Source: Polyangium sp. 15x6
Lineage (GTDB): Bacteria; Myxococcota_A; Polyangia; Polyangiales; Polyangiaceae
Direction of reading: 5' to 3'
Assembly (NCBI RefSeq): GCF_029960785.1
Contig: NZ_JASBQE010000064.1
Span: 1 to 64,000 of the forward strand
DNA: 64,000 nt
Part shown: piece by piece, positions 1-64,000 of the stretch
Layout: each line of letters begins with the position of its first letter
Position numbering within the stretch: position 1 is the first letter of the stretch
Program-made: the position numbers and the translations under genes
Notes under the pieces: generated by a model
What the model saw: the letters and a program-made list of their open reading frames with translations, nothing else
Told to the model about the DNA's origin: nothing
The model's database searches: none

Positions 1-263
1 GCGCTGGAGCTCGACGCCGCGCCCGCGGCCCCGTCGCCGCCCGCGCCGCCCGCGCCGCCCAAACCACCCGCCCCGGCTTGTCCCCCCACGCCGCCCGCGC
101 CGCCCGCGCCGCCCGCGCCAGGGACCCCGCCCATGCCTCCGGATTCGCCGGGACCGCTGCTCCCGCTGCCGCCCGAGGCCTCGTTGACCATGCCCGTCGC
201 GCAAGCCGACGTACACACCACCGCCACGAGGGCGGTCCCCAACCTGTGCCAGCGTCCACGCAT
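1..263 (-). CDS. Gly-rich secreted lipoprotein, 3' end outside window
   Basis: The frame opens with ATG at 263 and stays open to the left edge (87 codons), so the C-terminal part is missing. A GAGG ribosome-binding site lies about 8 nt upstream. The N-terminus is a short basic stretch, a hydrophobic segment and a Cys near residue 21 (TSAC), which fits a lipoprotein signal peptide. From about residue 31 the chain becomes a Gly/Ala-rich linker of GGAGG-like units, as is common in myxobacterial surface lipoproteins between the lipid anchor and the functional domain. The functional domain is not in this window, so no role can be given. The lipoproteins starting at 20095 and 37229 have similar linkers. 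Confidence 0.6.
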   Translation of the reverse strand, partial: MRGRWHRLGTALVAVVCTSACATGMVNEASGGSGSSGPGESGGMGGVPGAGGAGGAGGVGGQAGAGGLGGAGGAGGDGAAGAASSSS

Positions 264-465
264 CGTTTTCGCCTCGGCGTCTTGTCGTGTCGTGAAAAGC
301 AAGTAAGCGGCGCGGGGGCCGAGCGAACGATCCCTGCGCTGGTCGCCAGCTTGACCATGGCGGCCCCCGGACGTCAACAGCCGGCATGTACTCGGTCTTG
401 CTCGGCCCGACCGTGCAAGGAACCGTACGGGCGGTTTGGCGAGGGGCGCGCAACAATGGGCGGCG

Positions 466-2307
466 ATGGCCGAGCCGAATCCGAAGCCGAACCTCCTCGT
501 CCGCCTGCGCGGGAGCTTCGAGCATACGCCGCGAACGCTCCTCTTGCTGTTCCGGTCGGCCAAGCTCGCGACGATCACGCTCTTCGTGCTGACCTTGGCG
601 GCCGCGGTGCTGCCGCTCGGCGTCGCGTACGCGGGCAAGGCGATCGTGGACGCGGTGGCCGCGCATTCCCGCGAGGCGACGCTGCGCTGGGTGCTCGTCG
701 AGCTCGCGCTCGTGGCGGCGCTCGCGCTCGTGCAGCGCGGGATGGGGCTCATCCGCTCGCTCATCGGGGCGCGGCTCGGGCTCGACATCAACGGGGCGAT
801 CCTGGAGAAGGCGCTCACGCTGGAGCTGCGGCACTTCGAAGAACCCCAGGTCTACGATCAGCTCACGCGGGCGCGGCGCGAGGCCTCGTCGAGGCCGCTC
901 GCGATGGTGACCGAGACGTTCGGGATCGTGCAGAGCCTGGTGACGCTCGCGGGCTACGGAGCGCTCCTGTTCCGGTGGAGCGGGTTCGCCGTGCTCGCGC
1001 TCGCGCTCGCGTCGCTGCCCGGGGCGATCGCGGAGGTGAAGCTCGGCAACCTCGCCTTCCGGCTGCGCAACTGGCGCTCGCCCGAGGCGCGGAAGCTCAA
1101 CTACCTGGAGTACGTCCTCGCGAACGACGCGCACGCGAAGGAGGTAAAACTCTTCGGGATCGGGCCGCTCCTGCTCGATCGGTACCGCGCGCTCGGCGAG
1201 AAGTTCTACCGCGAGGATCGCTCGCTCGCGGTGCAGCGCGCGGGCCTCGGCTGGGGTTTGTCGCTGCTCGGGACGGCCGCGTTTTACGCTTGCTACGCGT
1301 CGATGGCGCTCGGCGCGGCGAGCGGCGATCTCACGCTCGGCGACCTCGTGCTCTACGGCATCTCGTTCCGCCAGGGCCAGCAGGCGTTCCAGTCGATCCT
1401 GTCGTCGCTCGGCGGCATGTACGAGCACAACCTGTACATGTCGAACCTGTTCTCGTACCTCGCGATCCCCACGAACGACGGGACGATCGCGCCGAAGATC
1501 GCGCTCCCCGACGCGGCGAAGCGTGAAGCCGGAGTCGACGAGGTGGGACGCGAGCAGGGCATCCGCTTCGAGGGCGTGAGCTTCCGGTACCCGGGGCAGG
1601 AGAAGCTCGCGCTCGCGAAGCTCGATCTGTTCGTGCCGCGCGGGCAGAGCGTGGCGCTCGTGGGGCACAACGGCGCGGGCAAGACGACGCTGATCAAGCT
1701 GCTCACGCGGCTCTACGCGCCGACCGAGGGGCGCATCCTGCTCGACGGGAAAGATCTCGCCGCGTGGGATCTCGACGCGCTCCGGCGGCGCATCGGCGTC
1801 GTGTTCCAGGACTACAACCGGTATCAGCTCACGGCGCGGGAGAACGTCGGCTTCGGGAGCACGCTGCACATGGAGGACACGGCGCGGCTCTCGCGGGCGA
1901 TCACGCGCGGCGGGGCCGAGGAGGTGCTCGCGACGCTGCCGAGCGGGCTCGATACGCAGCTCGGGAGGTGGTTCAAGGACGGGACGGAGCTCAGCGGCGG
2001 GCAGTGGCAGAAGGTGGCGCTCGCGCGGGCGTTCATGCGCGAAGAGGCCGACGTGCTCGTGCTCGACGAGCCCACGGCGGCGCTCGACGCGGAGGCGGAG
2101 CACGCGGTCTTCGAGCGGTTCCGCAAGCTCGCCGAGGGAAGGACGACCTTCGTCGTGTCGCACCGCTTCCCCACGGTGCGCATGGCGGATCGGATCCTCG
2201 TCATCGACGGCGGCCGCGTGATCGAGGAAGGGACACACACCGAGCTCGTCGCGAAGGACGGGCGGTACGCGCGGATGTTCGCGCTGCAAGCCGAAGGGTA
2301 CCGTTAG
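466..2307 (+). CDS. ABC exporter half-transporter, fused permease and ATPase
   Basis: A 613-residue protein with an N-terminal ABC type-1 membrane domain (about residues 30-310) and a C-terminal nucleotide-binding domain. Visible are the Walker A motif GHNGAGKTT (about 400), signature LSGGQ (about 509), Walker B VLVLDEPTAALD (about 530) and the switch His in SHR (about 565). This order is that of homodimeric exporters. The substrate cannot be read from the sequence, and no peptide precursor or biosynthetic enzyme lies nearby. The start is uncertain: ATG at 466 gives a natural N-terminus, while an in-frame TTG at 436 has an AAGGAA site upstream. It appears monocistronic. The peroxidase gene follows after 117 bp with its own ribosome-binding site. 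Confidence 0.85.
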   Translation: MAEPNPKPNLLVRLRGSFEHTPRTLLLLFRSAKLATITLFVLTLAAAVLPLGVAYAGKAIVDAVAAHSREATLRWVLVELALVAALALVQRGMGLIRSLIGARLGLDINGAILEKALTLELRHFEEPQVYDQLTRARREASSRPLAMVTETFGIVQSLVTLAGYGALLFRWSGFAVLALALASLPGAIAEVKLGNLAFRLRNWRSPEARKLNYLEYVLANDAHAKEVKLFGIGPLLLDRYRALGEKFYREDRSLAVQRAGLGWGLSLLGTAAFYACYASMALGAASGDLTLGDLVLYGISFRQGQQAFQSILSSLGGMYEHNLYMSNLFSYLAIPTNDGTIAPKIALPDAAKREAGVDEVGREQGIRFEGVSFRYPGQEKLALAKLDLFVPRGQSVALVGHNGAGKTTLIKLLTRLYAPTEGRILLDGKDLAAWDLDALRRRIGVVFQDYNRYQLTARENVGFGSTLHMEDTARLSRAITRGGAEEVLATLPSGLDTQLGRWFKDGTELSGGQWQKVALARAFMREEADVLVLDEPTAALDAEAEHAVFERFRKLAEGRTTFVVSHRFPTVRMADRILVIDGGRVIEEGTHTELVAKDGRYARMFALQAEGYR

Positions 2308-2424
2308 GGAACCTCGTCGAACCGGGCCGCGCGCGCGACGAACCGGCTATCGCCGCCTCTCCGTGTTCGTTACGATGAGCGGGCACGAGGGGGGAGCGCG
2401 CGGCACGCGTGCGAGGAGGTTTCC

Positions 2425-3765
2425 ATGCGAGCGCGAAAAGGGTTTTGGTTGTGCGTGGTGATGGCGGCGGCGGCCCTGGGCGGCTGCGGTGACGAGAGCG
2501 GGGATCTCGTCGACGGTCATTTCACGCCGGAGGAATGGGAGGAGATCCAGGCGCTCTCGCCGCTCCCGCCGCTCGAGGCGGACACGACGAACGCCTTCGC
2601 GGACAACCCCAAGGCCGCGGCGCTCGGGCAACGGCTCTTCTACGAGAAGGGCTACGCCGGGCCGATCAAGGTCGCGAACGATCTCGGGAACGTCGGCGAG
2701 ACGGGCAAGGTCTCGTGCGAGAGTTGCCACATCAAGACGGACTGGTTCGTCGACACGCGCTCGAAGCCGGCGAACACGTCGATCGCGATCGACTGGTTCA
2801 TCCGCAACGCGCCGACGCTGGTGAACGTCGCGACGTACACGGACTGGTTCGGCTGGGTCGGCTACAACGACAACCTCTGGGGCAAGTGCCTCGTCCCGGC
2901 CGAGTTCGTCATGGGCACGGATCGCTCGGGCATCGTGCACTTCCTCTACCAGCAGCCGGAGTACCGCGCGGCGTACGACGAGCTCTTCGAGCCGGACCTC
3001 GATCCCGCGCTCGATCCGATGCATCCGGACGCTGCGCGTTTCCCGATGATCGCGTCGCCAACCGTCGCGCCCGACGTGTGGATGAGCATGCCGGAGGAGG
3101 ACCGCGGCGTGATCAACCGCGGCTACGCGAACTTCGGCAAGGCGCTCGCGGCGTACTTGCGGCTGCTCCAGAGCGGCAACGCGCCGTTCGATCGGTACGT
3201 GGCCGGAGACGTGTCGGCGATCAGCGAGAGCGCCAAGCGCGGGCTCGGGCTCTTCATGGGGAAGGCGGCGTGCGTCGCGTGCCACGCGGGACCGACGTTC
3301 AGCGACAACGACTTCCACGTGACGGGCGTGCCGCAGATCGGCGAGCACGTGCTGCCGCCGGACATGGGCGGCGATCCGGGGCGGTTCCAGGCGCTCGACG
3401 TCTACTTCGGCTGGGACTTCAGCACGAAGGGCATCTACAACGACGACCCGAGCATCGACCGCAGCAAGGGCGTGACGAAGGACGCGAAGCTCACGGGCGC
3501 GTTCCGCACGAAGGGCCTGCGCTCGGTGGCGAAGACGGGGCCGTTCATGCACACGGGGCACCTCGCGACGCTGCGCGAGGTGGTCGAGTTCTACAACGTG
3601 GGCGGCGCCGACAAGGACTTCGCGGGCACGAAGGATCCGCTCATGGTGCCGCTGAACCTCACGCCGCAGGAGATCGACGACATCGTCGCGTTCCTGGAGA
3701 CGCTGACGGGCGACCCGATCCCCGAGGCGCTGCTCGTCGACACGTCGTTCGGTTCCATGAAGTAA
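2425..3765 (+). CDS. Di-heme cytochrome c peroxidase / MauG family lipoprotein
   Basis: A 446-residue exported protein with a lipoprotein-type signal (GGCG, Cys21) and two c-type heme motifs, CESCH at 98-102 and CVACH at 283-287. The C-terminal region contains a TGPFMHTGHLATLREVVEFYN-like stretch, typical of the CcpA/MauG fold, where a conserved Met or His coordinates heme. Family members reduce hydrogen peroxide or carry out other peroxide-driven oxidations in the periplasm. The start at 2425 is set by GGAGG at 2415-2419, 5 nt upstream. A second MauG-like protein is encoded at 7087-8970. Both may belong to an envelope electron-transfer system, but the exact substrate is unknown. Confidence 0.85.
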   Translation: MRARKGFWLCVVMAAAALGGCGDESGDLVDGHFTPEEWEEIQALSPLPPLEADTTNAFADNPKAAALGQRLFYEKGYAGPIKVANDLGNVGETGKVSCESCHIKTDWFVDTRSKPANTSIAIDWFIRNAPTLVNVATYTDWFGWVGYNDNLWGKCLVPAEFVMGTDRSGIVHFLYQQPEYRAAYDELFEPDLDPALDPMHPDAARFPMIASPTVAPDVWMSMPEEDRGVINRGYANFGKALAAYLRLLQSGNAPFDRYVAGDVSAISESAKRGLGLFMGKAACVACHAGPTFSDNDFHVTGVPQIGEHVLPPDMGGDPGRFQALDVYFGWDFSTKGIYNDDPSIDRSKGVTKDAKLTGAFRTKGLRSVAKTGPFMHTGHLATLREVVEFYNVGGADKDFAGTKDPLMVPLNLTPQEIDDIVAFLETLTGDPIPEALLVDTSFGSMK

Positions 3766-3778
3766 GTCGCTCTAGCGC

Positions 3779-3817
3779 TTGGGGGCTACGCTCGGACGAG
3801 CCGAGCTACGCCCCCAA
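3779..3817. terminator. Bidirectional terminator-like hairpin between convergent genes
   Basis: An imperfect inverted repeat lies between the peroxidase gene (ends 3765) and the convergent membrane-protein gene (ends 3825). Its paired parts are TTGGGGGC with GCCCCCAA and CTCGG with CCGAG, separated by a small internal loop. No long T run follows. The position between two converging 3' ends is the main argument. Confidence 0.5.
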
Positions 3818-3824
3818 ACCCCCG

Positions 3825-5336
3825 TCATCGGCCTTCGATCAGGGCCTTCGCCTCGGGATCCCCGGGGCGGTAGCGGAGCCACGCGCGCGCCGCGGCGACG
3901 GCCGCCTCGGGTCTGCCCGCGGCGCGCTCCGCGGCGGCGAGGGCTTTCCAGACGATCGGGTGCGGCAAGAGGCGCGCGGCTTCGTGCAGTTTGTCCGCGG
4001 CCGCGCGCGGGTCGCCAGATTCGAGAAGGAGACGTCCTTCGAGGTGAAGGAGGCGGGCTCGATCGAAGGGAAACAGGAGCGCGGCGCGCGTGTGGTGGAG
4101 CGCGGCGCGCGTGTCGCCCGAGGTCGTCGCGGCGCGCAGCGCCTCGCGGTGGTGGTAGGCCGAGAGGAGCTGCGCGAAGGCCACGAGGGTCCAGGCGAGC
4201 GCGCACGCGAGGCCCACACGCGCGAGGTTCCAGGAAACGCGCGAACCGACCCGCGGGCGGAAGGTGCAAGCGAGCACGAGCAGCGCCGCGATCCAGGTCG
4301 CCGGCGAGGCCGAGAGCCCGGCACCGAGCGCGAGCAGGGCGAAGGCGATCCACGCGGCGCGGAGCTCGACGCGGGGCAAGGCAGGCGCGAGGCGGAGGCG
4401 CTTTCGCGCGAGGAGGAGCGCGAGCGCCGCGGGGAGGAGGCCGAAGGCGAGGACGAGCGCGGCGAGGTCGTCGTGCGGGTGCTCGGGGAAGGTCCAGAAC
4501 CGCGCGGCGTCGGGGTGCGTGGCGAGGTGCTCGGCTTGCCAGTCGAGGAAGCGCGGGGCGATCGCGTCGGGGCCGACACCGAGAAGCAAAACTTTCCCCC
4601 ACAGACCTCGCGCATGGACGACGAGGAGGTAGAGGCGCCCCTCGAAGGCGCGGACGAACCCCTCGGAGGCGAGCGCGATCGGGACGAGCGCGAGGCCCGC
4701 GAGCGGAGCGGCGAGCGCGGCGCGCGGGACGAGCAGGAGCACCTCGGCGGCGAGCGTGAGGGCTGCGAGGTGCGAGCGGCAGAGGAGGATGGTTGCGGCA
4801 CCAAGAATGAGCGCGATCGTCGCTTCCATGCGATCGGCGCGCCGCGTGGCGGATGCACGATCGGCCGCGCAAAGCGGAAGCACGAGCAGCAGGAAGGCGG
4901 CGAGATGGTTCGGGTTGCCGAAGGTGCCGACGAGCACGGGGTACGGCAGGCGGAAGGCGCCGGTCTCGAAGGGAACGAGGCCGATCGCGCCCGCGAGGGC
5001 AAGCGAGCTCGCGGCGAGGACGGCGCGGCGCGCGAGGCGGAAGATGAAGGCGCGCTCCTCGGCGAGTAGCTCCGAGAGTGCGCCAAACACGCTTGGAGCT
5101 GAAACGACGGCGAGGATCTCCCACGGAGCAGCGGGCCAGACGAGCAGCAGGAGCAGGCCGAGCGCGAGCACGAGCGCCGCGACGAGCGAAGGCGCGCCCC
5201 ACGCGCAGAGCGGCAGCGCGAGCGCGAGCACGAGCGTCTTCTGCGGCCGGAGGTCGACGGTCAGCGGCGAGGTCGCGAGCGGCAGGAGGACGAGCAGGAC
5301 GAACGCGGCCGCGCGTCGAGCGGCGGACCGGGTCAA
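3825..5336 (-). CDS. O-antigen ligase / polymerase-like membrane protein with C-terminal TPR region
   Basis: A 503-residue polytopic protein. Ten or more hydrophobic segments cover residues 8-400. It carries two features typical of the Wzy_C/WaaL superfamily: GTFGNPNHLAAF near 137 and a HPHDDLAALVLAFG loop near 285. The last 100 residues are hydrophilic, Ala-rich and TPR-like. Such proteins join or polymerise undecaprenyl-linked glycans at the outer face of the inner membrane. The start is a TTG overlapping the TGA of the preceding gene (TTGA), which suggests translational coupling and makes this the last gene of a four-gene operon starting at 8970. No other glycan genes lie here, so the substrate is unknown. 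Confidence 0.72.
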   Translation of the reverse strand: MTRSAARRAAAFVLLVLLPLATSPLTVDLRPQKTLVLALALPLCAWGAPSLVAALVLALGLLLLLVWPAAPWEILAVVSAPSVFGALSELLAEERAFIFRLARRAVLAASSLALAGAIGLVPFETGAFRLPYPVLVGTFGNPNHLAAFLLLVLPLCAADRASATRRADRMEATIALILGAATILLCRSHLAALTLAAEVLLLVPRAALAAPLAGLALVPIALASEGFVRAFEGRLYLLVVHARGLWGKVLLLGVGPDAIAPRFLDWQAEHLATHPDAARFWTFPEHPHDDLAALVLAFGLLPAALALLLARKRLRLAPALPRVELRAAWIAFALLALGAGLSASPATWIAALLVLACTFRPRVGSRVSWNLARVGLACALAWTLVAFAQLLSAYHHREALRAATTSGDTRAALHHTRAALLFPFDRARLLHLEGRLLLESGDPRAAADKLHEAARLLPHPIVWKALAAAERAAGRPEAAVAAARAWLRYRPGDPEAKALIEGR

Positions 5337-6211
5337 GGAGTGTCGAGCTGGCGCACGCCGACGAGGCCCGCGCCGCCGCGCTGGGAGAAGTACACGACGA
5401 ACCTGCCGTCCGGAGACAAACACGGCTGGATGGCGCCGCGATCCCCGGGCCACGCGGGGTTCCAGGGCTCCGCGGTGACGATGGGGTGGCGGCCGGTCGC
5501 GGCGTCGACCACGAAGACCTGATCGCCGCGCTGCTCGACGCGTCGATCGCCGACCTTCGAGGGGCACTGATCGGCGAGCGGCGCGGTCGGCGCTTTCCAC
5601 GAGTCTTCCGGGCCGGAGATGCGCTTCGGCTTGGGGCTGCGCAGATCCCAGCTCATCCAGCCCTCGTACTCGGGGAAGCCGGAGAAGAAGATGACGCCGC
5701 CGTCCTTGGCGGCCCGCGTGTGGTAGGCGCCGTGCGCGAGCGCGCGGCGGGCGCGTTTGCCGAGGTCGAGCAGGTAGATGCCCTGGCCCGCGTCGTCGCA
5801 CTCGTAGGTCGAACAGCCGAAGGCCATCTGATCGTCGGAGAGCCACACCGGGTGGTAGCCGGGTCCCTCGTGGACACGCGTGCGCTTGCCGGTCTCCACG
5901 TGCACGACGTCGATCCCGGCCTGGCCGGCCGGCGCAGGCGTGTTGAGGTAGTTCACCTGGTTGGCGATGGCGAGGCGAACGCCGTCGGGCGCCCACGCAA
6001 CGGTGGGCGTGTCGCCGAAGATGGTCCACTCGAGATCGCCGCGCGCGACGGGCTTCGGCGCCGGGGCCTCGGCCGTGGCCGTGGCCGCGGGCGGCGTGTC
6101 GACGACGACGAGCACGGAGCCGGGATCGGCGACGGTCGTGGAGCCGGAAGGCGGAGGCGCGGCGCTGCACGCGGCGGCGAGAAGGGGCGCGAAGAACAGG
6201 GCGTGGCGCAT
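5333..6211 (-). CDS. TolB-like beta-propeller lipoprotein
   Basis: A 292-residue lipoprotein (LLAAACS, Cys15), followed by an Ala/Pro-rich linker and a domain with repeated beta-propeller-like blades. Examples are PTVAWAPDGVRLAIAN, HPVWLSDDQMAFGC and QPCLSPDGRFVVYFS, which resemble the TolB/PD40 repeat (WSPDG..). The protein is expected in the periplasm or at the inner face of the outer membrane. It is third in the operon starting at 8970. It lies 33 bp downstream of the 6245-7090 gene and overlaps the ligase-like gene by 4 bp. No enzymatic motif is visible. A scaffold or binding role is inferred from the fold only. Confidence 0.7.
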   Translation of the reverse strand: MRHALFFAPLLAAACSAAPPPSGSTTVADPGSVLVVVDTPPAATATAEAPAPKPVARGDLEWTIFGDTPTVAWAPDGVRLAIANQVNYLNTPAPAGQAGIDVVHVETGKRTRVHEGPGYHPVWLSDDQMAFGCSTYECDDAGQGIYLLDLGKRARRALAHGAYHTRAAKDGGVIFFSGFPEYEGWMSWDLRSPKPKRISGPEDSWKAPTAPLADQCPSKVGDRRVEQRGDQVFVVDAATGRHPIVTAEPWNPAWPGDRGAIQPCLSPDGRFVVYFSQRGGAGLVGVRQLDTP

Positions 6212-6244
6212 CGGGAGGGAGCTTGCGTGAAGCGCGCGCCGGGA

Positions 6245-7090
6245 TCAATCGAAGGGCTCGATCCGCGGGCGGAGGGGACGGCGATGCGGGAAGCGGCGCG
6301 GGATGGGAACGGGCTGCATCCGCGACTCGGACAGGAGCGCGAGCGAGGGTCGCGCCTCGCCGGGGAGCCTGCTCGCCTCGGCGCGAAGGACGTGTCCACG
6401 CGCCGCGGACGAGTAGCCGAGGACCGTGGCGTCGACGCCGTCCGCGCCGGGATCGAGCTCCATGCGGAAGAACGTGTGCTCGCCGGTGGCGACGTTCTGG
6501 ATGCGATCGAGCGGGGCATCGCCGAAGGTGCGCGCGGCCGCGACGGTGAGGGACTCGACGCGACAAACCACGGCGAAGCCGGCGCTCGTTCCCTCGAACG
6601 CCTTGCAAACGTGGCGGCCCTCGGCCTCCTCTGCGACGGCCGCGAGGAGCGCTTTCGGCCGGAGCGTGGCGGACACGGGACGGCCATCGCCTTGCAGGGA
6701 GATCACGGCCTCGCCGCGGAGCGTCTCCAGCGTGCCGCGGTCGGTCGTCTCCCAGGTGATCGGCTGCGCGGGATCGACGGCGAGGGACGCCTCGTTCGAG
6801 CCGAGGACACGTTTGTCCCCCTGGACGATCGTGACGAGGTGGCGCGGACGAACCACGGAGACCGTGACCAACGAGCCGGCGCGTTTGCCGAGGAGGACAC
6901 GCATGCCGTCGAGCAGCGCGGGAGGCTCGGGCGCGGCAGCGGGTGCGGCGGCGGAAGCAGGCGCGGCAGCGGGCGCGGCAGCGGCAGCGGCAGCGGCCTC
7001 GGGCGCGGAGGCGGCCTCGGACGCGGGCTCCGCGGAGCCGGACGAGAACAGGAACGCGGCGGCGAGCAGGGGCAGGGCGTACGTCTTCAC
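6245..7090 (-). CDS. Secreted Ala-rich protein of unknown function
   Basis: A 281-residue protein with a signal peptide (MKTYALPLLAAAFLFSSGSA) and an Ala/Pro-rich linker to about residue 58. A globular part follows with a DGMRVLLGKRAGSLVTVSVV start and two Cys residues (RHVCKAF and VVCRVES). I do not recognise the family. The start ATG overlaps the TGA of the upstream cytochrome gene (ATGA, 7087-7090), so the two are probably translated together. Its position between a di-heme propeller protein and a propeller lipoprotein suggests an envelope role. Confidence 0.6.
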   Translation of the reverse strand: MKTYALPLLAAAFLFSSGSAEPASEAASAPEAAAAAAAAPAAAPASAAAPAAAPEPPALLDGMRVLLGKRAGSLVTVSVVRPRHLVTIVQGDKRVLGSNEASLAVDPAQPITWETTDRGTLETLRGEAVISLQGDGRPVSATLRPKALLAAVAEEAEGRHVCKAFEGTSAGFAVVCRVESLTVAAARTFGDAPLDRIQNVATGEHTFFRMELDPGADGVDATVLGYSSAARGHVLRAEASRLPGEARPSLALLSESRMQPVPIPRRFPHRRPLRPRIEPFD

Positions 7091-8970
7091 AGGGTCCTCA
7101 GGAAGGCGAGCAGGGCGGCGCGGTCTTCGGTGGTGAGGTGGCTCGTCTGGCCCATGCGATCGAGGTTGTCGTCGAGCAGGGCCTCGAGCGTCGGGTAACG
7201 GCCGTCGTGGAAGTAAGGCGCGGAGCCCTCGAGCATGGCGAGCGGCGGCGTGCGGAACGCAGCGCGGGACTCGTCCTTCGCGCGCGAGCCGACGTCGTGC
7301 ACGACGCGATCACTCGTCCCCTTTTCGAGCCCGTGGCAGCCGTTGCAGCCGAGCTTTTCCGACGTGTAGAGGTCACGCCCGCGCGTGACGAGCGCCTCCT
7401 CGCCGGGATCCTTCGTCTCGCGGCGCGGCACGAAGAGCCCCTCGCGGAGGTACTTCGCCAGCGCGGCGAGTTCCTCGGCCGGCAAGCCCGATCCGCCGAG
7501 GCGGGTGAGCGTCTCGGCGATGTTGTCCTCGAGCTTCGCGTGCATGCCGTGCCAGCCGTAAGGCCCACGCTCGACGCGGCCCGCGAGCGCCATGGTTTGT
7601 CGCGGGCCGTCGCCGAGCCGCCACACGATGCCGTCCTCGCGCCCCTCGGGGTGACAGCTCGCGCAGGCGCGGCCGTCACGCGAGATGCGGCGATCGCCCT
7701 CGGCGTGGAAGAGGCTCCGGCCGAGCGCGAGGTCTTCGCGGAGCGGGTCCGTCGAGACGGGAAGCGTGTCCACGGCGCCCGACGCGAGGCTCACGACGGA
7801 GAGGTCGTGCGAGCGCTGGTTCCAGACGACCGCGATCGCCGTGCGAGGATCGACGTCGACGCCGGAAGGGCCCTCGCCCACGTGGAAGGCGCGCCGCGGG
7901 GCGAGCGCCGGATCGAGCGAGCGCGCGTCGAGCTCGACGAGCTCGCCCGTGCCATGCGAGACGACGAACAGCGCGTCGCCGAGCACCGCCGCGGCGCGGG
8001 CTTGCCGTGCGGGAGAGCCTGCCGGCGCGACGGCGCTCGCCGAGAAGGCGTTCGCCGCGATGTTGACGAAGTTCTTCTGCGCGGCGCCGCCGTCCGCGCC
8101 GAGCGTGCGCTCGCGCGCCACGTCGAGGACCGCGACGGTCGGGACCGAAGTGTCCTCCTCGATCGAGACGCCGCCATAACCGCCCGCGACGACACGCGTC
8201 GTGCTCTCGCCGTTCTGCGCGACGAGGTGCGGGACGAAGAGGCGCGTGCCGCTCTCGTTCAGCACGGCGACATACGCGAGCGACGAGGTCGGGTGCAGCG
8301 TGTTCGCTCCGACCATCGTGTCGACGCGGTTTCGGTAGCTGCCGCCGAGCGCGCGCACGGCGCGAACGACGGGCGCTTCGCCCGCATCGCCGCCGTCGAG
8401 ATCCACGACGGAGAGAGCATCCCCGGCGGCATGCGTGACGAACGCGCGGCGGCCGTCGGGCGTGACGGTGATGCCCCGAGGCTCGCGCGGCAGGCGCAAG
8501 GAGAAGCGGGTCGCGAGGGACTCGGCGTCGAGCGCGGTGAGGGCGCGGCCGTACGCAGAGGTGACGAGCAGCGCGCCGCGCGGGCCGACGGCGAGGCTCC
8601 AGGGTTCGGCGGGGACGACCGCGCGCGCGGCGACGGTCCCCTCGCCCGCCGCGTCGACATCGAGGACACGCACCTCGTTGCATCCACGCAGGCTCACGGC
8701 GACGCGATCCTCGGCGAGGACGAGGACCTCGGCAGGCGCGCAGCCGAGCGGGGTCGTCGCGACCGAACCACTCACGAGATCGACGCGGTGGAGCGCCTCG
8801 TTGTCGGCGTCGGCGACATACGCGACGAGGGCGTCGCGATCGAGGGCGACGGCGCCGCTGCGCGCGGGTGCGGCGGCGGCAGCGGCGGGCGCGGCGAGCA
8901 AGGTGGCGAAGAGGCCGAACGAGGCCAAGGTGCGGCGAGGCGGGCGCATGGGGTGGGCTCGTAGACGCAC
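7087..8970 (-). CDS. Beta-propeller protein fused to a MauG-like di-heme cytochrome domain
   Basis: A 627-residue exported protein. After a signal peptide comes a propeller region (about 30-420) with YVTN-like units such as PRGITVTPDGRRAFVTH and PSGVDVDPRTAIAVV. A C-terminal cytochrome part (about 425-627) has two heme sites, CASCH near 436 and CNGCH near 542, and a FRTPPLAMLEGSAPYFHDGRY segment typical of MauG/CcpA C-termini. The likely role is electron transfer or peroxide-dependent oxidation in the periplasm, with the propeller binding a partner. ATG at 8970 is the longest start. An ATG 21 nt downstream (MRPPRR) gives an equally good signal peptide. It is first in a four-gene operon and divergent from the NuiA-like gene. 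Confidence 0.75.
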   Translation of the reverse strand: MRLRAHPMRPPRRTLASFGLFATLLAAPAAAAAAPARSGAVALDRDALVAYVADADNEALHRVDLVSGSVATTPLGCAPAEVLVLAEDRVAVSLRGCNEVRVLDVDAAGEGTVAARAVVPAEPWSLAVGPRGALLVTSAYGRALTALDAESLATRFSLRLPREPRGITVTPDGRRAFVTHAAGDALSVVDLDGGDAGEAPVVRAVRALGGSYRNRVDTMVGANTLHPTSSLAYVAVLNESGTRLFVPHLVAQNGESTTRVVAGGYGGVSIEEDTSVPTVAVLDVARERTLGADGGAAQKNFVNIAANAFSASAVAPAGSPARQARAAAVLGDALFVVSHGTGELVELDARSLDPALAPRRAFHVGEGPSGVDVDPRTAIAVVWNQRSHDLSVVSLASGAVDTLPVSTDPLREDLALGRSLFHAEGDRRISRDGRACASCHPEGREDGIVWRLGDGPRQTMALAGRVERGPYGWHGMHAKLEDNIAETLTRLGGSGLPAEELAALAKYLREGLFVPRRETKDPGEEALVTRGRDLYTSEKLGCNGCHGLEKGTSDRVVHDVGSRAKDESRAAFRTPPLAMLEGSAPYFHDGRYPTLEALLDDNLDRMGQTSHLTTEDRAALLAFLRTL

Positions 8971-9065
8971 AGCCCGTCCGAAAGATTTGTGGACGCGCGC
9001 GGGAGGTCGCCTTGACGCGGTCGACCTCGCGTGCCTCGAATGCGCCCGACACGGAGGAGCGAGGG

Positions 9066-9449
9066 ATGCTGAGCCAGGAAGTCGAACCGCTGATGCAGGC
9101 TATCGGGGAGGCCGCGGCCGGCCTCCTGTTCCCGAGCGAATCGGACTTCCCGATCGAGGCCTACCGCTTCGGCGAGGAGGAGCCCTCCCCGGCGGCGGTG
9201 CTACGGGCGCAAGGCTTGTCCCCGGACACGCAGGTCGAGGAGGTGGCCGTGGCCTCGTTCTTCGAAGGTCTCGTCGAGGGCGACGACGACGGGTCGGCCC
9301 GCTTCCGGTCCCTCGTCGACCTGCTCCAGCGCGAGCTCGCGGACCTGCGCGTCTACCGGGTGGGAAAGGTCGACATCGACGCCTTCGTCCTCGGCCGGCA
9401 CCCGTCGGGCGTATGGCTCGGGGTGACCACGAAGCTGGTCGAGACCTAG
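9066..9449 (+). CDS. NuiA-type nuclease inhibitor
   Basis: A 127-residue acidic soluble protein. The stretch AGLLFPSESDFPIEAYRF closely resembles the core of nuclease A inhibitor (NuiA) proteins, and the length is near the usual 130 residues. NuiA binds and blocks DNA/RNA non-specific nucleases of the NucA/EndoG family. The convergent neighbour encodes exactly such a nuclease, and the two genes share four bases (CTAG) at their stop codons. The start is supported by GGAGG at 9053-9057 and GAGGG directly before ATG. A cytoplasmic immunity role against the neighbouring nuclease is inferred from family and context. Confidence 0.82.
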   Translation: MLSQEVEPLMQAIGEAAAGLLFPSESDFPIEAYRFGEEEPSPAAVLRAQGLSPDTQVEEVAVASFFEGLVEGDDDGSARFRSLVDLLQRELADLRVYRVGKVDIDAFVLGRHPSGVWLGVTTKLVET

Positions 9450-10420
9450 TCCCCCTTCTTCGCCTCGATCTCCGCCTGGACGTCCTCGTCCACGGCCGTG
9501 AGGAAGTCGTAGCCCGTCCGCTGCTCGATCTCGTCCACGGTCGTCCGGTACTTCTCCCAGCCCTCGTCCTGGATGCCCTCCTTGTTCGGCATGAGGACCG
9601 CGATCACCGGCGTCGACTCCGTCACGTCCGCTGGCCCCTCGCGCGGATCGAGCACCACGACGATCTTGAAGAACGTGTCGGGCACCGCGACGCCCTTGCC
9701 GATCGTCTTCGTGGGCTTCTTGCCCCGCTTGAGTACGCCGCCCGCCATGACGAAGAGCTGTTTGCCCTGCTTTCTGCCGAGGTCCTCGCAGTGCTCCTCG
9801 AGCCGCAGCCAAGGCCCCGCGTTGAGGTCGTGGTACTGCGGCAGGATGTTCGTCATCAGGAAGGTGACCTTGTTGTCCTCGGGCGAGCGGGTCCGCTCCT
9901 CCGAGCGCACCATGTGGCCCCGGTCGTAGCCCGACCCCGTGTAGTCGTCGTGCGTGACCCGGTAGAAGCCCGACGGTAGCTCCGGATCCGTCAGGAACTT
10001 CCCTTTGTGCCGAGGCGCATCGCCGAACCAGCTCGCGTCGATCTGCCAGCTCACCCAGTTCGCGACATTCTGGTCCGCGTTGTAAGACAGCGCGTACTGG
10101 GCCTTGCGCATCAGGTGGTCGTCCGAGGGATCGTCGTCCGTCGGCACGCCGAGCGCGAGGTGGACGCTCGCGTCGGCAGGCTTGCCGCCGGCCCCGCGCG
10201 CCGGGCTCCCCTTCGGGCCAGGCGCCGTGGGGGCGCCGGTGCCCGTGGTCGTGGGGCGCGGGCGGCTCTTGCCCTGGTCCGTCCCCGGGGTCAGGTCGTC
10301 GAGCCATCGGTCAGCCCTGCACGCATGCAAGAGCGCCCCGGCCCCGCCGACGAGGGCCACGACGAACAAGCCAAGGGCCCCTCCCGTCTTGCGTCGCTTT
10401 CTGGATGCAGTCCGGCTCAC
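9446..10420 (-). CDS. DNA/RNA non-specific endonuclease (NucA/EndoG family), membrane-anchored or exported
   Basis: A 324-residue protein with a basic N-terminus, a hydrophobic helix at about 14-34 and a Pro/Gly-rich linker to residue 80. The nuclease domain follows. The catalytic signature DRGH is at 166-169 (His169 as general base). Asn191 in TNILPQ, with the downstream Asn200 and Glu209, fits the magnesium-binding helix of this family. Such enzymes cut single- and double-stranded DNA and RNA, often outside the cytoplasm. The hydrophobic segment suggests export or anchoring in the inner membrane facing the periplasm. The gene converges on the NuiA-like inhibitor gene and is divergent from the phosphoribosyltransferase-like gene. 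Confidence 0.85.
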   Translation of the reverse strand: MSRTASRKRRKTGGALGLFVVALVGGAGALLHACRADRWLDDLTPGTDQGKSRPRPTTTGTGAPTAPGPKGSPARGAGGKPADASVHLALGVPTDDDPSDDHLMRKAQYALSYNADQNVANWVSWQIDASWFGDAPRHKGKFLTDPELPSGFYRVTHDDYTGSGYDRGHMVRSEERTRSPEDNKVTFLMTNILPQYHDLNAGPWLRLEEHCEDLGRKQGKQLFVMAGGVLKRGKKPTKTIGKGVAVPDTFFKIVVVLDPREGPADVTESTPVIAVLMPNKEGIQDEGWEKYRTTVDEIEQRTGYDFLTAVDEDVQAEIEAKKGD

Positions 10421-10586
10421 GTGTTCGTGCCTCGTTTCGTTTGGAACCGCTATATCATGCTCCCAGGGAGCGTTCCGGCCGTCGAGAGAGGAGCCACACG
10501 CGCGGCCCCCGAGAACGTATGGGGGTAGCAGAGGTGCGACGGAGCGCGCTAAGGTCGCGCTTGGGTATGAAGCGAGGGACTGCGTC

Positions 10587-11285
10587 TTGAGACGGATCCC
10601 CGGGTACGCCGTCGGCTCGTACTACAAGCTGGGATCTCCCCTGGCCGGGCTGAACGCGAACCCGATGCGCGGGCTCGTCTACCTCGTGACGAACCAGCGC
10701 AAGGAGCCGATCCCGAGCTCCATCCAGCACCCACTGCACCCAGGCCGGAACATGATGCGCCTGGAGACGCCGAGCGCCGCCTACGCGTACGTCGCCGACA
10801 TCCTGGCCGTACACGAGCGCGACGTGCGCACGGCCCTCGGCATCACGAAGCCAAACATCGCGCTCGTGCCGATCCCCGCCGCAAACGTGGTGCGCGGAAA
10901 CCGCACGACGGACCGATGGCCGAGCCGCGACCTCGCCCTCGAGCTCGAACGTCTCGGCTTCGGGAAGGTGCGCCCCTGCGTGGTGCACAAGGACGCGATG
11001 CGCCCGCGCTTCAGCTACGAGGAAGACCCCGCGCAGGAGCTCGCAGCCAACCTGATCACCATCGGCAAGCCGATGCCAAACGAAGCCGTGGTGTACATCG
11101 ACGACATCGTGACCTCCGGCGATCGCGTGGCCGCCATCGATCAGGCTCTCGGCCAGCCCCCCGCCGCAGGCATCGTGACGACCGCCGTCTCCGAGGAGAA
11201 GGCACGCTACGACGCGTACAAGCTCCGCACGTTCGCGCTGGCCTACGACCCGGCGGCGTCGCCGTGGAAGGTCGCGATCCTCTAG
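10587..11285 (+). CDS. Phosphoribosyltransferase-like protein
   Basis: A 232-residue soluble protein. The stretch VVYIDDIVTSG matches the PRPP-binding motif of type I phosphoribosyltransferases (two acidic residues followed by a T/S-G loop). Upstream hydrophobic strands (NIALVPIPAANVVRG) resemble the pattern of ComF-like and related enzymes. No specific substrate can be assigned. The start is a TTG at 10587, because GAGGGA at 10574-10579 sits 7 nt upstream; the frame is open further upstream without a comparable site. The gene is followed directly by copy A of the structured repeat, which may end its transcript. Confidence 0.65.
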   Translation: MRRIPGYAVGSYYKLGSPLAGLNANPMRGLVYLVTNQRKEPIPSSIQHPLHPGRNMMRLETPSAAYAYVADILAVHERDVRTALGITKPNIALVPIPAANVVRGNRTTDRWPSRDLALELERLGFGKVRPCVVHKDAMRPRFSYEEDPAQELAANLITIGKPMPNEAVVYIDDIVTSGDRVAAIDQALGQPPAAGIVTTAVSEEKARYDAYKLRTFALAYDPAASPWKVAIL

Positions 11286-11297
11286 GTGGGTGGTGGC

Positions 11298-11426
11298 GTA
11301 GCGCCGGGGTTTCACCCCGGACCCGAGCAGGGGCTGTCCGCCCCTGCACCCGGACCAGGGCAAGCCCTGGACCGCTGGTGCATCGACCGCGGTGCGGTCG
11401 ATGCAAAGGGGCATCGGGGGCGCTAC
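11298..11426 (+). repeat. Structured intergenic repeat, copy A (four hairpins in a closing stem)
   Basis: Four consecutive hairpins lie between an 8-bp outer stem, GTAGCGCC (11298-11305) with GGCGCTAC (11419-11426). Hairpin I is CCGGGG/CCCCGG (11304-11320). Hairpin II is CAGGGGC/GCCCCTG (11328-11346). Hairpin III is CCAGGG/CCCTGG around CAAG (11355-11370). Hairpin IV is a perfect 12-bp stem with GGT at the tip (11379-11405). The order and several sequences recur in copies B and C at 15841-16137, with compensating base changes in the stems. The function is unknown; it sits between the 3' ends of two converging genes and could act as a terminator. Confidence 0.7.
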
Positions 11427-11427
11427 C

Positions 11428-12666
11428 TCAGGGTAGGAACATGCGCAGGATCTGGTAGAGCCCCGGGTCGAGCGTGCCGCGAGCGATGACGCTCTCCAAG
11501 GATTCGGCGTTCGCGAGCTCCTCGGCGTACTGACCGAGCAGCGGGAACCCCTGCGCGGCAAGCGGCGCGAGGAGCTCCTTCTGGGCGAGCACGCGCTCCA
11601 TGAGCTCGATCTTGCCGCGTAAGACGTCGCCCCAGAGGTCGCGCGCACGTGGCACCACGCCGAGCCGGCTCGACTCGATGAAAAGGAAGAAGCCACGCTC
11701 GCTGCGGAACCACTCCTCGACGTGCTTGACGATGCGCGAGTCCTCGAGCTGCAACGCCTCGCGCGCGGCGAGGATCCCCTGCCGGGTCGGATCGTCGTCC
11801 GCAAGGACGGCGAGGCGCGCCTCGATCGCCCCGAGCTCACCCGGGATCTGCACGAGCCGCCGCCGCCAGATCGGCAGCTTCTCCACGAGCACGGGCGCGC
11901 CCACGTGCGTGAGCCAGAGGTCCGGCGGCAGGACGCAGCCCATCACGTCGGCAAGCGTCAGCCTCCGCTCGAACTCGGTCACGGCCTGGATGCGCGGACG
12001 ACCGGGACGCACGAAGAACGTCGTCGCGCGGATGCCAGCCATGCTCTCCAGCACGAGCGCCGTCGGCATGCCGAACTCGAGCCCGATCGGCGCGACGTAC
12101 TTCTCCGCGGTGTCCTCGTGCGTGAGCGGCGCGGGCGCGCCGTCCTGGAGCATGCGATCGGTGCCGCCGGAGTGCCCGTAGTCGTGCCCGAGGGCCGCGA
12201 GGAGGTCCCGCGCGAGCACCCACGCGGGCGTGCCGGCCTCGAGCATCCGGCCAAGCGCGTCGCGGAGCACCGCCGCGATGGCGTCGATGTTCGGATAGAC
12301 GCGCATGGGCGCGTTCTTCACCTCGTCGGGCAGCGGCACCGTCTCGGGCCACTCGAGCAGGAGGAGGCGAAGGAGCACCTCGTCGTTGTGCAGCGTCCGG
12401 TGGAAGGCGTTGTTGATGCCGAGCAGGCGCTCGACGCGGCAGGAGCGGGCCTCGAACACGCGGATCAGCCGCTCCATGGCGTCGAGGTCCATGGTGAAGC
12501 GAAAGGCGGCTTCGAGGTCGATGCCCTCTTCGAGGATGCGGCGGCGGAGCACGGGCGAGTGGATGGGCCACGCGTTCGGGCTGATCCGCGTCTCGATGAA
12601 GGAGCGGAGCGTGGCCTCGTCGCGGCACGCGCTCGCGCTCAGGGCTTCACCACGGCCTCCGCTCAT
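11428..12666 (-). CDS. HD-domain protein, possible cyclic-nucleotide phosphodiesterase relative
   Basis: A 412-residue soluble protein. LGHDYGHSGGTD at 159-170 resembles the metal-binding HDxxH signature of HD/PDEase phosphohydrolases. Upstream His residues (FHRTLHND, 89-95) could be the remaining ligands. The downstream helical region (LADVMGCVLPPDLWLTH) fits an all-helical PDEase-like fold. Hydrolysis of a cyclic nucleotide or other phosphate ester is inferred from the motif and not proven. ATG at 12666 is preferred. An in-frame GTG at 12777 overlaps the TGA of the upstream pentapeptide gene (GTGA), but the extra 37 residues are low in quality and lie over a hairpin. Confidence 0.55.
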   Translation of the reverse strand: MSGGRGEALSASACRDEATLRSFIETRISPNAWPIHSPVLRRRILEEGIDLEAAFRFTMDLDAMERLIRVFEARSCRVERLLGINNAFHRTLHNDEVLLRLLLLEWPETVPLPDEVKNAPMRVYPNIDAIAAVLRDALGRMLEAGTPAWVLARDLLAALGHDYGHSGGTDRMLQDGAPAPLTHEDTAEKYVAPIGLEFGMPTALVLESMAGIRATTFFVRPGRPRIQAVTEFERRLTLADVMGCVLPPDLWLTHVGAPVLVEKLPIWRRRLVQIPGELGAIEARLAVLADDDPTRQGILAAREALQLEDSRIVKHVEEWFRSERGFFLFIESSRLGVVPRARDLWGDVLRGKIELMERVLAQKELLAPLAAQGFPLLGQYAEELANAESLESVIARGTLDPGLYQILRMFLP

Positions 12667-12716
12667 GGCCGAGCACTGTACCTGGATTTGCTCTCCGTGG
12701 GCGAATCCTCGGCAAA

Positions 12717-12756
12717 GGGGCTTGGGGCGGAGGGCGCCGAACCCACCCCAAGCCCC
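12717..12756 (-). terminator. Terminator-like hairpin after the pentapeptide gene
   Basis: A perfect 11-bp inverted repeat, GGGGCTTGGGG (12717-12727) and CCCCAAGCCCC (12746-12756), has an 18-nt loop. It lies between the stop of the DUF2169-pentapeptide gene (12774) and the likely start of the HD gene (12666), where a rho-independent-like stop is expected. No T run follows. Confidence 0.5.
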
Positions 12757-12773
12757 AGATCCCGTCGACGGGC

Positions 12774-15740
12774 TCACTCATCGACGGCGTCGCGGATGTT
12801 GGCCCCCATCAGCTTCGTGCCGCTCCGCGAGGCGCCGCTCAGCGTGCAACGCCGGAGATCCGCGTCACGCAGGTCGGCGCCGTCGAGCTTGGCCTTCCCG
12901 AGGTTCGACCCGGAAAGCAGCCCCGCGCGGAAATTCGCGTTCGTCAGATCGGCGGAGACGAGGTGCGAGCGCGAGAGGTCGGCGCGGCCGGCGATCACGT
13001 TCTGCAGGTTCGTGCCCTCGAAGCGGGCCTCGTGCATGCGGGCCTGTCGCAGGTCGGCGCCGTCGAGGATGGCGCCGTCGAGGATGGCGCGGTCGGCCTG
13101 GACGCGGCCGAGGTTCGCGCCCTTGAGGTTCGCCCGCAAGAACTTCGCGCCCTCGCAGGTGGCGCGCGTGAGCACGGCGCCGTCGAGGCGCGCGTCCTCG
13201 AACGACGAGCCGGCGAGCGAGGCGTTCTCCCAGGTGGAGCCCTTGGCGTCGATCTCGTGGAAGTTCGTGTCGGTGAGGGCCGCGCCCTCGGCGTGGGCTT
13301 GATCGAGGCGGGCGCCGAGGAAGCTCGCGCCCTTGCCGTGGGCGTCGACGAGCTTGATCTCGGGCAGGACGGCGCGTTCGAAGACGGCGGCTTCGAGCGA
13401 GGCGCCGGTGAAGTCGGCGGAGAGCGCGTCGAGGGCGCGGAAGGTCGCGCCGTCCCAGGTGCCGCGGGCGAAGACGGGCGCGCGTCCGCGGCAGCCGTCG
13501 AAGCTCGCGCCGCTGCCGCGGGCGGAGGCGAAGGTGGTTTGCTCGATGGAGGCGCCGTCGAGGCGGGTCTTGGCGAGGCTCGCGCGGGAGAGGTCGGCGG
13601 CCTTGAGGTCGGCGCTGCGCAGGTCGGCGCCGTCGAGGTCGGCGTCGACGAGGCGGGTGCCGGAGAGGCGGGCGCCTTCGAGGTTCGCGCCGGAGAGGTT
13701 CGCGCCGCCGAGGTCGTGGCCGGAGAGGTTCGCGCCCTTGAGGTCGAGGTTCGACAGGTCGGCGCCGACGACGGAGAGGCCGTGGAGCGGGTTGCGCTCG
13801 CCGGCGCGGAGGCGCGCGAGCACGGTGGCGCGGATGCCGGTCTCCTCGGGCGCGGGCGCAGGAGCGGGAGCGGCAGCAGGAGCGGAAGCGGGAGCGGAAG
13901 CGGGAGCGGAAGCGGGAGCGGAAGGGGCTTCCGGAGCAGCCGCGGGAGCGGTTCCAAGCACCTGGAGGGGGGCCGGAGGCGCCTGCACCGTTGCAGGAGG
14001 CGCAGGGACGACGGGCGGCGGCGCCTGCAACGTCACAAGAGGCGCAGGGACGACGGGCGGGGGCGCTTGCACCATCGGCGGAGGCGCAGGGACGAAGGGA
14101 GGAGGCGCCTGCACCGTTGCAGGAGGCGCAGGGACGACGGGAGGCGGCGCCTGCACCGTTACAGGAGGCGCAGGGACGACGGGAGGCGGCGCCTGCACCA
14201 TCGCAGGAGGCGCAGGGACGACGGGAGGAGGCGCCTGCACCATCGCAGGAGGCGCTTGCACGGCCGGCGGCGGCAGACGCACGCTCCCCGGCGCGCGCTC
14301 CCCGGCCTTTTCGAAAGGCGTCGCCGCCGCCGCCCGCTTCGCTTCGAGCTCCGCGAGGTCGATCGCGCGCGTCGCATCTTCGTCGTCATCCCGGCGGACC
14401 GGCCGCGGCGGCGGAGGCGGCGGCGCCGGCGGTATGCCCAGCGCGGCGCGGGCCTGCGCGGCGCCCGGCGACGCGCTCAGGAACGGCATCGCCGGGCGCG
14501 ACGGCGGGTCGGCCAGATCGATCGCCTGCGTGTGCATCAGCGGATCGTCGTCCGGATCGACGCGCGGCCGCAGCGGCGGCGGCGGGGAGTTCGGCGGCAG
14601 GACCGTCGGCGCGCCGGCAGGACGCGGCTGAAACGGGAGCACCGCCCGCGAGGCCGATTTTTCGTCCCGGACCGGCAGCGTCGTGAAGATGTCGGCCGAC
14701 GGAGCCGGCGCCGCCGCGGGCATGATCGGCCCAGGCGCCGGCGCGCGCATCACCTCGGCCGCGTCCGGCCACCGAATCGGGTTGCCCGGCAGCTCCACGT
14801 CCGCGAAGGCGCGGAGCTGCGGCACGGTCTCCAGCCGATCGAACGCAAAATTGCCCCGAAAGACGATGGACGCGACGAGCCGATCAGCGTCGATGACGAG
14901 GAGATCCGCAGTGAGGTCGATCACGCGCCCCTGCCCCGGCCCGGCCGGGCCGACGAGGAAGGTGCACGCCTTGGCGCGGACGAGCGGGAGCCGCGACTGC
15001 ACGCGCGGCAGGCTCGGGTGCATGCCGTCGAGGACGATCCACTCCTCGCCGCGGAGGAACTCGATCTGCTGGTCGGGGGGCGCAGGGTTGTACCAGCGGA
15101 AGTCGAAGCCGTCGGGGATGTCAGCGACGACGCCGTCGAGCCGCTTGCGGTCGACGTTGCCGAGCAAGCGCCGTCGATGGGGCCAGTACCGCCCGTAGGG
15201 TCCAAAGCCCGCGGTGCGCGTGGGGCCCCGGGGATCGAGGAGGTTCGGGAGCGTGGGCGCGCTCGGAGGCACGCCGACGGGGTTGTCGTCGGTGAGGCCG
15301 GCGCGCTCATAGATGAGCGGCATGCGGTCGAAAGGCCGCGGCGACTGGGGCGCGTTCGCAGGTCGATCCCCAAAGACGTGGATGGTCTTGTCGAGCAGGC
15401 CCCGCTCGCGAAAGATCGCGAGGCGCGCGGAGACCGCAGGGACGGGCCGGCCTCCCGGGGCATACGCGTGGCCGGAGAGGAGGATGCCCGCGGAGGGGAG
15501 GTAAGGCGCGGTCTCAGTGGCCTCGAGGACGCTCGAAGCCGGGCTCTTGTCACGGTTGCGCTCCTCGCGGACGAGGTCGATGGCCGTGGTCGGCCAAGCC
15601 GTGCGCTCGTGCGTGAGGGAGACGGTGAGCTTGAGGAAGATCGTGGCGCGCAGGACGCCGCCGCTGCGCCAGAGCGTCGAGCCACAAGCAACGGGCTTGA
15701 GGGCAGAAACGGGGATCGGGAAAGGTGACGTGGAGGGCAC
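12774..15740 (-). CDS. DUF2169-pentapeptide repeat protein, probable type VI secretion accessory
   Basis: A 988-residue protein in three parts. Residues 1 to about 340 look like DUF2169 (ATIFLKLTVSL, RADRLVASIVFRGNF-like strands, VIDLTADLLVIDADR), a domain found next to type VI secretion effectors and thought to act as an effector adaptor. The middle (about 345-650) is Pro/Ala-rich and includes a 14-residue tandem repeat. The last 320 residues are pentapeptide repeats of the A(D/N)LXX type (LSNLDLKGANLSGHDLGGAN), which form a right-handed quadrilateral beta-helix. The fusion suggests that the helix presents or binds a partner while the N-terminal domain docks it. No other secretion genes are in the window. 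Confidence 0.7.
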   Translation of the reverse strand: MPSTSPFPIPVSALKPVACGSTLWRSGGVLRATIFLKLTVSLTHERTAWPTTAIDLVREERNRDKSPASSVLEATETAPYLPSAGILLSGHAYAPGGRPVPAVSARLAIFRERGLLDKTIHVFGDRPANAPQSPRPFDRMPLIYERAGLTDDNPVGVPPSAPTLPNLLDPRGPTRTAGFGPYGRYWPHRRRLLGNVDRKRLDGVVADIPDGFDFRWYNPAPPDQQIEFLRGEEWIVLDGMHPSLPRVQSRLPLVRAKACTFLVGPAGPGQGRVIDLTADLLVIDADRLVASIVFRGNFAFDRLETVPQLRAFADVELPGNPIRWPDAAEVMRAPAPGPIMPAAAPAPSADIFTTLPVRDEKSASRAVLPFQPRPAGAPTVLPPNSPPPPLRPRVDPDDDPLMHTQAIDLADPPSRPAMPFLSASPGAAQARAALGIPPAPPPPPPRPVRRDDDEDATRAIDLAELEAKRAAAATPFEKAGERAPGSVRLPPPAVQAPPAMVQAPPPVVPAPPAMVQAPPPVVPAPPVTVQAPPPVVPAPPATVQAPPPFVPAPPPMVQAPPPVVPAPLVTLQAPPPVVPAPPATVQAPPAPLQVLGTAPAAAPEAPSAPASAPASAPASAPAAAPAPAPAPEETGIRATVLARLRAGERNPLHGLSVVGADLSNLDLKGANLSGHDLGGANLSGANLEGARLSGTRLVDADLDGADLRSADLKAADLSRASLAKTRLDGASIEQTTFASARGSGASFDGCRGRAPVFARGTWDGATFRALDALSADFTGASLEAAVFERAVLPEIKLVDAHGKGASFLGARLDQAHAEGAALTDTNFHEIDAKGSTWENASLAGSSFEDARLDGAVLTRATCEGAKFLRANLKGANLGRVQADRAILDGAILDGADLRQARMHEARFEGTNLQNVIAGRADLSRSHLVSADLTNANFRAGLLSGSNLGKAKLDGADLRDADLRRCTLSGASRSGTKLMGANIRDAVDE
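13970..14265 (-). repeat. 42-bp tandem repeat encoding a Pro-rich linker
   Basis: Inside the DUF2169-pentapeptide gene, the core GGCGCAGGGACGACGGG recurs at exact 42-bp spacing (starts near 13999, 14041, 14083, 14125, 14167 and 14209), about six and a half copies in all. On the coding strand each unit gives a 14-residue repeat of the form APPPVVPAPPATVQ. The exact period keeps the frame, so the copy number could change without breaking the gene. Confidence 0.85.
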
Positions 15741-16150
15741 TACCCGCGTTCCTGGTGAAGCGCTTTACGCCGCGCGTGAAAGGACGGTAGCCCCCCGAGG
15801 GAGCACAAGGCAAGAGCCTTGTCCCATGGGAGGCGTCTCGCTGGGGCGTTGCCCCAGGCCCCACCGGGGCTATCCGCCCCTGGACCCGGACCAGCGCAAG
15901 CGCTGGACCTTTGGTCGATGAACTGCGCGATGCGCAGTTCATCGAACAGGCCGAGCCAAGACCACCAACCACCTTGCCAACCGAAACAGCCGCGCTGCCA
16001 TTTCGACCAGCAACGCTGTCCTACCGGCTCGTTGGAAGAACTGCGCATCGCGCAGTTCTTCCACCCCGGGTCCAGCGCTTGCGCTGGTTCGGGTCGAGGG
16101 GCGAACAGCCCCCGCGGGGTCCGGGGCAGAGCCCCGGCGCGGCGCCGTTG
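15741..16150. repeat. Intergenic region with structured repeat copies B and C in inverted orientation
   Basis: This 410-bp gap holds no gene. Copy B is on the plus strand: a short hairpin ACAAGGC/GCCTTGT (15805-15822), hairpin I CTGGGGC/GCCCCAG (15841-15857), hairpin III CCAGCG/CGCTGG around CAAG (15891-15906) and hairpin IV, a perfect 14-bp stem with GAT at the tip (15915-15945). Copy C is on the minus strand: hairpin IV, 14 bp (16033-16063), hairpin III (16072-16087) and hairpin I CCGGGGC/GCCCCGG (16121-16137). The two hairpin IV palindromes share the core GAACTGCGC/GCGCAGTTC. Both copies are related to copy A at 11298-11426. Copy C lies just behind the YkgJ-like gene and could end that operon. 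Confidence 0.75.
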
Positions 16151-16543
16151 CTAGAGCCGCCCCTTCTTCCGCGCGTCCCGGCGGAACTCCAAACATTGCC
16201 ACGAGCCTGCTTGGAACTCGCGGCAGGTGCTCGCGCGGTCTGCGTAAATCGAGCAGATGCTCTGGCCTTTGGGGCGTGTGAGGTAGATGCACGCGCCTTC
16301 GTGCGTCGTGGGGAATGCCATCATGCCGAAATGGCCTTCGTCCACGCGATTGGCGAGGTCTTGCTTTCCGGCTCGGCGCCAGAGGACGAGGTCGTCTTCT
16401 GTCAGGGGGATGTTTCCTGGACCTGCTTCGCAGCAGGCTCCGCAGTGCGTGCAATCGAGGGGCTCGCCGGTGTCGGGATCGACGGGCGCCTCCCGCTCGG
16501 TGGCGAGATCCGGATCGAGCGGGAGGTGCGTCTTTTGGTTCAT
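16151..16543 (-). CDS. YkgJ-type Cys-rich metal-binding protein
   Basis: A 130-residue soluble protein with the motif CTHCGACCEAGPG starting at Cys31, followed by further Cys residues in EGACIYL, QSICSIY, STCREF and WQCLEF. This pattern (CxxCxxCC plus spaced downstream Cys) is that of the YkgJ/UPF0153 family, thought to bind zinc or an iron-sulfur cluster. The start ATG overlaps the TGA of the DUF1552 gene (ATGA), so it is the last gene of the operon starting at 19855. A role in maturation of the upstream heme or redox proteins is possible but only inferred from context. Confidence 0.75.
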   Translation of the reverse strand: MNQKTHLPLDPDLATEREAPVDPDTGEPLDCTHCGACCEAGPGNIPLTEDDLVLWRRAGKQDLANRVDEGHFGMMAFPTTHEGACIYLTRPKGQSICSIYADRASTCREFQAGSWQCLEFRRDARKKGRL

Positions 16544-18069
16544 GCCTTCAGGAAGGGGAGGATTTCGCTCATCACGCCGAGCTCGGCGCTCGTGTACTTG
16601 TTGTACCCGCCGAACCAGCTCTCGGTCGAGAGCTGGACGAGGCCGTAGCCGCCGTACCCGTCCGTCTCGTAGTCGGAGGGCGCGAGGCCCATCGATTGTA
16701 GCACGTTCCCGAGCCACTGGTTGTAGACCAACCCCACGTGCGAGTCGACGAGGTTGTTCCCGTCCGCCTTGGCCGCTGGCTTTTGCAGGTTGCGATAATC
16801 GCAATAGTTGCCCGTCGAGAAGAACCCGTCGGCGCTTCCGGCCGTGACCACGCACATCTCGATGGGGTCGTGCGTCACGCAGCCCGACTCCTGGGACCAT
16901 TGCACGAGGGAATGGTCGAGCACGGAGCCGCCGCTCGCGTCCTGCAAGGCGTCGAGCTTCGACACGAGGTCGAGATACACGTCCTCGAAGAAGCGCCGAT
17001 GCCCCTGGAAATTGAGCTCGTGCCGCTCGGCGCTCACGTTCGCCTGGTGCGCCACGTCCTGGTGCCAGTCGCCCACGTAATTCGAGAAATGGTCGCCGAT
17101 GTTCATCGTCACGATGCGGCACGTGTCGCAGGCGAATGCGGCCACGATGACGTCGTTCATGAGCTGCCAGAAGCGCTTCTGCGCCTCCGGGTCGACCGAA
17201 AACGACGAGCCCCACTCGTCGATCGACGAGCTCGAAGGCGCCTGGATGTCGCCGCAGGACGCGCTCACGTTGAGCTTGCGATCGAGCTCGTTCACGCGAT
17301 CCATGTGATCGTCGAGCCGCTGCTTGTCCTTTCCGGAGAGACGGCGACTCCCGTCCCTGAGGCGCTTGTAATCCTCGAGCACGCGGTCGACGATCGGCGG
17401 GCGCGTCTCGCCCGGATCCTGCGGGGGCACGAAGATCTTGTTGAAGAGCGCGAGCGAGTCGTTCTCCGGGGTCAGCGTCTGAATGTCGCCCGTCTGGTTG
17501 CCGGGGTTCGACCACCCGTGCGACATCCCGCCGCTGCCGACCACGATCGATCGCTCGCGGATCGAGGCGAGATCCGGGTAGAACTTGCTCGACCAGGCGA
17601 GGACCTGATCGATCGTCTGCCGCTTCTTCTCCCAGATCGCCTGACCGTCGGCGCCGTTGCCGTCGTTGTCCGCGTAATTGCCGAGATGGCCGCCGCGGTG
17701 GTGCGCCAGGTAAAACGTGACGTCGAGCCCGCGCATCACGTTCATCTTCTGCACGAGCGAGCTCGTGAGCTTCGTCGAATCCCCCGCGAGGACCGGCGAG
17801 AGCGAGGCCACGCCGTTCGCGACCTCGAGCGCGAGCGCGCCGCGCCGGACGTCGTGCCCTGCGTACGAAACCGTCTGCGTGAGCGTCGCGTCGTTCGGAT
17901 ACATCCGCGGCTGCCAGACGCCGCCGTGCGGAGTCGCGAGCGCCACGAAGCGCTTCGGTCCACCTGCGGCGTATGCCTGGTCCTTGCCGAAGAGCGAGGG
18001 GAGGAACGGGATGGCCAGCGTGAACCCCGCCGCGCCTCGGAGCCACATGCGTCGGTTGAGCTTCTTCAT
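16540..18069 (-). CDS. DUF1552 protein with Tat-like signal
   Basis: A 509-residue exported protein. The N-terminus NRRMWLRGAAGFTLAIPFLP is a twin-arginine-like signal (RRMWLRG). The body matches the DUF1552 family of myxobacteria and planctomycetes: GPKRFVALATPHGGVWQPRM at the start, later DRVNELDRKLN and a LVQWSQESGCVTH stretch. The fold is thought to be alkaline-phosphatase/sulfatase-like, but no activity has been established to my knowledge. It lies 37 bp downstream of its constant partner, the DUF1592 gene, and overlaps the YkgJ-like gene by 4 bp. The operon layout DUF1592-DUF1552 is a known pairing. Confidence 0.85.
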   Translation of the reverse strand: MKKLNRRMWLRGAAGFTLAIPFLPSLFGKDQAYAAGGPKRFVALATPHGGVWQPRMYPNDATLTQTVSYAGHDVRRGALALEVANGVASLSPVLAGDSTKLTSSLVQKMNVMRGLDVTFYLAHHRGGHLGNYADNDGNGADGQAIWEKKRQTIDQVLAWSSKFYPDLASIRERSIVVGSGGMSHGWSNPGNQTGDIQTLTPENDSLALFNKIFVPPQDPGETRPPIVDRVLEDYKRLRDGSRRLSGKDKQRLDDHMDRVNELDRKLNVSASCGDIQAPSSSSIDEWGSSFSVDPEAQKRFWQLMNDVIVAAFACDTCRIVTMNIGDHFSNYVGDWHQDVAHQANVSAERHELNFQGHRRFFEDVYLDLVSKLDALQDASGGSVLDHSLVQWSQESGCVTHDPIEMCVVTAGSADGFFSTGNYCDYRNLQKPAAKADGNNLVDSHVGLVYNQWLGNVLQSMGLAPSDYETDGYGGYGLVQLSTESWFGGYNKYTSAELGVMSEILPFLKA

Positions 18070-18106
18070 ATCATTCTCCAGTTTCCGGGCCGCTATTCAC
18101 GCACCA

Positions 18107-19855
18107 TCAATCCACGAACGAGCGCATGCGGAACGCCTGGCTCCGCGCGATGGATCGGAGCACGTCCGCCATGGGCATGCCCTCATCGAGGGCGAGCTTC
18201 ACCTCTTCGAGCGCGCAGGCGTCGCGATTGAGATCCTCCAGCCGGCCGAAGGTGAACCGGAAGTATTGCCTGGCGAAACATGCATACGGCTTGGGGCTCG
18301 CGGCGATGAGGTTCGTGAGCTCCTGCGCGTTCTTCGCGACCGTCTCGTCGCCGCTCTCCACGCGCGGCACGACCTCCGTGTCCACGCTGGCCGTCGCCAC
18401 GACCTCGCCCGTGCCGGGATCGAAGAGCGCCTGCTCGGTGCGGACGCGGCCGAGGGAATCGAAGTTTTCCGTCGCGAAGCCGAGCGGATTGATGACGACC
18501 TTGTGGCAACCGGCGCACGTGCCTTGCCCCGTGAGCTCCTCGACGACCTGTCGCGTGGACAGGCTCTCGCTGAGCTGCGGCGGGTTCGCCGCGGCGTTCG
18601 GCGGCGGCGGCGGGATCTCGTCGCAGAGCAGCGCCTTGCGGATGAACACGCCCTTCATGATGGGCCGCGTATTCGCCGATCCCGTGGCCAGAAAGGCCGC
18701 GCGGGTCAGGAGCCCGGCGCGCTCCGGCTCGGTGAACTCCGGCGGCTCGCCGCTCCCGGACCATACCGGCGTGTGATAGAGGCTCGCGAGGTCCTCGGTG
18801 CGGGCGAACGATTTGCGGCTCGTGAGCAGGTCGCGGAACGTGCCCGGCTCCTCGAACGTGTAATGAAGCGCCGCGTCCGTGACCTCGGCGAGCATGTGCT
18901 CGCGCAGATCGGGCCCCGGCGTATACCCCGCGGTGAACGCGTCGAAGAGCGGCGTGCCGACGCGCGCGTCGAGCTCTTCCAGCGTGGTGTTGTCGAGCCA
19001 TTGCCCGAAGAGCTCGCCCATGGCCGCTCGGGTGCGCGGGTCCTTGAAGATCCGCTCGACTTCGGCCTCGTAGCCGGCCTCGGTGAGCAGCGCGCCGGTC
19101 CGCGCCGCCTCGAAGAGCGGCTCGTCGGGGAGCGTCTGCCAGAAATGGTACGACAGGCGCGAGGCGAGCTCGTAGGCGTCGAGCGGCGCCGTGGGATCGC
19201 TGCCCTCCTGGCCATGCTCGACGAAATACATCATGTGCGGCGCATTCAGGAGCAGCGCGACGACGTCGGCATAATCGGCCCCGTCGAAGGGCGAAGCTCC
19301 GGCCGGGCCTCGATAGAAGGCCACGTCCTCGTCCGTCACGGGCCTGCGCAGCGCGCGCTCGCCCAAACGGCGGATCATGGCGTCGAGGCAGGCGTCGTCG
19401 TTCGCCGGATCCGCGTCCGTGGCGCAGGCGCCCGCGAGCTCCGCGAGCCGCGCCGGCGACGCCGTGAGCGCCTTGCCGATCTCACCGGCCACGCGGTACG
19501 CGCCGTCCACGTGCTGCTGCTGCAGGGCCTGATCGAGGCGCGTGAAGCCGGCGTAGTGTTTGTCCGGTCCGACGCGCTGATCGTTCGGGAGCTGGGCGAA
19601 GAGCGGCTCGGCCCCGCCGAGGATCTCCCCGGCCGCGGAGGGCACGGCGAATCGCACCAGATCCGACACCGTATTGCGGTATTGCAGGTGGCTCAGCCGC
19701 CGCAGCGGCAGCGCTTGCGGCACCGCGTCCGGATCGCATACGAAGGACGTGGGCGTCGATCCGACCTCCCCGTCCAGGGGCTCGCCAATGAGCCCCGTGC
19801 AGGCGCCTGTGAGGGCGCCGAGTCCCAGAAGCCATGGCCAGCGTCTTCGCATCAT
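18107..19855 (-). CDS. DUF1592 multi-domain lipoprotein with c-type heme motif
   Basis: A 582-residue lipoprotein (LTGAC lipobox). The domain order is that of the DUF1587/1592/1588/1585 family. An N-terminal LRRLSHLQYRNTVSDL segment is followed by RRPVTDEDVAFY, the central ASRLSYHFWQTLPDEPLFEAA block, the RAGLLTRAAFLA block and TCAGCHKVVINPLGFATENFD. CAGCH at about 447-451 is a c-type heme site. The C-terminus FRFTFGRLEDLNRDACALEE is typical of DUF1585. The start at 19855 is fixed by AGGAGG (complement of 19865-19870) 9 nt upstream; longer frames have no signal peptide. It heads the operon with the DUF1552 and YkgJ-type genes. Confidence 0.85.
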   Translation of the reverse strand: MMRRRWPWLLGLGALTGACTGLIGEPLDGEVGSTPTSFVCDPDAVPQALPLRRLSHLQYRNTVSDLVRFAVPSAAGEILGGAEPLFAQLPNDQRVGPDKHYAGFTRLDQALQQQHVDGAYRVAGEIGKALTASPARLAELAGACATDADPANDDACLDAMIRRLGERALRRPVTDEDVAFYRGPAGASPFDGADYADVVALLLNAPHMMYFVEHGQEGSDPTAPLDAYELASRLSYHFWQTLPDEPLFEAARTGALLTEAGYEAEVERIFKDPRTRAAMGELFGQWLDNTTLEELDARVGTPLFDAFTAGYTPGPDLREHMLAEVTDAALHYTFEEPGTFRDLLTSRKSFARTEDLASLYHTPVWSGSGEPPEFTEPERAGLLTRAAFLATGSANTRPIMKGVFIRKALLCDEIPPPPPNAAANPPQLSESLSTRQVVEELTGQGTCAGCHKVVINPLGFATENFDSLGRVRTEQALFDPGTGEVVATASVDTEVVPRVESGDETVAKNAQELTNLIAASPKPYACFARQYFRFTFGRLEDLNRDACALEEVKLALDEGMPMADVLRSIARSQAFRMRSFVD

Positions 19856-20045
19856 CGAAAAGGACCTCCTGGCAAGAGCGTTCACGAGGCTTTCCCCCGC
19901 GCACGAGGGCACCAAGGTATCCGCATCGGCAGGCGCGCGCCAGAGCGTCGAACGGCCGAAAACCGCGCCGCGTCGCGCAAAAACGGTATCGTGTCCTGCC
20001 ACTGGATCGGAGGCCGCGTCACGGCGCGTCGAGAGACGAGGGCCC

Positions 20046-20051
20046 TTGACA
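20046..20051 (+). promoter_or_regulatory. Possible -35 element TTGACA
   Basis: A consensus TTGACA lies 44 bp before the lipoprotein ATG at 20095. The hexamer 17 bp downstream (TCTTCT, 20069-20074) matches the -10 consensus poorly, so this is only a weak promoter candidate in the 239-bp gap between divergent genes. Confidence 0.3.
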
Positions 20052-20094
20052 CGCCGCCGCCGCGCGGATCTTCTTTGGCGTGGAGGAATCTCGG

Positions 20095-21330
20095 ATGCGC
20101 GATTCGGCAGCGTTCGTGGGCAAATATGGGAAGGCAGCTCTCGCCGCGGCGGCGCTCGTGCTCGTCGCTTGTGGCGGCGATGCCGCGGGAGGCTCGGGCG
20201 ACACCGCGGGCCAGGGCGGCGCGGGCGGGCAGGGCGGCGGTGGACAGGGCGGCGGCGGGCAGGGAGGACAGGGCGGCGGCGTCGTCGTCGATCCGGATCT
20301 CGTGCCCATCTTCGTCGCGCAAGGCATGGTCGGGCGGACGGTCATCTCCTGCGACGACGGAATGACCTGGGTCGGCAACCGCTCCGACGACGACACCTAT
20401 CCATGCTTCTCCAGCACCACGTACGATTGTGATCACCACCCCGGCGCGGGCCGCGGCATCACGTACGGCAATGGCTTCTTCGTGGCGACGTTCGGCTGGG
20501 GCAAACCCGGCTCGATTCGCCGCAGCAAGAACGGCGTCGACTGGGAGAACGTGCTCGAAGGCAAGACGTTCGCGGGGATCGTGTACGGCAATGACGTCTT
20601 CCTCGCGGGCGAGCGCCCGCCGCAGGTCTCGGACACGTCCGGCGCGACGTGGACCCCGGGCGGCGACCCGACCTCGGACGTGTGGAACGTGCGCCGCACC
20701 GGCTTCGCGCCGCACGACGGCGGCCGCTTCCTGCTCGCGTTCGGCGACAACAGCGGGAACGACATCAACGTGAGCAAGGACAACGGCGCGACCTGGGCGC
20801 GCCCGACCACGCTTCCGGCCGCGTGCGCGGGCGACATTCAATGGGCCGGCGGCTTCGCCTACGGCAATGGCGTGCTCGTCGTCCTCGGCGGCACGGGCGT
20901 CGCTTGCCGTTCACTCGACGGCGGCGACACCTGGACCGAGTCGAACATCGGCGGCGAGGTGGACGCGCGTCTGATCTGGACCGGCGACGCGTTCGTCACG
21001 TGGGGCCGCGACGCGAATTACGCCTCGCAGCGGTACACGAGCACGGACGGCTCCACGTGGACGAAGACGCCGACCGAAGTGCGCAAGAAGAACGACGACG
21101 GCACCACGCAGACGAGCCCCGGGCCCATCGTCGGCGCCGTGGCGAGGAGCGACGGGGGCACCTACGTCGCCGTCAGCGGCGGCTGGGAGCAATGGTACGA
21201 CAAGCAGCGGTTTTTCCGCAGCACGGACGGCGTCACCTGGGACGAGCTCCCGGCGAACGCGTTCACGGGCAGCCACCCGATCCAGTTCATCACCCACGGC
21301 ATGGGCCTGCGCAGCGCGGTCTGTCCGTGA
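20095..21330 (+). CDS. BNR/Asp-box beta-propeller lipoprotein with Gly-rich linker
   Basis: A 411-residue lipoprotein (LVLVAC, Cys26). A Gly/Gln-rich linker (GQGGGGQGGGG type) is followed by a propeller built from sialidase-like Asp-box repeats: SCDDGMTWVGN, SKNGVDWENV, SKDNGATWAR, SLDGGDTWTES, STDGSTWTKT and STDGVTWDEL. Asp-box propellers occur in sialidases, photosynthesis assembly factors and many surface proteins. The catalytic residues of sialidases are not apparent, so a binding role is as likely. ATG at 20095 is chosen over GTG at 20080 because GGAGG (20082-20086) sits 8 nt upstream of the ATG and overlaps the GTG frame. Confidence 0.75.
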   Translation: MRDSAAFVGKYGKAALAAAALVLVACGGDAAGGSGDTAGQGGAGGQGGGGQGGGGQGGQGGGVVVDPDLVPIFVAQGMVGRTVISCDDGMTWVGNRSDDDTYPCFSSTTYDCDHHPGAGRGITYGNGFFVATFGWGKPGSIRRSKNGVDWENVLEGKTFAGIVYGNDVFLAGERPPQVSDTSGATWTPGGDPTSDVWNVRRTGFAPHDGGRFLLAFGDNSGNDINVSKDNGATWARPTTLPAACAGDIQWAGGFAYGNGVLVVLGGTGVACRSLDGGDTWTESNIGGEVDARLIWTGDAFVTWGRDANYASQRYTSTDGSTWTKTPTEVRKKNDDGTTQTSPGPIVGAVARSDGGTYVAVSGGWEQWYDKQRFFRSTDGVTWDELPANAFTGSHPIQFITHGMGLRSAVCP

Positions 21331-21446
21331 CGCCCTGCCGCCCGGTGTGAATTTCCGGGAGCGCGACATCTGCTCAATTCGAGCAACAGGCGCCCCGATC
21401 GCTCCCCTCCCCCCGGTTTTCCCGCCTGAAACGCGCCCTCCACGCG

Positions 21447-21462
21447 CTGGCACGCCGGTTGC
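21447..21462 (+). promoter_or_regulatory. Sigma-54 (-24/-12) promoter
   Basis: CTGGCACGCCGGTTGC matches the sigma-54 consensus YTGGCACGNNNNTTGC at every defined base. GG is at 21449-21450 and GC at 21461-21462, with the required 10 bp between. The predicted start of transcription is near 21474, which leaves a 38-nt leader containing the GGGAGGAG site of the lipoprotein gene at 21512. An FHA-type sigma-54 activator is encoded at 45128-46579, but whether it acts here is not known. Confidence 0.75.
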
Positions 21463-21511
21463 CAATACGAGGCCGCATTCAACGTTCCCCCACCCCTGGG
21501 AGGAGAACCTC

Positions 21512-22393
21512 ATGCGTGCTTACCTCGGTTTCGTGTCTTCCATGGCCATCCTCTTTCTCTCGGCGTGCGGCACCGACGATGGGCCGAACGTGACGCCCGA
21601 TCCCGGGCCGTCGTGCGCAGCGATCCTCGAAACGGAAGGCACGCTCGGCGGCGCCTCGGCGGCGCAGGCCTATTGCGCGGGTGGCATGACGCGCATGCAA
21701 TCGGGTGACGCGTGGCGCATCTCGGCCGAGTACCAGGTCACGGACGATCCCGCGGACGGCACGCTCAGCGCGCGATTCTGGGGCACGGGCGACGTGGAGG
21801 AGGATCAGGCCGTGACGCCGGTCACGGGCATCGTGGAGGTATCCTCCCCCGACGCGCCCAGCGACATCTTGTGTGTCGGGCCAAACAGCACGGTGACGCG
21901 TGGATCCGCGCCGGACAAGGCGGCATTCACGCTGCCCTCGCTCACGCGGCTCGGCGCTTGCCCCGGCGGAGCCCCCACGACGGACACGGTCACGGCCTCG
22001 CTCCACGGCGACATGACGACGGGTCTCACGACGGAGCTCGAAGGGACGCTCGGCGGCGTGGCGCTCGGCGGCGCGGATGGCCTCTCGTGCGCGGGCAAGG
22101 TGTGCGAGGTGGAATTCGAGCTCGCGGGGAAGCGGGGCCTGCTCGAAATGAAGCTCCACGCGCCCGTCGAGGAAGGCTCGTTCGAGACGACCATCGACGA
22201 GGCCTATCTCGCTTATCCGTTCGACCAGGCGCGCGTCGCGTTTTTCTGCGGCGGGGCGTCGTCGATCGTGAAGGGCGCGATCCACGGCACGCGTATCGAC
22301 ATCGATTTCATGCTCGCGGCCCCGTCGTCGCTCGGGACCTGCCCGGGAGCGCCGTTCGAGGGCACGCTCTCCGCGCGCGGCGTCGCGCCCTGA
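21512..22393 (+). CDS. Lipoprotein of unknown function behind a sigma-54 promoter
   Basis: A 293-residue lipoprotein (LFLSAC, Cys19). The body appears to contain two related halves: each has a TLGG start, an acidic or Gly-rich strand set and a GACPG or GTCPG motif near its end (RLGACPGGAPTT and SLGTCPGAPFEG). Cys residues recur in similar places. This suggests an internal duplication of a small beta-rich domain. I do not recognise a family. The start is fixed by GGGAGGAG at 21498-21505. The gene stands alone, between the Asp-box lipoprotein and a convergent small gene, and is probably transcribed from the sigma-54 promoter at 21447-21462. Confidence 0.6.
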   Translation: MRAYLGFVSSMAILFLSACGTDDGPNVTPDPGPSCAAILETEGTLGGASAAQAYCAGGMTRMQSGDAWRISAEYQVTDDPADGTLSARFWGTGDVEEDQAVTPVTGIVEVSSPDAPSDILCVGPNSTVTRGSAPDKAAFTLPSLTRLGACPGGAPTTDTVTASLHGDMTTGLTTELEGTLGGVALGGADGLSCAGKVCEVEFELAGKRGLLEMKLHAPVEEGSFETTIDEAYLAYPFDQARVAFFCGGASSIVKGAIHGTRIDIDFMLAAPSSLGTCPGAPFEGTLSARGVAP

Positions 22394-22415
22394 AAAGCCC
22401 TTGCGTTCAGGCCGC

Positions 22416-22447
22416 CGCGGGGGCGCGCCGCGCTTCACGCCCCCGCG
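22416..22447. terminator. Bidirectional terminator-like hairpin
   Basis: A perfect 10-bp stem, CGCGGGGGCG (22416-22425) with CGCCCCCGCG (22438-22447) and a 12-nt loop, lies between the converging lipoprotein gene (ends 22393) and small hypothetical gene (ends 22503). Confidence 0.6.
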
Positions 22448-22502
22448 CCGGCTCCCGCGCCCCTCTGGCCCGCGTCACACGGCTCCGCCCCTCGCCCGGG
22501 TT

Positions 22503-22913
22503 TTACCCCCCGGTGCCCGTCCGCTTGACGTGGTGGATGCCGAGCAGCTTGTTCCAGAGCTCGTAATCGACTTCCCTCTTCAGCACGTACCAGTGCACGT
22601 CATCCGCGAACATGCCCGCGCGGCCGAGGATCTCGCCGCGCTCGCGATGCCGGATATCCATGTACGTCGCATTTTCGAGGAGCGGGGTGCCGGGCGGCAG
22701 CACGCGCAGCTCCCGCAGCTCGTCGGCGGTCAGATCGGGCAGCGCATCGTGGGCCTCCTTGATGTCGTAGGCGCTGTGCCCCTCTTCTTTCTCCGGGTGC
22801 GGCACGTCCTTTCCGATGTTTTGCCCGGCGAGCGCGGTCGGGTTGAGGTCGTGGAGGTATTCCTCGGGATGCTTGTCCGGCGTCGTGGCCTGGGGTGGCT
22901 TCGGCTGCTTCAC
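22503..22913 (-). CDS. Small conserved-looking hypothetical protein
   Basis: A 136-residue hydrophilic protein with no signal peptide or membrane segment. Recognisable stretches are HPEEYLHDLNPTALAGQNIG, SAYDIKEAHDALPDLTADEL and a strand-rich end (GTPLLENATYMDIRHRERGE) finishing with a WYVLKREVDYELWNKLLG helix. I cannot assign a function. The start is taken as GTG at 22913 because GGGGAGGAGGA lies just upstream of it. ATG at 22964 would add 17 residues but has poor spacing to a purine run. The gene follows the PIN gene on the same strand with a 107-bp gap. Confidence 0.5.
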   Translation of the reverse strand: MKQPKPPQATTPDKHPEEYLHDLNPTALAGQNIGKDVPHPEKEEGHSAYDIKEAHDALPDLTADELRELRVLPPGTPLLENATYMDIRHRERGEILGRAGMFADDVHWYVLKREVDYELWNKLLGIHHVKRTGTGG

Positions 22914-23020
22914 GTCGTCCTCCTCCCCGCGTTCGTCTCGCGGCAAAAGCGGACGTGGTGCCATGGCCTTCCCGATACAAGCGGCGTGGCGTGGCTCGGC
23001 TCGACCGCCGCGCCTTCCAC

Positions 23021-23488
23021 TCAACTCAGGCGAACATGGAACGGACGCATCACGTCGCAGACCATTCCGTGATATTTCAGCAGGCCGGCGTCGAGCGTGA
23101 CCAGGGCCGCGCCGCGCTGGAACGCGACCCAGAGATACACGAGATCCGTCGCATTCGTGAACGGCGAGCGATTCCGCATGTGACGCTCGAGGCGCTCGAA
23201 GAACGCGTCGATCTCCGCGACGCTCGTGATCGGCACGAGCTCGACGTCGAGCTTCTCGAAGAGGTCGTCCATGCCCCGGCGCGAGGGCGCGATCACGAAC
23301 CGCCCGAGCTTCTGGGCGGCGGCGCGTACCTCGATCCAGAGCTCCGGGGGCGCGAAGACCTCGGCCTGTCCGGCCGCGTGCGCGGCGCGCAGGCGATCGA
23401 GGAAATCGACCGCGTCCGCATGGCCGGGGTCGGCTTCCTTCATCGCGGCGACGAGCACCGAGCTATCGAGGACCAGGCGGACGCTCAC
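23021..23488 (-). CDS. PIN-domain ribonuclease-like protein without a visible antitoxin
   Basis: A 155-residue protein with the PIN-fold acidic residues in place: Asp8 (LVLDSSVL), Glu49 (PPELWIEV), Asp115 (NATDLVYLW) and Asp133 (LVTLDAG). VapC-type toxins have this pattern and cut RNA with magnesium. The usual short antitoxin gene directly upstream is absent. Instead the ATG overlaps the TGA of the trehalohydrolase gene by 4 bp (ATGA), so translation is probably coupled to treZ. It could be a stand-alone PIN ribonuclease or the remnant of a toxin-antitoxin pair. Confidence 0.75.
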   Translation of the reverse strand: MSVRLVLDSSVLVAAMKEADPGHADAVDFLDRLRAAHAAGQAEVFAPPELWIEVRAAAQKLGRFVIAPSRRGMDDLFEKLDVELVPITSVAEIDAFFERLERHMRNRSPFTNATDLVYLWVAFQRGAALVTLDAGLLKYHGMVCDVMRPFHVRLS

Positions 23489-25344
23489 ACAGACGACCGC
23501 GACCCTAGCACCGCCGCGGCCGGCCCGTCGAGCCGCACCTCGCCCGCGGCGAGGCCCTCCCGCACGGCCTCGCCCCCCGCGCCGCCGAAGCGGGCCTCCT
23601 CGGTCGCGAGAATGAGCTGAGAGGACAACCCCTCCGGCAGCTTCTGCCGCAGCCGCCCGCGTACGTTCACCCAGACGGACACCTCCGTTCCGCCGCCCCG
23701 CCGCGTGAGCACGAGCGCGTCCTCACCCACGGCGCGGGCCTCGAACGCGCCCCTCTCCCGCGCGCGCAGCGCCGGGTGCTCGGCGCGCAAATGCAAGAGC
23801 TCGCGATACAGCTCGCGCACGCCGGCGTGCTCGGGCGTATCGCGCTCCTCGTACGAGAGTTTTGATGCGAGGAACGTCGACTCCGCCTGCGGATCGGGGA
23901 TCTCGGCGCCCTGAAACGACGTGAACGCCGAAAAGTCCTTCCGGCGCCCCTCCGTCACGAGGCGGCCGAGCTCCGCATTGTGATCGGTGAAGTACTGGAA
24001 CCGCGTCTTCGCGTTCCACTCCTGCCCCATGAAGAGCAGCGGTACGTAGGGCGAGAGCAAGAGCAGCGCGCTCATGGCCCGGAACGCCGCGGGGCTCACG
24101 CTCTCGCCGAGGCGATCGCCGAACGCGCGATTGCCGATCTGATCGTGATTCTGGATGCAATGGACGAACCCCGTGAGCTCGAGGGATCGCGGGGACGTTC
24201 CGCGCGGCTTGCCCGTCCGCGGTGAGGTTTGTCCTTGATAGTACCAGCCCTCGTTCAGGGTCCGGGCGATGTCCGCGGCGCTCCCCGAAAAGTCCTGGAA
24301 ATAACCGTCCTTGTCCCCGGCGAACGCGCGGCGCATCTGGTGGTGAAAATCGTCGGCCCAGACCGCGTCGAGCCCGAGCCCGCCCTTGCCCACGGGCCGC
24401 ACGAGGCGCTCGTCGTTGCGCTCGTCCTCGGCGATCACCACGATTCGCTTTCCTCCGCCCGCGCGGCGGGCGCGCTCGGCGATCTCGCGCAGGATGTGCG
24501 GATCGCCGTCGTCGCGGATTTCGTGGGTCGCGTCGAGCCGGAGCCCGTCGGCGTGATAGTCACGAATCCACATCTCCGCGCTGCGCGCGACGAGCTCCCG
24601 GACGGGCCTCGCGTCCTCGCCGTCGACATTGAGCCCTTCGCCCCACGGCGTCTGGTGCCGGTCCGTGAAATAACGCCGTGTGTAGGCGCGGAGGTAGTTG
24701 CCGTCGGGCCCGAGGTGGTTGTAAACGACGTCGATGAGCACGGCGAGCCCGTGCGCGTGCGCCGCGTCGATGAGGCGCATGAGCCCGAGCGGGCCCCCGT
24801 AGGAGACCTGCGGCGCGTAGAGACAAACCCCGTCATAACCCCAGTTCCAGCGCCCGGGAAAACTCGCGAGCGGCATCAGCTCGATCGCCGTGATGCCGAG
24901 CGCGCGAAGCTCGGAGAGGTGCGGAATCAGCGCTTCGAACGTGCCCTCGGCCGTCGCCGTGCCCACGTGGATCTCCTGAATGACGAGATCGTCGATGCTC
25001 ACCCCGCCGAATTCCTTGTCGCTCCACGCAAAGAAGAATCGCCTGGCCTCCGACGGCCCGTGCACGCCGAACGGCTGCGAGCGTGAATACGGGTCGGGAA
25101 ATGGGCCCGTACCACCCACGCCGAACTTGTAGAGCACGGAGGCCAAGGGCCCGGACGTGCCCACGCGCGCCCGGAAAAACCCGCCCGGCTCGGCCTGCAT
25201 CGGGAGACGTACCCGTTCGGTCACGGCGTCCGCGTCGTACAGGACGACCTCGGCGCGATCATGATCCGGGGCCCAGATGCGGAAAACGACGTCGTTTCCC
25301 TCGAACGAGGCGCCGAGCGGAGGGATGTTCGTCTGGTTCTTCAT
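23485..25344 (-). CDS. treZ: Malto-oligosyltrehalose trehalohydrolase
   Basis: A 619-residue GH13 enzyme. It has the N-terminal immunoglobulin-like domain (about 1-95), then the barrel with VIDVVYNHLGPDGNY (region I), DGLRLDATHEI (nucleophile Asp), VVIAEDERN (acid Glu) and HCIQNHDQIGN (transition-state Asp). The order and the LDATHEI/AEDERN motifs are those of TreZ, which hydrolyses maltooligosyl-trehalose to release free trehalose in the cytoplasm. The ATG at 25344 overlaps the TGA of treY (ATGA) and has AGGGA upstream. It is third in the treX-treY-treZ operon, so trehalose is made from glycogen or maltodextrin. Confidence 0.93.
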   Translation of the reverse strand: MKNQTNIPPLGASFEGNDVVFRIWAPDHDRAEVVLYDADAVTERVRLPMQAEPGGFFRARVGTSGPLASVLYKFGVGGTGPFPDPYSRSQPFGVHGPSEARRFFFAWSDKEFGGVSIDDLVIQEIHVGTATAEGTFEALIPHLSELRALGITAIELMPLASFPGRWNWGYDGVCLYAPQVSYGGPLGLMRLIDAAHAHGLAVLIDVVYNHLGPDGNYLRAYTRRYFTDRHQTPWGEGLNVDGEDARPVRELVARSAEMWIRDYHADGLRLDATHEIRDDGDPHILREIAERARRAGGGKRIVVIAEDERNDERLVRPVGKGGLGLDAVWADDFHHQMRRAFAGDKDGYFQDFSGSAADIARTLNEGWYYQGQTSPRTGKPRGTSPRSLELTGFVHCIQNHDQIGNRAFGDRLGESVSPAAFRAMSALLLLSPYVPLLFMGQEWNAKTRFQYFTDHNAELGRLVTEGRRKDFSAFTSFQGAEIPDPQAESTFLASKLSYEERDTPEHAGVRELYRELLHLRAEHPALRARERGAFEARAVGEDALVLTRRGGGTEVSVWVNVRGRLRQKLPEGLSSQLILATEEARFGGAGGEAVREGLAAGEVRLDGPAAAVLGSRSSV

Positions 25345-28300
25345 GACAATCCCTCGTTTCCACCTGCCTTTCGAGAGAGCAGCGCCACGGGGAATGCGCC
25401 GAGCACACGCGAGAGCGGCAGCCCGAGCCCAGCGTCCGCGGGCGCCGCTTCGATCGTCTCGCCGGTGAAGAGGTTTTCGTACACGGACGGCGTGGACCCG
25501 CCGGAGGGCGGATCGATCGGGAGCGTGGTCTCGCCCCAGATGGCTCCGAGCGGCGGCTCGCTGCGCCCGTTCGAGAGCCGCGCGGTGAGCCGCGGGGCCA
25601 CGACGAGGATCTCCTGGTCCTTGTTCCGCCGCGCGAAGGCCACCACGTGGTCCTTCCCGGGCCCCGAAGCCCCGAGCGGCACGTACGCGCCCTCCGGACT
25701 GAAGAGCGCACGCCATTGCCTCCGCGCTTCGAGGGCGACGCGGGTGACGTAGAGCTTGATGCGGCCGTCGCTCGCATGCGCGACGAGAGAGCGCGCGAGC
25801 TCCGCCCGGGATTCGGGCGCGCGCCGTCGCTCCTCGATCTCCGCGAGGATTTGCTTTCGAATCCCGAAATCGACAGGGCGGCGGTTGTCCGGGTCGACCA
25901 GGCTGAAATCCCAGAGCTCGTTGCCCTGATAAATGTCCGGCACGCCGGGCGAGGTGAGCTTCAAGAGGACCTGCGCGAGCGAGCCCCACATGCCGTGGTA
26001 GGCCACGGTGCGCGCGAGCGGGAGCAGCGCTTCGCGGAACGCGCGCGTCTCCGGATTGTCGGCCAGCGTCTTGCGGACGAAATGCTCGACGGCCGCGTCG
26101 TACGTGGGATCCGCGTTGGTCCACGAGGTATTGACCTTCGCCTCCTTCGTGGCCTTGTGCATGTATTCGACGAGCCGCTCGACGTACGCGGGCGAAGCCG
26201 ACGCGGCGCCGAACGGCCAGGTCCCGAGCAAGGTCTGATAATAAAGGTACTCCTCGTTGCGATCCGGCGCCGAGATCCCCTCGAGCTCCTCGCGAAACGG
26301 CGCGGTCGCCTCGGCCAGGCGATACAAGGTGCCCGCCCAGTCCGAAGGCAGCTCCGAGAGCACGTTGATGCGGGCGCGGACGTCCTCGCTCCGCTTCGTG
26401 TCGTGCGTGCTGGTGGTGAGCATCGACGAAGGCCAGAGCCTCTGGCGGGCCTCGTTCCCGCGGTGGAGCTCGTCCACGGTGATGCCGAACCGCTCCGGCT
26501 CGCCGCCGACCTCGTTGAGCGAGACCAGGCGATTGTACACGTAAAACGCCGTGTCCTCCAGCCCCTTCGCGGTCACGGGCCCCGTGAGCTGCTGGAACCG
26601 CATCACGAAATCACGGCGGCTCGAGAGCTCCTGCTCGGAGAGGTGCGGTGGGCGTTCGAGCAGGAGAATGCCGCCCAGAAACGAATAGACCGAGGCGTCC
26701 ATCGTGGGATTGCGCCGCCGCGCCGCCCGAAGCGCCGCGCGAATGGCTGCGGCGTCACGCGGCGCCACGCTTGTCGTGCCTTCGTGGAGGTACGTCCGGT
26801 ACACCGGGAAACACGCGATGACCTCGCGCAGCGCGTCCGTGAGCGTGCCGAGCGTAAAATCGCGCGTGTGCCGATCCCGCTCGGAGATACGATTGAGCGC
26901 GCTCGCGAGGACGTTGAGCTCGCTCGCGAGCGAGCTCTCCAGGATGACCTTCTTTTTCTGGTAGGCGAGCGTCCCGAAATCGAGGTGCAGCCCGGTAAAA
27001 CCCTCATAAATGGACGTGACCGTACGCTCGGCGCTCCGGTCCACGAAAAGCGCCGAGGCGAGAGCCGCGAAATCATAACCGCTCGTCCCCTGGACGGCCC
27101 AGTCGCGCGGCAGCTCCTCGCTGCGCGAGAGGATCTTCTCCACGGCGATGTACAGGGGCCGCGGCGGATCTTCCGGGCGCTTCTCGGCGTCCCGATCGAA
27201 GCGGCTCAGGAGGAGCGATTGTAAGGCCGCCGCCGCGCCCCTGCCGTCCTCGGTCCCCGAGAGCTCGCGGCGCACGCGGTGAAGGAAAAACGTGCGCTGG
27301 AGCCGGCAGAAATACGTGGAGGGCGCCCAAAGGCCGTCCGGGTGATCGATCCGGAGCCCCGTGACCTTTCCCTCGTCCATGAGCTGGAACAAAAGCCGGT
27401 GCGCCTCCTCGAAGACCGCGGGGTTTTCCATGCGGATCGCCCCGAGATCGTTGATGTCGAAGAAACGCCGGTAATTGACCTCCTCGGCGGCGACGCGCCA
27501 GTAGCTCAGCCGGTAAGCCTGGTTCTCGAGGAGCGCGTCGAGCGCGTCGAAGCTCCGCGGCTCGCCCTTTTGCCCGTTCATCACGCGGATCTGCTCCTCG
27601 ATCGCTCGCGCCACGGCGGGCGACTCGGCGACGAGGGCCGCGAGCCTCCGCTTGAGAATCTCCTTCTCGCGCCGGCGCTCGATGACCTTCGACCGATGCG
27701 TCTCGCCCTGCGGCGGTAGATTCCCGAGGCCCGTGATGATGCTCATGAGCTCGAGGACCACGTCGTCCTCCTCGCCGAGCGCGCGGGCGAGCGAAGGCAC
27801 GATGGGCTCCAGGATGAGCGGGAACGTCCGCGGAGAGAGCGGCAAGGGATTGCCATAACAACGAACGAAGAACGCGCCGTGATCGAAGGAGAGCTGGAGA
27901 TCACCGTTCTCCAGCACCTTGCCGTAATGCTCCCCGAGCACGGGCAGGAGCACCCGGCGCTCGAGCTCGCTCTTCATCGGGTGCCAGTCGATGTCGAAAA
28001 ATGGCGCGTAGAGCGAGCTCGGACCATTTTCGAGCACGTCCATCCACCAGGCGTTCTCCGCCGTGTGCACCCCCATGTGGTTCGGCACGAAATCGAGGAG
28101 CAGCCCCATCCCGCGAGCCGCGAGCCGCTCGTGCAGGGCGTCGAAATCGGCGCTCGTGCCAATCTCCGGGTTCAGACTGTTGTGATCGACGAGGTCGTAG
28201 CCGTGCATGCTGCCCGGCCGCGCCTTGAAGAAGGGCGACGCATACAGATCCGTCACCCCGAGCTCTTCGAGGTACTCCACGATGGCCGCGGCGTCCTGGA

Positions 28301-28451
28301 ACGTGAACGTGTGGTTCAACTGGACACGATAGGTCGCCCCGGGCACGCGCGCGCCCGCGAGGATCTTTTCGTAAAGCCCCTCCGCAGGGTCGGCTCCGGC
28401 CGCCTTCGGGCTCTGCGGGGGCGCCTTGTCGGTCGAATCCATCTGCATCAT
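25341..28451 (-). CDS. treY: Malto-oligosyltrehalose synthase
   Basis: A 1036-residue GH13 enzyme of the large size typical of TreY. The N-terminal stretch YRVQLNHTFTFQDAAAIVEYL, then LYASPFFKARPGSMHGYD, LDFVPNHMGVH and GLRIDHPDGLWAP are characteristic. It converts the reducing end of maltodextrins into a trehalosyl group by intramolecular transglycosylation. The start is placed at ATG 28451 because AGGGA is 5 nt upstream; the first ATG in the frame (28457) overlaps that site. Only about 9 bp separate it from treX, and its stop overlaps treZ. Confidence 0.93.
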   Translation of the reverse strand: MMQMDSTDKAPPQSPKAAGADPAEGLYEKILAGARVPGATYRVQLNHTFTFQDAAAIVEYLEELGVTDLYASPFFKARPGSMHGYDLVDHNSLNPEIGTSADFDALHERLAARGMGLLLDFVPNHMGVHTAENAWWMDVLENGPSSLYAPFFDIDWHPMKSELERRVLLPVLGEHYGKVLENGDLQLSFDHGAFFVRCYGNPLPLSPRTFPLILEPIVPSLARALGEEDDVVLELMSIITGLGNLPPQGETHRSKVIERRREKEILKRRLAALVAESPAVARAIEEQIRVMNGQKGEPRSFDALDALLENQAYRLSYWRVAAEEVNYRRFFDINDLGAIRMENPAVFEEAHRLLFQLMDEGKVTGLRIDHPDGLWAPSTYFCRLQRTFFLHRVRRELSGTEDGRGAAAALQSLLLSRFDRDAEKRPEDPPRPLYIAVEKILSRSEELPRDWAVQGTSGYDFAALASALFVDRSAERTVTSIYEGFTGLHLDFGTLAYQKKKVILESSLASELNVLASALNRISERDRHTRDFTLGTLTDALREVIACFPVYRTYLHEGTTSVAPRDAAAIRAALRAARRRNPTMDASVYSFLGGILLLERPPHLSEQELSSRRDFVMRFQQLTGPVTAKGLEDTAFYVYNRLVSLNEVGGEPERFGITVDELHRGNEARQRLWPSSMLTTSTHDTKRSEDVRARINVLSELPSDWAGTLYRLAEATAPFREELEGISAPDRNEEYLYYQTLLGTWPFGAASASPAYVERLVEYMHKATKEAKVNTSWTNADPTYDAAVEHFVRKTLADNPETRAFREALLPLARTVAYHGMWGSLAQVLLKLTSPGVPDIYQGNELWDFSLVDPDNRRPVDFGIRKQILAEIEERRRAPESRAELARSLVAHASDGRIKLYVTRVALEARRQWRALFSPEGAYVPLGASGPGKDHVVAFARRNKDQEILVVAPRLTARLSNGRSEPPLGAIWGETTLPIDPPSGGSTPSVYENLFTGETIEAAPADAGLGLPLSRVLGAFPVALLSRKAGGNEGLS

Positions 28452-28460
28452 GGTCATCCC

Positions 28461-30623
28461 TCAGATCACGCTCTTCGCGCCGGGCTCTTGCTTGGGGCAG
28501 AGGCGGAGCACCGCCATCGAGCGCGACTCGAGGACGTAGGACTCGCCGGCCCGGGTCGGCAGGCCGATCTCGGGCGCCGCCGCGGTGCGGGTATCGATCA
28601 CGACCTCCCAGCGCTCGCCCCACTCGATGGCCGGCAGGACGAACGGCAATGGCTCGTGGTGCGCATTGCAGAGGACGAGGAGCGTGTCCCCCTCGATGGG
28701 CTCGCCGTGCGCGTCGGTCGAGGGAATGGCGTCGCCGTTGAGGAACATCTGGAGCGCCCGCCCGTGCGGGTTCTGCCAGTCCTCGGCGCTCATTTCCCGG
28801 CCGTCCGGACGGAACCATACGATGTCCTTCATCTCGCTGCCGCGAATGTAGCCGCCCGAGAAAAACTTCTTCCGGTGGAGCACCGGCTGCTCGTGCCGGA
28901 ACGCCGAGAGCCGCCGGACGAACTCCAGCATCGATCGCTGCCGCGCGCCGATCTCCCAGTCGTGCCAGGAGAGCTCGTTATCCTGGCAATACGCATTGTT
29001 GTTCCCGCGCTGGGTCCGGGCGATCTCGTCGCCGCCGCAGATCATCGGCACGCCCTGCGAGATCATCAGGGTCGTGAAGAAGTTCCGCATCTGCCGATCA
29101 CGCAAGGCCACGACGGCCGGATCGTCGGTCTCGCCCTCGACGCCGTGGTTCCAGCTATCGTTGTTGTCGGCTCCGTCGCGGTTTTCCTCGCCGTTCGCCG
29201 CGTTGTGCTTGTGGTTGTACGTGACGAGATCACGAAGCGTGAAGCCGTCGTGGGCCGTGACGAAATTGATGCTGGCCGTGGGCCGCCGCCCGCCTCCCTC
29301 GTACAGATCACTCGACCCCGTGAGCCGAAACCCGAGCTCGGCGGTGATCGCGGCGTCGCCCTTCCAGTAGCGGCGCACGGCGTCGCGATAACGGCCATTC
29401 CACTCGGTCCACAGGACCGGGAAATTGCCCACTTGATAGCCGCCCTCGCCGACGTCCCAGGGTTCGGCGATGAGCTTTACCCGCGAGAGGATCGGGTCCT
29501 GGTGGATGATGTCGAAAAACGCGCTCAGCCGATCGACGTCGTGCAGCTCGCGGGCGAGCGTCGAGGCGAGATCGAAGCGGAACCCGTCGACGTGCATCTC
29601 CGTCACCCAGTACCGCAAGCTGTCCATGACGAGCTTGAGCGTCTGCGGGTGCCGCATGTTGAGCGAGTTCCCCGTGCCGGTATAATCCATGTAATAACGC
29701 GGATCCCCGGGGACGAGGCGATAATACGTGGGGTTGTCGATGCCCTCGTAGCAGAGCATCGGCCCGAGGTGGTTGCCCTCGGCGGTGTGGTTGTAGACGA
29801 CGTCGAGGATGACCTCGATCCCGGCTGCGTGGAGCGTCTTCACCATCCGCTTGAACTCGGCGACCTGCTCGCCCCGCCGGCCCATCGAGGCATACCGGCC
29901 CGCCGGCGCGAAATAGGAGAGCGTGTTGTACCCCCAGTAATTCCTGAGCCCCCGATCGACGAGCATCTTGTCGTCGACCATCTCGTGCACGGGCAAGAGC
30001 TCGACCGCCGTGACGCCGAGCTTCTTCAGGTAGGAGATCACGGGCTCGGAGGCGAGCGCCGCGTACGTGCCCCGGCTCCCCTCGGGGATATCGGGGTGCC
30101 GGATGGTGAAACCTTTGACGTGGAGCTCGTAGATCACGGTGTCCCGCCACGGCGTCCGCGGGTGTTTGTCGTTCTCCCAGTCGAAGACGTTGTCGACGAC
30201 GACGGCCTTCGGCGCGCCCCAGGCATTGTCCTCCTCGCACATCGCGAGGTCCTGATCGGGGTGGCCGAGCTTGTAGGGGAACATCGGCGCCCGCCAGTCG
30301 ACCTCGTTGGCGACGGCCTGGGCATATGGATCGCAAAGCAGCTTGTGCGGATTGAACCGGAGGCCCCGCATCGGGTCGTAGGGGCCATGGACGCGATACC
30401 CGTAGAGCTGCCCCGGGCGGAGCGCCGGGACGTACCCGTGGAATACGTGCGCGGTGCGTTCCGGAAGGACGATACTTTCCCGCTCGGACCGGTCGTCGGG
30501 ATTGTCGAACAGGCAAAGCTCGACCCGCTCGGCGTTCTCCGAGAAGACGGCGAAGTTCACGCCGAATCCGTCGTAGAAGGATCCAAGGGGGTACTCGCGA
30601 CCGGGCCAGAAGCGTGCAGGCAT
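28461..30623 (-). CDS. treX: Glycogen debranching enzyme of the GlgX/TreX type
   Basis: A 720-residue isoamylase-type GH13 enzyme. A CBM48-like N-terminal domain ([20 protein letters not shown]) is followed by the barrel with [28 protein letters not shown] (nucleophile), [16 protein letters not shown] (acid Glu) and [10 protein letters not shown]. The NWG-like [16 protein letters not shown] stretch is typical of TreX/GlgX. It removes alpha-1,6 branches of glycogen and supplies linear chains to TreY and TreZ. The ATG at 30623 has AGGA upstream; the longer frame to 30752 lacks support. It is the first gene of the operon, divergent from the histidine kinase gene with a 187-bp gap that contains a 9-bp inverted repeat (30698-30706 and 30741-30749). 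Confidence 0.92.
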
Positions 30624-30810
30624 GGAGTCCTGTCCATAGCATCCACGCTGGAACGCGGTATCCCGGGCGCCCTCGGGGAAATCCCTCATCACCGTCCGGG
30701 CGAGCCCGCACGACCGATGACGCGCGAAGGACTCCCGCACGGCTCGCCCCACGGCTCGACGACGGACGCGGCATCACGCATGTTTTCCCCTCAAAGGGAG
30801 CGAATGCGCC

Positions 30811-33399
30811 GTGGGGTGGAGGCGCCGCCAGCATGCTGTGAAGAGCATATCGGGGGACCGATCGCGAATCTCCGCGACTGCGGACGAGACGGCCCGGCGG
30901 CAATGGTTCGCCGGGAAGGCGGTCGTGCGACCGCTCGTCGTCGGGGCGCTCGTCGTCGGGATCTTTCTTCTGGATCTCGCGGCTCCCCTCGGAATCTCGA
31001 TTCCATTGGGGTACGTCGTGCCCGCCTGCCTCGCGTTATGGCTCCCCTGGCGCGGCGCCGCGCTCTTCGTCGTCGGGGTATGCACCTTGCTCACGGCGCT
31101 GGGGTTCTCTCTGTCTCCGAACACCTACGACGTTCCCCCGTGGGTCGACGCCACGATGCGCATCTCGACCATGGCCGTCCTCTGGCTCTCGGCGGCGTTC
31201 GGCGTGCAATGGCGGCGCGCCGCCGAGCGCATGGGCGAGGCCGCTGCGCAAAGCGCGCGGGAGGCCGCCGAACGGAAGCGCATCCAGGAGGCGCTGGAAG
31301 CCCAGAACTCACACCTCCGCCTGCTCGCCAAGGCGGCCGGGCGCCTCGTCCTCAGCGACGAGCCCGTGGAGCTGCTCGAGCCGCTCTTTGCGGAGCTCGG
31401 CGCCGAGCTCGACGTGGAGCTTTACTTCAATTACATGACGGGGCCCATGCCCAGGATGCTCGAGCTCGAATCGAGCGGGGGGCTCACGGCCGGCCAGCGC
31501 AAGCGATACCACTTCCTCGAGTTCGGTGAGTTCCTGTGCGGCACGGTGGCCGAGTCGGGCAAGCCCCTGATCCTCGAAGACCTCCAGCACTCGACGTACC
31601 CCGGGGCCGGGCCGCTCAAGGGGGTCGGCGTCCAGGTATACGCAGGGTTTCCCCTCGTCGCTCACGGCCGCGTGCTCGGCACGCTGGCCTTCGCGACCAG
31701 CCGGCGCACGCAGTACACGGATGACGAGCTCCGGCTCATGAGGACGCTCAGCGATCAGGTGGCCGCGGTGATCGATCGCGGTGAGCTCGTCCGCAAGCTC
31801 AAGGAGAGCGAGCGGGCCGCGCAGCGCCACCTCGCCGAGTTCCAGAGCGTTTACAAGAATTCCCCCGCGGGCCTCTGCGTCCTCGACACCGAATGCAGGT
31901 ACGTGAACATCAACGAGACGCTGGCCCGATACAATGGCGCCCCCGTCGCCGCCCACATCGGTCGCACGTTATGGGAGATGGTGCCCGGCACGGCGGGGCC
32001 CATCGAAGCCGTGCTTCGTCACGTCCTCGAGACCGGCGAGAGCTCGATGGACAACGAGTATCGGATGGAAACCGCGGGGCAGCCCGGTACTTTGCGGGAT
32101 TGGATCGCGAGCTTCGTCCCGATCAAGGACGCCTCGGGCGTCGTGCAGGGCGTCAACGTGACGGTGCAGGAGGTCACCCGGCTCAAGCAGATCGAGCGCG
32201 CGCTGCGCGAGGCGGGGCTCGCGCTCCGGGAGGCCGACCGCCGCAAAGACGAGTTTCTGGCCATGCTCGGGCACGAGCTCCGAAACCCTCTCGCCCCCAT
32301 TCGTACGGCCGTGAAGGTTCTCGACATGCAGGCGGGCCGCTCGCCGGAGGCGCGCCAGACGCTGGCCATGATCGAGCGGCAAGTCGCGCACATGGCCCGG
32401 ATGATCGACGACCTCCTCGACGTGTCGCGCATTTCCCGCGGCAAGCTGGAGCTGCGCAAGGAGCCTTGCGACGTCGCGCAGATCGTCCGCGACGTCGCCC
32501 ATGATTACGAGTCCATCGTGTCGGGCAATGGCCTCACGCTCTCTGTCTCCCTGCCGGAGGAGCCCCGCTGGGTGGAGGGGGATCCCACGCGGCTCTCGCA
32601 GGTCGTCGGCAATTTGCTGCACAACGCCATCAAATTCACCGACCCGGGCGGGCAAATTCACGTGCAGATGAATGACGACACGGAGACGAACGAGGTCTCC
32701 ATCATGGTCAGCGATACCGGCATCGGCATGGATGCGCCCATGCTCGGGCGGCTCTTCGAGACGTTCAGCCAGGCCGATCGCAGCCTCGACCGTTCACGCG
32801 GCGGGCTCGGGCTCGGGCTCGCCGTGGTCAAGGGGCTCGTCGAGCTGCATGGCGGCACCGTCGAGGCCCATAGCGCGGGGCTGGGAAAGGGCTCGACGCT
32901 CCGCGTGCGGCTCCCGCTCTCGGCGGAGGCCGCGCTCGGCGCCCCGCCTCCCTCGGCCCCTCTGCCCCGACAAACCGACGGCCCCTTGCGCATCCTCGTC
33001 ATCGAGGACAATCGCGATACCGCGGACATCCTACGGAATCTGCTCGTGCTCCTCGGATATCGCGCCGAGGTGGCGTACACGGGCCCCGACGGAATCGAGG
33101 CGGCGAAGCGGCTACGCCCCGACGTGGTGCTCTGCGACCTCGGCTTGCCGGACATGGATGGATTCGCGGTGGCGCGCGCGCTGCGCGCGATGAGCGTGAC
33201 GGCGACCAGCTATCTCATCGCGCAGACCGGATATGGCGGCGCCGAGGATCGGCGACGCACGCTCGCCGCGGGATTCGATGTCCACATGACGAAGCCGATC
33301 GATCCCGCGGAGCTCGAGCGGGTCCTCTCCTCCGTGGCGGAAATGCGCCACGAACGCCCGCGGGCCGCCCCGCGCAGGCAGGCGCGGCGTTCGGCCTGA
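30811..33399 (+). CDS. Hybrid histidine kinase with GAF, PAS and receiver domains
   Basis: An 862-residue sensor. About three or four hydrophobic helices (residues 40-135, MASE-like) are followed by a coiled coil, a GAF-like domain (about 170-330) and a PAS domain (about 350-470). Next come HisKA with GHELRNPLAPIR (phospho-His), and the ATPase domain with NLLHNAIKFTDPGG (N box) and SDTGIGM/GLGLGLAV (G boxes). The C-terminal receiver has VIEDNRDTAD and Asp in LCDLGLPDMDG. It probably senses a membrane or cytoplasmic cue and passes phosphate internally. No separate response regulator is adjacent. GTG at 30811 (AAGGGAG upstream) is chosen; GTG at 30838 is possible. Confidence 0.88.
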   Translation: MGWRRRQHAVKSISGDRSRISATADETARRQWFAGKAVVRPLVVGALVVGIFLLDLAAPLGISIPLGYVVPACLALWLPWRGAALFVVGVCTLLTALGFSLSPNTYDVPPWVDATMRISTMAVLWLSAAFGVQWRRAAERMGEAAAQSAREAAERKRIQEALEAQNSHLRLLAKAAGRLVLSDEPVELLEPLFAELGAELDVELYFNYMTGPMPRMLELESSGGLTAGQRKRYHFLEFGEFLCGTVAESGKPLILEDLQHSTYPGAGPLKGVGVQVYAGFPLVAHGRVLGTLAFATSRRTQYTDDELRLMRTLSDQVAAVIDRGELVRKLKESERAAQRHLAEFQSVYKNSPAGLCVLDTECRYVNINETLARYNGAPVAAHIGRTLWEMVPGTAGPIEAVLRHVLETGESSMDNEYRMETAGQPGTLRDWIASFVPIKDASGVVQGVNVTVQEVTRLKQIERALREAGLALREADRRKDEFLAMLGHELRNPLAPIRTAVKVLDMQAGRSPEARQTLAMIERQVAHMARMIDDLLDVSRISRGKLELRKEPCDVAQIVRDVAHDYESIVSGNGLTLSVSLPEEPRWVEGDPTRLSQVVGNLLHNAIKFTDPGGQIHVQMNDDTETNEVSIMVSDTGIGMDAPMLGRLFETFSQADRSLDRSRGGLGLGLAVVKGLVELHGGTVEAHSAGLGKGSTLRVRLPLSAEAALGAPPPSAPLPRQTDGPLRILVIEDNRDTADILRNLLVLLGYRAEVAYTGPDGIEAAKRLRPDVVLCDLGLPDMDGFAVARALRAMSVTATSYLIAQTGYGGAEDRRRTLAAGFDVHMTKPIDPAELERVLSSVAEMRHERPRAAPRRQARRSA

Positions 33400-33433
33400 G
33401 CGGCCGAAATGGCAGGCTGACAGCGATTCTCGC

Positions 33434-33439
33434 TTGACA
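33434..33439 (+). promoter_or_regulatory. Possible -35 element TTGACA
   Basis: A consensus TTGACA sits 29 bp before the ATG of the HtrA-like protease gene. No clear -10 element is visible at the right distance, and a start there would leave almost no leader, so the call is weak. Confidence 0.25.
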
Positions 33440-33468
33440 AACGCGGCCCGATCGCTTCCCGTCGCGCC

Positions 33469-34299
33469 ATGGTTCGTCGGCTCGCGGCTGCGATGACCTT
33501 GATCCTCTCGTTTTCACCGGCAGTCGCCTGGGCGGCCGGCAGTGAGCTCGCCGAGCTCGCGGAGCGCACGAAGCCTTCGGTCGTGCTTCTCACGGTGGAA
33601 GACGCGACGGGCCACGAGGTCGGGACCGGGACGGGCTTTTTCGTTTCGCCGGACGGACGGATCGTCACGAACCACCACGTCGTGGACGGCGCCGCGAAGG
33701 TGACGGCGACGCTCGCCGACGGCTCGAAGCTCGCGGTCCTCGGGCGCCTCGGCGACGACGAGGACCGTGACATCGCCATTCTGAAGGCGGACGGGGCGGG
33801 GCTATCGGCGCTCTCGCTCGGGGATTCGAGCGGCGTCGCGCCGGGCGACGAGGTCGTGGTCATTGGCAGCCCCCTGGGGCTCTCGGGGACGCTCACGGTG
33901 GGGATCGTCTCGGCGAAGCGTGAGCGTGGCGTGGGCAAGGAAATCGACCGCGCCTCGGAGCTCGAATCGTGGGGCCTCCAGATCACGGCCGCCATTTCTC
34001 CGGGCTCGAGCGGCTCCCCCATCATGACGAGGCGCGGCGAGGTCGTCGCCGTCGCGGTCGGTACGCTCAATCAATCGCAGAGCTTGAACTTCGGCATCCC
34101 GATCGAGGTGGTGAAGGGAATGCTCGAAAAGCTCGGCCCGGCGGCGCCCGTGATCCCGTTCGAGAGCAATCCGGAGCAGAACGTGCTCCGCAACTTGTTG
34201 ATATCGGCGGCCGTGATCGGGGGGCTCGTCGTCGTGGTCGCCATGTGGAGCTTCGTGACCACGCGCGGATCACGTCCGAGAGCGCGCCAGGGGAATTAG
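33469..34299 (+). CDS. HtrA/DegP-like serine protease with C-terminal membrane helix, no PDZ domain
   Basis: A 276-residue protein with a signal peptide (to AWAAG) and a trypsin-fold S1C protease domain. The triad fits His70 (VTNHHVVD), Asp101 (RDIAIL) and Ser181 (PGSSGSP). GSSGSP replaces the usual GNSGGP, but the catalytic Ser is present. Instead of PDZ domains it ends with one hydrophobic helix (about 240-262) and a short basic tail. It is probably anchored in the inner membrane with the protease in the periplasm. It follows the hybrid kinase gene on the same strand and precedes a Ser/Thr kinase gene. Confidence 0.8.
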   Translation: MVRRLAAAMTLILSFSPAVAWAAGSELAELAERTKPSVVLLTVEDATGHEVGTGTGFFVSPDGRIVTNHHVVDGAAKVTATLADGSKLAVLGRLGDDEDRDIAILKADGAGLSALSLGDSSGVAPGDEVVVIGSPLGLSGTLTVGIVSAKRERGVGKEIDRASELESWGLQITAAISPGSSGSPIMTRRGEVVAVAVGTLNQSQSLNFGIPIEVVKGMLEKLGPAAPVIPFESNPEQNVLRNLLISAAVIGGLVVVVAMWSFVTTRGSRPRARQGN

Positions 34300-34389
34300 A
34301 CCCGGACGAATCCGATCAAAACGGGAGCCCGCTCGGCTTTTCCGTGTTGTTGCTCACTACCAGTGGTAACATCGCGCGCCGGGGGGGTC

Positions 34390-36072
34390 ATGAAAGCCGG
34401 AGACTGCATCGGGGGAGACTATCGCCTCGTCCGTCCACTCGGCGAGGGGGCGATGGGGTCGGTATGGGAGGCCCAGAACGAGCGCACCGGGCGTCGCGTC
34501 GCCATCAAGCTCATTCTGCGGCCGAGCGCGGACCTCCGCCTTCGCCTCAGCCGCGAGGCGCGCGCATTCAAAAGTTTGTCCCATCCGAACATCGTCGACG
34601 TCTACGACGCCGGCGAAACGTCCGCGGGGGACCCATTTCTCGTGATGCAGCTCCTCTCGGGGGAGACGCTCGCGGATCTTCTCGAGCGAGAGCGCAGGCT
34701 CCCGTCGAAGCAGGCCGCGAGGATCGGCCGAGACGTCGCGCTCGCCCTCGCGGCAGCGCACGAGGCCCGCATCATTCACCGCGATCTGAAGCCGGAGAAC
34801 GTATTTCTCCACCGGGAATCGAGCGCCGACGGCTTCGTCGTGAAGGTGCTCGATTTCGGCGTGGCCAAGCAGCTCGATACCAAGGACTGCGTCCGCACGG
34901 TCACGGGCGTGATGGTAGGCACGCCGGGGTACATGAGCCCCGAGCAGGTGCTTTGCGTCGAGGATCTCGATTTCCGCACGGATGTGTGGTCGCTGGGCGT
35001 CGTCCTGTACGAAATGCTCACGGGCGTACGGCCCTTCAAGGGCAACGTGGACGTCCTCTTCCAGCAGATCCTGACGGCCGAGATCCCGCCGGTCGCGAGC
35101 CGCGTCCGCCACGTCGATCCGCGGCTCGCCGACCTCGTCGATCGCTGCCTGCAGCGCGACCGGGCCAAACGTATTCAGTCCGCCGCGGCGGTCGCGGCGC
35201 TGCTCGCGCCGCTCGCGGGCCCGCGCGAGGCCGTGCCCCTCCTGGATCCGGCGCTCGAGGTCCCCATTCCGTCGACGCTCCCGCGCCCGGACGTCTTGCC
35301 GCAGACCCAGAAATTCACGCTCGCCATCGACGGCACGACGCCCGAGGAGGCCGAGGCGCCGACGCAGGTCGGGGAAGTCGCCTTGAATGGCACGGTCATC
35401 CTTCCACCCGGGGCGAGTACGAAGACCGACGGGGACAAGGAAAGGCCCGCCCCCCCGGCATTCGATGGCCCGCGGGCGCCGTGGCGGGATGCGTCCCTGA
35501 GCGCCATTCTCACCGCGACCACGACGCAGGTCTCCGCCACGGCCGAGAATCGCACCGCGCCGAGCACCACGGTGACCGTGGGAGCCATCACGGTGTCGGC
35601 CGGGACCGAGCCTTCGGACGGTGCATCGCAGAGGCAACGGCGAAAGCGTCAGGTGATGCGCCGGGGCGTGCTCTTGCTCCTGCTCTTGGCCGCGCCGGTC
35701 TTGATTTTCATCGTGGCGTCAGGGACAACCACGACGAAGCCCGCGGACAGCGCCGCCCCGGGCGAGACGATCGCGCTCCCCTCGCCGCCTCCTCCGCTCG
35801 CGCCGGACGACGTGGCGCGGACCGCGCCGGCGCCCGTATCCCTGCCGGAAGCCGACCCCGCGCCGCCTTCGTCCACGGACGCAGGGGCCACGAAGAGCGC
35901 CTCTGGCCCGGACAAACGTAGCGCATTGCCCGCCCGCGGCGGGAGCAAGCCGCCGGTCGATCCGCCATCGTCGCGCGCCGCCACGCCGAAGGCGAAATCC
36001 CCCGCCCCGAGCGCGAAGGCGCCCGCGGGCGCGAAGCCGTGCCCTCGATTCTTCCCGAATTGCAAGCGCTGA
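34390..36072 (+). CDS. Membrane Ser/Thr protein kinase (PknB-type)
   Basis: A 560-residue Hanks-type kinase. It has the glycine loop GEGAMGSV (18-25), Lys40 in VAIK, HRDLKPEN at 130-137, DFG at 155-157 and GTPGYMSPEQ as the APE region. After the kinase domain (about 10-280) comes a low-complexity cytoplasmic linker. A single membrane helix follows (about 422-442, RRGVLLLLLLAAPVLIFIVA), then a Pro/Ala/Ser-rich outer tail ending in CPRFFPNCKR. The tail has no PASTA repeats. ATG at 34390 follows a GGGGGG run; an upstream GTG at 34363 is less likely. The next two genes encode a TPR-like and a Gly-rich secreted protein, possibly functional partners. Confidence 0.88.
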   Translation: MKAGDCIGGDYRLVRPLGEGAMGSVWEAQNERTGRRVAIKLILRPSADLRLRLSREARAFKSLSHPNIVDVYDAGETSAGDPFLVMQLLSGETLADLLERERRLPSKQAARIGRDVALALAAAHEARIIHRDLKPENVFLHRESSADGFVVKVLDFGVAKQLDTKDCVRTVTGVMVGTPGYMSPEQVLCVEDLDFRTDVWSLGVVLYEMLTGVRPFKGNVDVLFQQILTAEIPPVASRVRHVDPRLADLVDRCLQRDRAKRIQSAAAVAALLAPLAGPREAVPLLDPALEVPIPSTLPRPDVLPQTQKFTLAIDGTTPEEAEAPTQVGEVALNGTVILPPGASTKTDGDKERPAPPAFDGPRAPWRDASLSAILTATTTQVSATAENRTAPSTTVTVGAITVSAGTEPSDGASQRQRRKRQVMRRGVLLLLLLAAPVLIFIVASGTTTTKPADSAAPGETIALPSPPPPLAPDDVARTAPAPVSLPEADPAPPSSTDAGATKSASGPDKRSALPARGGSKPPVDPPSSRAATPKAKSPAPSAKAPAGAKPCPRFFPNCKR

Positions 36073-36130
36073 GCGGGCGAGTTCTCCGCATAGGCGCTCG
36101 ATTCATCGTCAATTCGTGTTATCCTGCCGC

Positions 36131-37183
36131 ATGGGTGGGAGCATCGAAAGGACCCTACGAGCGCAGTATCTCTTCCCGCTCGTCCTGGGGCTCGCCGTGC
36201 AGAGCGCCGCGTTTCCCGCGGCGGCGGATCCCCCGCCGTCTTCGGAGGCCTCGTCCTCCCCCGCCGATGTGGCCCGGGCGCATTACGTGCGCGGCAAGGA
36301 CGCGGCGAGGGCGAAGCAATGGCAGGCCGCCCTCGACGAGCTGAGATCCGCCTGGCGCATCATGCAGCATTTCCAGATCGCCGGGACGCTCGGATGGGTC
36401 GAGCTCGAGCTCGGCCACCACCGCGACGCCGCGGAGCACCTCTCGTATTTCTTGCGGCACGCCGAGGACGTGGCAGCCGACGAGATGAAGGCCACCTCCG
36501 AAATGCTGTCCGAGGCGCGCGCCAAGGTCACGGAGCTGTCCGTGCAGTCGAACGTGACGGGCGTCCATTTGATCGTCGACGGCGAGGAAATGCGGTGGCC
36601 CGAGGCGAACGCAGGCGTGTTCGTCGAGCCCGGGAGGCGGACGCTCGAGGCGCGGCTCGGCGAGCGTTCGTCGGGGCCGGTCGTGATCGAGGCCAAACCC
36701 GGGGAATCGCAGCTCTTGCGGCTGGATCTTCCGAAGAAGGAAGCGCCGCGCGGGGTACTCGCGCAAAAGGAAAACGCGGACGCGAAGGCGCCGGGCCCGA
36801 TGCGTTCGATGCGCAAGCCGCTGCTCGTCGCGGGCGGCGTGACCGCGGGGGTCGGGATCCTGGGCGGTGTCGTGTTCACGGCCCTTTCCAAGGGGCGCGC
36901 CGGCGAGGCGGCTGCCATGGCGCAGTCCCTTTCCGGCGAGAAGGACGATTACTGCACGTCGAATCCCGGCGCGGGCGCGTGCCCCGATCTCGTTCGCCTG
37001 AAGAACGAGCAAAATCAGTTCGGCGAGGCCGCGCTGTGGAGCTTCGTCGGAGGAGGCGTCATCGCCGTCGGGACGCTCGTGTACGGCCTCTCGGCGCCGA
37101 AGCGTGGCGCGACGGGCTCGGTGTACGCGCTCCCCGCGGTGTCCTCGCAGGGGGGCTCGCTCGTGGTTCTTGGGACCTTTTGA
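36131..37183 (+). CDS. Secreted TPR/PEGA-like protein with two membrane segments
   Basis: A 350-residue protein with a signal peptide. A TPR-like helical part (VARAHYVRGKDAARAKQWQAALDELRSAW, residues about 45-110) is followed by a PEGA-like beta domain (TGVHLIVDGEEMRWPEANAGVFVEPGRRTLEARLG). Two hydrophobic segments lie near the C-terminus (about 235-255 and 298-318). This architecture is common in myxobacteria next to Ser/Thr kinase genes, as here (58 bp after the kinase stop). The function is not established. The start is uncertain: ATG at 36131 or GTG at 36116, neither with a clear ribosome-binding site. Confidence 0.65.
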   Translation: MGGSIERTLRAQYLFPLVLGLAVQSAAFPAAADPPPSSEASSSPADVARAHYVRGKDAARAKQWQAALDELRSAWRIMQHFQIAGTLGWVELELGHHRDAAEHLSYFLRHAEDVAADEMKATSEMLSEARAKVTELSVQSNVTGVHLIVDGEEMRWPEANAGVFVEPGRRTLEARLGERSSGPVVIEAKPGESQLLRLDLPKKEAPRGVLAQKENADAKAPGPMRSMRKPLLVAGGVTAGVGILGGVVFTALSKGRAGEAAAMAQSLSGEKDDYCTSNPGAGACPDLVRLKNEQNQFGEAALWSFVGGGVIAVGTLVYGLSAPKRGATGSVYALPAVSSQGGSLVVLGTF

Positions 37184-37228
37184 GGAAAAACGAAGATGAG
37201 TGTGGAGAATGGGGGAGGTTCGAGGCCC

Positions 37229-38734
37229 ATGCGCCGTCATTCTTTGACGTCCACGCTGGCGATGCTCGCCTGCGCCGCGGGCGCCCTTGCGCTCGGTGGC
37301 TGCGGGCTCGACGTGTTCGCCGATTGCAGCGTCACGAAGACTTGCGCCGGCCAGGCGAGCTCGCAGGCGGTATGCCCCCTCGACGGGGATCCGAGCCGGC
37401 CTGCGGCGTGCGGGCTGTACGTGGCGGCCTCGGGCGACGACACGAACCCGGGGACGGCCGAGCGCCCGCTGCGGACGCTGCGCGCGGCCGTGGACAAGGT
37501 GCAAAAGCAAGGGGCGCGGCCCATTTACGCGTGCGCCGAGACGTTCATCGAGCCGCTCGCGCTCCGCGGCGGCGAGGTGCTCCACGGCGGATACAACTGC
37601 ACGGGCGGCTCGCCGTGGACCACGCAGGTCGGCATGACGACGCTGTCCGCGAGCGCAAACGAGGTGCCCTTGCGCGTCGGCGCGGCAGGACCGACGGTCG
37701 TGACGAATTTCAAGGTCGTCGCGGCGGACGCGGTCCAGCATGGCGCCTCGTCCATTGCGGTGATCGCCGATCGGGCCGAGCTCGAGCTCGTCCGGTGTCA
37801 CCTGGAGGCCGGCAAAGGCGCGGACGGGCTCGCCCCGCCGCCCGAGGCGAGCGGCGCGACCGCCGGATTGCCCGGGAAAATGGGGTTTGCCGCGTGCACG
37901 TATACCACGGTGCAGGAGGTCTCCTCGACGTGCGGAACGGTCGAATCGATCGGCGGATCGGGGGGGTTCGGCACGTCGCCCTGGGGAAAGGCCGGTCGCA
38001 ATAGCTCGTTCGGCAAGGACGTGAGCGGCGGCCAGGGCGGGGAGCCCGAGGAATTCACGGGGACCGAATGCACACCGGGCGGGCCCGGCGTCGCCGGGAG
38101 CGTGGGCGCGCACGGCGCCCACGGCGTGGAGCCCGGGACAATCTCGGCGAATGGGTACGAGGGCGCGTCCGGGACGAGCGGCGGCGAAGGGACCGTGGGA
38201 TTGGCCGGCGGCGGCGGCGGCGCGGCACTGGGCGGGTCGGGCGCGAACAAATGCCCCGCGGGGAGCACGACGAGCCACGGGGCCAGCGGCGGCAGCGGCG
38301 GGACGGGCGGATGCGGCGGGAAAGGCGGCGCAGGCGGAGGCGCGGGCGGCGGGAGCTTCGGCCTCCTGAGCATCGACGCGAGGATCTCGTCCGAGTCCGT
38401 CACGATCGTCACGGCGGGCGGCGGAAAAGGCGGCGACGGGGCCGTGGGCCAGGCGGGCGGGAAAGGCGGCACGGGTGGGTTCGGCGGCCCGCCGCCCATG
38501 ATTTCTCCGCTGAAACCCGGGTGCGCCGGCGGCAATGGGGGCAAGGGTGGCGACGGCGGCCAGGGCGGCGGCGGTCGTGGTGGGCATTCGATCGGCATTG
38601 CCTATGTGGGGAATGCGCCGGCGGCCACGGGCGTCTCGTTCGAGATCGGGCTCGAGGGTCCGGGCGGCCAGGGCGGCGATCCCCAGGATCCGGCGCCCGC
38701 GGGCCTCCGCCGGGACATGCAATCGTTCGATTGA
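37229..38734 (+). CDS. Gly-rich (PGRS-like) beta-helix lipoprotein
   Basis: A 501-residue lipoprotein (ALGGCG lipobox). GLYVAASGDDTNPGTAERPL is a DUF1565-type start of a right-handed beta-helix, a fold often seen in surface or polysaccharide-binding proteins. From about residue 230 the chain is dominated by GG-rich repeats (GGGGGAALGGSG, GGAGGGAGGGSFG), similar to PGRS regions. ATG at 37229 is preferred because GGGGGAGG is 10 nt upstream. ATG at 37196 (MSVENG) is also possible. It is the last gene of the plus-strand run from 33469 and ends at a strong terminator. Confidence 0.7.
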   Translation: MRRHSLTSTLAMLACAAGALALGGCGLDVFADCSVTKTCAGQASSQAVCPLDGDPSRPAACGLYVAASGDDTNPGTAERPLRTLRAAVDKVQKQGARPIYACAETFIEPLALRGGEVLHGGYNCTGGSPWTTQVGMTTLSASANEVPLRVGAAGPTVVTNFKVVAADAVQHGASSIAVIADRAELELVRCHLEAGKGADGLAPPPEASGATAGLPGKMGFAACTYTTVQEVSSTCGTVESIGGSGGFGTSPWGKAGRNSSFGKDVSGGQGGEPEEFTGTECTPGGPGVAGSVGAHGAHGVEPGTISANGYEGASGTSGGEGTVGLAGGGGGAALGGSGANKCPAGSTTSHGASGGSGGTGGCGGKGGAGGGAGGGSFGLLSIDARISSESVTIVTAGGGKGGDGAVGQAGGKGGTGGFGGPPPMISPLKPGCAGGNGGKGGDGGQGGGGRGGHSIGIAYVGNAPAATGVSFEIGLEGPGGQGGDPQDPAPAGLRRDMQSFD

Positions 38735-38750
38735 TTCTCGTCAAAACGAA

Positions 38751-38780
38751 GTCGCCGCGCTCCCTCGGGGGCGCGGCGAC
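38751..38780. terminator. Bidirectional rho-independent-like terminator
   Basis: A perfect 10-bp stem, GTCGCCGCGC with GCGCGGCGAC, has a 10-nt loop. TTTCC follows on the plus strand and TTCGTTTT on the minus strand. It lies between the converging Gly-rich lipoprotein gene (ends 38734) and the GTPase-partner gene (ends 38803). It is the clearest terminator in the window. Confidence 0.8.
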
Positions 38781-38802
38781 TTTCCTCGCCAAACGCGTAC
38801 GC

Positions 38803-40167
38803 TCAGAACCTCGGCGGGCCCCCGACGACGGGCGGCGGCTTGCGAGACGCTTTCGGCGACCGCGTCTTCGCTTGCTTGTTCGAGGAGGCGCCGTCCTGCT
38901 CCGCGACGCTCGCGCTGGCCTTTTCCTGCACCGGAGGCTTTTCGGAAGGCGGGCTCGGCAGAGGCAATACGTCGGGCTTCGCCACGCTCGAGGGCGCGAC
39001 CTCGGCGCCGGGAGTGAGGAGCGGCGACGGCGATCCCGGTGCGGATCCGGCGCCCGGGTTCGCCCCGCGCAAAAGGTACATGCCGAAGCAACCCATGGCC
39101 ACGATCGCGCCGAGCCCGGCCCAGGGCCATCGCTTCGTGGACGCTGGCGACGGCGTTTCGGCGGAGGGACCGGCCGACTCCGCCCGCGCGGGCTCCTCCC
39201 CGACGAGCAGGCTCGTGGCGGGCCCGCGATATTGATCTCGCCAGCCGCGCCCGCGCTCGGGGCCTTCGTCGCCACGCACGGGCGTCGCGCCGAAGAGCTC
39301 CCGCGCGAGCTCGTCCTCGTCGTGTGGCACGCGTTCGAGTGGAAACACCGGCGTGCCCGCCGGCTGCGGGCCGACCTCGCTCGCAGGCAAGAATCGGATC
39401 GTGACGCCATTCGGCAGATCGGATTCCCGCCCGTTCGAGAGGGCCGTCCATTTGATGTTCGAACGATAAAGGACGGCCGCGATTCGCGCCGCGCACGCCG
39501 CGATTACCTCGAACGGCGTGTCGTCGTCGTGCACGATCACGATACGCCCCGGCAGCTTGACCTCCTCGGCCACCGCCCAGCGGAGCGAGCGTGTCCCAGG
39601 CCCCGCCGAAGGCAGCCCCTCGAAGCTGGCCTTGTACGCTTGCAAGAGGGGCAACGCCGCGGCCGGATCCTCGCCGCATCGAGCATAGGTGTGATACCAG
39701 CCATGGCCCTCGGCCGTCGTCGCCGTACGCTCGAGGAGCCGCGCCCGGAATTCGAGCGCGGCGCGACACACGAAGGCCGCGTCGAGATCACGCTCGATGG
39801 CCACGATCGCGTGCGAGAATGGCGGGTCTTGACGGCCGGCGTGGTCGCGGGCGCCGCGGATGCGTAGCCCGAAGATGAGCGCCACGCCGCCGCGCCCCGG
39901 CTCGTGTTGCGTATCGTCGCGGGAGAGGTTCCCGATGGCGAACGCGCAATCGCTCGTCGTCCGCGGCTCGATGTACTTGAGCAGCCGCGAAAGATGGCCG
40001 AAATGCTGCCGGGACAAGGGGCCCTGGGGCACCTCGGGGTGATGGATGAAATCGATCTGGTGCCCCGGAACGTTCCCGTGCAGGAAGTGGTACCAGGCCA
40101 CGTCGGCGGGCGCCTTGTACGTCGGCGCCACGTAGCCTCCCCTTCGGCCTTCACCGCGCGCGCTCAT
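38803..40167 (-). CDS. Unknown membrane protein partnered with a GTPase
   Basis: A 454-residue protein. The N-terminal 290 residues form a soluble domain of unknown family: WYHFLHGNVPGHQIDF near 25, a SDCAFAIGNLSRDD stretch near 72, HGWYHTYARCGEDPAAAL near 155 and RIVIVHDDDTPFEV near 208. A disordered linker leads to one membrane helix (about 348-368, WPWAGLGAIVAMGCFGMYLL) and a Pro/Ser/Lys-rich tail. The topology suggests a large cytoplasmic domain and an outer tail. Its ATG directly follows the TGA of the GTPase gene with no gap, so the two are translationally coupled and very probably form one system. Confidence 0.6.
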   Translation of the reverse strand: MSARGEGRRGGYVAPTYKAPADVAWYHFLHGNVPGHQIDFIHHPEVPQGPLSRQHFGHLSRLLKYIEPRTTSDCAFAIGNLSRDDTQHEPGRGGVALIFGLRIRGARDHAGRQDPPFSHAIVAIERDLDAAFVCRAALEFRARLLERTATTAEGHGWYHTYARCGEDPAAALPLLQAYKASFEGLPSAGPGTRSLRWAVAEEVKLPGRIVIVHDDDTPFEVIAACAARIAAVLYRSNIKWTALSNGRESDLPNGVTIRFLPASEVGPQPAGTPVFPLERVPHDEDELARELFGATPVRGDEGPERGRGWRDQYRGPATSLLVGEEPARAESAGPSAETPSPASTKRWPWAGLGAIVAMGCFGMYLLRGANPGAGSAPGSPSPLLTPGAEVAPSSVAKPDVLPLPSPPSEKPPVQEKASASVAEQDGASSNKQAKTRSPKASRKPPPVVGGPPRF

Positions 40168-41166
40168 TCAGTTCACCCGCGAAAGCTTGGGTGGCTCGGA
40201 GGACCCGTTCACCGCGGGCAGCGGGACCGTCTTCTCCGATTTCTCCACCTTCGACGTGTCCGACAGGTCCTTCACCATGCGCTGCAAGAGCTGCGAATCG
40301 TAGGCTTGTTTCGGGAGGATCCGCTCCACGAAATGCGAGAATAGGAGGTGGGTCGAGTGCCCGTAGTTCGCGGAGCCGACGAAGACGCGGATGTCGAGCT
40401 GCATCGAGTACTTCGTGAGGTTCTCGATGAGCGGGGCGTAAAGCTTCTTCGCTTGCTCCTCCACCTCGAGCGGCGTGCCCGAGAGCAGATCGCTCTTGTT
40501 GATGAAGAGCACCACGGTCTTGCACGATGCCACGGTCTTCGGGCCGAAGAAGAACTTGAGCGCCTGCGGCTGGAACTCCTGGAGCTGCTCCTGGATACGC
40601 CCGGGATCGACCTTTTTGGCGTCCTTGCCGCCGAGATCGACGACGATGAGTAGACCGTGAATCTCGTCCCCGATGAGCTCCTGCTGCGCGTCGACGATGT
40701 GCTCGCCGCCCCAGTCGCCGACCTCGAAGACGTGCTCGATGACCACGTCCTTCTGGAGCACGTGGCTCACGGTCCGCTCGTAACGGTCGATCTTGGTGCC
40801 GGCGAGGACGCCGAGGTCGATGAGCGGATTCGCCCATTTGAGGGTGAGCGAGGTTTTTCCCGTGGCCTTCACGCCGAGCGTGAGGATCTTGTATGTCTTG
40901 CGCGTGATTTTCGGCCGCTTCTCGAGCTCCGCCCGGAGCCAGAGGATTTCCTGCTCCTGATGATCGAGCCAGCCGACCTTTTTCTTGTCCTCTTCCACCG
41001 CGACGTGGAGCTTCGTCACGAGCGCCTTGTTTTCGTTCTCCAGGCCATCGACGCGCTTCCGAGCACTGATTTCGGCCTGGGTCGACCGCCGATATCGCGT
41101 CGCCGTGAACACGAGCCCTGCCAGGGCGCACGCGAGCAAGATGCACGAGGCGATGAGCATCGACAT
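40168..41166 (-). CDS. Membrane-anchored coiled-coil GTPase
   Basis: A 332-residue protein. An N-terminal membrane helix (MSMLIASCILLACALAGLVF) leads to a coiled coil (about 30-88) and a P-loop GTPase domain. All G motifs are visible: G1 GVKATGKTS at 98-106, G3 DWGG at 151-154, G4 NKSD at 223-226 and G5 SANYG at 265-269. It resembles GTPase-domain proteins of bacterial multi-gene systems more than translation factors or Era/Obg types; closer assignment needs a search. GGGGGA lies 6 nt before ATG 41166. It is directly followed by the unknown membrane partner gene. Confidence 0.75.
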   Translation of the reverse strand: MSMLIASCILLACALAGLVFTATRYRRSTQAEISARKRVDGLENENKALVTKLHVAVEEDKKKVGWLDHQEQEILWLRAELEKRPKITRKTYKILTLGVKATGKTSLTLKWANPLIDLGVLAGTKIDRYERTVSHVLQKDVVIEHVFEVGDWGGEHIVDAQQELIGDEIHGLLIVVDLGGKDAKKVDPGRIQEQLQEFQPQALKFFFGPKTVASCKTVVLFINKSDLLSGTPLEVEEQAKKLYAPLIENLTKYSMQLDIRVFVGSANYGHSTHLLFSHFVERILPKQAYDSQLLQRMVKDLSDTSKVEKSEKTVPLPAVNGSSEPPKLSRVN

Positions 41167-41587
41167 GAAAGTCCCCCGGGAATCCCCCGAATCGTCGAGG
41201 ACGGGACGGCGTGCGCTCCGCGCAAGCCCGTCCGGCTCGTCCGTCGGCGAGCTCCAGTGTAGCCCAGAATTGAATCGCGGAACACAGGCTTTTGGTGGTT
41301 GTCAGGAGTCTGTCATGATCGGAATGGGTTGCCTTGTCGCGCCACGTATGGCAGAGTCGCGCCGTGGCATTCATCCGGCTGCGCTGAGCTCGGCATCCTC
41401 GTTCTCCTTGTGTCCCTGGCAAGGCCAGGTCGATGCAGCGAGCGCGTGGGTGCTTTTCCGTGCCCGCTTCCCCCCCGGGGAAGACCGGGCGCGGTGGCTC
41501 ACGCCGGCAGCCTGGCAGCCACGGTGAATACGTCACACTCGTGCTGCCGGTCGTGAGGCGACGCGCTCCCGCGTCTTCCCCTTCCGT
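41167..41587. other. Long intergenic region between divergent GTPase and macrolide phosphotransferase genes
   Basis: About 420 bp without a supported gene. No consensus promoter stands out. The only weak palindrome I note is GTGGCT/AGCCAC around 41500-41525. It should hold the promoters of both divergent genes. The last part before 41622 is pyrimidine-rich. Confidence 0.4.
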
Positions 41588-41635
41588 ATGCGCCTCCGGG
41601 CGCGCGAAGAGGAGTTTTTCCATGACCGAACGTAG
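41588..41635 (+). promoter_or_regulatory. Possible leader mini-ORF overlapping the macrolide phosphotransferase start
   Basis: A 15-codon ORF, MRLRAREEEFFHDRT, spans the ribosome-binding site and start codon of the downstream gene. MRLR is a known macrolide-dependent ribosome-arrest sequence of ErmD-type leaders. No Shine-Dalgarno sequence precedes this ATG, and Arg is common in chance frames of such GC-rich DNA, so translation of the mini-ORF is uncertain. Confidence 0.25.
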
Positions 41636-42584
41636 TGCTCTCTCGTCCGCGGCTTCTTCGTCCTTCGAGCCGCTCGATTCCGCCCCCGCGCTCCTCGCGG
41701 CCGCTCGCCGCGCGGGGCTCCGGATCACGACCGAAATGGCCGATTTCGATCAAAGTGGGCTCGACTTCCTCGTGGTGCACGCCCACGACGAGGAAGGCGT
41801 GCCGTGGGTCGTGCGGACGCCGCGGCGCATGGCCGTGGTGGAGTCCGCGCGCGTCGAGGCGCGGGTGCTCGAGCTCGTGCGCGGGCGCCTACCCGTCGCG
41901 GTGCCGCACTGGCGCGTGTTCACCGAGCAGGTGATCGCCTACCCGCGCCTCGACGGCGTCCCCGCCGTCACCATAGATCCGGCGGCCGGCGTCGTCTGGA
42001 ATCGTGTCGATCCGGCGGCCCCCTCGAACACGCTCATTCATTCGTTCGCCGACGCGCTCGCGGCGTTACAAAAGGTGAGCACCCGGGCGATCGAGGAGGC
42101 AGGCGTTCCGAAAAAATCCATCGACGATACCCGCGCAGAGCTCGCTCGTGCCATGGACGATACACGCGGCGTACTCGCGCCGTCGGACGTGGTCTGGGCG
42201 CGCTGGCAACGCTGGCTCGCGAATGACGCGATCTGGCCGCGTCACGTCGCCCTGGTGCACGGCGATCTCCATCCGGGTCACATGCTGCTCGACGAGGAGG
42301 GCCGCTTGACGGGGATCCTCGATTGGACCGAGGCCCACCTCGGGGATCCCTCGATCGATTTCGCGCTGTTCGTCGGCGCGTTCGGCAAGGCCGCGCTCGA
42401 CGCTTGTCTCGCGCGCTTCGAGGCGGCCGGCGGCACGACGTGGAGCGGCCTTGCGGCCCACGCTGCCGAGCGCTGGGCGGCGGCTCCGGCGCTCGGGGCG
42501 AAGTGGGGGCTCACCACAGGCAACGATGGCGTGATCGAGTTCTCCCGGACGATGCTCGCGACGATCGAAAAAGAAAGCGGGTGA
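41622..42584 (+). CDS. Macrolide 2'-phosphotransferase-like kinase (Mph family)
   Basis: A 320-residue aminoglycoside-phosphotransferase-fold protein. It resembles Mph(A)/Mph(B) over its length. Shared features are a GLDFLVVHA strand pair near 45, PWVVRTPRRMAVVE, EARVLELVRGRLPVAVPHWRVF, IAYPRLDG, the catalytic loop HGDLHPGHML and the metal-binding ILDWTEAHLGDPSIDFA. Mph enzymes use GTP to phosphorylate the 2'-hydroxyl of the macrolide desosamine and so inactivate the drug. The start at 41622 has GGAG at 41611-41614, 7 nt upstream. No mobile element or other resistance gene is near, so it looks like a resident chromosomal gene. The actual substrate is unproven. Confidence 0.8.
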   Translation: MTERSALSSAASSSFEPLDSAPALLAAARRAGLRITTEMADFDQSGLDFLVVHAHDEEGVPWVVRTPRRMAVVESARVEARVLELVRGRLPVAVPHWRVFTEQVIAYPRLDGVPAVTIDPAAGVVWNRVDPAAPSNTLIHSFADALAALQKVSTRAIEEAGVPKKSIDDTRAELARAMDDTRGVLAPSDVVWARWQRWLANDAIWPRHVALVHGDLHPGHMLLDEEGRLTGILDWTEAHLGDPSIDFALFVGAFGKAALDACLARFEAAGGTTWSGLAAHAAERWAAAPALGAKWGLTTGNDGVIEFSRTMLATIEKESG

Positions 42585-42652
42585 CGATGCCGCGATTCGT
42601 GTCCGTATGTCCTGACGAACGAAACCCTCCGGCAGAAATGTGAAGCGATCCT

Positions 42653-42682
42653 GGCCGCATGGGTCGAAAGGCTCTTGCGGCC
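42653..42682. terminator. Weak hairpin between convergent genes
   Basis: A 7-bp stem, GGCCGCA with TGCGGCC and a 16-nt loop, lies between the converging phosphotransferase (ends 42584) and VOC gene (ends 42685). The support is mostly positional. Confidence 0.3.
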
Positions 42683-42684
42683 GC

Positions 42685-43077
42685 TCAGGAATCCTTCAAT
42701 CGCCACGGCGGGAAGCGCCGGGCCTCCCCGGCCCGATAGAGACAAACTCGATTGCCCGCCGGATCCGTGAGGTACGCCTCGCGCCAGAGCCAGCGCTGGT
42801 CCGTGGGGAGCACGTCGAAGGTCAGGCCCGCTTTCGACAGGCGCAAGGCGGTCGCGTCGAGGTCGTCTTCCTCGAAATAGACGACCACTCCATCCTTCGC
42901 GGGGGGCGTGTCCTGTAGGTGCAGCGAGAAGGTAGCCGGCTCGCCGCCGGCCGCGTCGGGGCATTCGAAGCGCGCGTAGTGTTCGGAGCGCACGATGAGG
43001 CGCAAGCCGAGCGCCTGGTAGAACGCAATCGAGGCCGCGATGTCCGTGGCCGGCACGGTGACCTGGTTCATTCGCAT
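42685..43077 (-). CDS. VOC / glyoxalase-bleomycin resistance family protein
   Basis: A 130-residue single-unit VOC protein. It begins with MNQVTVPATDIAASIAFYQALGL, has SLHLQDTP and VVVYFEEDDLDATALRLSKAG in the middle, and ends with REAYLTDPAGNRVCLYRAGE. That is the paired beta-alpha-beta-beta-beta layout of the family. Members bind metals and act as glyoxalases, dioxygenases or drug-binding proteins; the substrate here is unknown. The protein is soluble and cytoplasmic. It converges on the macrolide phosphotransferase gene. Confidence 0.82.
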   Translation of the reverse strand: MRMNQVTVPATDIAASIAFYQALGLRLIVRSEHYARFECPDAAGGEPATFSLHLQDTPPAKDGVVVYFEEDDLDATALRLSKAGLTFDVLPTDQRWLWREAYLTDPAGNRVCLYRAGEARRFPPWRLKDS

Positions 43078-43131
43078 GAAGCGAGTCTAGGACGGCCGGC
43101 GCCGCGGGGGCAAGCGGGTGTTCCGCGGAGC

Positions 43132-43160
43132 GGCCCGGTGGGGCAAAACCCCACCGGGCC
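43132..43160 (-). terminator. Strong hairpin after the small secreted-domain gene
   Basis: A perfect 12-bp GC-rich stem, GGCCCGGTGGGG with CCCCACCGGGCC around a CAAAA loop, lies 12 bp beyond the stop of the 43172-43672 gene. No T run follows. The stability and place fit a transcription stop. Confidence 0.65.
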
Positions 43161-43171
43161 CGCGGCGCGGG

Positions 43172-43672
43172 TCAGTCCTGAATCGCGCGGTACATCTGGA
43201 TGCGCGAGGCATTGCCGCCGCTGATGGCCGGCACCTGGCATTCGAGGTAAAACGAGCTGAACGTGTACGTGTCCGAGATCGACGCGACGTTCAGGGTCTG
43301 GTAGGTCGAGCTCGATCCGGCCGAGCAGGACCACGCGCCGTTGGTCTTCGTGCCGCTCGGGTTCTTCGAGACCGCCCGGCAGCACACGTTCGCCCCGGCG
43401 TTCTGGTCGACGACGAAGACCGTGCCGCTGAGGTTCGTGGTCGTGACGCCGGTGCCAATCGGACGCTCCGTCGGGCAGATCGCCGTGACCATCGAGCCGG
43501 ATTGATTCTCGGCCTCGCCGTCGGCGCGCGCGGTGAGGGCCTGGCCGCTCGTGGCGACGCAAGCCGAGCCGGGCGCGTTCTGGGTCGAGGCCGCGAGCGC
43601 GACGCCAGCGTAGAGGAGCCCTCCGACGAGGATGAGGAGACCCTTGAGGGGGGAGTGCTTCTTGTTCATCAT
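43172..43672 (-). CDS. Secreted stand-alone copy of the neighbouring protease's C-terminal domain
   Basis: A 166-residue exported protein. A hydrophobic signal (KGLLILVGGLLYAGVALAAS) is followed by one Cys-rich domain. That domain is clearly related to residues 300-428 of the adjacent trypsin-like lipoprotein. Compare VICPTERP/VVCPVQRP-like strands, VFVVDQNAGANVCCRAVSKN with LFVLDRHASQDVCCKLQSKN, NPSGT with NPTGT, and TYTFSSFYLECQVP with PYTWSQFSLHCTVP. The domain's function is unknown. The gene follows the protease gene on the same strand with a 66-bp gap. It could modulate the protease, replace its domain on a shared ligand, or form a separate surface protein. Confidence 0.75.
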   Translation of the reverse strand: MMNKKHSPLKGLLILVGGLLYAGVALAASTQNAPGSACVATSGQALTARADGEAENQSGSMVTAICPTERPIGTGVTTTNLSGTVFVVDQNAGANVCCRAVSKNPSGTKTNGAWSCSAGSSSTYQTLNVASISDTYTFSSFYLECQVPAISGGNASRIQMYRAIQD

Positions 43673-43738
43673 GGCTTTCGTCCTTCGCTTTCGAATCGTC
43701 GTATCTATCTACGTTTTGAATCTTCGGTCGCTCGGCGC

Positions 43739-45025
43739 TCAGCGCATCGATTGGCGCGACCGGTACCCCTGAATGCCCGAGAGGCCGAGCGCGGCGCTCC
43801 CCGGGACGGTGCAATGCAGGCTGAACTGGCTCCACGTGTACGGGTCGTACAGCGACGGGAGCGCGAGCGTCTGGGAGTCCGCGCTCGCGCCGCTCGAGCA
43901 AACCGTCGTCGTCTCGATGTGCGTCCCCGTCGGGTTCTTCGACTGGAGCTTGCAGCACACGTCCTGGCTCGCGTGGCGATCCAGCACGAAGAGCCGCGGC
44001 ACGTCGACCACGTTCGGATATCCGTCATCGCCCCCGGGCCGTTGCACGGGGCATACCACCTGGCCCGACCACACGCTCGAATTGAAGGCCTCGCCGTCGC
44101 CGCCGTGTTCGACCAGCGCGCTGCCGACGGACCGGCAATACGCGCCCGCCTGGTTCACCTGCTTGACCACGGTCGGGTTCACGATGCCGTTCACCCAGTC
44201 ACGGAAGGCCTCGGCGCTCGTCTGGCGGTTGTAGTTCGTCGGGTTGCCCGCCTTCATCACGCCCGTCAGGCCCGAGCCGTTCCAGCAGGACGAACCCGAA
44301 TCCCCCGGCAGCTCGATCTGACCGAGCACATTCGGGACCTGGAACCGGTACCACATGACCGGATCGATGGGGTCCTGGATGATGCTGAACGACGCGGTCC
44401 GGAGTTGCCCGTCCGACGGCGTCATGCACACGCCCCACTGGCAAAATTGGCCGGAGGGGCAAGGCACGGTGTCGGAGCACGTCCCGCCGGTGTCGATGGC
44501 GCCATAGCCCGCGCAAAACACGGTGTCGCCGATGAGCGACGCCGTGGTGCCCGTATAAAGCGGCAGCGACGCGACTCCCGGGTCGATCGGATTGGCGAGG
44601 CGGAGGAGCGCGACGTCCACGCCCGCGGCGGTCTGCGGGTGGAAGAGCAACTCGACGCCCACGGAGGACGTCACGCTGCCGTCGTCCTCCGTCAGCCGCG
44701 CGGTGATGGTCGCGGGATCGGTGCTCGTCCCATTCGGAAAGCAATGGCCGGCGGTGAGCACCCATTCGCGGTTGAGCAGGGTCCCCGTGCAGCCCGGCAG
44801 TCGAACCACGTTCCGCGTCCAGGTCTGCGTGCTCTGCGTCCACGGGTCCCAGACCGTGCCGTTCTTGATGGCGTCCTCGGCCTCCGCCGTGGCCTCTTCG
44901 TTCATGTCGCGCAGCTCGCCCTCGGCACATCCGCTGCCCAGGGCCGCGGTGAGCGCGAGCGCCATGAGCGTCGCTCCGCACATGCGGCGGTAGGGCGCGA
45001 ACCTCTGGCTTCGTTGGTGTGTCAT
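43739..45025 (-). CDS. Trypsin-like serine protease lipoprotein with Cys-rich C-terminal domain
   Basis: A 428-residue lipoprotein (LGSGC lipobox) with a chymotrypsin-fold domain (about 55-295). His94 (LTAGHC), Asp137 (GVDVALL) and Ser243 (ELPGDSGSS) form the triad. A C-terminal domain (about 300-428) contains VCCKLQSKN and TWSQFSLHC and is found again as the separate gene at 43172-43672. The likely place is the outer membrane or cell surface. ATG at 45025 has GGGAG about 10 nt upstream. Directly before it lies a sigma-54-like promoter, and the next gene upstream encodes an FHA sigma-54 activator on the same strand. Confidence 0.85.
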   Translation of the reverse strand: MTHQRSQRFAPYRRMCGATLMALALTAALGSGCAEGELRDMNEEATAEAEDAIKNGTVWDPWTQSTQTWTRNVVRLPGCTGTLLNREWVLTAGHCFPNGTSTDPATITARLTEDDGSVTSSVGVELLFHPQTAAGVDVALLRLANPIDPGVASLPLYTGTTASLIGDTVFCAGYGAIDTGGTCSDTVPCPSGQFCQWGVCMTPSDGQLRTASFSIIQDPIDPVMWYRFQVPNVLGQIELPGDSGSSCWNGSGLTGVMKAGNPTNYNRQTSAEAFRDWVNGIVNPTVVKQVNQAGAYCRSVGSALVEHGGDGEAFNSSVWSGQVVCPVQRPGGDDGYPNVVDVPRLFVLDRHASQDVCCKLQSKNPTGTHIETTTVCSSGASADSQTLALPSLYDPYTWSQFSLHCTVPGSAALGLSGIQGYRSRQSMR

Positions 45026-45085
45026 GACAATTGGCTCCCTCGTCCGGACGGCGACTCGATTGTCGTCCGGTCGTGCGAGGAGCCA

Positions 45086-45103
45086 TTGCGCGAACCGTGC
45101 CAA
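45086..45103 (-). promoter_or_regulatory. Sigma-54-like promoter ahead of the protease gene
   Basis: Read on the minus strand, TTGGCACGGTTCGCGCAA has the invariant GG and GC with 10 bp between and a full TGGCACG -24 element. The -12 element is GCGC and not TTGC. The predicted transcription start is near 45076, giving a leader of about 50 nt before ATG 45025. It lies between the activator gene (ends 45128) and the protease gene. Confidence 0.55.
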
Positions 45104-45127
45104 GCCCGATCGGGGCCCGGGGCGGGG

Positions 45128-46579
45128 CTATCGCGCGGAGCTTCGGAGCCCGTAACGGTCGACGAGCTTGTGGAGGAACTGTCGCGAGACGGAAATCGCC
45201 TCGGCTGTGCGCGAGATGTTGCCCCCGTGCTCGCGGAGCTTCGTCGCGAGGTACTGCCGCTCGAAGCGCTCGAGCACCATCTCGCGCGCCGAGAGCAGCG
45301 GCAGGCCGAGCAGCCCGCCGAGATCACCTTCCTCGGCCTCCCGCGCCGGAGCCTCGTGCGCCTCCGGCGCGGGCGCAGGCGCGGCGGCGGCGGGCTCGGG
45401 CGAAGGCGCAGGTTCGGGCGCAGGCGCGGCGGCCGCGAGCGGCTTGCGTGCGTGGGCGCCGAGCGCCGACACCGCGAAGTCCGGGAAGAGGCAGAGGCGC
45501 GCCACCACGTTGCGAAGCTCGCGGACGTTGCCGGGCCAGTCGTGCGCGAGGAGCAAGGACATCGCGTGCGGCGGCAGATCGGCGAGCGCGCGCTTCGGCG
45601 TCTGCGCCGCGAGGAAACGCTCGACGAGCGCGGGGATGTCGTCCTTGCGCTCGCGCAGCGGCGGGATGTTCACCTCGACGACCGCGAGCCGGTAGTAGAG
45701 GTCCTCGCGGAACGATTTCTCGGCGACGCGGGCGCGGAGATCGCGGTGCGTCGCGGCCACGATGCGCGCGTCGAAGGGGCGCCACTCGACCGCGCCCACG
45801 CGCCGCACCTGCCGCGCTTCGAGCGCGCGGAGGAGCTTCGGCTGCAGATCCAGGGGGAGCTCGCCGAGCTCGTCGATGAACAGGGTGCCCCGATCGGCCT
45901 GTTCGAGCAGGCCCGCGTGCGCGGAGACCGCGCCCGTGAAGGCCCCGCGCGCGTGTCCGAAGAGCTCGGCCTCGATCAAGCTCGGCGCGACGGCGCTGCA
46001 GTCGAAGACCACGAACGGGCCGTCTTTGCGTGGGCTCGCGGCGTGGATCGCGCGCGCCAAGACCTCCTTGCCCGTGCCCGACTCGCCGAGCAGGAGCACC
46101 GTCTCCGACGACGCCGCGGCGCGCTCGAGCGCGGCGAAGAGCGCGCGCATGGGCAGGCTCTCGCCGATCGCCTCGCCGAACCGCGTGGACGGCGACAGGG
46201 GCACGATCGAAGGCGCGCCCGCGAGGTGCGTGGAGAGGCGCGAGCTCGCGAGCGTGACGACGGTGCCGAGCGGGAGGAGGACCTCCATCACCGCGAGATC
46301 GCCGATGAGCGTGCCGTTCTTGCTGCCAAGGTCACGCAGCACGACGCCTTTCCGCGTGAGACGGAGCTCGCAGTGCCGGCGCGAGACACGCGGATCCGAC
46401 ACGACGAGATCACACTCGGGGCTCGTGCCGACGACGAGCGTCTCCATGCCGAGCGGGGCCTCGCGCATCGTGCCGTCGGGCGCGGTCACGCGGACCCGAA
46501 GCGCCGGCATGAGCACGGCGTTTTCGGTGACATCGGAGAGCGTGCATCCAGGCTCCTCCGCCCGCGTCATCCCGCGCAT
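45128..46579 (-). CDS. FHA-domain sigma-54-dependent transcription activator
   Basis: A 483-residue enhancer-binding protein. The N-terminal FHA domain (about 45-115) has [21 protein letters not shown] and DLGSKNGT. The AAA+ domain (about 130-365) has Walker A GESGTGKE, the sigma-54 contact loop GAFTGA, Walker [11 protein letters not shown] and the WPGNVREL arginine region. A Pro/Ala-rich linker leads to a Fis-type helix-turn-helix ([20 protein letters not shown]). FHA domains bind phospho-Thr, so a Ser/Thr kinase probably controls it; kinase-ATPase gene 46651 is divergent 71 bp away. The start could be 46579 or 46570. Likely targets are the adjacent protease gene and perhaps its own neighbours. 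Confidence 0.9.
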
Positions 46580-46650
46580 CGTTGCAGATCTCGGAAGCTC
46601 GTCAAGACAAGCCCGGCACGCCCGTCTCGCCGCGCTATCATCCGCGCCGC

Positions 46651-49600
46651 ATGCCCCCGAGTTCGCGTCTCGCTGCGCGTCTTCCGCCCGGAGTGGCGCC
46701 GCAGATCGGGCCGTACCTCCTCGTGCAGCAGCTCGGGAAGGGCGGATTCGCCCCGGTCTTCCTCGCGGAGGAGCGGTACGACGGCAAGCTCCTGCGCTAC
46801 GTGGCGATCAAGCTGTTCGCGTTCGACGCGGCCGCCACGCGCGGCCACGACGTGAGCCGGTGGCGCGACGAGATCATCGAGGAGGCGCGCGCCCTCTGCC
46901 GCGTCGAGCACCCGAACGTGGTGCGGTTCTACGCGCTGCTCTGCGACGATGCGCCTTCGCGGATCGGCCTCGTGATGGAGCACGTCGCGGGCGCGAGCCT
47001 CGACATGCTCGCCGGCGCGCACGGGCGTCTCGACGAGCGGGTCGTGCTGGAAGCGGCGCGATCCGTGGCCTGGGCGCTCGCGGCGGTGCACGCGGCGGGG
47101 CTCGTGCACCGCGACGTGAAGCCCGCGAACATCGTGCGCGGGCCCTCCGGCTACAAGCTCATCGACTTCGGGATCGCCGTGGCCCCGGAGCTCGTTGCCG
47201 CGGCGCCCGCGACCGTGGCGGAGCTCGCGGCCGCGGACACGACCCGCGCGGAGCCGCCTCCCGCGCCCACGGCGGCCGCTCCTCGTGATCCGGGCACGCA
47301 CACGCAGACGGTGACCATGACGGCTCCGCCCATCGCGGCGGCAGCACCGGGCCGCGGAGCTCGCCCAGGCCTCCGGGTCGCGGGCACGCTCGGCTACCTC
47401 GCGCCCGAGTGCCTCTCGCAGCTCCCGACGCCCGCGAGTGATCTGTACTCGCTCGGCGTGACCATGTTCCAGCTCGTCACGGGCCGCCTCCCGCACGAGA
47501 CGCCCATGCCCCAGGGGCCCGCGCCTTCGCTCGCGACATGCGTCCCTGCGCGCAGCGTGATCACGGCCGAGCTCTCGCTCCTCGTCGATCGGCTGCTCGC
47601 GCTCGATCCGCTCCTCCGACCTCGCCACGCGGAGTGGGTGGCGCGCGAGATCGAGCGTCTCCTCGCGCGGCTCGATCCCGCGGTCCTCGCGCCCGTCACG
47701 TCGATCGCGCCGCTCTCCGTGCGCAGGCCCGCGCCGGTCTCCGCGCCTGCTCGCAAGGCCGCGCCCGCGCCCGAGACGCGCCCGCCGCTCGTGGGCCGCG
47801 ACGATGCGCTCACGGCGCTCCAGCGCGCCGCGGACGAGGCGAAGAAGGGACGCTGCCAGGTCGTGGTGTTCACGGGGCCGCAGGGCATCGGCCGCAGCCG
47901 CCTCCTCCACGCCGCGGCCGAGCGCTGGACCTTCGAGGATGCGGTCATCCTCAGGGTTCATTGCCCGCCCGAGCAGCAGAGCCCCCTCTACCCGTTCCGC
48001 CGCGCCGTCGAGGATCTCCCGCTCGAGATCACGCCTTCGTTCGAGCCGCTCGCGCGCGCCCTCGCGCGGGCCTTCTCGCCGGGGCTCGTCCCCGGCCCGG
48101 ACCAGCTCGCGCAGGCGGTCGAAGCGATCGAGGACGGCCTCGTGCGGGTGAGCGCCTCGGCGCCGCTCCTCGTGCTCGTGGACGACCTCCAGTGGAGCGA
48201 CACGCCGACGCGCGAGGTCGTGCGCCTCCTCGTGCATCGCGCGGCGGCGGGCGCGCCGGGGCGGCTCTTCGTGGCCCTCGCCGCGCGCCCGGATCCCGTC
48301 GCGGGCGCGCCCTTGCGCAAGCTCCTCGGCGAGGCGCGGGCGCGCACGAGCCCCGGCCTCACGTACGTCTCGCTCGGCCCGCTCGAACCCGCGGCCGCGG
48401 CGCGCCTCGCGCAGGGCGTCTGTCCCATCACGAAGGAGGTCGAGCGGGCCGTGGTCGCGGGCGCGGCGGGCGTACCGTTTTACCTCGTGCACGCGCTCGT
48501 CGCGTGGCGCGAGAGCGGCGCGATGGTCTGGCAAGACGGCGCCTACCGCCCCGCAGACGAGCAGATCCTGCGAGGCGACGTGCCGGGCGTGGCCGATCTC
48601 CTGGAGGCGCGCCTCGGCGCGTGTCTCCCGCCGGGGAGCGACTCCGAGCGTACGCTCTTGCGTGTGCTCGCGGCGGTGGCGCTCGCGGGCGGAGGGCTCG
48701 GCGTGGATCTCGCGCTGCGGGTGGCCGGGGACGCGGATCGCGCGGAGGAGGCGCTGGAAGCGCTCGTCGGAGCGGGGATCCTGACGGCGCACGGCGAGCG
48801 GCAGGAGTACGGGTTCGCGCAGGAGATGGTGCGGCAAGCGGCGCTCAACCTGCTGCGGCCGCGCCCGTGGTTTCACAGGCTCCACCGGGCGCTGCTCGAC
48901 GGCATGGCCGAGGGCGCGCCGGCGCAGATCGACGCGGCGTTCCTGGCGACGGGCTACGAGCGGCTCGGCGCGCTCGTGGAGGCTCGTGTCTGGCTCGGTC
49001 GCGCCGTGGAGAAGGCGGGCGCGGCGGGGCTCTTCGAGGAGGCGGCGGCGTTCGGCGACAGGCTCGCGGCGATCACGGACGACCCGGAGACGAAGGCGCG
49101 GCTCGCGTTCGAAGGGGTCCGGATGCTCATCCGCGGGCGCAAGTTCGAGGAGGCAAAGCACAGGCTCGATCGCCTGCCGATCCTCGCGGGAGACGGGCTG
49201 GAAGCGCGCCGGTTCGATCTGTGGCGGCGCGTCTCGCGGCTCGAGGTGGCGCGTGGGCTCCGGGAGAGCGGCGTGGAGGATGCGACGCTCGTCGCGGATG
49301 CGGATGCGTTCGCGGATCTGCGGCTCCGCTGCGAGGCGCGCCTCGCGGTGGCGGGCGTGCTCTTGCCGGAGCGCGCGATGGCGGTCGTGACCGAGGCCGT
49401 GGAGCTCGCGGCGGGCGCGGGGCCGGCGGTGGAGCTCGCGGCGCGGGTGCGTCGGTTCGAGCTGTGTTACGCGCTCGATCCGCGAGACCTCGTCCTCGGC
49501 GAGCAGGATCTGCGGCGTGCTGCGGCCATCGCCGCGTCGACGGGATCGGCGTGGCACGAGGTGCACATCGAGGGGGATCTGGCGGTGCTCGAAGCCGAGA

Positions 49601-50223
49601 CGGGGCGCATCGACGCGGCGATCGAGCGGATCCGAACGCTCGTGGCGCGCGCGAACGAGCGGGGCATGCGCGGGCAGGAGCGGCTCTTCCTGCAGAACCT
49701 CGCGGTGATGCTGCTGCGCGAGGGCCGCGCCCGAGAGGCGGCCGAGACGACGACGCGCACGGCGGACCTCGCGCGGGACGCAGGAGACCCTGTGCTGCGG
49801 GCGACGGCGCTGTCGCTCCGCGCGGCGGCGCTGACGGAGGTCGGCGCGCTCGTCGACGCGCTCGCGAGCGCGGACGAGGCCTACGCGTTCCAGCGGGAGC
49901 GAGGGACCCGTACGCTCGCGCTGACTCTCTTGCGGCGCGCGGAGATCCTGAGGGCGATGGGGCGTCTCGCGGAGGCGCTCGTGGATGTACGCGCGGCGGG
50001 AGAGGTCGCCGCGAAGCACCGGGATCGAAGCCTCGAAATCTCGGCAAACCTGTGGGAAGCGCTGCGGCTCGCGCAGCGGGGTGAACCCAGGCGCGAGGAG
50101 GTCACGCGGCTCGTCGAGGAGGCGCGCGCGGCGAAGCTGCCCCTCCACTCCCTGCCTTGGCGGCTCTTGCGGGAGGCCGAGGCGTGGCTCGCGCGGCCCG
50201 ACGAGGGCACGACGCTGCCGTAG
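46651..50223 (+). CDS. Ser/Thr protein kinase fused to an AAA-ATPase/TPR module, with expanded activation loop
   Basis: A 1190-residue protein. The kinase domain (about 18-345) has GKGGFAPVF, Lys54, HRDVKPAN at 153-160, DFG at 172-174 and APE at 251-253. DFG and APE are 77 residues apart, with an Ala/Pro/Thr-rich insert at about 178-240. An AAA_16-type ATPase domain follows from about 370 ([16 protein letters not shown]). Its P-loop reads GPQGIGRSR, with Arg where Lys is usual, and Walker B is [12 protein letters not shown] (about 505-513). The last 500 residues are TPR-like helices. The architecture resembles PknK-type regulators. It is divergent from the FHA activator, a plausible substrate or effector. 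Confidence 0.85.
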
Positions 50224-50343
50224 CCAGCCGGTGTCGACCGCTGTCACCACCCGTGGACACGGTCCCTGCTCGATGTCGCCGGTTGATGACAGTGTCCCCG
50301 ACCGGCGACGTCGGGCGGGATGAACGGACGCGAGCGGCCATGA

Positions 50344-50362
50344 GACGCCCGCGACGGGCGTC
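50344..50362. terminator. Hairpin between convergent genes
   Basis: GACGCCCG and CGGGCGTC form an 8-bp stem with a CGA tip in the 228-bp gap between the kinase-ATPase gene (ends 50223) and the small lipoprotein gene (ends 50452). A second inverted repeat in this gap, GTCGCCGGT with ACCGGCGAC near 50275-50310, is wider spaced. Nothing else is seen here. Confidence 0.4.
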
Positions 50363-50451
50363 GTGCATCGGTGGATGGGGGGTGGAGCGGATGGCGCGGG
50401 CGGGGGGCGCCCGGCTGCGGGGACGTGAGACCGGCGGGGGGCGGGGGAGCG

Positions 50452-50748
50452 TCAGCTCTCGGGCGGCGGCGGGGGCGGCGGGGGCTTCGGCCTCGCGTCA
50501 TCCATGATGACGCCGCGCTTCGGCTGGCACTTCTTGTTCTCCGGGCTCCACTCGCACTGCTCGGGGTTCGGGCACTCGGGCGGCGTGTTCGGGTCCGTGA
50601 CCTCGGGCGTCGTGCACGTGACCTCGGCGGATGCCGTGCCGGCGCCGGACTCCGCGGGGGGCTGCTGCGCGCCGCCGCACGCCACGAGGAGCGCGGCGGC
50701 GAGGCCTAGGAAGAGCGGACGGATGGCGGCGAATTTGGGATGATGCAT
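50452..50748 (-). CDS. Small Cys- and Pro-rich lipoprotein
   Basis: A 98-residue lipoprotein (ALLVAC, Cys24). The mature part has four Cys residues in TCTTPEVTD, PPECPNPEQCEW and KKCQPKRG and ends with a run of prolines (PPPPPPPP). ATG at 50748 has GGAG 7 nt upstream. I do not recognise a family. The Cys spacing suggests a small disulfide-bonded surface peptide. It follows the CHAT gene on the same strand, about 75 bp downstream, so the two may be transcribed together. Confidence 0.6.
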   Translation of the reverse strand: MHHPKFAAIRPLFLGLAAALLVACGGAQQPPAESGAGTASAEVTCTTPEVTDPNTPPECPNPEQCEWSPENKKCQPKRGVIMDDARPKPPPPPPPPES

Positions 50749-50822
50749 TACAATCTCCAATCTCGAAGCGACCCTCGAACGGTTTCCCTCGGGAGCGAGT
50801 CGCGATCTACGCCGAGGTCCTT

Positions 50823-53588
50823 TCAATGAACGTTCCAGGCGCGGCGCCTCCGCCTCGCGAGGCCGAGGGCGCCCGCCGCGAGCGCGACGAGCCCGGTCCC
50901 CATTTCGGAAGGCGCCCCGGCCGCCTGGCAAGCGCACCCGCGGGGACCGCGCGCGATCTCGAAGCGTGGCGGGACGGAACGACCGTCGAGCGCGGCCCCA
51001 TTGCCGGACACGATGAAGCTCGCCCAGTAATAAGGGTGCGGATGTTTTTCACCCACGGCGATCTGCGCCGCGCGTAACGCCTCGCTCCGCCCTCCTCCGG
51101 CGGCGAGACCTGCATAATAGGCCGTCATGAGCTCGCTCGTGGCCTCGTCGTCGACCTGCCACAGGCTCATGACCTGCGTCTCGGCCCCAGCCATGGCGAG
51201 CGCGCGGCGCAACCCAAAAACCCCCTCGCCGCGCAGCGCCTCGCCCACGCCCGTTTCACACGCCGAGAGCACGACCAGACGTGTGCCGCGCAGATCGAGC
51301 CCCGAAATCTCCAGCGCCGTGAGCACGCCATCCGCAGCATCCGTCGTGCTCCGCCGCCCATTCGCGCCGAAAAGCGCGAGCCCCGCCCGGAGGAGCGGGT
51401 TTTCCGCGACGAACGCCGACCGCTCCCCTCCCCGCTCGCCCTCGTCCCGCCCGCCCGTCGTATGCTGATCCGGAAGGAAAAACCCGTGTGTCGCCACGTG
51501 CAGCACGCGCGGACCGTGAGCGGCCATGAGCGCTTCTTCCGTCGCCGCCGCCCCTTCCAGAAGCCTCGCGCCGGGCAGCATCCGTTTCACCGCGGCGCCC
51601 TCCCTCCGCGTCGCTGGCAACGGCGAAAACCGGATCCGCGTCATATCGGCGGACCGCGCGCCGCGCCCCGCCCCTGCCGCCGAGCGTTCACCGCGAGCCC
51701 CGAATGCCGGATCGACGACCACGAGCGGCGCCTCGCGTGCTTCGGGCGGAGGTTTGGCGAGGCGAACGAGCTCGCGACCGCTCGTCAGATACGTGAACGA
51801 CGTATGCCGGACGAGCGACGTCCCTTTTTCGTCGACGAGCGCGGAGAAGGGCACGAGGTTCAATGCGCCGTCGGGGCTGAGGAGGATCCAGCGGGTATCC
51901 CCGAGCAAACCACGGAGCGGCTCCGTCACCAGAGAATCGAGGTACCGCGCGGCGGGGCGCGGATCACGACGGGGGGTCGAGAGATCCCGCAAAAGGCCCG
52001 CCGCGACCTCCTCGATGCCCTCGGCCTTGCCGAGATCGACCGACGCGACCTCGCCCTCGCGGCGGAGGACGTACGCGGCGAGGCGCGGCGCGCCCCAGGT
52101 GGGACGAACGGGCGGTCCCGAAGGATCGTACGGGCGATACACGACGAGCTCGACGAGCGCGGCGCCCGCGGGAATGGCTCGCTGCACGTCCTCCAGCGAA
52201 AGCAGCGCGACGGGGCCAGTGTCGGGGAGGGCGTGCGAAAGGGCCGAGAGACGCGCGTCCAGATCGCGGCGGCGCCGCTCCAGGGCTTCGATCTCGGCCA
52301 GGTGCTCCTCGGGTGGCACATCGATGGGCCCGCGGGACACGGCTGCAGACAAACGCGCATCGACCTGGGCGCGCTCGTCGAACAGCGCGCGTCCAGCCGA
52401 ATCGAGGGATTGCCGCAAAGCGGAGAGGCTCCCGGCCACGGCGTCGAGGACGATTCCCTTTCGCCGGAGGATGGCGGTCAGCGCGAGGCGGCCCGCCGCG
52501 CGATGCCTCGGCGCGACCTCGAGGTGCAGCGAGACCAGCGCGTCGGTATCCTCCTGGAGCAAGGTGGCATGCGCGCGTTTCTGGTCCTCGGATCCACGTC
52601 CGAGATGCACGCGCGCGGCGCGGTCCGCGAGATCGGCCGCGCGGGCTCGCACGCGCACCACGTCCTCGATGCGGTCCTCTACCACGTAAAGATCCCCGAG
52701 GTCGCGGAGCGTGCGGGCGATGTCGGGGTGGTCCGGGTGCAGGACGGCTTCCCGCAATTCGAGCGCTCGTTTCAGCCGCGCCTCGGCGGCCGCGAAATCC
52801 CCTCGCCGTGCGAGCAGCAGCCCCATCGCGTGGAGGTACTGCGCGCGCTGCACGTGATTTTCGGGAAGGGACTCTTCGGCCCCCGCGAGCGCTGCTTTCA
52901 AAAGCGGTTCGGCGACATCGGGCTCCCCTCGATCCAGCGCGAGCTCGCCCAGACGGAGCGCTGGCAAGCTCAAAACATCGCGGGAGATGCTCGACGCCGT
53001 GCGAACGCGGGCTTCGAGGTCGCGGAGGACCTCCTCGGCGCGCCTTCGCTCGCCCCGACGCCGATGCAGCGCGGCGAGCGCCTCGACGGCGCCGATGGCA
53101 TAGGGCGACTCCGCGCTGAAGCGCTCCTCTGCAATGGCCACGGCGCGCCGGAGGAGCGGCGCGGCTCCTTCCACGTCGCCGAGCTCGAGGCGAATGCGGC
53201 CGAGTGATTCGTACACCGCCGGATTCGGCTCACGGGGATCCTGTGCCGAAAGGAGGCGCACGAAGATCGGCTCGGCCCGCGCGTAATCGCCGTAGAGCGT
53301 GTAGGCGCTCCCGAGCAAGAAAGGGAAATGCCCATTGTCGTTCGGGGCATCTTCCAGGAGCTTCACCGCGCGATCGGCCAGGCGCACGGCCTCGGGATAC
53401 CGCCCCGCCTCGACGAGCTTCAGGATCTGCGGGTAAAGCGAAGCGCCACTCTCGCTCTCCTGGGCCGCCTCGTCGGCGCGCGCGACGGGGCACTCCGGCG
53501 TGGCGAACGCCCCCGCGAGGACGGCGAGCAGCCCCATGCGCAGGAGGTGCCGGCGGAGCCTGGGTCGAGGAGCGCGCATCGGGGTCAT
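50823..53588 (-). CDS. Exported TPR-CHAT protease-like protein with MYXO-CTERM-like tail
   Basis: A 921-residue protein with a signal peptide (MGLLAVLAGAFATPECPVARA). TPR repeats (about 50-330, such as AAEARLKRALELREAVLHPDHPDIARTL) lead to a coiled region and a C-terminal CHAT domain (about 560-865). The caspase-like pair is present: His in LHVATHGFF (about 698) and Cys in VLSACETGVG (about 773). The end is RGCACQ, a hydrophobic helix and RRRRRAW, which resembles the MYXO-CTERM sorting signal (Cys, helix, Arg cluster). The protein is probably displayed at the surface or in the envelope. ATG at 53588 or 53576 may be the start. Confidence 0.85.
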   Translation of the reverse strand: MTPMRAPRPRLRRHLLRMGLLAVLAGAFATPECPVARADEAAQESESGASLYPQILKLVEAGRYPEAVRLADRAVKLLEDAPNDNGHFPFLLGSAYTLYGDYARAEPIFVRLLSAQDPREPNPAVYESLGRIRLELGDVEGAAPLLRRAVAIAEERFSAESPYAIGAVEALAALHRRRGERRRAEEVLRDLEARVRTASSISRDVLSLPALRLGELALDRGEPDVAEPLLKAALAGAEESLPENHVQRAQYLHAMGLLLARRGDFAAAEARLKRALELREAVLHPDHPDIARTLRDLGDLYVVEDRIEDVVRVRARAADLADRAARVHLGRGSEDQKRAHATLLQEDTDALVSLHLEVAPRHRAAGRLALTAILRRKGIVLDAVAGSLSALRQSLDSAGRALFDERAQVDARLSAAVSRGPIDVPPEEHLAEIEALERRRRDLDARLSALSHALPDTGPVALLSLEDVQRAIPAGAALVELVVYRPYDPSGPPVRPTWGAPRLAAYVLRREGEVASVDLGKAEGIEEVAAGLLRDLSTPRRDPRPAARYLDSLVTEPLRGLLGDTRWILLSPDGALNLVPFSALVDEKGTSLVRHTSFTYLTSGRELVRLAKPPPEAREAPLVVVDPAFGARGERSAAGAGRGARSADMTRIRFSPLPATRREGAAVKRMLPGARLLEGAAATEEALMAAHGPRVLHVATHGFFLPDQHTTGGRDEGERGGERSAFVAENPLLRAGLALFGANGRRSTTDAADGVLTALEISGLDLRGTRLVVLSACETGVGEALRGEGVFGLRRALAMAGAETQVMSLWQVDDEATSELMTAYYAGLAAGGGRSEALRAAQIAVGEKHPHPYYWASFIVSGNGAALDGRSVPPRFEIARGPRGCACQAAGAPSEMGTGLVALAAGALGLARRRRRAWNVH

Positions 53589-53717
53589 CCCAAGAAAAGC
53601 GAACGCGCTTTATACGAGAACGAAAGGCCCTCTGTCAACGGCGGGCCCGGCGCGCGTCGCGGCGCCCCGGATGCCGATCCCCGTGGATCCCGGCTCTGGC
53701 GCGTGTATCGTTCGCCC

Positions 53718-55046
53718 ATGGCTGCCCCTCCCGAAGCACGCGCCGATCGCTCCCTCTCCGCCGATCTGCGCGCGCTCGTCGCCTCCCCGCGCGAGCTCTG
53801 GACCGTGTACGCGATGAAGCTCCTCGAATCCGTCGCGTATTTCGCCATCTGGTCGCTCCTCGTGATTTTCTTGTCGGACGATCACGGCTTCTCCGATACC
53901 GCTGCCGGCTCCGTCGCCGGCACCTGGCTCACGGTCATCAGCCTCGTCGTGTTCCTCGCGGGCTTCATCGCCGACGGGCTCGGGGTCCGCCGCGCGCTCC
54001 TGATCGCGGCCCTCTCCACGGCCATCGGCCGGGGCATGCTCGCGTTCGCGGGCGACAAGATGACCATTTATGCGGCGCTCGCCGCGTCCGTCTGGGGCAT
54101 TGCCTGCATGAAGCCCACGATGAACGCCGCCGTGCGCAGCTACACGACCCCCGCGACGGTCTCGTTCGCATTCTCGTTTTATTACGTGCTCATGAACGTC
54201 GGCTCGCTCGCCCAGGGGCCGCTCATCACCGAGTTTCGGAAGTGGTTCAAGAGCGGCGCCACGATCGCCGGCATCACGTTCTCGTCGAGCCAGCTGGTCT
54301 TCCTCGTCGGGTTCGTCGCCTCCTGCCTCAACGTCGTCCTCGCGCTCTCCATGCGCGAGGCGAAGCCGGCCGCCACCTCGGACAAACCCACGAAGAACCC
54401 GCTCTCGATCGCCCGCGACGTGCTGCGCGAGCCGGCCTTCTGGATCTTCCTCGGATTCGTCGCGCTCCTCACGTTCGTCCGCCTCGTCCTCCAGCACGCG
54501 CATCTGACCTGGCCGAAGTACGCGCTCCGCGAGTTCGGCCAGGATTTCCCGTTCGCTTATTACTGGTCGATCAACCCTGCGATGATCATCGTCCTCACGC
54601 CGCTGGCGACCGCGCTCACGCGTAAATACCCCCCTTACCCGGTGATCTCGATCGGCGCGACGATCACGGCGTTCTCGGTGCTCGCGATGGCCGTCTCGAC
54701 GACCGTCACGGCGAGCATCGTGTTCATCGTCCTGCTCTCGATCGGCGAGGCGCTCTGGTCGCCGCGGCTCTACGAATACACGGCGACGATCGCGCCGCCC
54801 GGGCGCGAGGCGAGCTACATGGGGCTCTCGGAGATCCCCCTGTTCCTGGCCAAACCCTTCGTGGGTTTCCTCAGCGGGTATCTGCTCTCCGTGTATTGCC
54901 CGCCGACCGGCCCGCGGGATTCGCGTCAGATGTGGCTCGTCATCGGGCTCATGACGATCGCGGCGCCGGTCTGCATGCTCGTCTTCCGCCGGAAAATCGA
55001 GCGCCACGCGCCCGACGAGGCCGCGCCGAAGCTCGAAGCCGCCTGA
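53718..55046 (+). CDS. MFS transporter, peptide/POT-like
   Basis: A 442-residue membrane protein with about 12 hydrophobic helices. LWTVYAMKLLESVAYFAIWSLLVIFLSDDHGFSD, GFIADGLGVRRALL and SFYYVLMNVGSLAQGPL resemble proton-coupled oligopeptide (POT/PTR) transporters, in which FYxxINxGS-like motifs are typical. The classic ExxER proton motif is not obvious, so the substrate is open. ATG at 53718 gives a natural start and fits the divergent promoter shared with the CHAT gene (130-bp gap). Confidence 0.75.
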   Translation: MAAPPEARADRSLSADLRALVASPRELWTVYAMKLLESVAYFAIWSLLVIFLSDDHGFSDTAAGSVAGTWLTVISLVVFLAGFIADGLGVRRALLIAALSTAIGRGMLAFAGDKMTIYAALAASVWGIACMKPTMNAAVRSYTTPATVSFAFSFYYVLMNVGSLAQGPLITEFRKWFKSGATIAGITFSSSQLVFLVGFVASCLNVVLALSMREAKPAATSDKPTKNPLSIARDVLREPAFWIFLGFVALLTFVRLVLQHAHLTWPKYALREFGQDFPFAYYWSINPAMIIVLTPLATALTRKYPPYPVISIGATITAFSVLAMAVSTTVTASIVFIVLLSIGEALWSPRLYEYTATIAPPGREASYMGLSEIPLFLAKPFVGFLSGYLLSVYCPPTGPRDSRQMWLVIGLMTIAAPVCMLVFRRKIERHAPDEAAPKLEAA

Positions 55047-55058
55047 GCCCGGACAAAC

Positions 55059-56516
55059 TCAGGGCTTCGTACCCCCGGCGCGGGGCGCCATCATCGCGCT
55101 GCGGACGCCGGCGCGCGGGGCCTCCGCTGCGAGCGTCATCTCCCGCCCAGCCCCCTTCACGCCGAGCGCCGCGAGAACCTCCGCGATATCGGGAAATTCT
55201 GCTCGATCGACGTACCGCTCGAACAGCGGCCGCACCACGGATTGACCGGTCTTCTCATCGACGAACTTCGCGAACTGCTCGGCGGACCACGCCTCTTCGG
55301 ATCGCGCGCAGCAACGCGCGAGCTCGCGCAGCGGCCCATCGAGGCCGCCCTCCACGCCTCGGCTCCTGAGCTCGACGTCCGCCATCAACGAAAGCGCCGC
55401 GCCGGCCCAGTACACGCGCTGGTAAGCGTGCGTCTCGTGCATGTCGATGCTCTCTTGCCGCAACGTTCGTCCCGTCCCGCGCCGACTCCCGCGCCGAAAG
55501 CCGTCCACGAGATCGTCCCAAGCGCTGCGTTCATCCATGAGACCCGCCCGCGCCCGCAGGATGTCCGTGTAATACGTCGCGAGCCCTTCGGACAGCCAGG
55601 CGTCGCTCGGAAGAAACCGCGGCGCCGACAGATGGAAAAGCTCGTGTACGCCGACCCAATCTTCACCGAGCGCCTCGGGCGTGACGGACGACCCCACCAT
55701 GATCATCACCGTCGGCCCGCCGCCGCGCAGCGCCATGCCGAATCCGACCTCCGATCCTGGATGCGGGAGGAGCATCGCCATCACCCGCGGAACGGGAAAC
55801 CCGTCGTGGAGCTGGGTCAGCGCGGACGCGCTCGTTTGCATCCATTTCGCCACGAGGGGCGCTCGCTCGCCGAACCCGCCGCCGAGCGCGACGATATCGA
55901 GCTCGGCCCCGCCCACACTCCGCGTCTCTCGCTCGAATTGGCCGAACGCCCCCGCGCTGCGCATCGTGAATGCCGACGTCGGGATCCGATACCCTCGTGG
56001 ATCATCGAGCCAGGGGAGCGCGGCGCGAACGCTCGGCGGTAGCTTGAAGCTCGCTGTGAAACGCGTCCCTTCGGGCCGTGGCTCGGGCGCGAGCAGCCAG
56101 ACGTCGGGCGCCGCGAGCACGTGGGCCTCGCCGCGCGTGATCCAGAAACCCTCCCCCGGCGGACCGAGATCGACGTCGTAGCCGATACAAACGCCCTCCG
56201 TCGCCGATGCAATGGGCACGACGTCCTCCTCGAAGGAAAGCGGCACATCGCCGTCGGCCCGCAGGATGCGCGGCCGGCGCACGCGCTCGAGGAGCTCGGG
56301 CACCGTCATACGCAGCCGCGCGAGCCGCAGATCGCGGGGACATACGGTGGCCGAAAGCGTGCGGAGCTCGGCATCGAGGACGAACGAATAATGCACCGCG
56401 GGCCCGTCCCCCGTCACGGCGTTCGCCTTCGCCGCGGGCGCGCCCCCGCAGCCGCCAGGGAGGAGCAGGCCCAGACAAACCGTCAGCCGGACGAACGGGC
56501 ACTCCCTTCGCGCCAT
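55059..56516 (-). CDS. M61-like metallopeptidase lipoprotein
   Basis: A 485-residue lipoprotein (LPGGCGG). A zinc-binding HELFH lies at about 291-295 in WVGVHELFHLSAP. The third ligand is likely Glu in LSEGLATYYTDILRARAG, the pattern of M61 glycyl aminopeptidase-like proteins. The N-terminal half is beta-rich and fits the family's substrate domain. It probably works in the periplasm or at the cell surface. The stop converges on the MFS gene with a 12-bp gap. Upstream lies the divergent Cys-tailed lipoprotein gene. Confidence 0.75.
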   Translation of the reverse strand: MARRECPFVRLTVCLGLLLPGGCGGAPAAKANAVTGDGPAVHYSFVLDAELRTLSATVCPRDLRLARLRMTVPELLERVRRPRILRADGDVPLSFEEDVVPIASATEGVCIGYDVDLGPPGEGFWITRGEAHVLAAPDVWLLAPEPRPEGTRFTASFKLPPSVRAALPWLDDPRGYRIPTSAFTMRSAGAFGQFERETRSVGGAELDIVALGGGFGERAPLVAKWMQTSASALTQLHDGFPVPRVMAMLLPHPGSEVGFGMALRGGGPTVMIMVGSSVTPEALGEDWVGVHELFHLSAPRFLPSDAWLSEGLATYYTDILRARAGLMDERSAWDDLVDGFRRGSRRGTGRTLRQESIDMHETHAYQRVYWAGAALSLMADVELRSRGVEGGLDGPLRELARCCARSEEAWSAEQFAKFVDEKTGQSVVRPLFERYVDRAEFPDIAEVLAALGVKGAGREMTLAAEAPRAGVRSAMMAPRAGGTKP

Positions 56517-56679
56517 GGCCCATGTCTACACCGTCCGGGCCTGCTTTCAAAGGGCCTCGCCCGGGGACCGTCCGGCCGCGGAAGTTCCGCTCGACGACTG
56601 TAATGGGCGGCGCCCCCCTGCGTCGGCAGGGTCGTACCCCTTCCGTCGATCCCACGGAGAACCACGAAGGAGCTTGGTC

Positions 56680-57114
56680 ATGAATGCGAAGCGTATCTAC
56701 GAGGCGCTGGCTGCCCTCGGGGCGGGCGCCCTGATCACCGGGTGCACCACGTCCCCCACGAAGACGGACGGGCTGGACGTGAAACCTGTGGCGGAAACAT
56801 CTGCCGCGCCCGCTCCGCCGGCAAACGAAATGCCCACGGCCGCGTCGCCCGCCGCAACCGTCCCAGCGCCCCCGAGCGCGGCGTTCCCGCCCTCCCTTGC
56901 CCCGGCGAAGGCCGCAGCCAAGCCCGCCGCGACCCCACGCGCGACGACGGCGGCTCCCGCTGAAACGCACGCCGCCGCGCCCCCTGCCCCGTCACCCGTG
57001 ACCGCGACGCCGTCCGAGCCCGCCGACAAACCCGCGCCGGCCCCCACGGCGACCTCGACGGCCGCGCAGAAGCACGGCGCGCAGATGAGCTGCGGGGAAG
57101 GTTCTTGCGGGTGA
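56680..57114 (+). CDS. Small Ala/Pro-rich lipoprotein ending in SCGEGSCG
   Basis: A 144-residue lipoprotein (LITGC, Cys22). Nearly all of the mature chain is an Ala/Pro/Thr linker, and the only other Cys residues are in the final motif MSCGEGSCG. The ending resembles the EGxCG repeats of HvfA/BufA-type copper-linked precursor peptides, but only one unit is present, and no DUF692 or HvfC-like partner is in the window. The next genes encode a copper chaperone and CopA, so a metal-binding role for the Cys tail is a reasonable inference. AAGGAG lies 7 nt before ATG 56680. Confidence 0.6.
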
Positions 57115-57170
57115 AACCCGAGGCGCCGGAGCTCGCGGAATCTCCGGGAGCTCCGGCACTCGCCCCCATT

Positions 57171-57389
57171 TCAGGCGGCGCGCGGGCGCGACTCGTAGCC
57201 GGCATCGCGCAGCGCCTCGACGAGGACGTTCGTCGGCGCGCTCGACGGATCATGCTTCACGAGGACGGTGCCCTCGCGGAGCTTCACGTCGACCTTCTCG
57301 ACGCCGGCGATCCCGCGCAGCGCGCCGTCGATGTGGCGAATGCAGGACGGGCAGCTCATCCCGTCGACATGGAGCAACGTTTCCTTCAT
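57171..57389 (-). CDS. Heavy-metal-associated (CopZ-like) copper chaperone
   Basis: A 72-residue HMA-domain protein. It has the metal site MSCPSC (Cys13, Cys16) after a VDG turn, [19 protein letters not shown] in the middle and [10 protein letters not shown] at the end. Such proteins bind Cu(I) and pass it to CopA. GGAAGGA lies 5 nt before ATG 57389. The gene is divergent from copA. The 138-bp gap contains a 9-9-9 inverted repeat that could serve both promoters. Confidence 0.88.
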
Positions 57390-57458
57390 GGCGTCCTTCC
57401 TTTTTCCGGGGAGCGGCCCGTTCGCCGCTCGCACCCTGAAGACGCAGCCACCGCGCTT

Positions 57459-57485
57459 CATTACACCCCGCCGGGCGGTGTAATG
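57459..57485. promoter_or_regulatory. Palindromic operator candidate between copZ-like and copA genes
   Basis: CATTACACC (57459-57467) and GGTGTAATG (57477-57485) form a perfect 9-bp inverted repeat with a 9-bp centre, 43 bp before the copA ATG and 70 bp before the divergent chaperone ATG. AT-rich ends in this GC-rich DNA support a protein-binding site. It does not match the CueR operator or the tighter TACANNTGTA box of CopY, so the regulator is unknown. Confidence 0.6.
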
Positions 57486-57527
57486 CGTCGGGCGACAGAG
57501 CGTCTGCGCGGTCGAAGCGAGGTTCCC

Positions 57528-59855
57528 ATGTCGACCGCATCCGCTCCCGCTCTCCTCCCCGAGAAAACAGCCGCCCCGGCGGCTCGCCGCATCGATCTGC
57601 CCGTCGAGGGCATGACCTGCGCCGCCTGCGTGCGGCGCATCGAGCGCGCCTTGCTCGCGACCGACGGCGTCCGCGAGGCCAAGGTCAACCTCGTCACGCG
57701 CACCGCGACGATCACGTACGACCCCGCGACCTCCGGAACCGAGCCGCTCGTCACGGCCATCGAACGCGCGGGCTACAGCGTTCCGCAACAACCGGCCGCG
57801 CCGGACCTCTCCGCCGCCGCGCCCGCCGAACGAACCCACGCGGCCGACGCGAGCCTCGACCACGAGCGCCGCGTCCTCCGACGCGACTTCGCCTTCGCGC
57901 TCGGGCTCTCCGTACCGCTGCTCGTCCTCGGCATGTCGCACGGTCGGATCCCCGGCGCGGATGGCACGCTCGGCCGCCTCGTGCAGCTCGCCCTCGCGAC
58001 GGCCGTGATCCTCGGCCCCGGCCGCCGATTCTTTCGCCTCGCGTGGATCGCGCTCCGGCACCGGGCCGCCGACATGAACACCCTCGTGAGCCTCGGGACC
58101 GGCGCCGCGTGGGTCTACTCCGCGATCGCCGTCCTCGCGCCCGGCCTCTTCCCGCACGCCGCGCATGGCCTGCGTCCGCACGTCTATTTCGAGGCCGTCG
58201 GGGCCATCGTGAGCTTCGTCCTGCTCGGCAAGCTCCTCGAGACCCGCGCGCGAAAGCGCCTCACCGACGCCGTGCGTGGGCTCGTCGCGCTCCAGCCGAA
58301 GACGGCGTGGCGGCTCCGCGGCGACCTCGGCGACATCGAGGAGGAGATCCCTCTCTCGCAGCTCGCGCCGGGCGACATCGTGCGGGTTCGTCCCGGCGAA
58401 CGCCTCCCGAGCGACGGGGACGTGATCGCGGGCGCCTCGGCGGTCGACGAATCGATGCTCACCGGCGAGAGCCTTCCCGTCGACAAAACCGCGGGCGCTC
58501 CGGTCTTCGGCGGCACGCTGAACCAGAGCGGACAGCTCACCGTGCGCATCACGAAGACCGGCGCGGAGACGGCGCTCGCGCAGATCGCCTCGGCCGTCGA
58601 GCAAGCGCAAGGCTCGAAGGCGCCCATTGCGCGCCTCGCGGACACGGTGAGCGGGGTGTTCGTCCCGGTGGTGCTCGGAATCGCGACCATCGCGTTCGTC
58701 GCGTGGCTCGTCGCCGATCCCACCACGACGGGCCTCGCCGCCGCGGTCGAGCGGTTCGTCGCCGTGCTCGTCATCGCTTGCCCTTGCGCGCTCGGCCTCG
58801 CCACGCCGGCCGCCGTCGCCGTGGGCACGGGTCGCGGCGCCGAACTCGGCGTGCTCGTGAAGGGCGGCACCGCGCTCGAATCCGCGAGCCGCGTGGACAC
58901 GGTCCTCGTCGACAAAACGGGCACGGTCACGGCCGGCCGCCCGACGCTCTCGGCCGTGAAAACCATGCCGAGCTTCCGCGAGGAAGACCTCCTCCACCTC
59001 GTGGGATCCGCGGAGCTCGGGAGTGAACATCCGGTGGCGAAAGCGCTCGTCGAAGGAGCGCGAGCGCGTGGATTCTCCCTCGTTTCGCCCGATGAATTCC
59101 GCGCAGACGCAGGGCGCGGCGTGCTCGCGCGTGTCACGGGACGCGAGGTTCGAATCGGCACCACGCGTTACCTCGCCGAGCACGGCATCGATGCTTTGCC
59201 GCTCGAAGACGCTGCGGAAGCGCTCGCAGAGGCCGGAAACACGCCCTCGTTCGTCGCCATCGACGGACGGCTCGCCGGCCTCGTCGCGGTCGCCGATCTG
59301 CCGACGGCGGAGGCCAAAGAAGCCGTCGCCGCCCTGCACGCGCTCGGCGTGCGTGTCGCCATGGCGACCGGCGATCGCGAGGCCACCGCGCGCGCCGTGG
59401 CGCGATCCCTCGGGATCGACGAGGTCCACGCGGGCGTCCGCCCCGAAGACAAGGCGCGAATCGTCGCCGAAGAGCGCGCGAAGGGGCGCATCGTCGCGAT
59501 GGTCGGCGACGGCATCAACGACGCTCCCGCGCTCGCCTCCGCCCACGTCGGCATCGCGGTCGCGAGCGGCACCGACATCGCGGTCGCCGCGGCCGACATC
59601 GCGCTCCTCCGCGGCGGAATCGCCTCGCTCCCCACGGCGCTCGGCCTCGCGCGCGCCACGCTGCGCACGATCCGCCGAAACCTCTTCTGGGCATTCGTCT
59701 ACAACGTGATCGGCATCCCGATCGCCGCGGGCGCGCTCTACCCGCTCACCGGCTGGCTCCTCTCGCCGGTCCTCGCGAGCGCGGCCATGAGCTTGTCGAG
59801 CGTGTCCGTCCTCCTCAGCTCGCTCCGGCTTCGTTCCTACGGAATGAAACGATGA
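57528..59855 (+). CDS. copA: Cu(I)-exporting P1B-type ATPase
   Basis: A 775-residue P-type ATPase. One N-terminal HMA domain has MTCAAC (Cys31, Cys34). Eight membrane segments follow, with the ion-binding CPC at about 418-420, TGES in the actuator domain, DKTGT at about 462 (phosphorylated Asp), the HP dipeptide near 501 and GDGIND near 660. [15 protein letters not shown] and [13 protein letters not shown] in the last helices carry the Asn/Tyr and Met/Ser residues of Cu(I) pumps. It exports copper from the cytoplasm. The stop overlaps the start of the sigma factor gene (ATGA), so the two are coupled. Confidence 0.95.
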
Positions 59856-60517
59856 GCACGCGCGCCGTGTTGACAGGAGCGCCTCCGGAGGCGACAAACG
59901 AGCTCATGACGGATCCTGGACCGACCACGGAGACGACCGCCACCTTGCCCGTGGAGGGCGCGGTCGCGCGCGTCCTCGTCGAGAACCACCAGGCGTTTCT
60001 GGCGTTCCTCGAGCGCCGCCTCGGCGACCGCGCCCTCGCCGAGGACATCCTGCAAGAGGCCTTCGCGCGCGGACTCCAGCGCCTCGACACGCTCCAGAAG
60101 GACGAATCCGCGATCGCCTGGTTCTATCGCCTCCTGCGCAACGCCGTCGTCGACCATCGCCGCCGCCAGGGCTCCGCGCGGCGCGCGCTCGACGCCTTCG
60201 CCTCCGAGGTCGAAGATCACGCCGAGCCGAACCAGGAGGTCCGCGGCGCGATCTGCCAATGCGTCACGCGCCTCGCGAAGACGCTCAAACCCGAATACCG
60301 CGACGCGCTCGAGCGCATCGAGGTGGAAGGCATCGCGGTGAAGGATTTCGCCGAGGAGCAGGGGATCACGCCCTCGAACGCCGCCGTGCGCGTGTTCCGC
60401 GCGCGCGAGGCGTTACGGAAGCAGGTCGCCCTCTCGTGCGGGACCTGCGCCGAGCACGGCTGCATCGATTGCACGTGCGACAGCGGGGCGCACGGCGGCT
60501 GCGCCCCGAAGGTTTGA
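59852..60517 (+). CDS. CorE-like ECF sigma factor with Cys-rich metal-sensing tail
   Basis: A 221-residue ECF sigma factor. Region 2 contains [20 protein letters not shown] and [16 protein letters not shown]. Region 4 contains [16 protein letters not shown] and [23 protein letters not shown]. After region 4 a Cys-rich tail holds Cys196, 199, 204, 207, 209 and 217 ([14 protein letters not shown]), with two more Cys at 135 and 137 between the regions. Tails with CxxCxC are the mark of CorE factors of Myxococcus xanthus, which are switched on by Cu(II) or related metals without an anti-sigma factor. No anti-sigma gene is nearby here. The ATG overlaps the copA stop. ATG at 59906 is a less likely start. 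Confidence 0.85.
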
Positions 60518-60528
60518 TCCCAAAACGA

Positions 60529-61743
60529 TCACGAAGTCGAAGGCCGCGCCCGCGCCATCGAGACGATCACGACGCCCGAGATCACGATGATCGCCGCGAG
60601 CCACGTCGTCGCCGAGGCCGCCTCGCCACCGAGCCAGATCCCGAGCGCGATCGCGACGAGCGGGTTCACGTACGCATAACTCGTCGCAATGGCCGGCCGC
60701 GTGTTCCGGATGAGATAACCGTACGCGGAGAACCCCACGATCGAGCCGAACACCGTCAGGTACGCGAGCGCCGCGAGCGAGCGGGCCGAGGGCGCGACCG
60801 GCAGCGGCTCGCCGAGCAGCGGCGCGAGCGAGAGCATGATGAGCCCGCCCGCGATCATCTGCGCGGCCGAGGCCATGAGCCCCTTCGGCAGGTCCAGAGA
60901 CCGGCTGAGCAGCGACCCGAGCGCCCAGGCGAACGGCGACAGCATCATGAGCACAATCCCGCCCCCGGATCCGCTCATCGCGCCGCCGAGGTGCAAGAGC
61001 GCGGCGCCCGTGAAGCCGACCAGGAGCCCCGTCCATTCTCCGGCCGAAGGCGCGGCCGACGTCCCTTCGCGGCCCGCGCGCCGCTGCACGAACGCCGCGG
61101 CGCTCCCGAGCACGGCCATCCAGAGCGGCATCGTCGTCACCACGACCGCGGCCACGCCCGAGCTCACCCACCCTCGCTGCTGCCCGATCCCCAGAAACCC
61201 ATTGCCACACGCGAGCAGGAGCGAGCCCACGAGCGCGGCCCCGGCCCATTGCTTCCGCGAAGGCGCCGCCTCACCGCGCAGCCTGAGCACCCCGTACAAA
61301 ATGCCGCCCGCGAGCAGGAACCGCGTCCCGCCCATGAAAAACGGCGGCAGCGTCTCCAGCGCGATGTGCATCCCGAGGTACGTCGAGCCCCAGATGACGT
61401 ACAACGAGAACAGCGAGACCAGCACGAGCCACTGCTGCTTCAGCGCGGCGAGGAGCCGCCGGAGCTTCCCTGAAAAACCTTCTCTCGACACCGTGATGTG
61501 CGCCCGCGATAGGGCCTCGACCACGACGAGCCCCTGATCGGCGCCACGGTAGCAGCCGCCCGCCGAGAGCACCACGTCGTCCGGATCACCCTCGCGGGTC
61601 AGCCACACCGAACCGCTCGTACACGCGAGGGCGAACGGCCCCCGGAGCCGCTGCGCCCACAGCGCCCCCTTGGCGAGATCGAACTCGACCCGACGCGGCG
61701 CGAAGGACGCCACGCCCGCGCGGAACCTTGGCACGGTCGTCAT
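60529..61743 (-). CDS. EamA-family exporter with N-terminal DUF2917 domain
   Basis: A 404-residue fusion. The first 90 residues match DUF2917 (GALWAQRLRGPFALACTSGSVWLTREGDPDDVVLSAGG), a small beta domain usually found as a separate protein. The rest is a ten-helix drug/metabolite transporter (EamA pair) with LYVIWGSTYLGMHIALETLPPFF and GSIVGFSAYGYLIRNTRPAIATSYAYVNP, close to YedA/RhaT-like exporters. ATG at 61743 or 61746 is the start. It is divergent from the MocR regulator, and repeated CTGTACCGGT boxes lie between them, so the regulator probably controls it. Confidence 0.8.
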   Translation of the reverse strand: MTTVPRFRAGVASFAPRRVEFDLAKGALWAQRLRGPFALACTSGSVWLTREGDPDDVVLSAGGCYRGADQGLVVVEALSRAHITVSREGFSGKLRRLLAALKQQWLVLVSLFSLYVIWGSTYLGMHIALETLPPFFMGGTRFLLAGGILYGVLRLRGEAAPSRKQWAGAALVGSLLLACGNGFLGIGQQRGWVSSGVAAVVVTTMPLWMAVLGSAAAFVQRRAGREGTSAAPSAGEWTGLLVGFTGAALLHLGGAMSGSGGGIVLMMLSPFAWALGSLLSRSLDLPKGLMASAAQMIAGGLIMLSLAPLLGEPLPVAPSARSLAALAYLTVFGSIVGFSAYGYLIRNTRPAIATSYAYVNPLVAIALGIWLGGEAASATTWLAAIIVISGVVIVSMARARPSTS

Positions 61744-61802
61744 CATACCCGGAGCTTGACCCCGACCCCGCATCCAGCACAGATGCAGTTGCTCGGCATG
61801 TG

Positions 61803-61867
61803 CGACCGGTACAGTTGGCCTCGGACCGTACTGTACCGGTCGCCCTCTGCGGCAACTGTACCGGTGC
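61803..61867. promoter_or_regulatory. Three operator boxes for the MocR regulator
   Basis: The 10-mer CTGTACCGGT occurs at 61831-61840 and 61856-61865 on the plus strand, 25 bp apart, and in reverse as ACCGGTACAG at 61805-61814. The first two form an inverted pair with 12-bp arms (CGACCGGTACAG and CTGTACCGGTCG). Combined inverted and direct repeats are typical of operators bound by MocR-type dimers. The boxes occupy the divergent promoter region of the exporter and regulator genes. Confidence 0.8.
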
Positions 61868-61900
61868 GCGGGAAGCCTCCGCGCGGTATCCTTCGTCCCC

Positions 61901-63346
61901 GTGCAGCAAGAAACCGTCGCCGGGGAGCAGGGGCTGCTTTACGAGCGCGTCGCCGCGCACATCGAGGAGCTGATCGAGCGGGGCACGCTCCGTGCCGGCG
62001 ATCGGATCCCCTCGGTGCGAAGGCTCGCGCGCCAGCAGGGCGTCAGCATCGCGACGGTGCTGCAGGCGTACCTCGAGCTCGAGAATCGCGGGACCATCGA
62101 GGCGCGGCCGCAGTCGGGGCATTACGTGCGAGCCCGCCGCGCCCCGCTCCCGCCCGAGCCGCGCGCCGCTCGGGCGTGCACGACCACGAGCCGCCCGAGC
62201 ATCGAAAGCATGGTCGCGAAGCTCTATGGCGCCGGGCGCGATCCCAGCATCGTGCCCCTCGGCGCCGGCTTCCTCGATCCCGAGCTCTTGCCGACCGAGC
62301 GGCTCAACCGCGCCTCGAGCCTCATCGCCCGGGGCGCGGGCGGCGCGGGCGTCGCGTACGACCTGCCGCCGGGCCTCCTCGCGCTCCGCCGGCAGATCGC
62401 GCGTCGATCCATCGAATGGGGCTGTGCTCTCTCGGCCGACGACATCGTCACGACCGTGGGCGCCGCCGAGGCGCTCCACCTCTGCCTGCGCGCCGTGACA
62501 CGGCCGGGCGACACGATCGCCGTCGAATCCCCCGCGTATTACGGGCTTTTGCGGCTCCTCGCGAGCCTCAACATGCGGGTCATCGAGATCCCCGCGCACC
62601 CGCGCACGGGCATGGACCTCGCCGCGCTCGCGGAGGCCATGGGGCGCCACCGCATTCGCGCGGTGATGGCGATCCCGAACTTCAACAACCCCCTCGGCTC
62701 CCTGATGCCGGACGAGGCCAAGGAAGAGCTCGTGGAGATGCTCGGGCGCCGCGAAATCCCGCTCATCGAGGACGACATCTACGGCGACCTCCATTTCGGC
62801 GACGAGCGGCCGCGGCCGGCCAAGGCCTTCGACAAACGCGGGCTCGTGATGCTGTGCTCGTCGTTCTCGAAGACCGTGGCGCCGGGGTATCGCGTCGGCT
62901 GGGCCGCGCCCGGCATCTTCCGCGAGGAGGTCGAGCAGCTCAAGTTCGTCCAGAGCGTGGCCACGGCGACCCTGCCGCAGATGGCCGTGGCGGATTTCCT
63001 CGACAATGGCGGCTACGACCATCACCTCCGCGCGCTCCGGCGCAAGCTCGCGGCGCAGGTCGAGCGGGTGAGCGAGGCCGTGGCCGAATACTTCCCGCCC
63101 GGGACGCGCATTTCACGACCCGCGGGCGGTTTCTTGTTGTGGGTCGAGCTACCGCCGGGCACGAGCGCGCTCCTGCTCTCCGAACGAGCGCTCGCCCGGG
63201 GCATTTCCATCGCACCAGGTCCGCTCTTCTCGGCGAAGCAGCGCTTTTCGGGATACATCCGCTTGTCGTGCGGGCACCCGTGGTCGGAGCTCTTCGATCA
63301 CGCGATTCGCACGCTCGGCAAGCTCTGCGCGGAATGCGCGGGGTAG
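61901..63346 (+). CDS. MocR-family GntR/aminotransferase-like regulator
   Basis: A 481-residue protein. The N-terminal GntR winged helix (about 12-78) has LYERVAAHIEELIERGTLRAGDRIPSVRRLARQQGVS. A type I aminotransferase-like domain follows, with PNFNNPLGSLMPDE (Asn for PLP contact), LIEDDIYGDLHF and the PLP lysine in CSSFSKTVAPGYRVGW. Such regulators bind PLP and respond to amino acids or vitamin B6. The start is GTG at 61901; no strong ribosome-binding site is visible. It likely regulates itself and the divergent exporter gene through the boxes at 61803-61867. Confidence 0.88.
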   Translation: MQQETVAGEQGLLYERVAAHIEELIERGTLRAGDRIPSVRRLARQQGVSIATVLQAYLELENRGTIEARPQSGHYVRARRAPLPPEPRAARACTTTSRPSIESMVAKLYGAGRDPSIVPLGAGFLDPELLPTERLNRASSLIARGAGGAGVAYDLPPGLLALRRQIARRSIEWGCALSADDIVTTVGAAEALHLCLRAVTRPGDTIAVESPAYYGLLRLLASLNMRVIEIPAHPRTGMDLAALAEAMGRHRIRAVMAIPNFNNPLGSLMPDEAKEELVEMLGRREIPLIEDDIYGDLHFGDERPRPAKAFDKRGLVMLCSSFSKTVAPGYRVGWAAPGIFREEVEQLKFVQSVATATLPQMAVADFLDNGGYDHHLRALRRKLAAQVERVSEAVAEYFPPGTRISRPAGGFLLWVELPPGTSALLLSERALARGISIAPGPLFSAKQRFSGYIRLSCGHPWSELFDHAIRTLGKLCAECAG

Positions 63347-63391
63347 AGACGCCGGCGAACCGTCGACGGCCGTCGGCTCGGTGACGGCGGG

Positions 63392-63422
63392 CCATCCTGG
63401 GGAACACAAACCCCAGGGATGG
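63392..63422 (+). terminator. Terminator-like hairpin after the MocR gene
   Basis: CCATCCTGGGG (63392-63402) pairs with CCCCAGGGATGG (63411-63422), an 11-bp stem with one bulged base and an 8-nt A-rich loop. It lies 46 bp after the MocR stop and before the next plus-strand gene. Confidence 0.6.
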
Positions 63423-63532
63423 ATCAGTGTCGATCCCCCCTCGCCTCCTCCCTCCCATTTTCAGCCGACGTCCTTTCGCGTATTTGTCGAGGACGCGCCG
63501 TTGGCAACGACCTTGCTTGCGCCGGAGATCTC

Positions 63533-64000
63533 ATGTCGAACGACGACACGCCTTTCGACCTCGGGCCGCCGCCTCCGATCTTCATCCCGCCTCCCGGCCC
63601 CGTCGCCGGCGCGCCGCCGCCCGCGCCCGTCGCGTTCGCTGCGCGGACGATCGTGCCGGAGACGCCGGCGCCCGCCGCGCCCGCCGAGGCGCGGAAGATG
63701 ATGGCGCTGTCGGCGAAGGCCCCGGGCTCGCACACCGTGAAGTCGGGCGATACGCTCGGCGCGATCGCCGAGAAATACGACACCACGGTCAGCGCGATCC
63801 TGAAGGCGAACCCGCAGATCACGAATCCGAATCAGATCTCCGTCGGGCAGCAGATCAAGCTCCCCGGCGCGTCGAGCGGCACCGGGGGCGCCTCGCCGCA
63901 GCCGAGCCAGCCCAAACCGCCGCCGAAGAAGCCGCCGCCGAAAAAACCCGCGGCCGACAAGGACGATGACAAGGATTCGAAGGCCGAGCGCAAGCTCGTC
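63533..64000 (+). CDS. LysM-domain protein, 3' end outside window
   Basis: ATG at 63533 opens a frame that stays open to the right edge (156 codons); GGAG lies about 6 nt upstream. A Pro/Ala-rich N-terminus without a signal peptide is followed by one LysM module (about 66-108, [20 protein letters not shown]...ILKANPQ...VGQQIKLPG). A Pro/Lys-rich linker ([13 protein letters not shown]) and a charged DKDDDKD stretch come next. LysM binds peptidoglycan or chitin-like glycans. The catalytic or binding domain that may follow is not in the window. Export by a route other than Sec, or a cytoplasmic role, is possible because no signal peptide is visible. Confidence 0.7.

Follow-up and report, generated by a model that had tools for sequence, protein, structure and literature searches.

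A conserved membrane GTPase gene pair in Polyangiaceae with a predicted longin-like partner protein

A membrane GTPase and its partner are encoded without a gap

The window analysed here, a 64,000-nucleotide stretch of the Polyangium sp. 15x6 genome, contains two reverse-strand genes that a first-pass annotation had described as a zero-gap pair. Their reading frames bear out this description, with the TGA stop codon of the first (40170-40168) followed directly by the ATG of the second (40167-40165) and 0 bases between the genes:

41166..40168, (-) strand: GTPase gene, 332 aa (open reading frame; Ras superfamily, Rag/Arf-like, membrane-anchored)
40167..38803, (-) strand: partner gene, 454 aa (open reading frame; directly downstream of the GTPase gene)

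The GTPase carries complete G1-G5 motifs, as the annotation had claimed, and the key residues of all five are invariant in an alignment of 20 homologues. Its features are as follows:

41104..41160, (-) strand: N-terminal membrane helix, residues 3-21 (hydropathy peak; model helix 2-83)
40918..41103, (-) strand: stalk helix, possible coiled coil, residues 22-83 (AF2 model helix 2-83)
40849..40875, (-) strand: G1/P-loop GVKATGKTS, residues 98-106 (20-member alignment)
40699..40716, (-) strand: G3 DWGGEH, residues 151-156 (Glu at the position of Ras Gln61)
40489..40500, (-) strand: G4 NKSD, residues 223-226 (20-member alignment)
40369..40377, (-) strand: G5 GSA, residues 264-266 (20-member alignment)

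The switch I stretch reads GTKIDRYER (residues 123-131); around it, R128 and R131 are invariant in all 20 alignment members, and the pattern G-T-K-x-[DE]-R-Y-x-R occurs in 27/27 GTPases that are paired with the partner. The G3 motif of these paired GTPases is DWGGEH in 26 cases and DWGGEY in one. The hydropathy peak at residues 3-21 agrees with the N-terminal membrane helix proposed earlier, and the coiled coil proposed with it is a candidate seen only as one continuous predicted helix spanning residues 2-83 (block mean pLDDT of 83-90 between residues 21 and 80, falling to 67 in the block 81-90).

The GTPase resembles Rag/Gtr proteins both in sequence, with a Pfam match to Gtr1_RagA (PF04670) that is confined to residues 135-301 and lies just over the cut-off (23.4 bits, cut-off 22), and in its AF2 model, which aligns to chains of Gtr/Rag entries with structural Z scores of 12.1-12.8. 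The same family matches 19 of the 20 GTPase members at E <= 1. Rag/Gtr GTPases carry a C-terminal roadblock-like dimerization domain after the G domain, whereas here the G domain is followed by only ~42 residues with no confidently predicted domain (300-332 at pLDDT < 50), and the protein has an N-terminal membrane helix and stalk instead.

The pair is conserved and recurs beside kinase and TPR/PEGA genes

The partner lies directly downstream and in the same orientation in 20/20 GTPases retrieved by an independent GTPase search among 97 relatives, which indicates that the link between the two genes is not due to chance. From the partner side, the GTPase is directly upstream in 27 of 32 distinct loci (10 of 17 named loci, being loci already counted, are left out of such counts), and it comes first in all 27; homologues of the two genes are thus mostly neighbours. 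In all but one of the 27 pairs, the spacing lies between -11 and +12 nt, and the distances of GTPase and partner co-vary (r = 0.965; 0/2000 permutations as high). The pair is present in Polyangium, Sorangium, Minicystis and Byssovorax, with several paralogous copies. The tight coupling, matching predicted topology and shared evolutionary unit suggested by the annotation are upheld, and we take the two genes to form one tightly spaced unit within an overall reading that we hold at slightly below an even chance.

Two nearby genes in the window recur next to the pair:

34363..36072, (+) strand: Ser/Thr protein kinase (Pfam Pkinase; recurring neighbour of the pair)
36116..37183, (+) strand: TPR/PEGA-type protein (recurring neighbour; itself without a Pfam match, homologues match PEGA/TPR)

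Kinases, counted by sequence motif, occur in 23/29 loci with the pair or partner and in 14/40 control regions; TPR/PEGA proteins, counted with an HMM built from the neighbours themselves, occur in 22/29 and 6/40, respectively. One of the 40 control regions (L148) shares ~2 kb with the border of pair region L052. Averaged within paralogous groups, the kinase and TPR/PEGA enrichments come to about 8.4 and 10.3 of 12; a paralogous group was otherwise scored positive if any one of its loci was positive. In Sorangium-type loci, the TPR/PEGA-type protein is encoded directly downstream of the pair. Whole-locus duplication would be another way for these neighbours to stay together. The window neighbours were set aside as a key to function: the five scanned against Pfam gave a trypsin-type protease, a phosphotransferase (APH), the kinase and two proteins without a match.

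The partner is predicted to contain a longin-like domain

Profile searches of the partner, whose N-terminal domain had been called unrecognised, returned no Pfam or NCBIfam family and thus no known unrelated one. Based on an AF2 model of residues 1-330 (pLDDT 80, pTM 0.81) and a 22-member alignment, the partner is predicted to comprise a longin-like domain, a small alpha/beta domain, a linker, one membrane helix and a Pro-rich tail, in that order:

39607..40104, (-) strand: longin-like domain, residues 22-187 (DSSP order of the model; VIA-align rows)
39283..39555, (-) strand: second small alpha/beta domain, residues 205-295 (model elements E208-213, H219-234, E240-244, E255-261, E274-276 and H284-292)
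39073..39129, (-) strand: membrane helix, residues ~347-365 (hydropathy in orthologues)

The membrane helix attributed to the partner is weak in the window copy, which falls below a Kyte-Doolittle threshold of 1.6, and 19/22 family members exceed this value. A KR pair ahead of this helix, judged by eye under the charge rule, leads us to expect the N-terminal domain in the cytoplasm.

According to DSSP, the modelled domain has the element order b1-b2-a1-b3-b4-b5-a2-a3 (residues 26-31, 40-44, 53-65, 74-80, 94-102, 116-124, 130-148 and 157-163/168-180), which is the canonical longin order. It differs from the roadblock order, a1-b1-b2-a2-b3-b4-b5-a3, in starting with b1-b2-a1 and ending with a2-a3. 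The top VIA-align row is the Lst4 longin (Z 7.7, 3.2 Å, 130 aa), and further rows include a C9orf72-SMCR8 chain (Z 7.4, 3.6 Å, 147 aa), an FLCN-complex chain (Z 7.3, 3.7 Å, 140 aa), the GATOR1 chain 7t3b_B (Z 7.3, 3.2 Å, 132 aa) and the Loki longin (Z 7.1, 3.6 Å, 132 aa); all Z scores for the partner are below 8, a range in which the tool warns that matches may reflect a common arrangement only. These rows, which name subunits only for Lst4 and the Loki longin and otherwise name complexes, chiefly cover partner residues 15-249. LOV/PAS-type chains also appear, at Z 5.4 and below, and no roadblock or MglB chain is among the rows. A Foldseek search of the model against the PDB gave no match at E <= 0.001, and hmmsearch with the partner alignment found no solved longin chain at E <= 10, a type of search that misses very distant relatives. 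The model predicts a longin-like fold for the N-terminal domain, a shape akin to that of regulators of nutrient-sensing switches in animals and yeast.

A conserved arginine and the case for a GTPase-activating partner

Two loops of the predicted longin-like domain contain arginines that are present in 27/27 paired partners:

39832..39834, (-) strand: R112 codon (DHAGR), b4-b5 loop (candidate arginine finger)
39919..39921, (-) strand: R83 codon (NLSRDD), b3-b4 loop (second candidate)

In the five orphans, or unpaired partners, the R112 position holds R/A/E/Q/E, so that the arginine is lost in four and kept in one (L058); the R83 position holds R, R, Q, L and Q. Loss of the R112 arginine is unspecific, because other invariant positions went with it: paired partners share 48 invariant columns, of which the three distant orphans lack 23, 29 and 23 and orphan L063 lacks 10.

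In NPRL2, R78 directly precedes a hydrophobic stretch that we read, from sequence, as the last strand. We therefore read the R112 loop as the probable counterpart of the loop that bears this catalytic Arg78. Longin GAPs with arginine fingers are known, as parts of PMC8213707 and PMC7464330 describe. The longin-DENN GAP complexes (GATOR1/NPRL2, FLCN-FNIP2 and C9orf72-SMCR8) share with the pair a longin-like domain and a Rag/Arf-like GTPase, and with the partner an invariant Arg in what we read as the same loop. In contrast to them, the system described here is bacterial, with one longin-like domain per chain and a membrane helix in the partner itself; the small alpha/beta domain 205-295 follows the longin-like domain, no DENN domain was recognised, and no sequence similarity was detected.

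At close to, but short of, an even chance, we propose that the pair encodes a GTPase switch of an undescribed kind, linked to the envelope and controlled by a longin-type regulator that is probably a GAP. The N-terminal helix would hold the GTPase in the membrane and leave its stalk and G domain on the cytoplasmic side. There, the longin-like N-terminal domain of the partner would dock on the GTPase, and one membrane helix would join this domain to a disordered, probably periplasmic tail. The unit may serve in envelope sensing. The partner would thus be the GTPase's own regulator, a candidate GAP acting with R112.

Alternative readings

An unlikely alternative gives the partner the role of an MglB-like scaffold or effector platform, or of an exchange factor, that binds the GTPase through its longin-like domain, with hydrolysis depending on R128 or R131 of the GTPase, and R112 being structural or serving another ligand. 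In MglA-MglB, the myxobacterial polarity GTPase with its roadblock GAP, a Ras-superfamily GTPase of bacteria is likewise joined by a small alpha/beta regulator whose fold belongs to the roadblock/longin class, and the GTPase model has MglA among its best fold matches (Z 11.9; Foldseek E 3.8e-7). Either invariant arginine, R128 or R131, could act as a finger that the GTPase provides in cis. Part of PMC8336837 describes this for MglA-MglB, whose catalytic Arg is contributed by MglA. By itself, however, this alternative leaves the R112 pattern (27/27 paired, lost in 4/5 unpaired) unexplained. Unlike MglA, the GTPase has a membrane helix, a stalk helix and a DWGGEH G3 motif, and unlike MglB, the partner model has the longin rather than the permuted roadblock order, a predicted membrane anchor and a gene that follows that of the GTPase.

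We consider it very unlikely that the pair is a divergent DO-GTPase/GAP1 system (PF19975, PF19993, PF20012 and PF20013; described in 2020, PMC7159879) reduced to a GTPase and GAP1-N. The likeness lies in a large partner gene that comes after the GTPase gene, in membrane links and in a Glu of the G3 region; sections of PMC7159879 describe the same gene order, with the GTPase before GAP1, membrane segments in both proteins, and a conserved Glu in the DO-GTPase Walker B motif. The GTPase aligns to DO-GTPase2 with an hhalign probability of 23% (E 9e-4) and to DO-GTPase1 with 6.5%, and, by eye, GAP1-N1 resembles the partner in a G-x-x-x-G-H motif following b1 and in a conserved Arg ahead of the final T/S-H strand. 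Despite these similar motifs, GAP1-type membership of the partner, which the annotation had put forward for checking, found no support at the profile level. The hhalign probability against the GAP1-N1 profile (14 regions, picked from 8 plasmid, 22 and 29 match rows, plus 3 more) was 0.2-0.3%; the GAP1-N1 and partner HMMs gave no cross-match among the best 50 rows from 8,419 ORFs; and Pfam detected no GAP1-N1 or GAP1-N2 in the 22 partner members. GAP1-N2 was compared through Pfam alone and GAP1-N1 also by hhalign and HMM search; a GAP1-N2 protein searched against plasmids gave no match. The window proteins have no Pfam GAP1 or DO-GTPase match, with PF19975 and PF19993 absent among the 5 Pfam families matching the window GTPase at E <= 10 and among the top 25 of 43 families for the 20 GTPase members, and the five window neighbours scanned gave no GASH or FNIII match. 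The pair is not detectably MglAB or DO-GTPase/GAP1.

It is highly improbable that the N-terminal domain is a TagF-like, two-domain bacterial longin-type fold for protein docking rather than GTPase regulation. TagF, the T6SS post-translational repressor (PF09867), gives a weak fold match across the whole domain (chain 9t0n, partner residues 22-302, Z 6.9, 4.9 Å, 219 aa) and, by eye from the sequences, shows a loop rich in Arg at a comparable position; conserved TagF residues, among them a loop containing Asp, Arg and Pro, are important for interaction with Fha, according to part of PMC5995506. Membership is nevertheless rejected at the profile level (hhalign probability 0.2%; no TagF_N match in 22 partner members), and the gene context differs, with a GTPase gene adjoining the partner in 27/32 loci and the genome's own TagF on another contig. 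The defence-type role also raised by the annotation found no support, as neither GTPase nor partner matched a PADLOC family at E <= 0.01 (0 families) and the 35 PADLOC families of the neighbouring kinase read as generic kinase matches.

Discussion

Of the annotation's interpretation, the coupling, topology, shared unit and lack of a known family for the partner stand, and the GAP1-type and defence-type suggestions find no support. The pairing of a Rag/Arf GTPase with a longin arginine-finger GAP has so far been ascribed to archaea and eukaryotes. A passage of PMC10933270 treats roadblock/longin families as presumably archaeal in origin and roadblock proteins as sporadic in bacteria, and part of PMC3521125 traces longin domains back to prokaryotic GAPs that act on MglA-like GTPases. 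More speculatively, and on balance improbably, Polyangiaceae may possess a membrane-bound bacterial counterpart of this eukaryotic pairing, and GAP1-N and TagF would then be other offshoots of a shared bacterial longin-type fold. On that view, the longin platform and its invariant Arg loop would serve bacteria generally as a module for GTPase control or docking that is older than eukaryotes, an extension that shares the same low likelihood.

If our favoured reading of a GTPase switch with a longin-type GAP is true, bacteria use arginine-finger GAPs of the longin type, and mTORC1-type nutrient sensing would therefore have, for its regulator logic, a bacterial relative or analogue. As a two-gene bacterial unit in which the partner N-terminal domain is separable from its membrane helix, the system is directly testable. 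Polyangium and Sorangium would then have, in their signalling networks, a new switch linked to their Ser/Thr kinases.

Conservation of the GTPase–partner pair

The two genes abut on the minus strand of the window, and, as the first-pass annotation had read them, the partner ATG opens on the base right after the GTPase TGA:

41166-40168, minus strand: GTPase ORF, 332 aa, stop TGA
40167-38803, minus strand: partner ORF, 454 aa, ATG start

The 13.4-Mb genome (275 contigs) carries two copies of the pair, and one congener carries four. Among the named genomes scanned, the closest partner N-domains belong to Polyangium sp. y55x31 (95% identity), P. fumosum (92%) and sp. 6x1 (90%).

Across 97 related genomes, the partner occurs in ten (22 genes) and the GTPase in those same ten (20 genes). 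The partner lies directly downstream of all 20 GTPases and the GTPase directly upstream of 20 of the 22 partners, in line with the tight coupling noted in the first-pass annotation. A partner scan of named genomes returned 17 loci in Polyangium, Sorangium, Minicystis and Byssovorax, 16 of them with an adjoining GTPase. With 10 duplicate loci removed and three distant loci included, 27 of 32 distinct partner loci are paired; seven of these 27 GTPases were found through the partner only, so the independent GTPase figure is 20/20. All but one of the 27 pairs have the two genes between −11 and +12 nt apart; at locus L079 the value comes out at −77, owing to use of the first start codon. Distances between GTPases and between partners correlate with r 0.965, a value partly fed by common species and paralogue history and reached in 0 of 2,000 permutations. 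In the phylum samples, a partner-like domain occurs in 7 of 377 genomes (E ≤ 0.01) and the GTPase in 5 of 377 (E ≤ 1e-8), all 11 GTPase matches falling at already known pairs. GTPase and partner very probably act together.

Neighbouring genes

Clustering of neighbours revealed that a TPR/PEGA-type protein and Ser/Thr kinases recur around pair and partner loci. The former, detected with an HMM made from these same neighbours, is found at 22 of 29 loci versus 6 of 40 random 20-kb regions from three genomes; the kinase motif is found at 23 of 29 versus 14 of 40. The comparison is biased against the pair and partner loci in that eight of them cover less than 13 kb. By paralogous group, the figures are 9/12 (p 2e-4) and 11/12 (p 6e-4), with a group counted positive when any one locus was, a rule that, like the neighbour-built HMM, biases in their favour. 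The TPR/PEGA protein of the window has at least 17 matches in its genome, itself counted (150 of 167 candidates scored). The Sorangium-type group has seven loci. In four, the TPR/PEGA gene overlaps the partner stop by one base (TGATG); in two more it begins 2 nt past the partner; and the seventh, L060, has a kinase-like frame after the partner. A same-strand kinase gene follows the partner at locus L061.

Two further genes flank the pair in the window:

37196-38734, plus strand: Gly-rich lipoprotein-like protein, without Pfam match
41433-42584, plus strand: gene for an APH-type phosphotransferase, oriented divergently from the GTPase gene (scanned from 41535)

The Gly-rich protein is encoded beside the pair at six orthologous Polyangium loci; two other groups each contribute one protein to its cluster.

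A Rag-like GTPase

Although the GTPase model is mediocre (pLDDT 68, pTM 0.52), the predicted fold is clear. Foldseek matched it to 729 chains at E ≤ 0.001, including MglA (3.8e-7). With VIA-align, in which rows at most 1 apart are tied, a tubulin-cofactor complex chain came first (13.0), followed by Gtr/Rag entry chains (12.8–12.1), Loki RagA (12.1) and MglA (11.9). In Pfam, Gtr1_RagA scores 23.4 bits (cut-off 22) and Roc, EF-Tu and Arf are weaker; at E ≤ 1, Roc matches 20/20 family members and Gtr1_RagA 19/20. Residues 2–83 are predicted to form a single helix containing the membrane span. The G3 motif is DWGGEH in 26 of 27 sequences and DWGGEY in one, placing Glu at the Ras Gln61 position, and two arginines around switch I, R128 and R131, are invariant.

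Fold of the partner

The partner, whose N-terminal domain the first-pass annotation described as unrecognized, indeed has no Pfam or NCBIfam match at E ≤ 10. Pfam searches over 22 members gave nothing meaningful (two stray weak matches, one member each), and two sequence searches for a solved relative each gave one chance-level chain. The N-terminal 330 residues are well modeled (pLDDT 80, pTM 0.81), with a predicted element order of b1-b2-a1-b3-b4-b5-a2-a3, the order of longin domains; a smaller alpha/beta domain comes next.

Foldseek returned no chain at E ≤ 0.001 for this model. VIA-align, applied to 999 of the Foldseek top chains, gave 24 with Z ≥ 5 and none with Z ≥ 8. The Lst4 longin came first (7.7), accompanied by C9orf72–SMCR8 entry chains (7.4, 6.7, 6.5), FLCN entry chains (7.3, 7.0, 6.4), GATOR1 and SEA-complex entry chains (6.5–7.3) and a Loki longin (7.1); TagF 9t0n (6.9) is the sole other protein in the first 16 rows. 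Lower down, VAMP7, Ykt6-complex, DENND and TRAPP chains are intermixed with LOV/PAS-type chains (5.4 and below). The matched chains are presumably the longin subunits, most rows giving the complex name only. Because every Z lies below 8, these matches are support, not proof, and we consider the partner probably longin-like. A 2012 study derives longin domains from MglB-like GAPs (PMC3521125).

Past residue ~310 of the partner, a variable linker leads to one predicted membrane helix and then to a low-complexity tail. Twelve of 22 partners end this otherwise variable tail in Phe (GGPPRF, GKPRF, GKPCF, GKPEF, RLF; window 38803-38850), which could be a PDZ-type ligand of a periplasmic protease; a trypsin-type protease is encoded at 33469-34299 of the window.

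Comparison with known systems

Neither protein has a PADLOC match at E ≤ 0.01, which gives no support for the defense-type system suggested earlier. The suggested GAP1-type assignment fared no better: hhalign gave the partner a probability of 0.2–0.3% against a 17-member GAP1-N1 profile, where DO-GTPase1 versus DO-GTPase2 as a reference gave 98.6%, and the GTPase gave 23% against DO-GTPase2 and 6.5% against DO-GTPase1. GAP1-N1 and partner HMMs, run in both directions over 8,419 ORFs, produced no cross-match among the best 50 rows. At profile level, TagF was rejected as an identity for the partner (hhalign probability 0.2%).

DO-GTPase/GAP1 systems were described in 2020, and the word longin is absent from that article (PMC7159879). 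Compared by eye, the sequences of GAP1-N1, GAP1-N2 and TagF each have a turn rich in Gly and His behind the first strand, and in each an Arg precedes the last strand, a likeness that may serve as a lead. At L116:1-3300 (G212:C68), a GAP1-N2 protein adjoins a GTPase-like protein in which a zinc ribbon at the N-terminus and membrane helices at the C-terminus can be made out by eye; this GTPase-like protein has no Pfam match at E ≤ 0.01 and so was apparently missed by the DO-GTPase models. At L112:2804-5596 (G077:C157), a CHAT domain is fused to a GAP1-N1 protein downstream of a DO-GTPase2/DO-GTPase1 pair.

A candidate arginine finger

According to PMC8213707 and PMC7464330, longin GAPs use arginine fingers, namely SMCR8 Arg147 (seen with ARF1) and NPRL2 Arg78, with FLCN Arg164 in an analogous loop; in solved Rag complexes these arginines lie far from the nucleotide (PMC7464330). 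R78 in the NPRL2 PDB sequence is flanked by hydrophobic LIGCPVCIE and NALLFNLGFVC, which we read as b4 and b5. The partner b4–b5 loop (103–115) likewise contains an arginine, R112, within DHAGR.

Five partners are orphans, comprising L058 (Minicystis), L063 and the distant L094 (21% identity), L095 (23%) and L186, which fall outside the family:

L058:8431-10059: unpaired partner-like protein
L063:7932-10547: unpaired partner-like protein
L094:7926-9083: unpaired partner-like protein
L095:7907-9424: unpaired partner-like protein

No homolog of the GTPase was found near them in stretches of 20 kb (L058, L063), 19 kb (L095), 3 kb (L186) and 9 kb running to the contig end (L094). All 27 paired partners have Arg at position 112, where the orphans have R, A, E, Q and E (Fisher p 1.4e-4, relatedness ignored); another alignment places a gap there in L094. 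At L063, R112 is the sole invariant Arg lost. Counting against R112, orphans lose 3, 10, 23, 29 and 23 of the 48 columns invariant among paired partners, so this is one loss among several. The distant orphans, which have lost R112, keep N80-L81-S82 and H119. R83, in NLSRDD, is a second candidate. That the partner is a GAP using R112 is a specific guess, which we hold tentatively and think somewhat less likely than not.

A probable GTPase–regulator unit of Polyangiaceae

We found no earlier description of this unit: none of the best literature matches, judged by title and abstract start with most subscription journals outside the scope, concerns the pair. The GTPase and its partner are a real, conserved unit of Polyangiaceae, probably a GTPase with its regulator.
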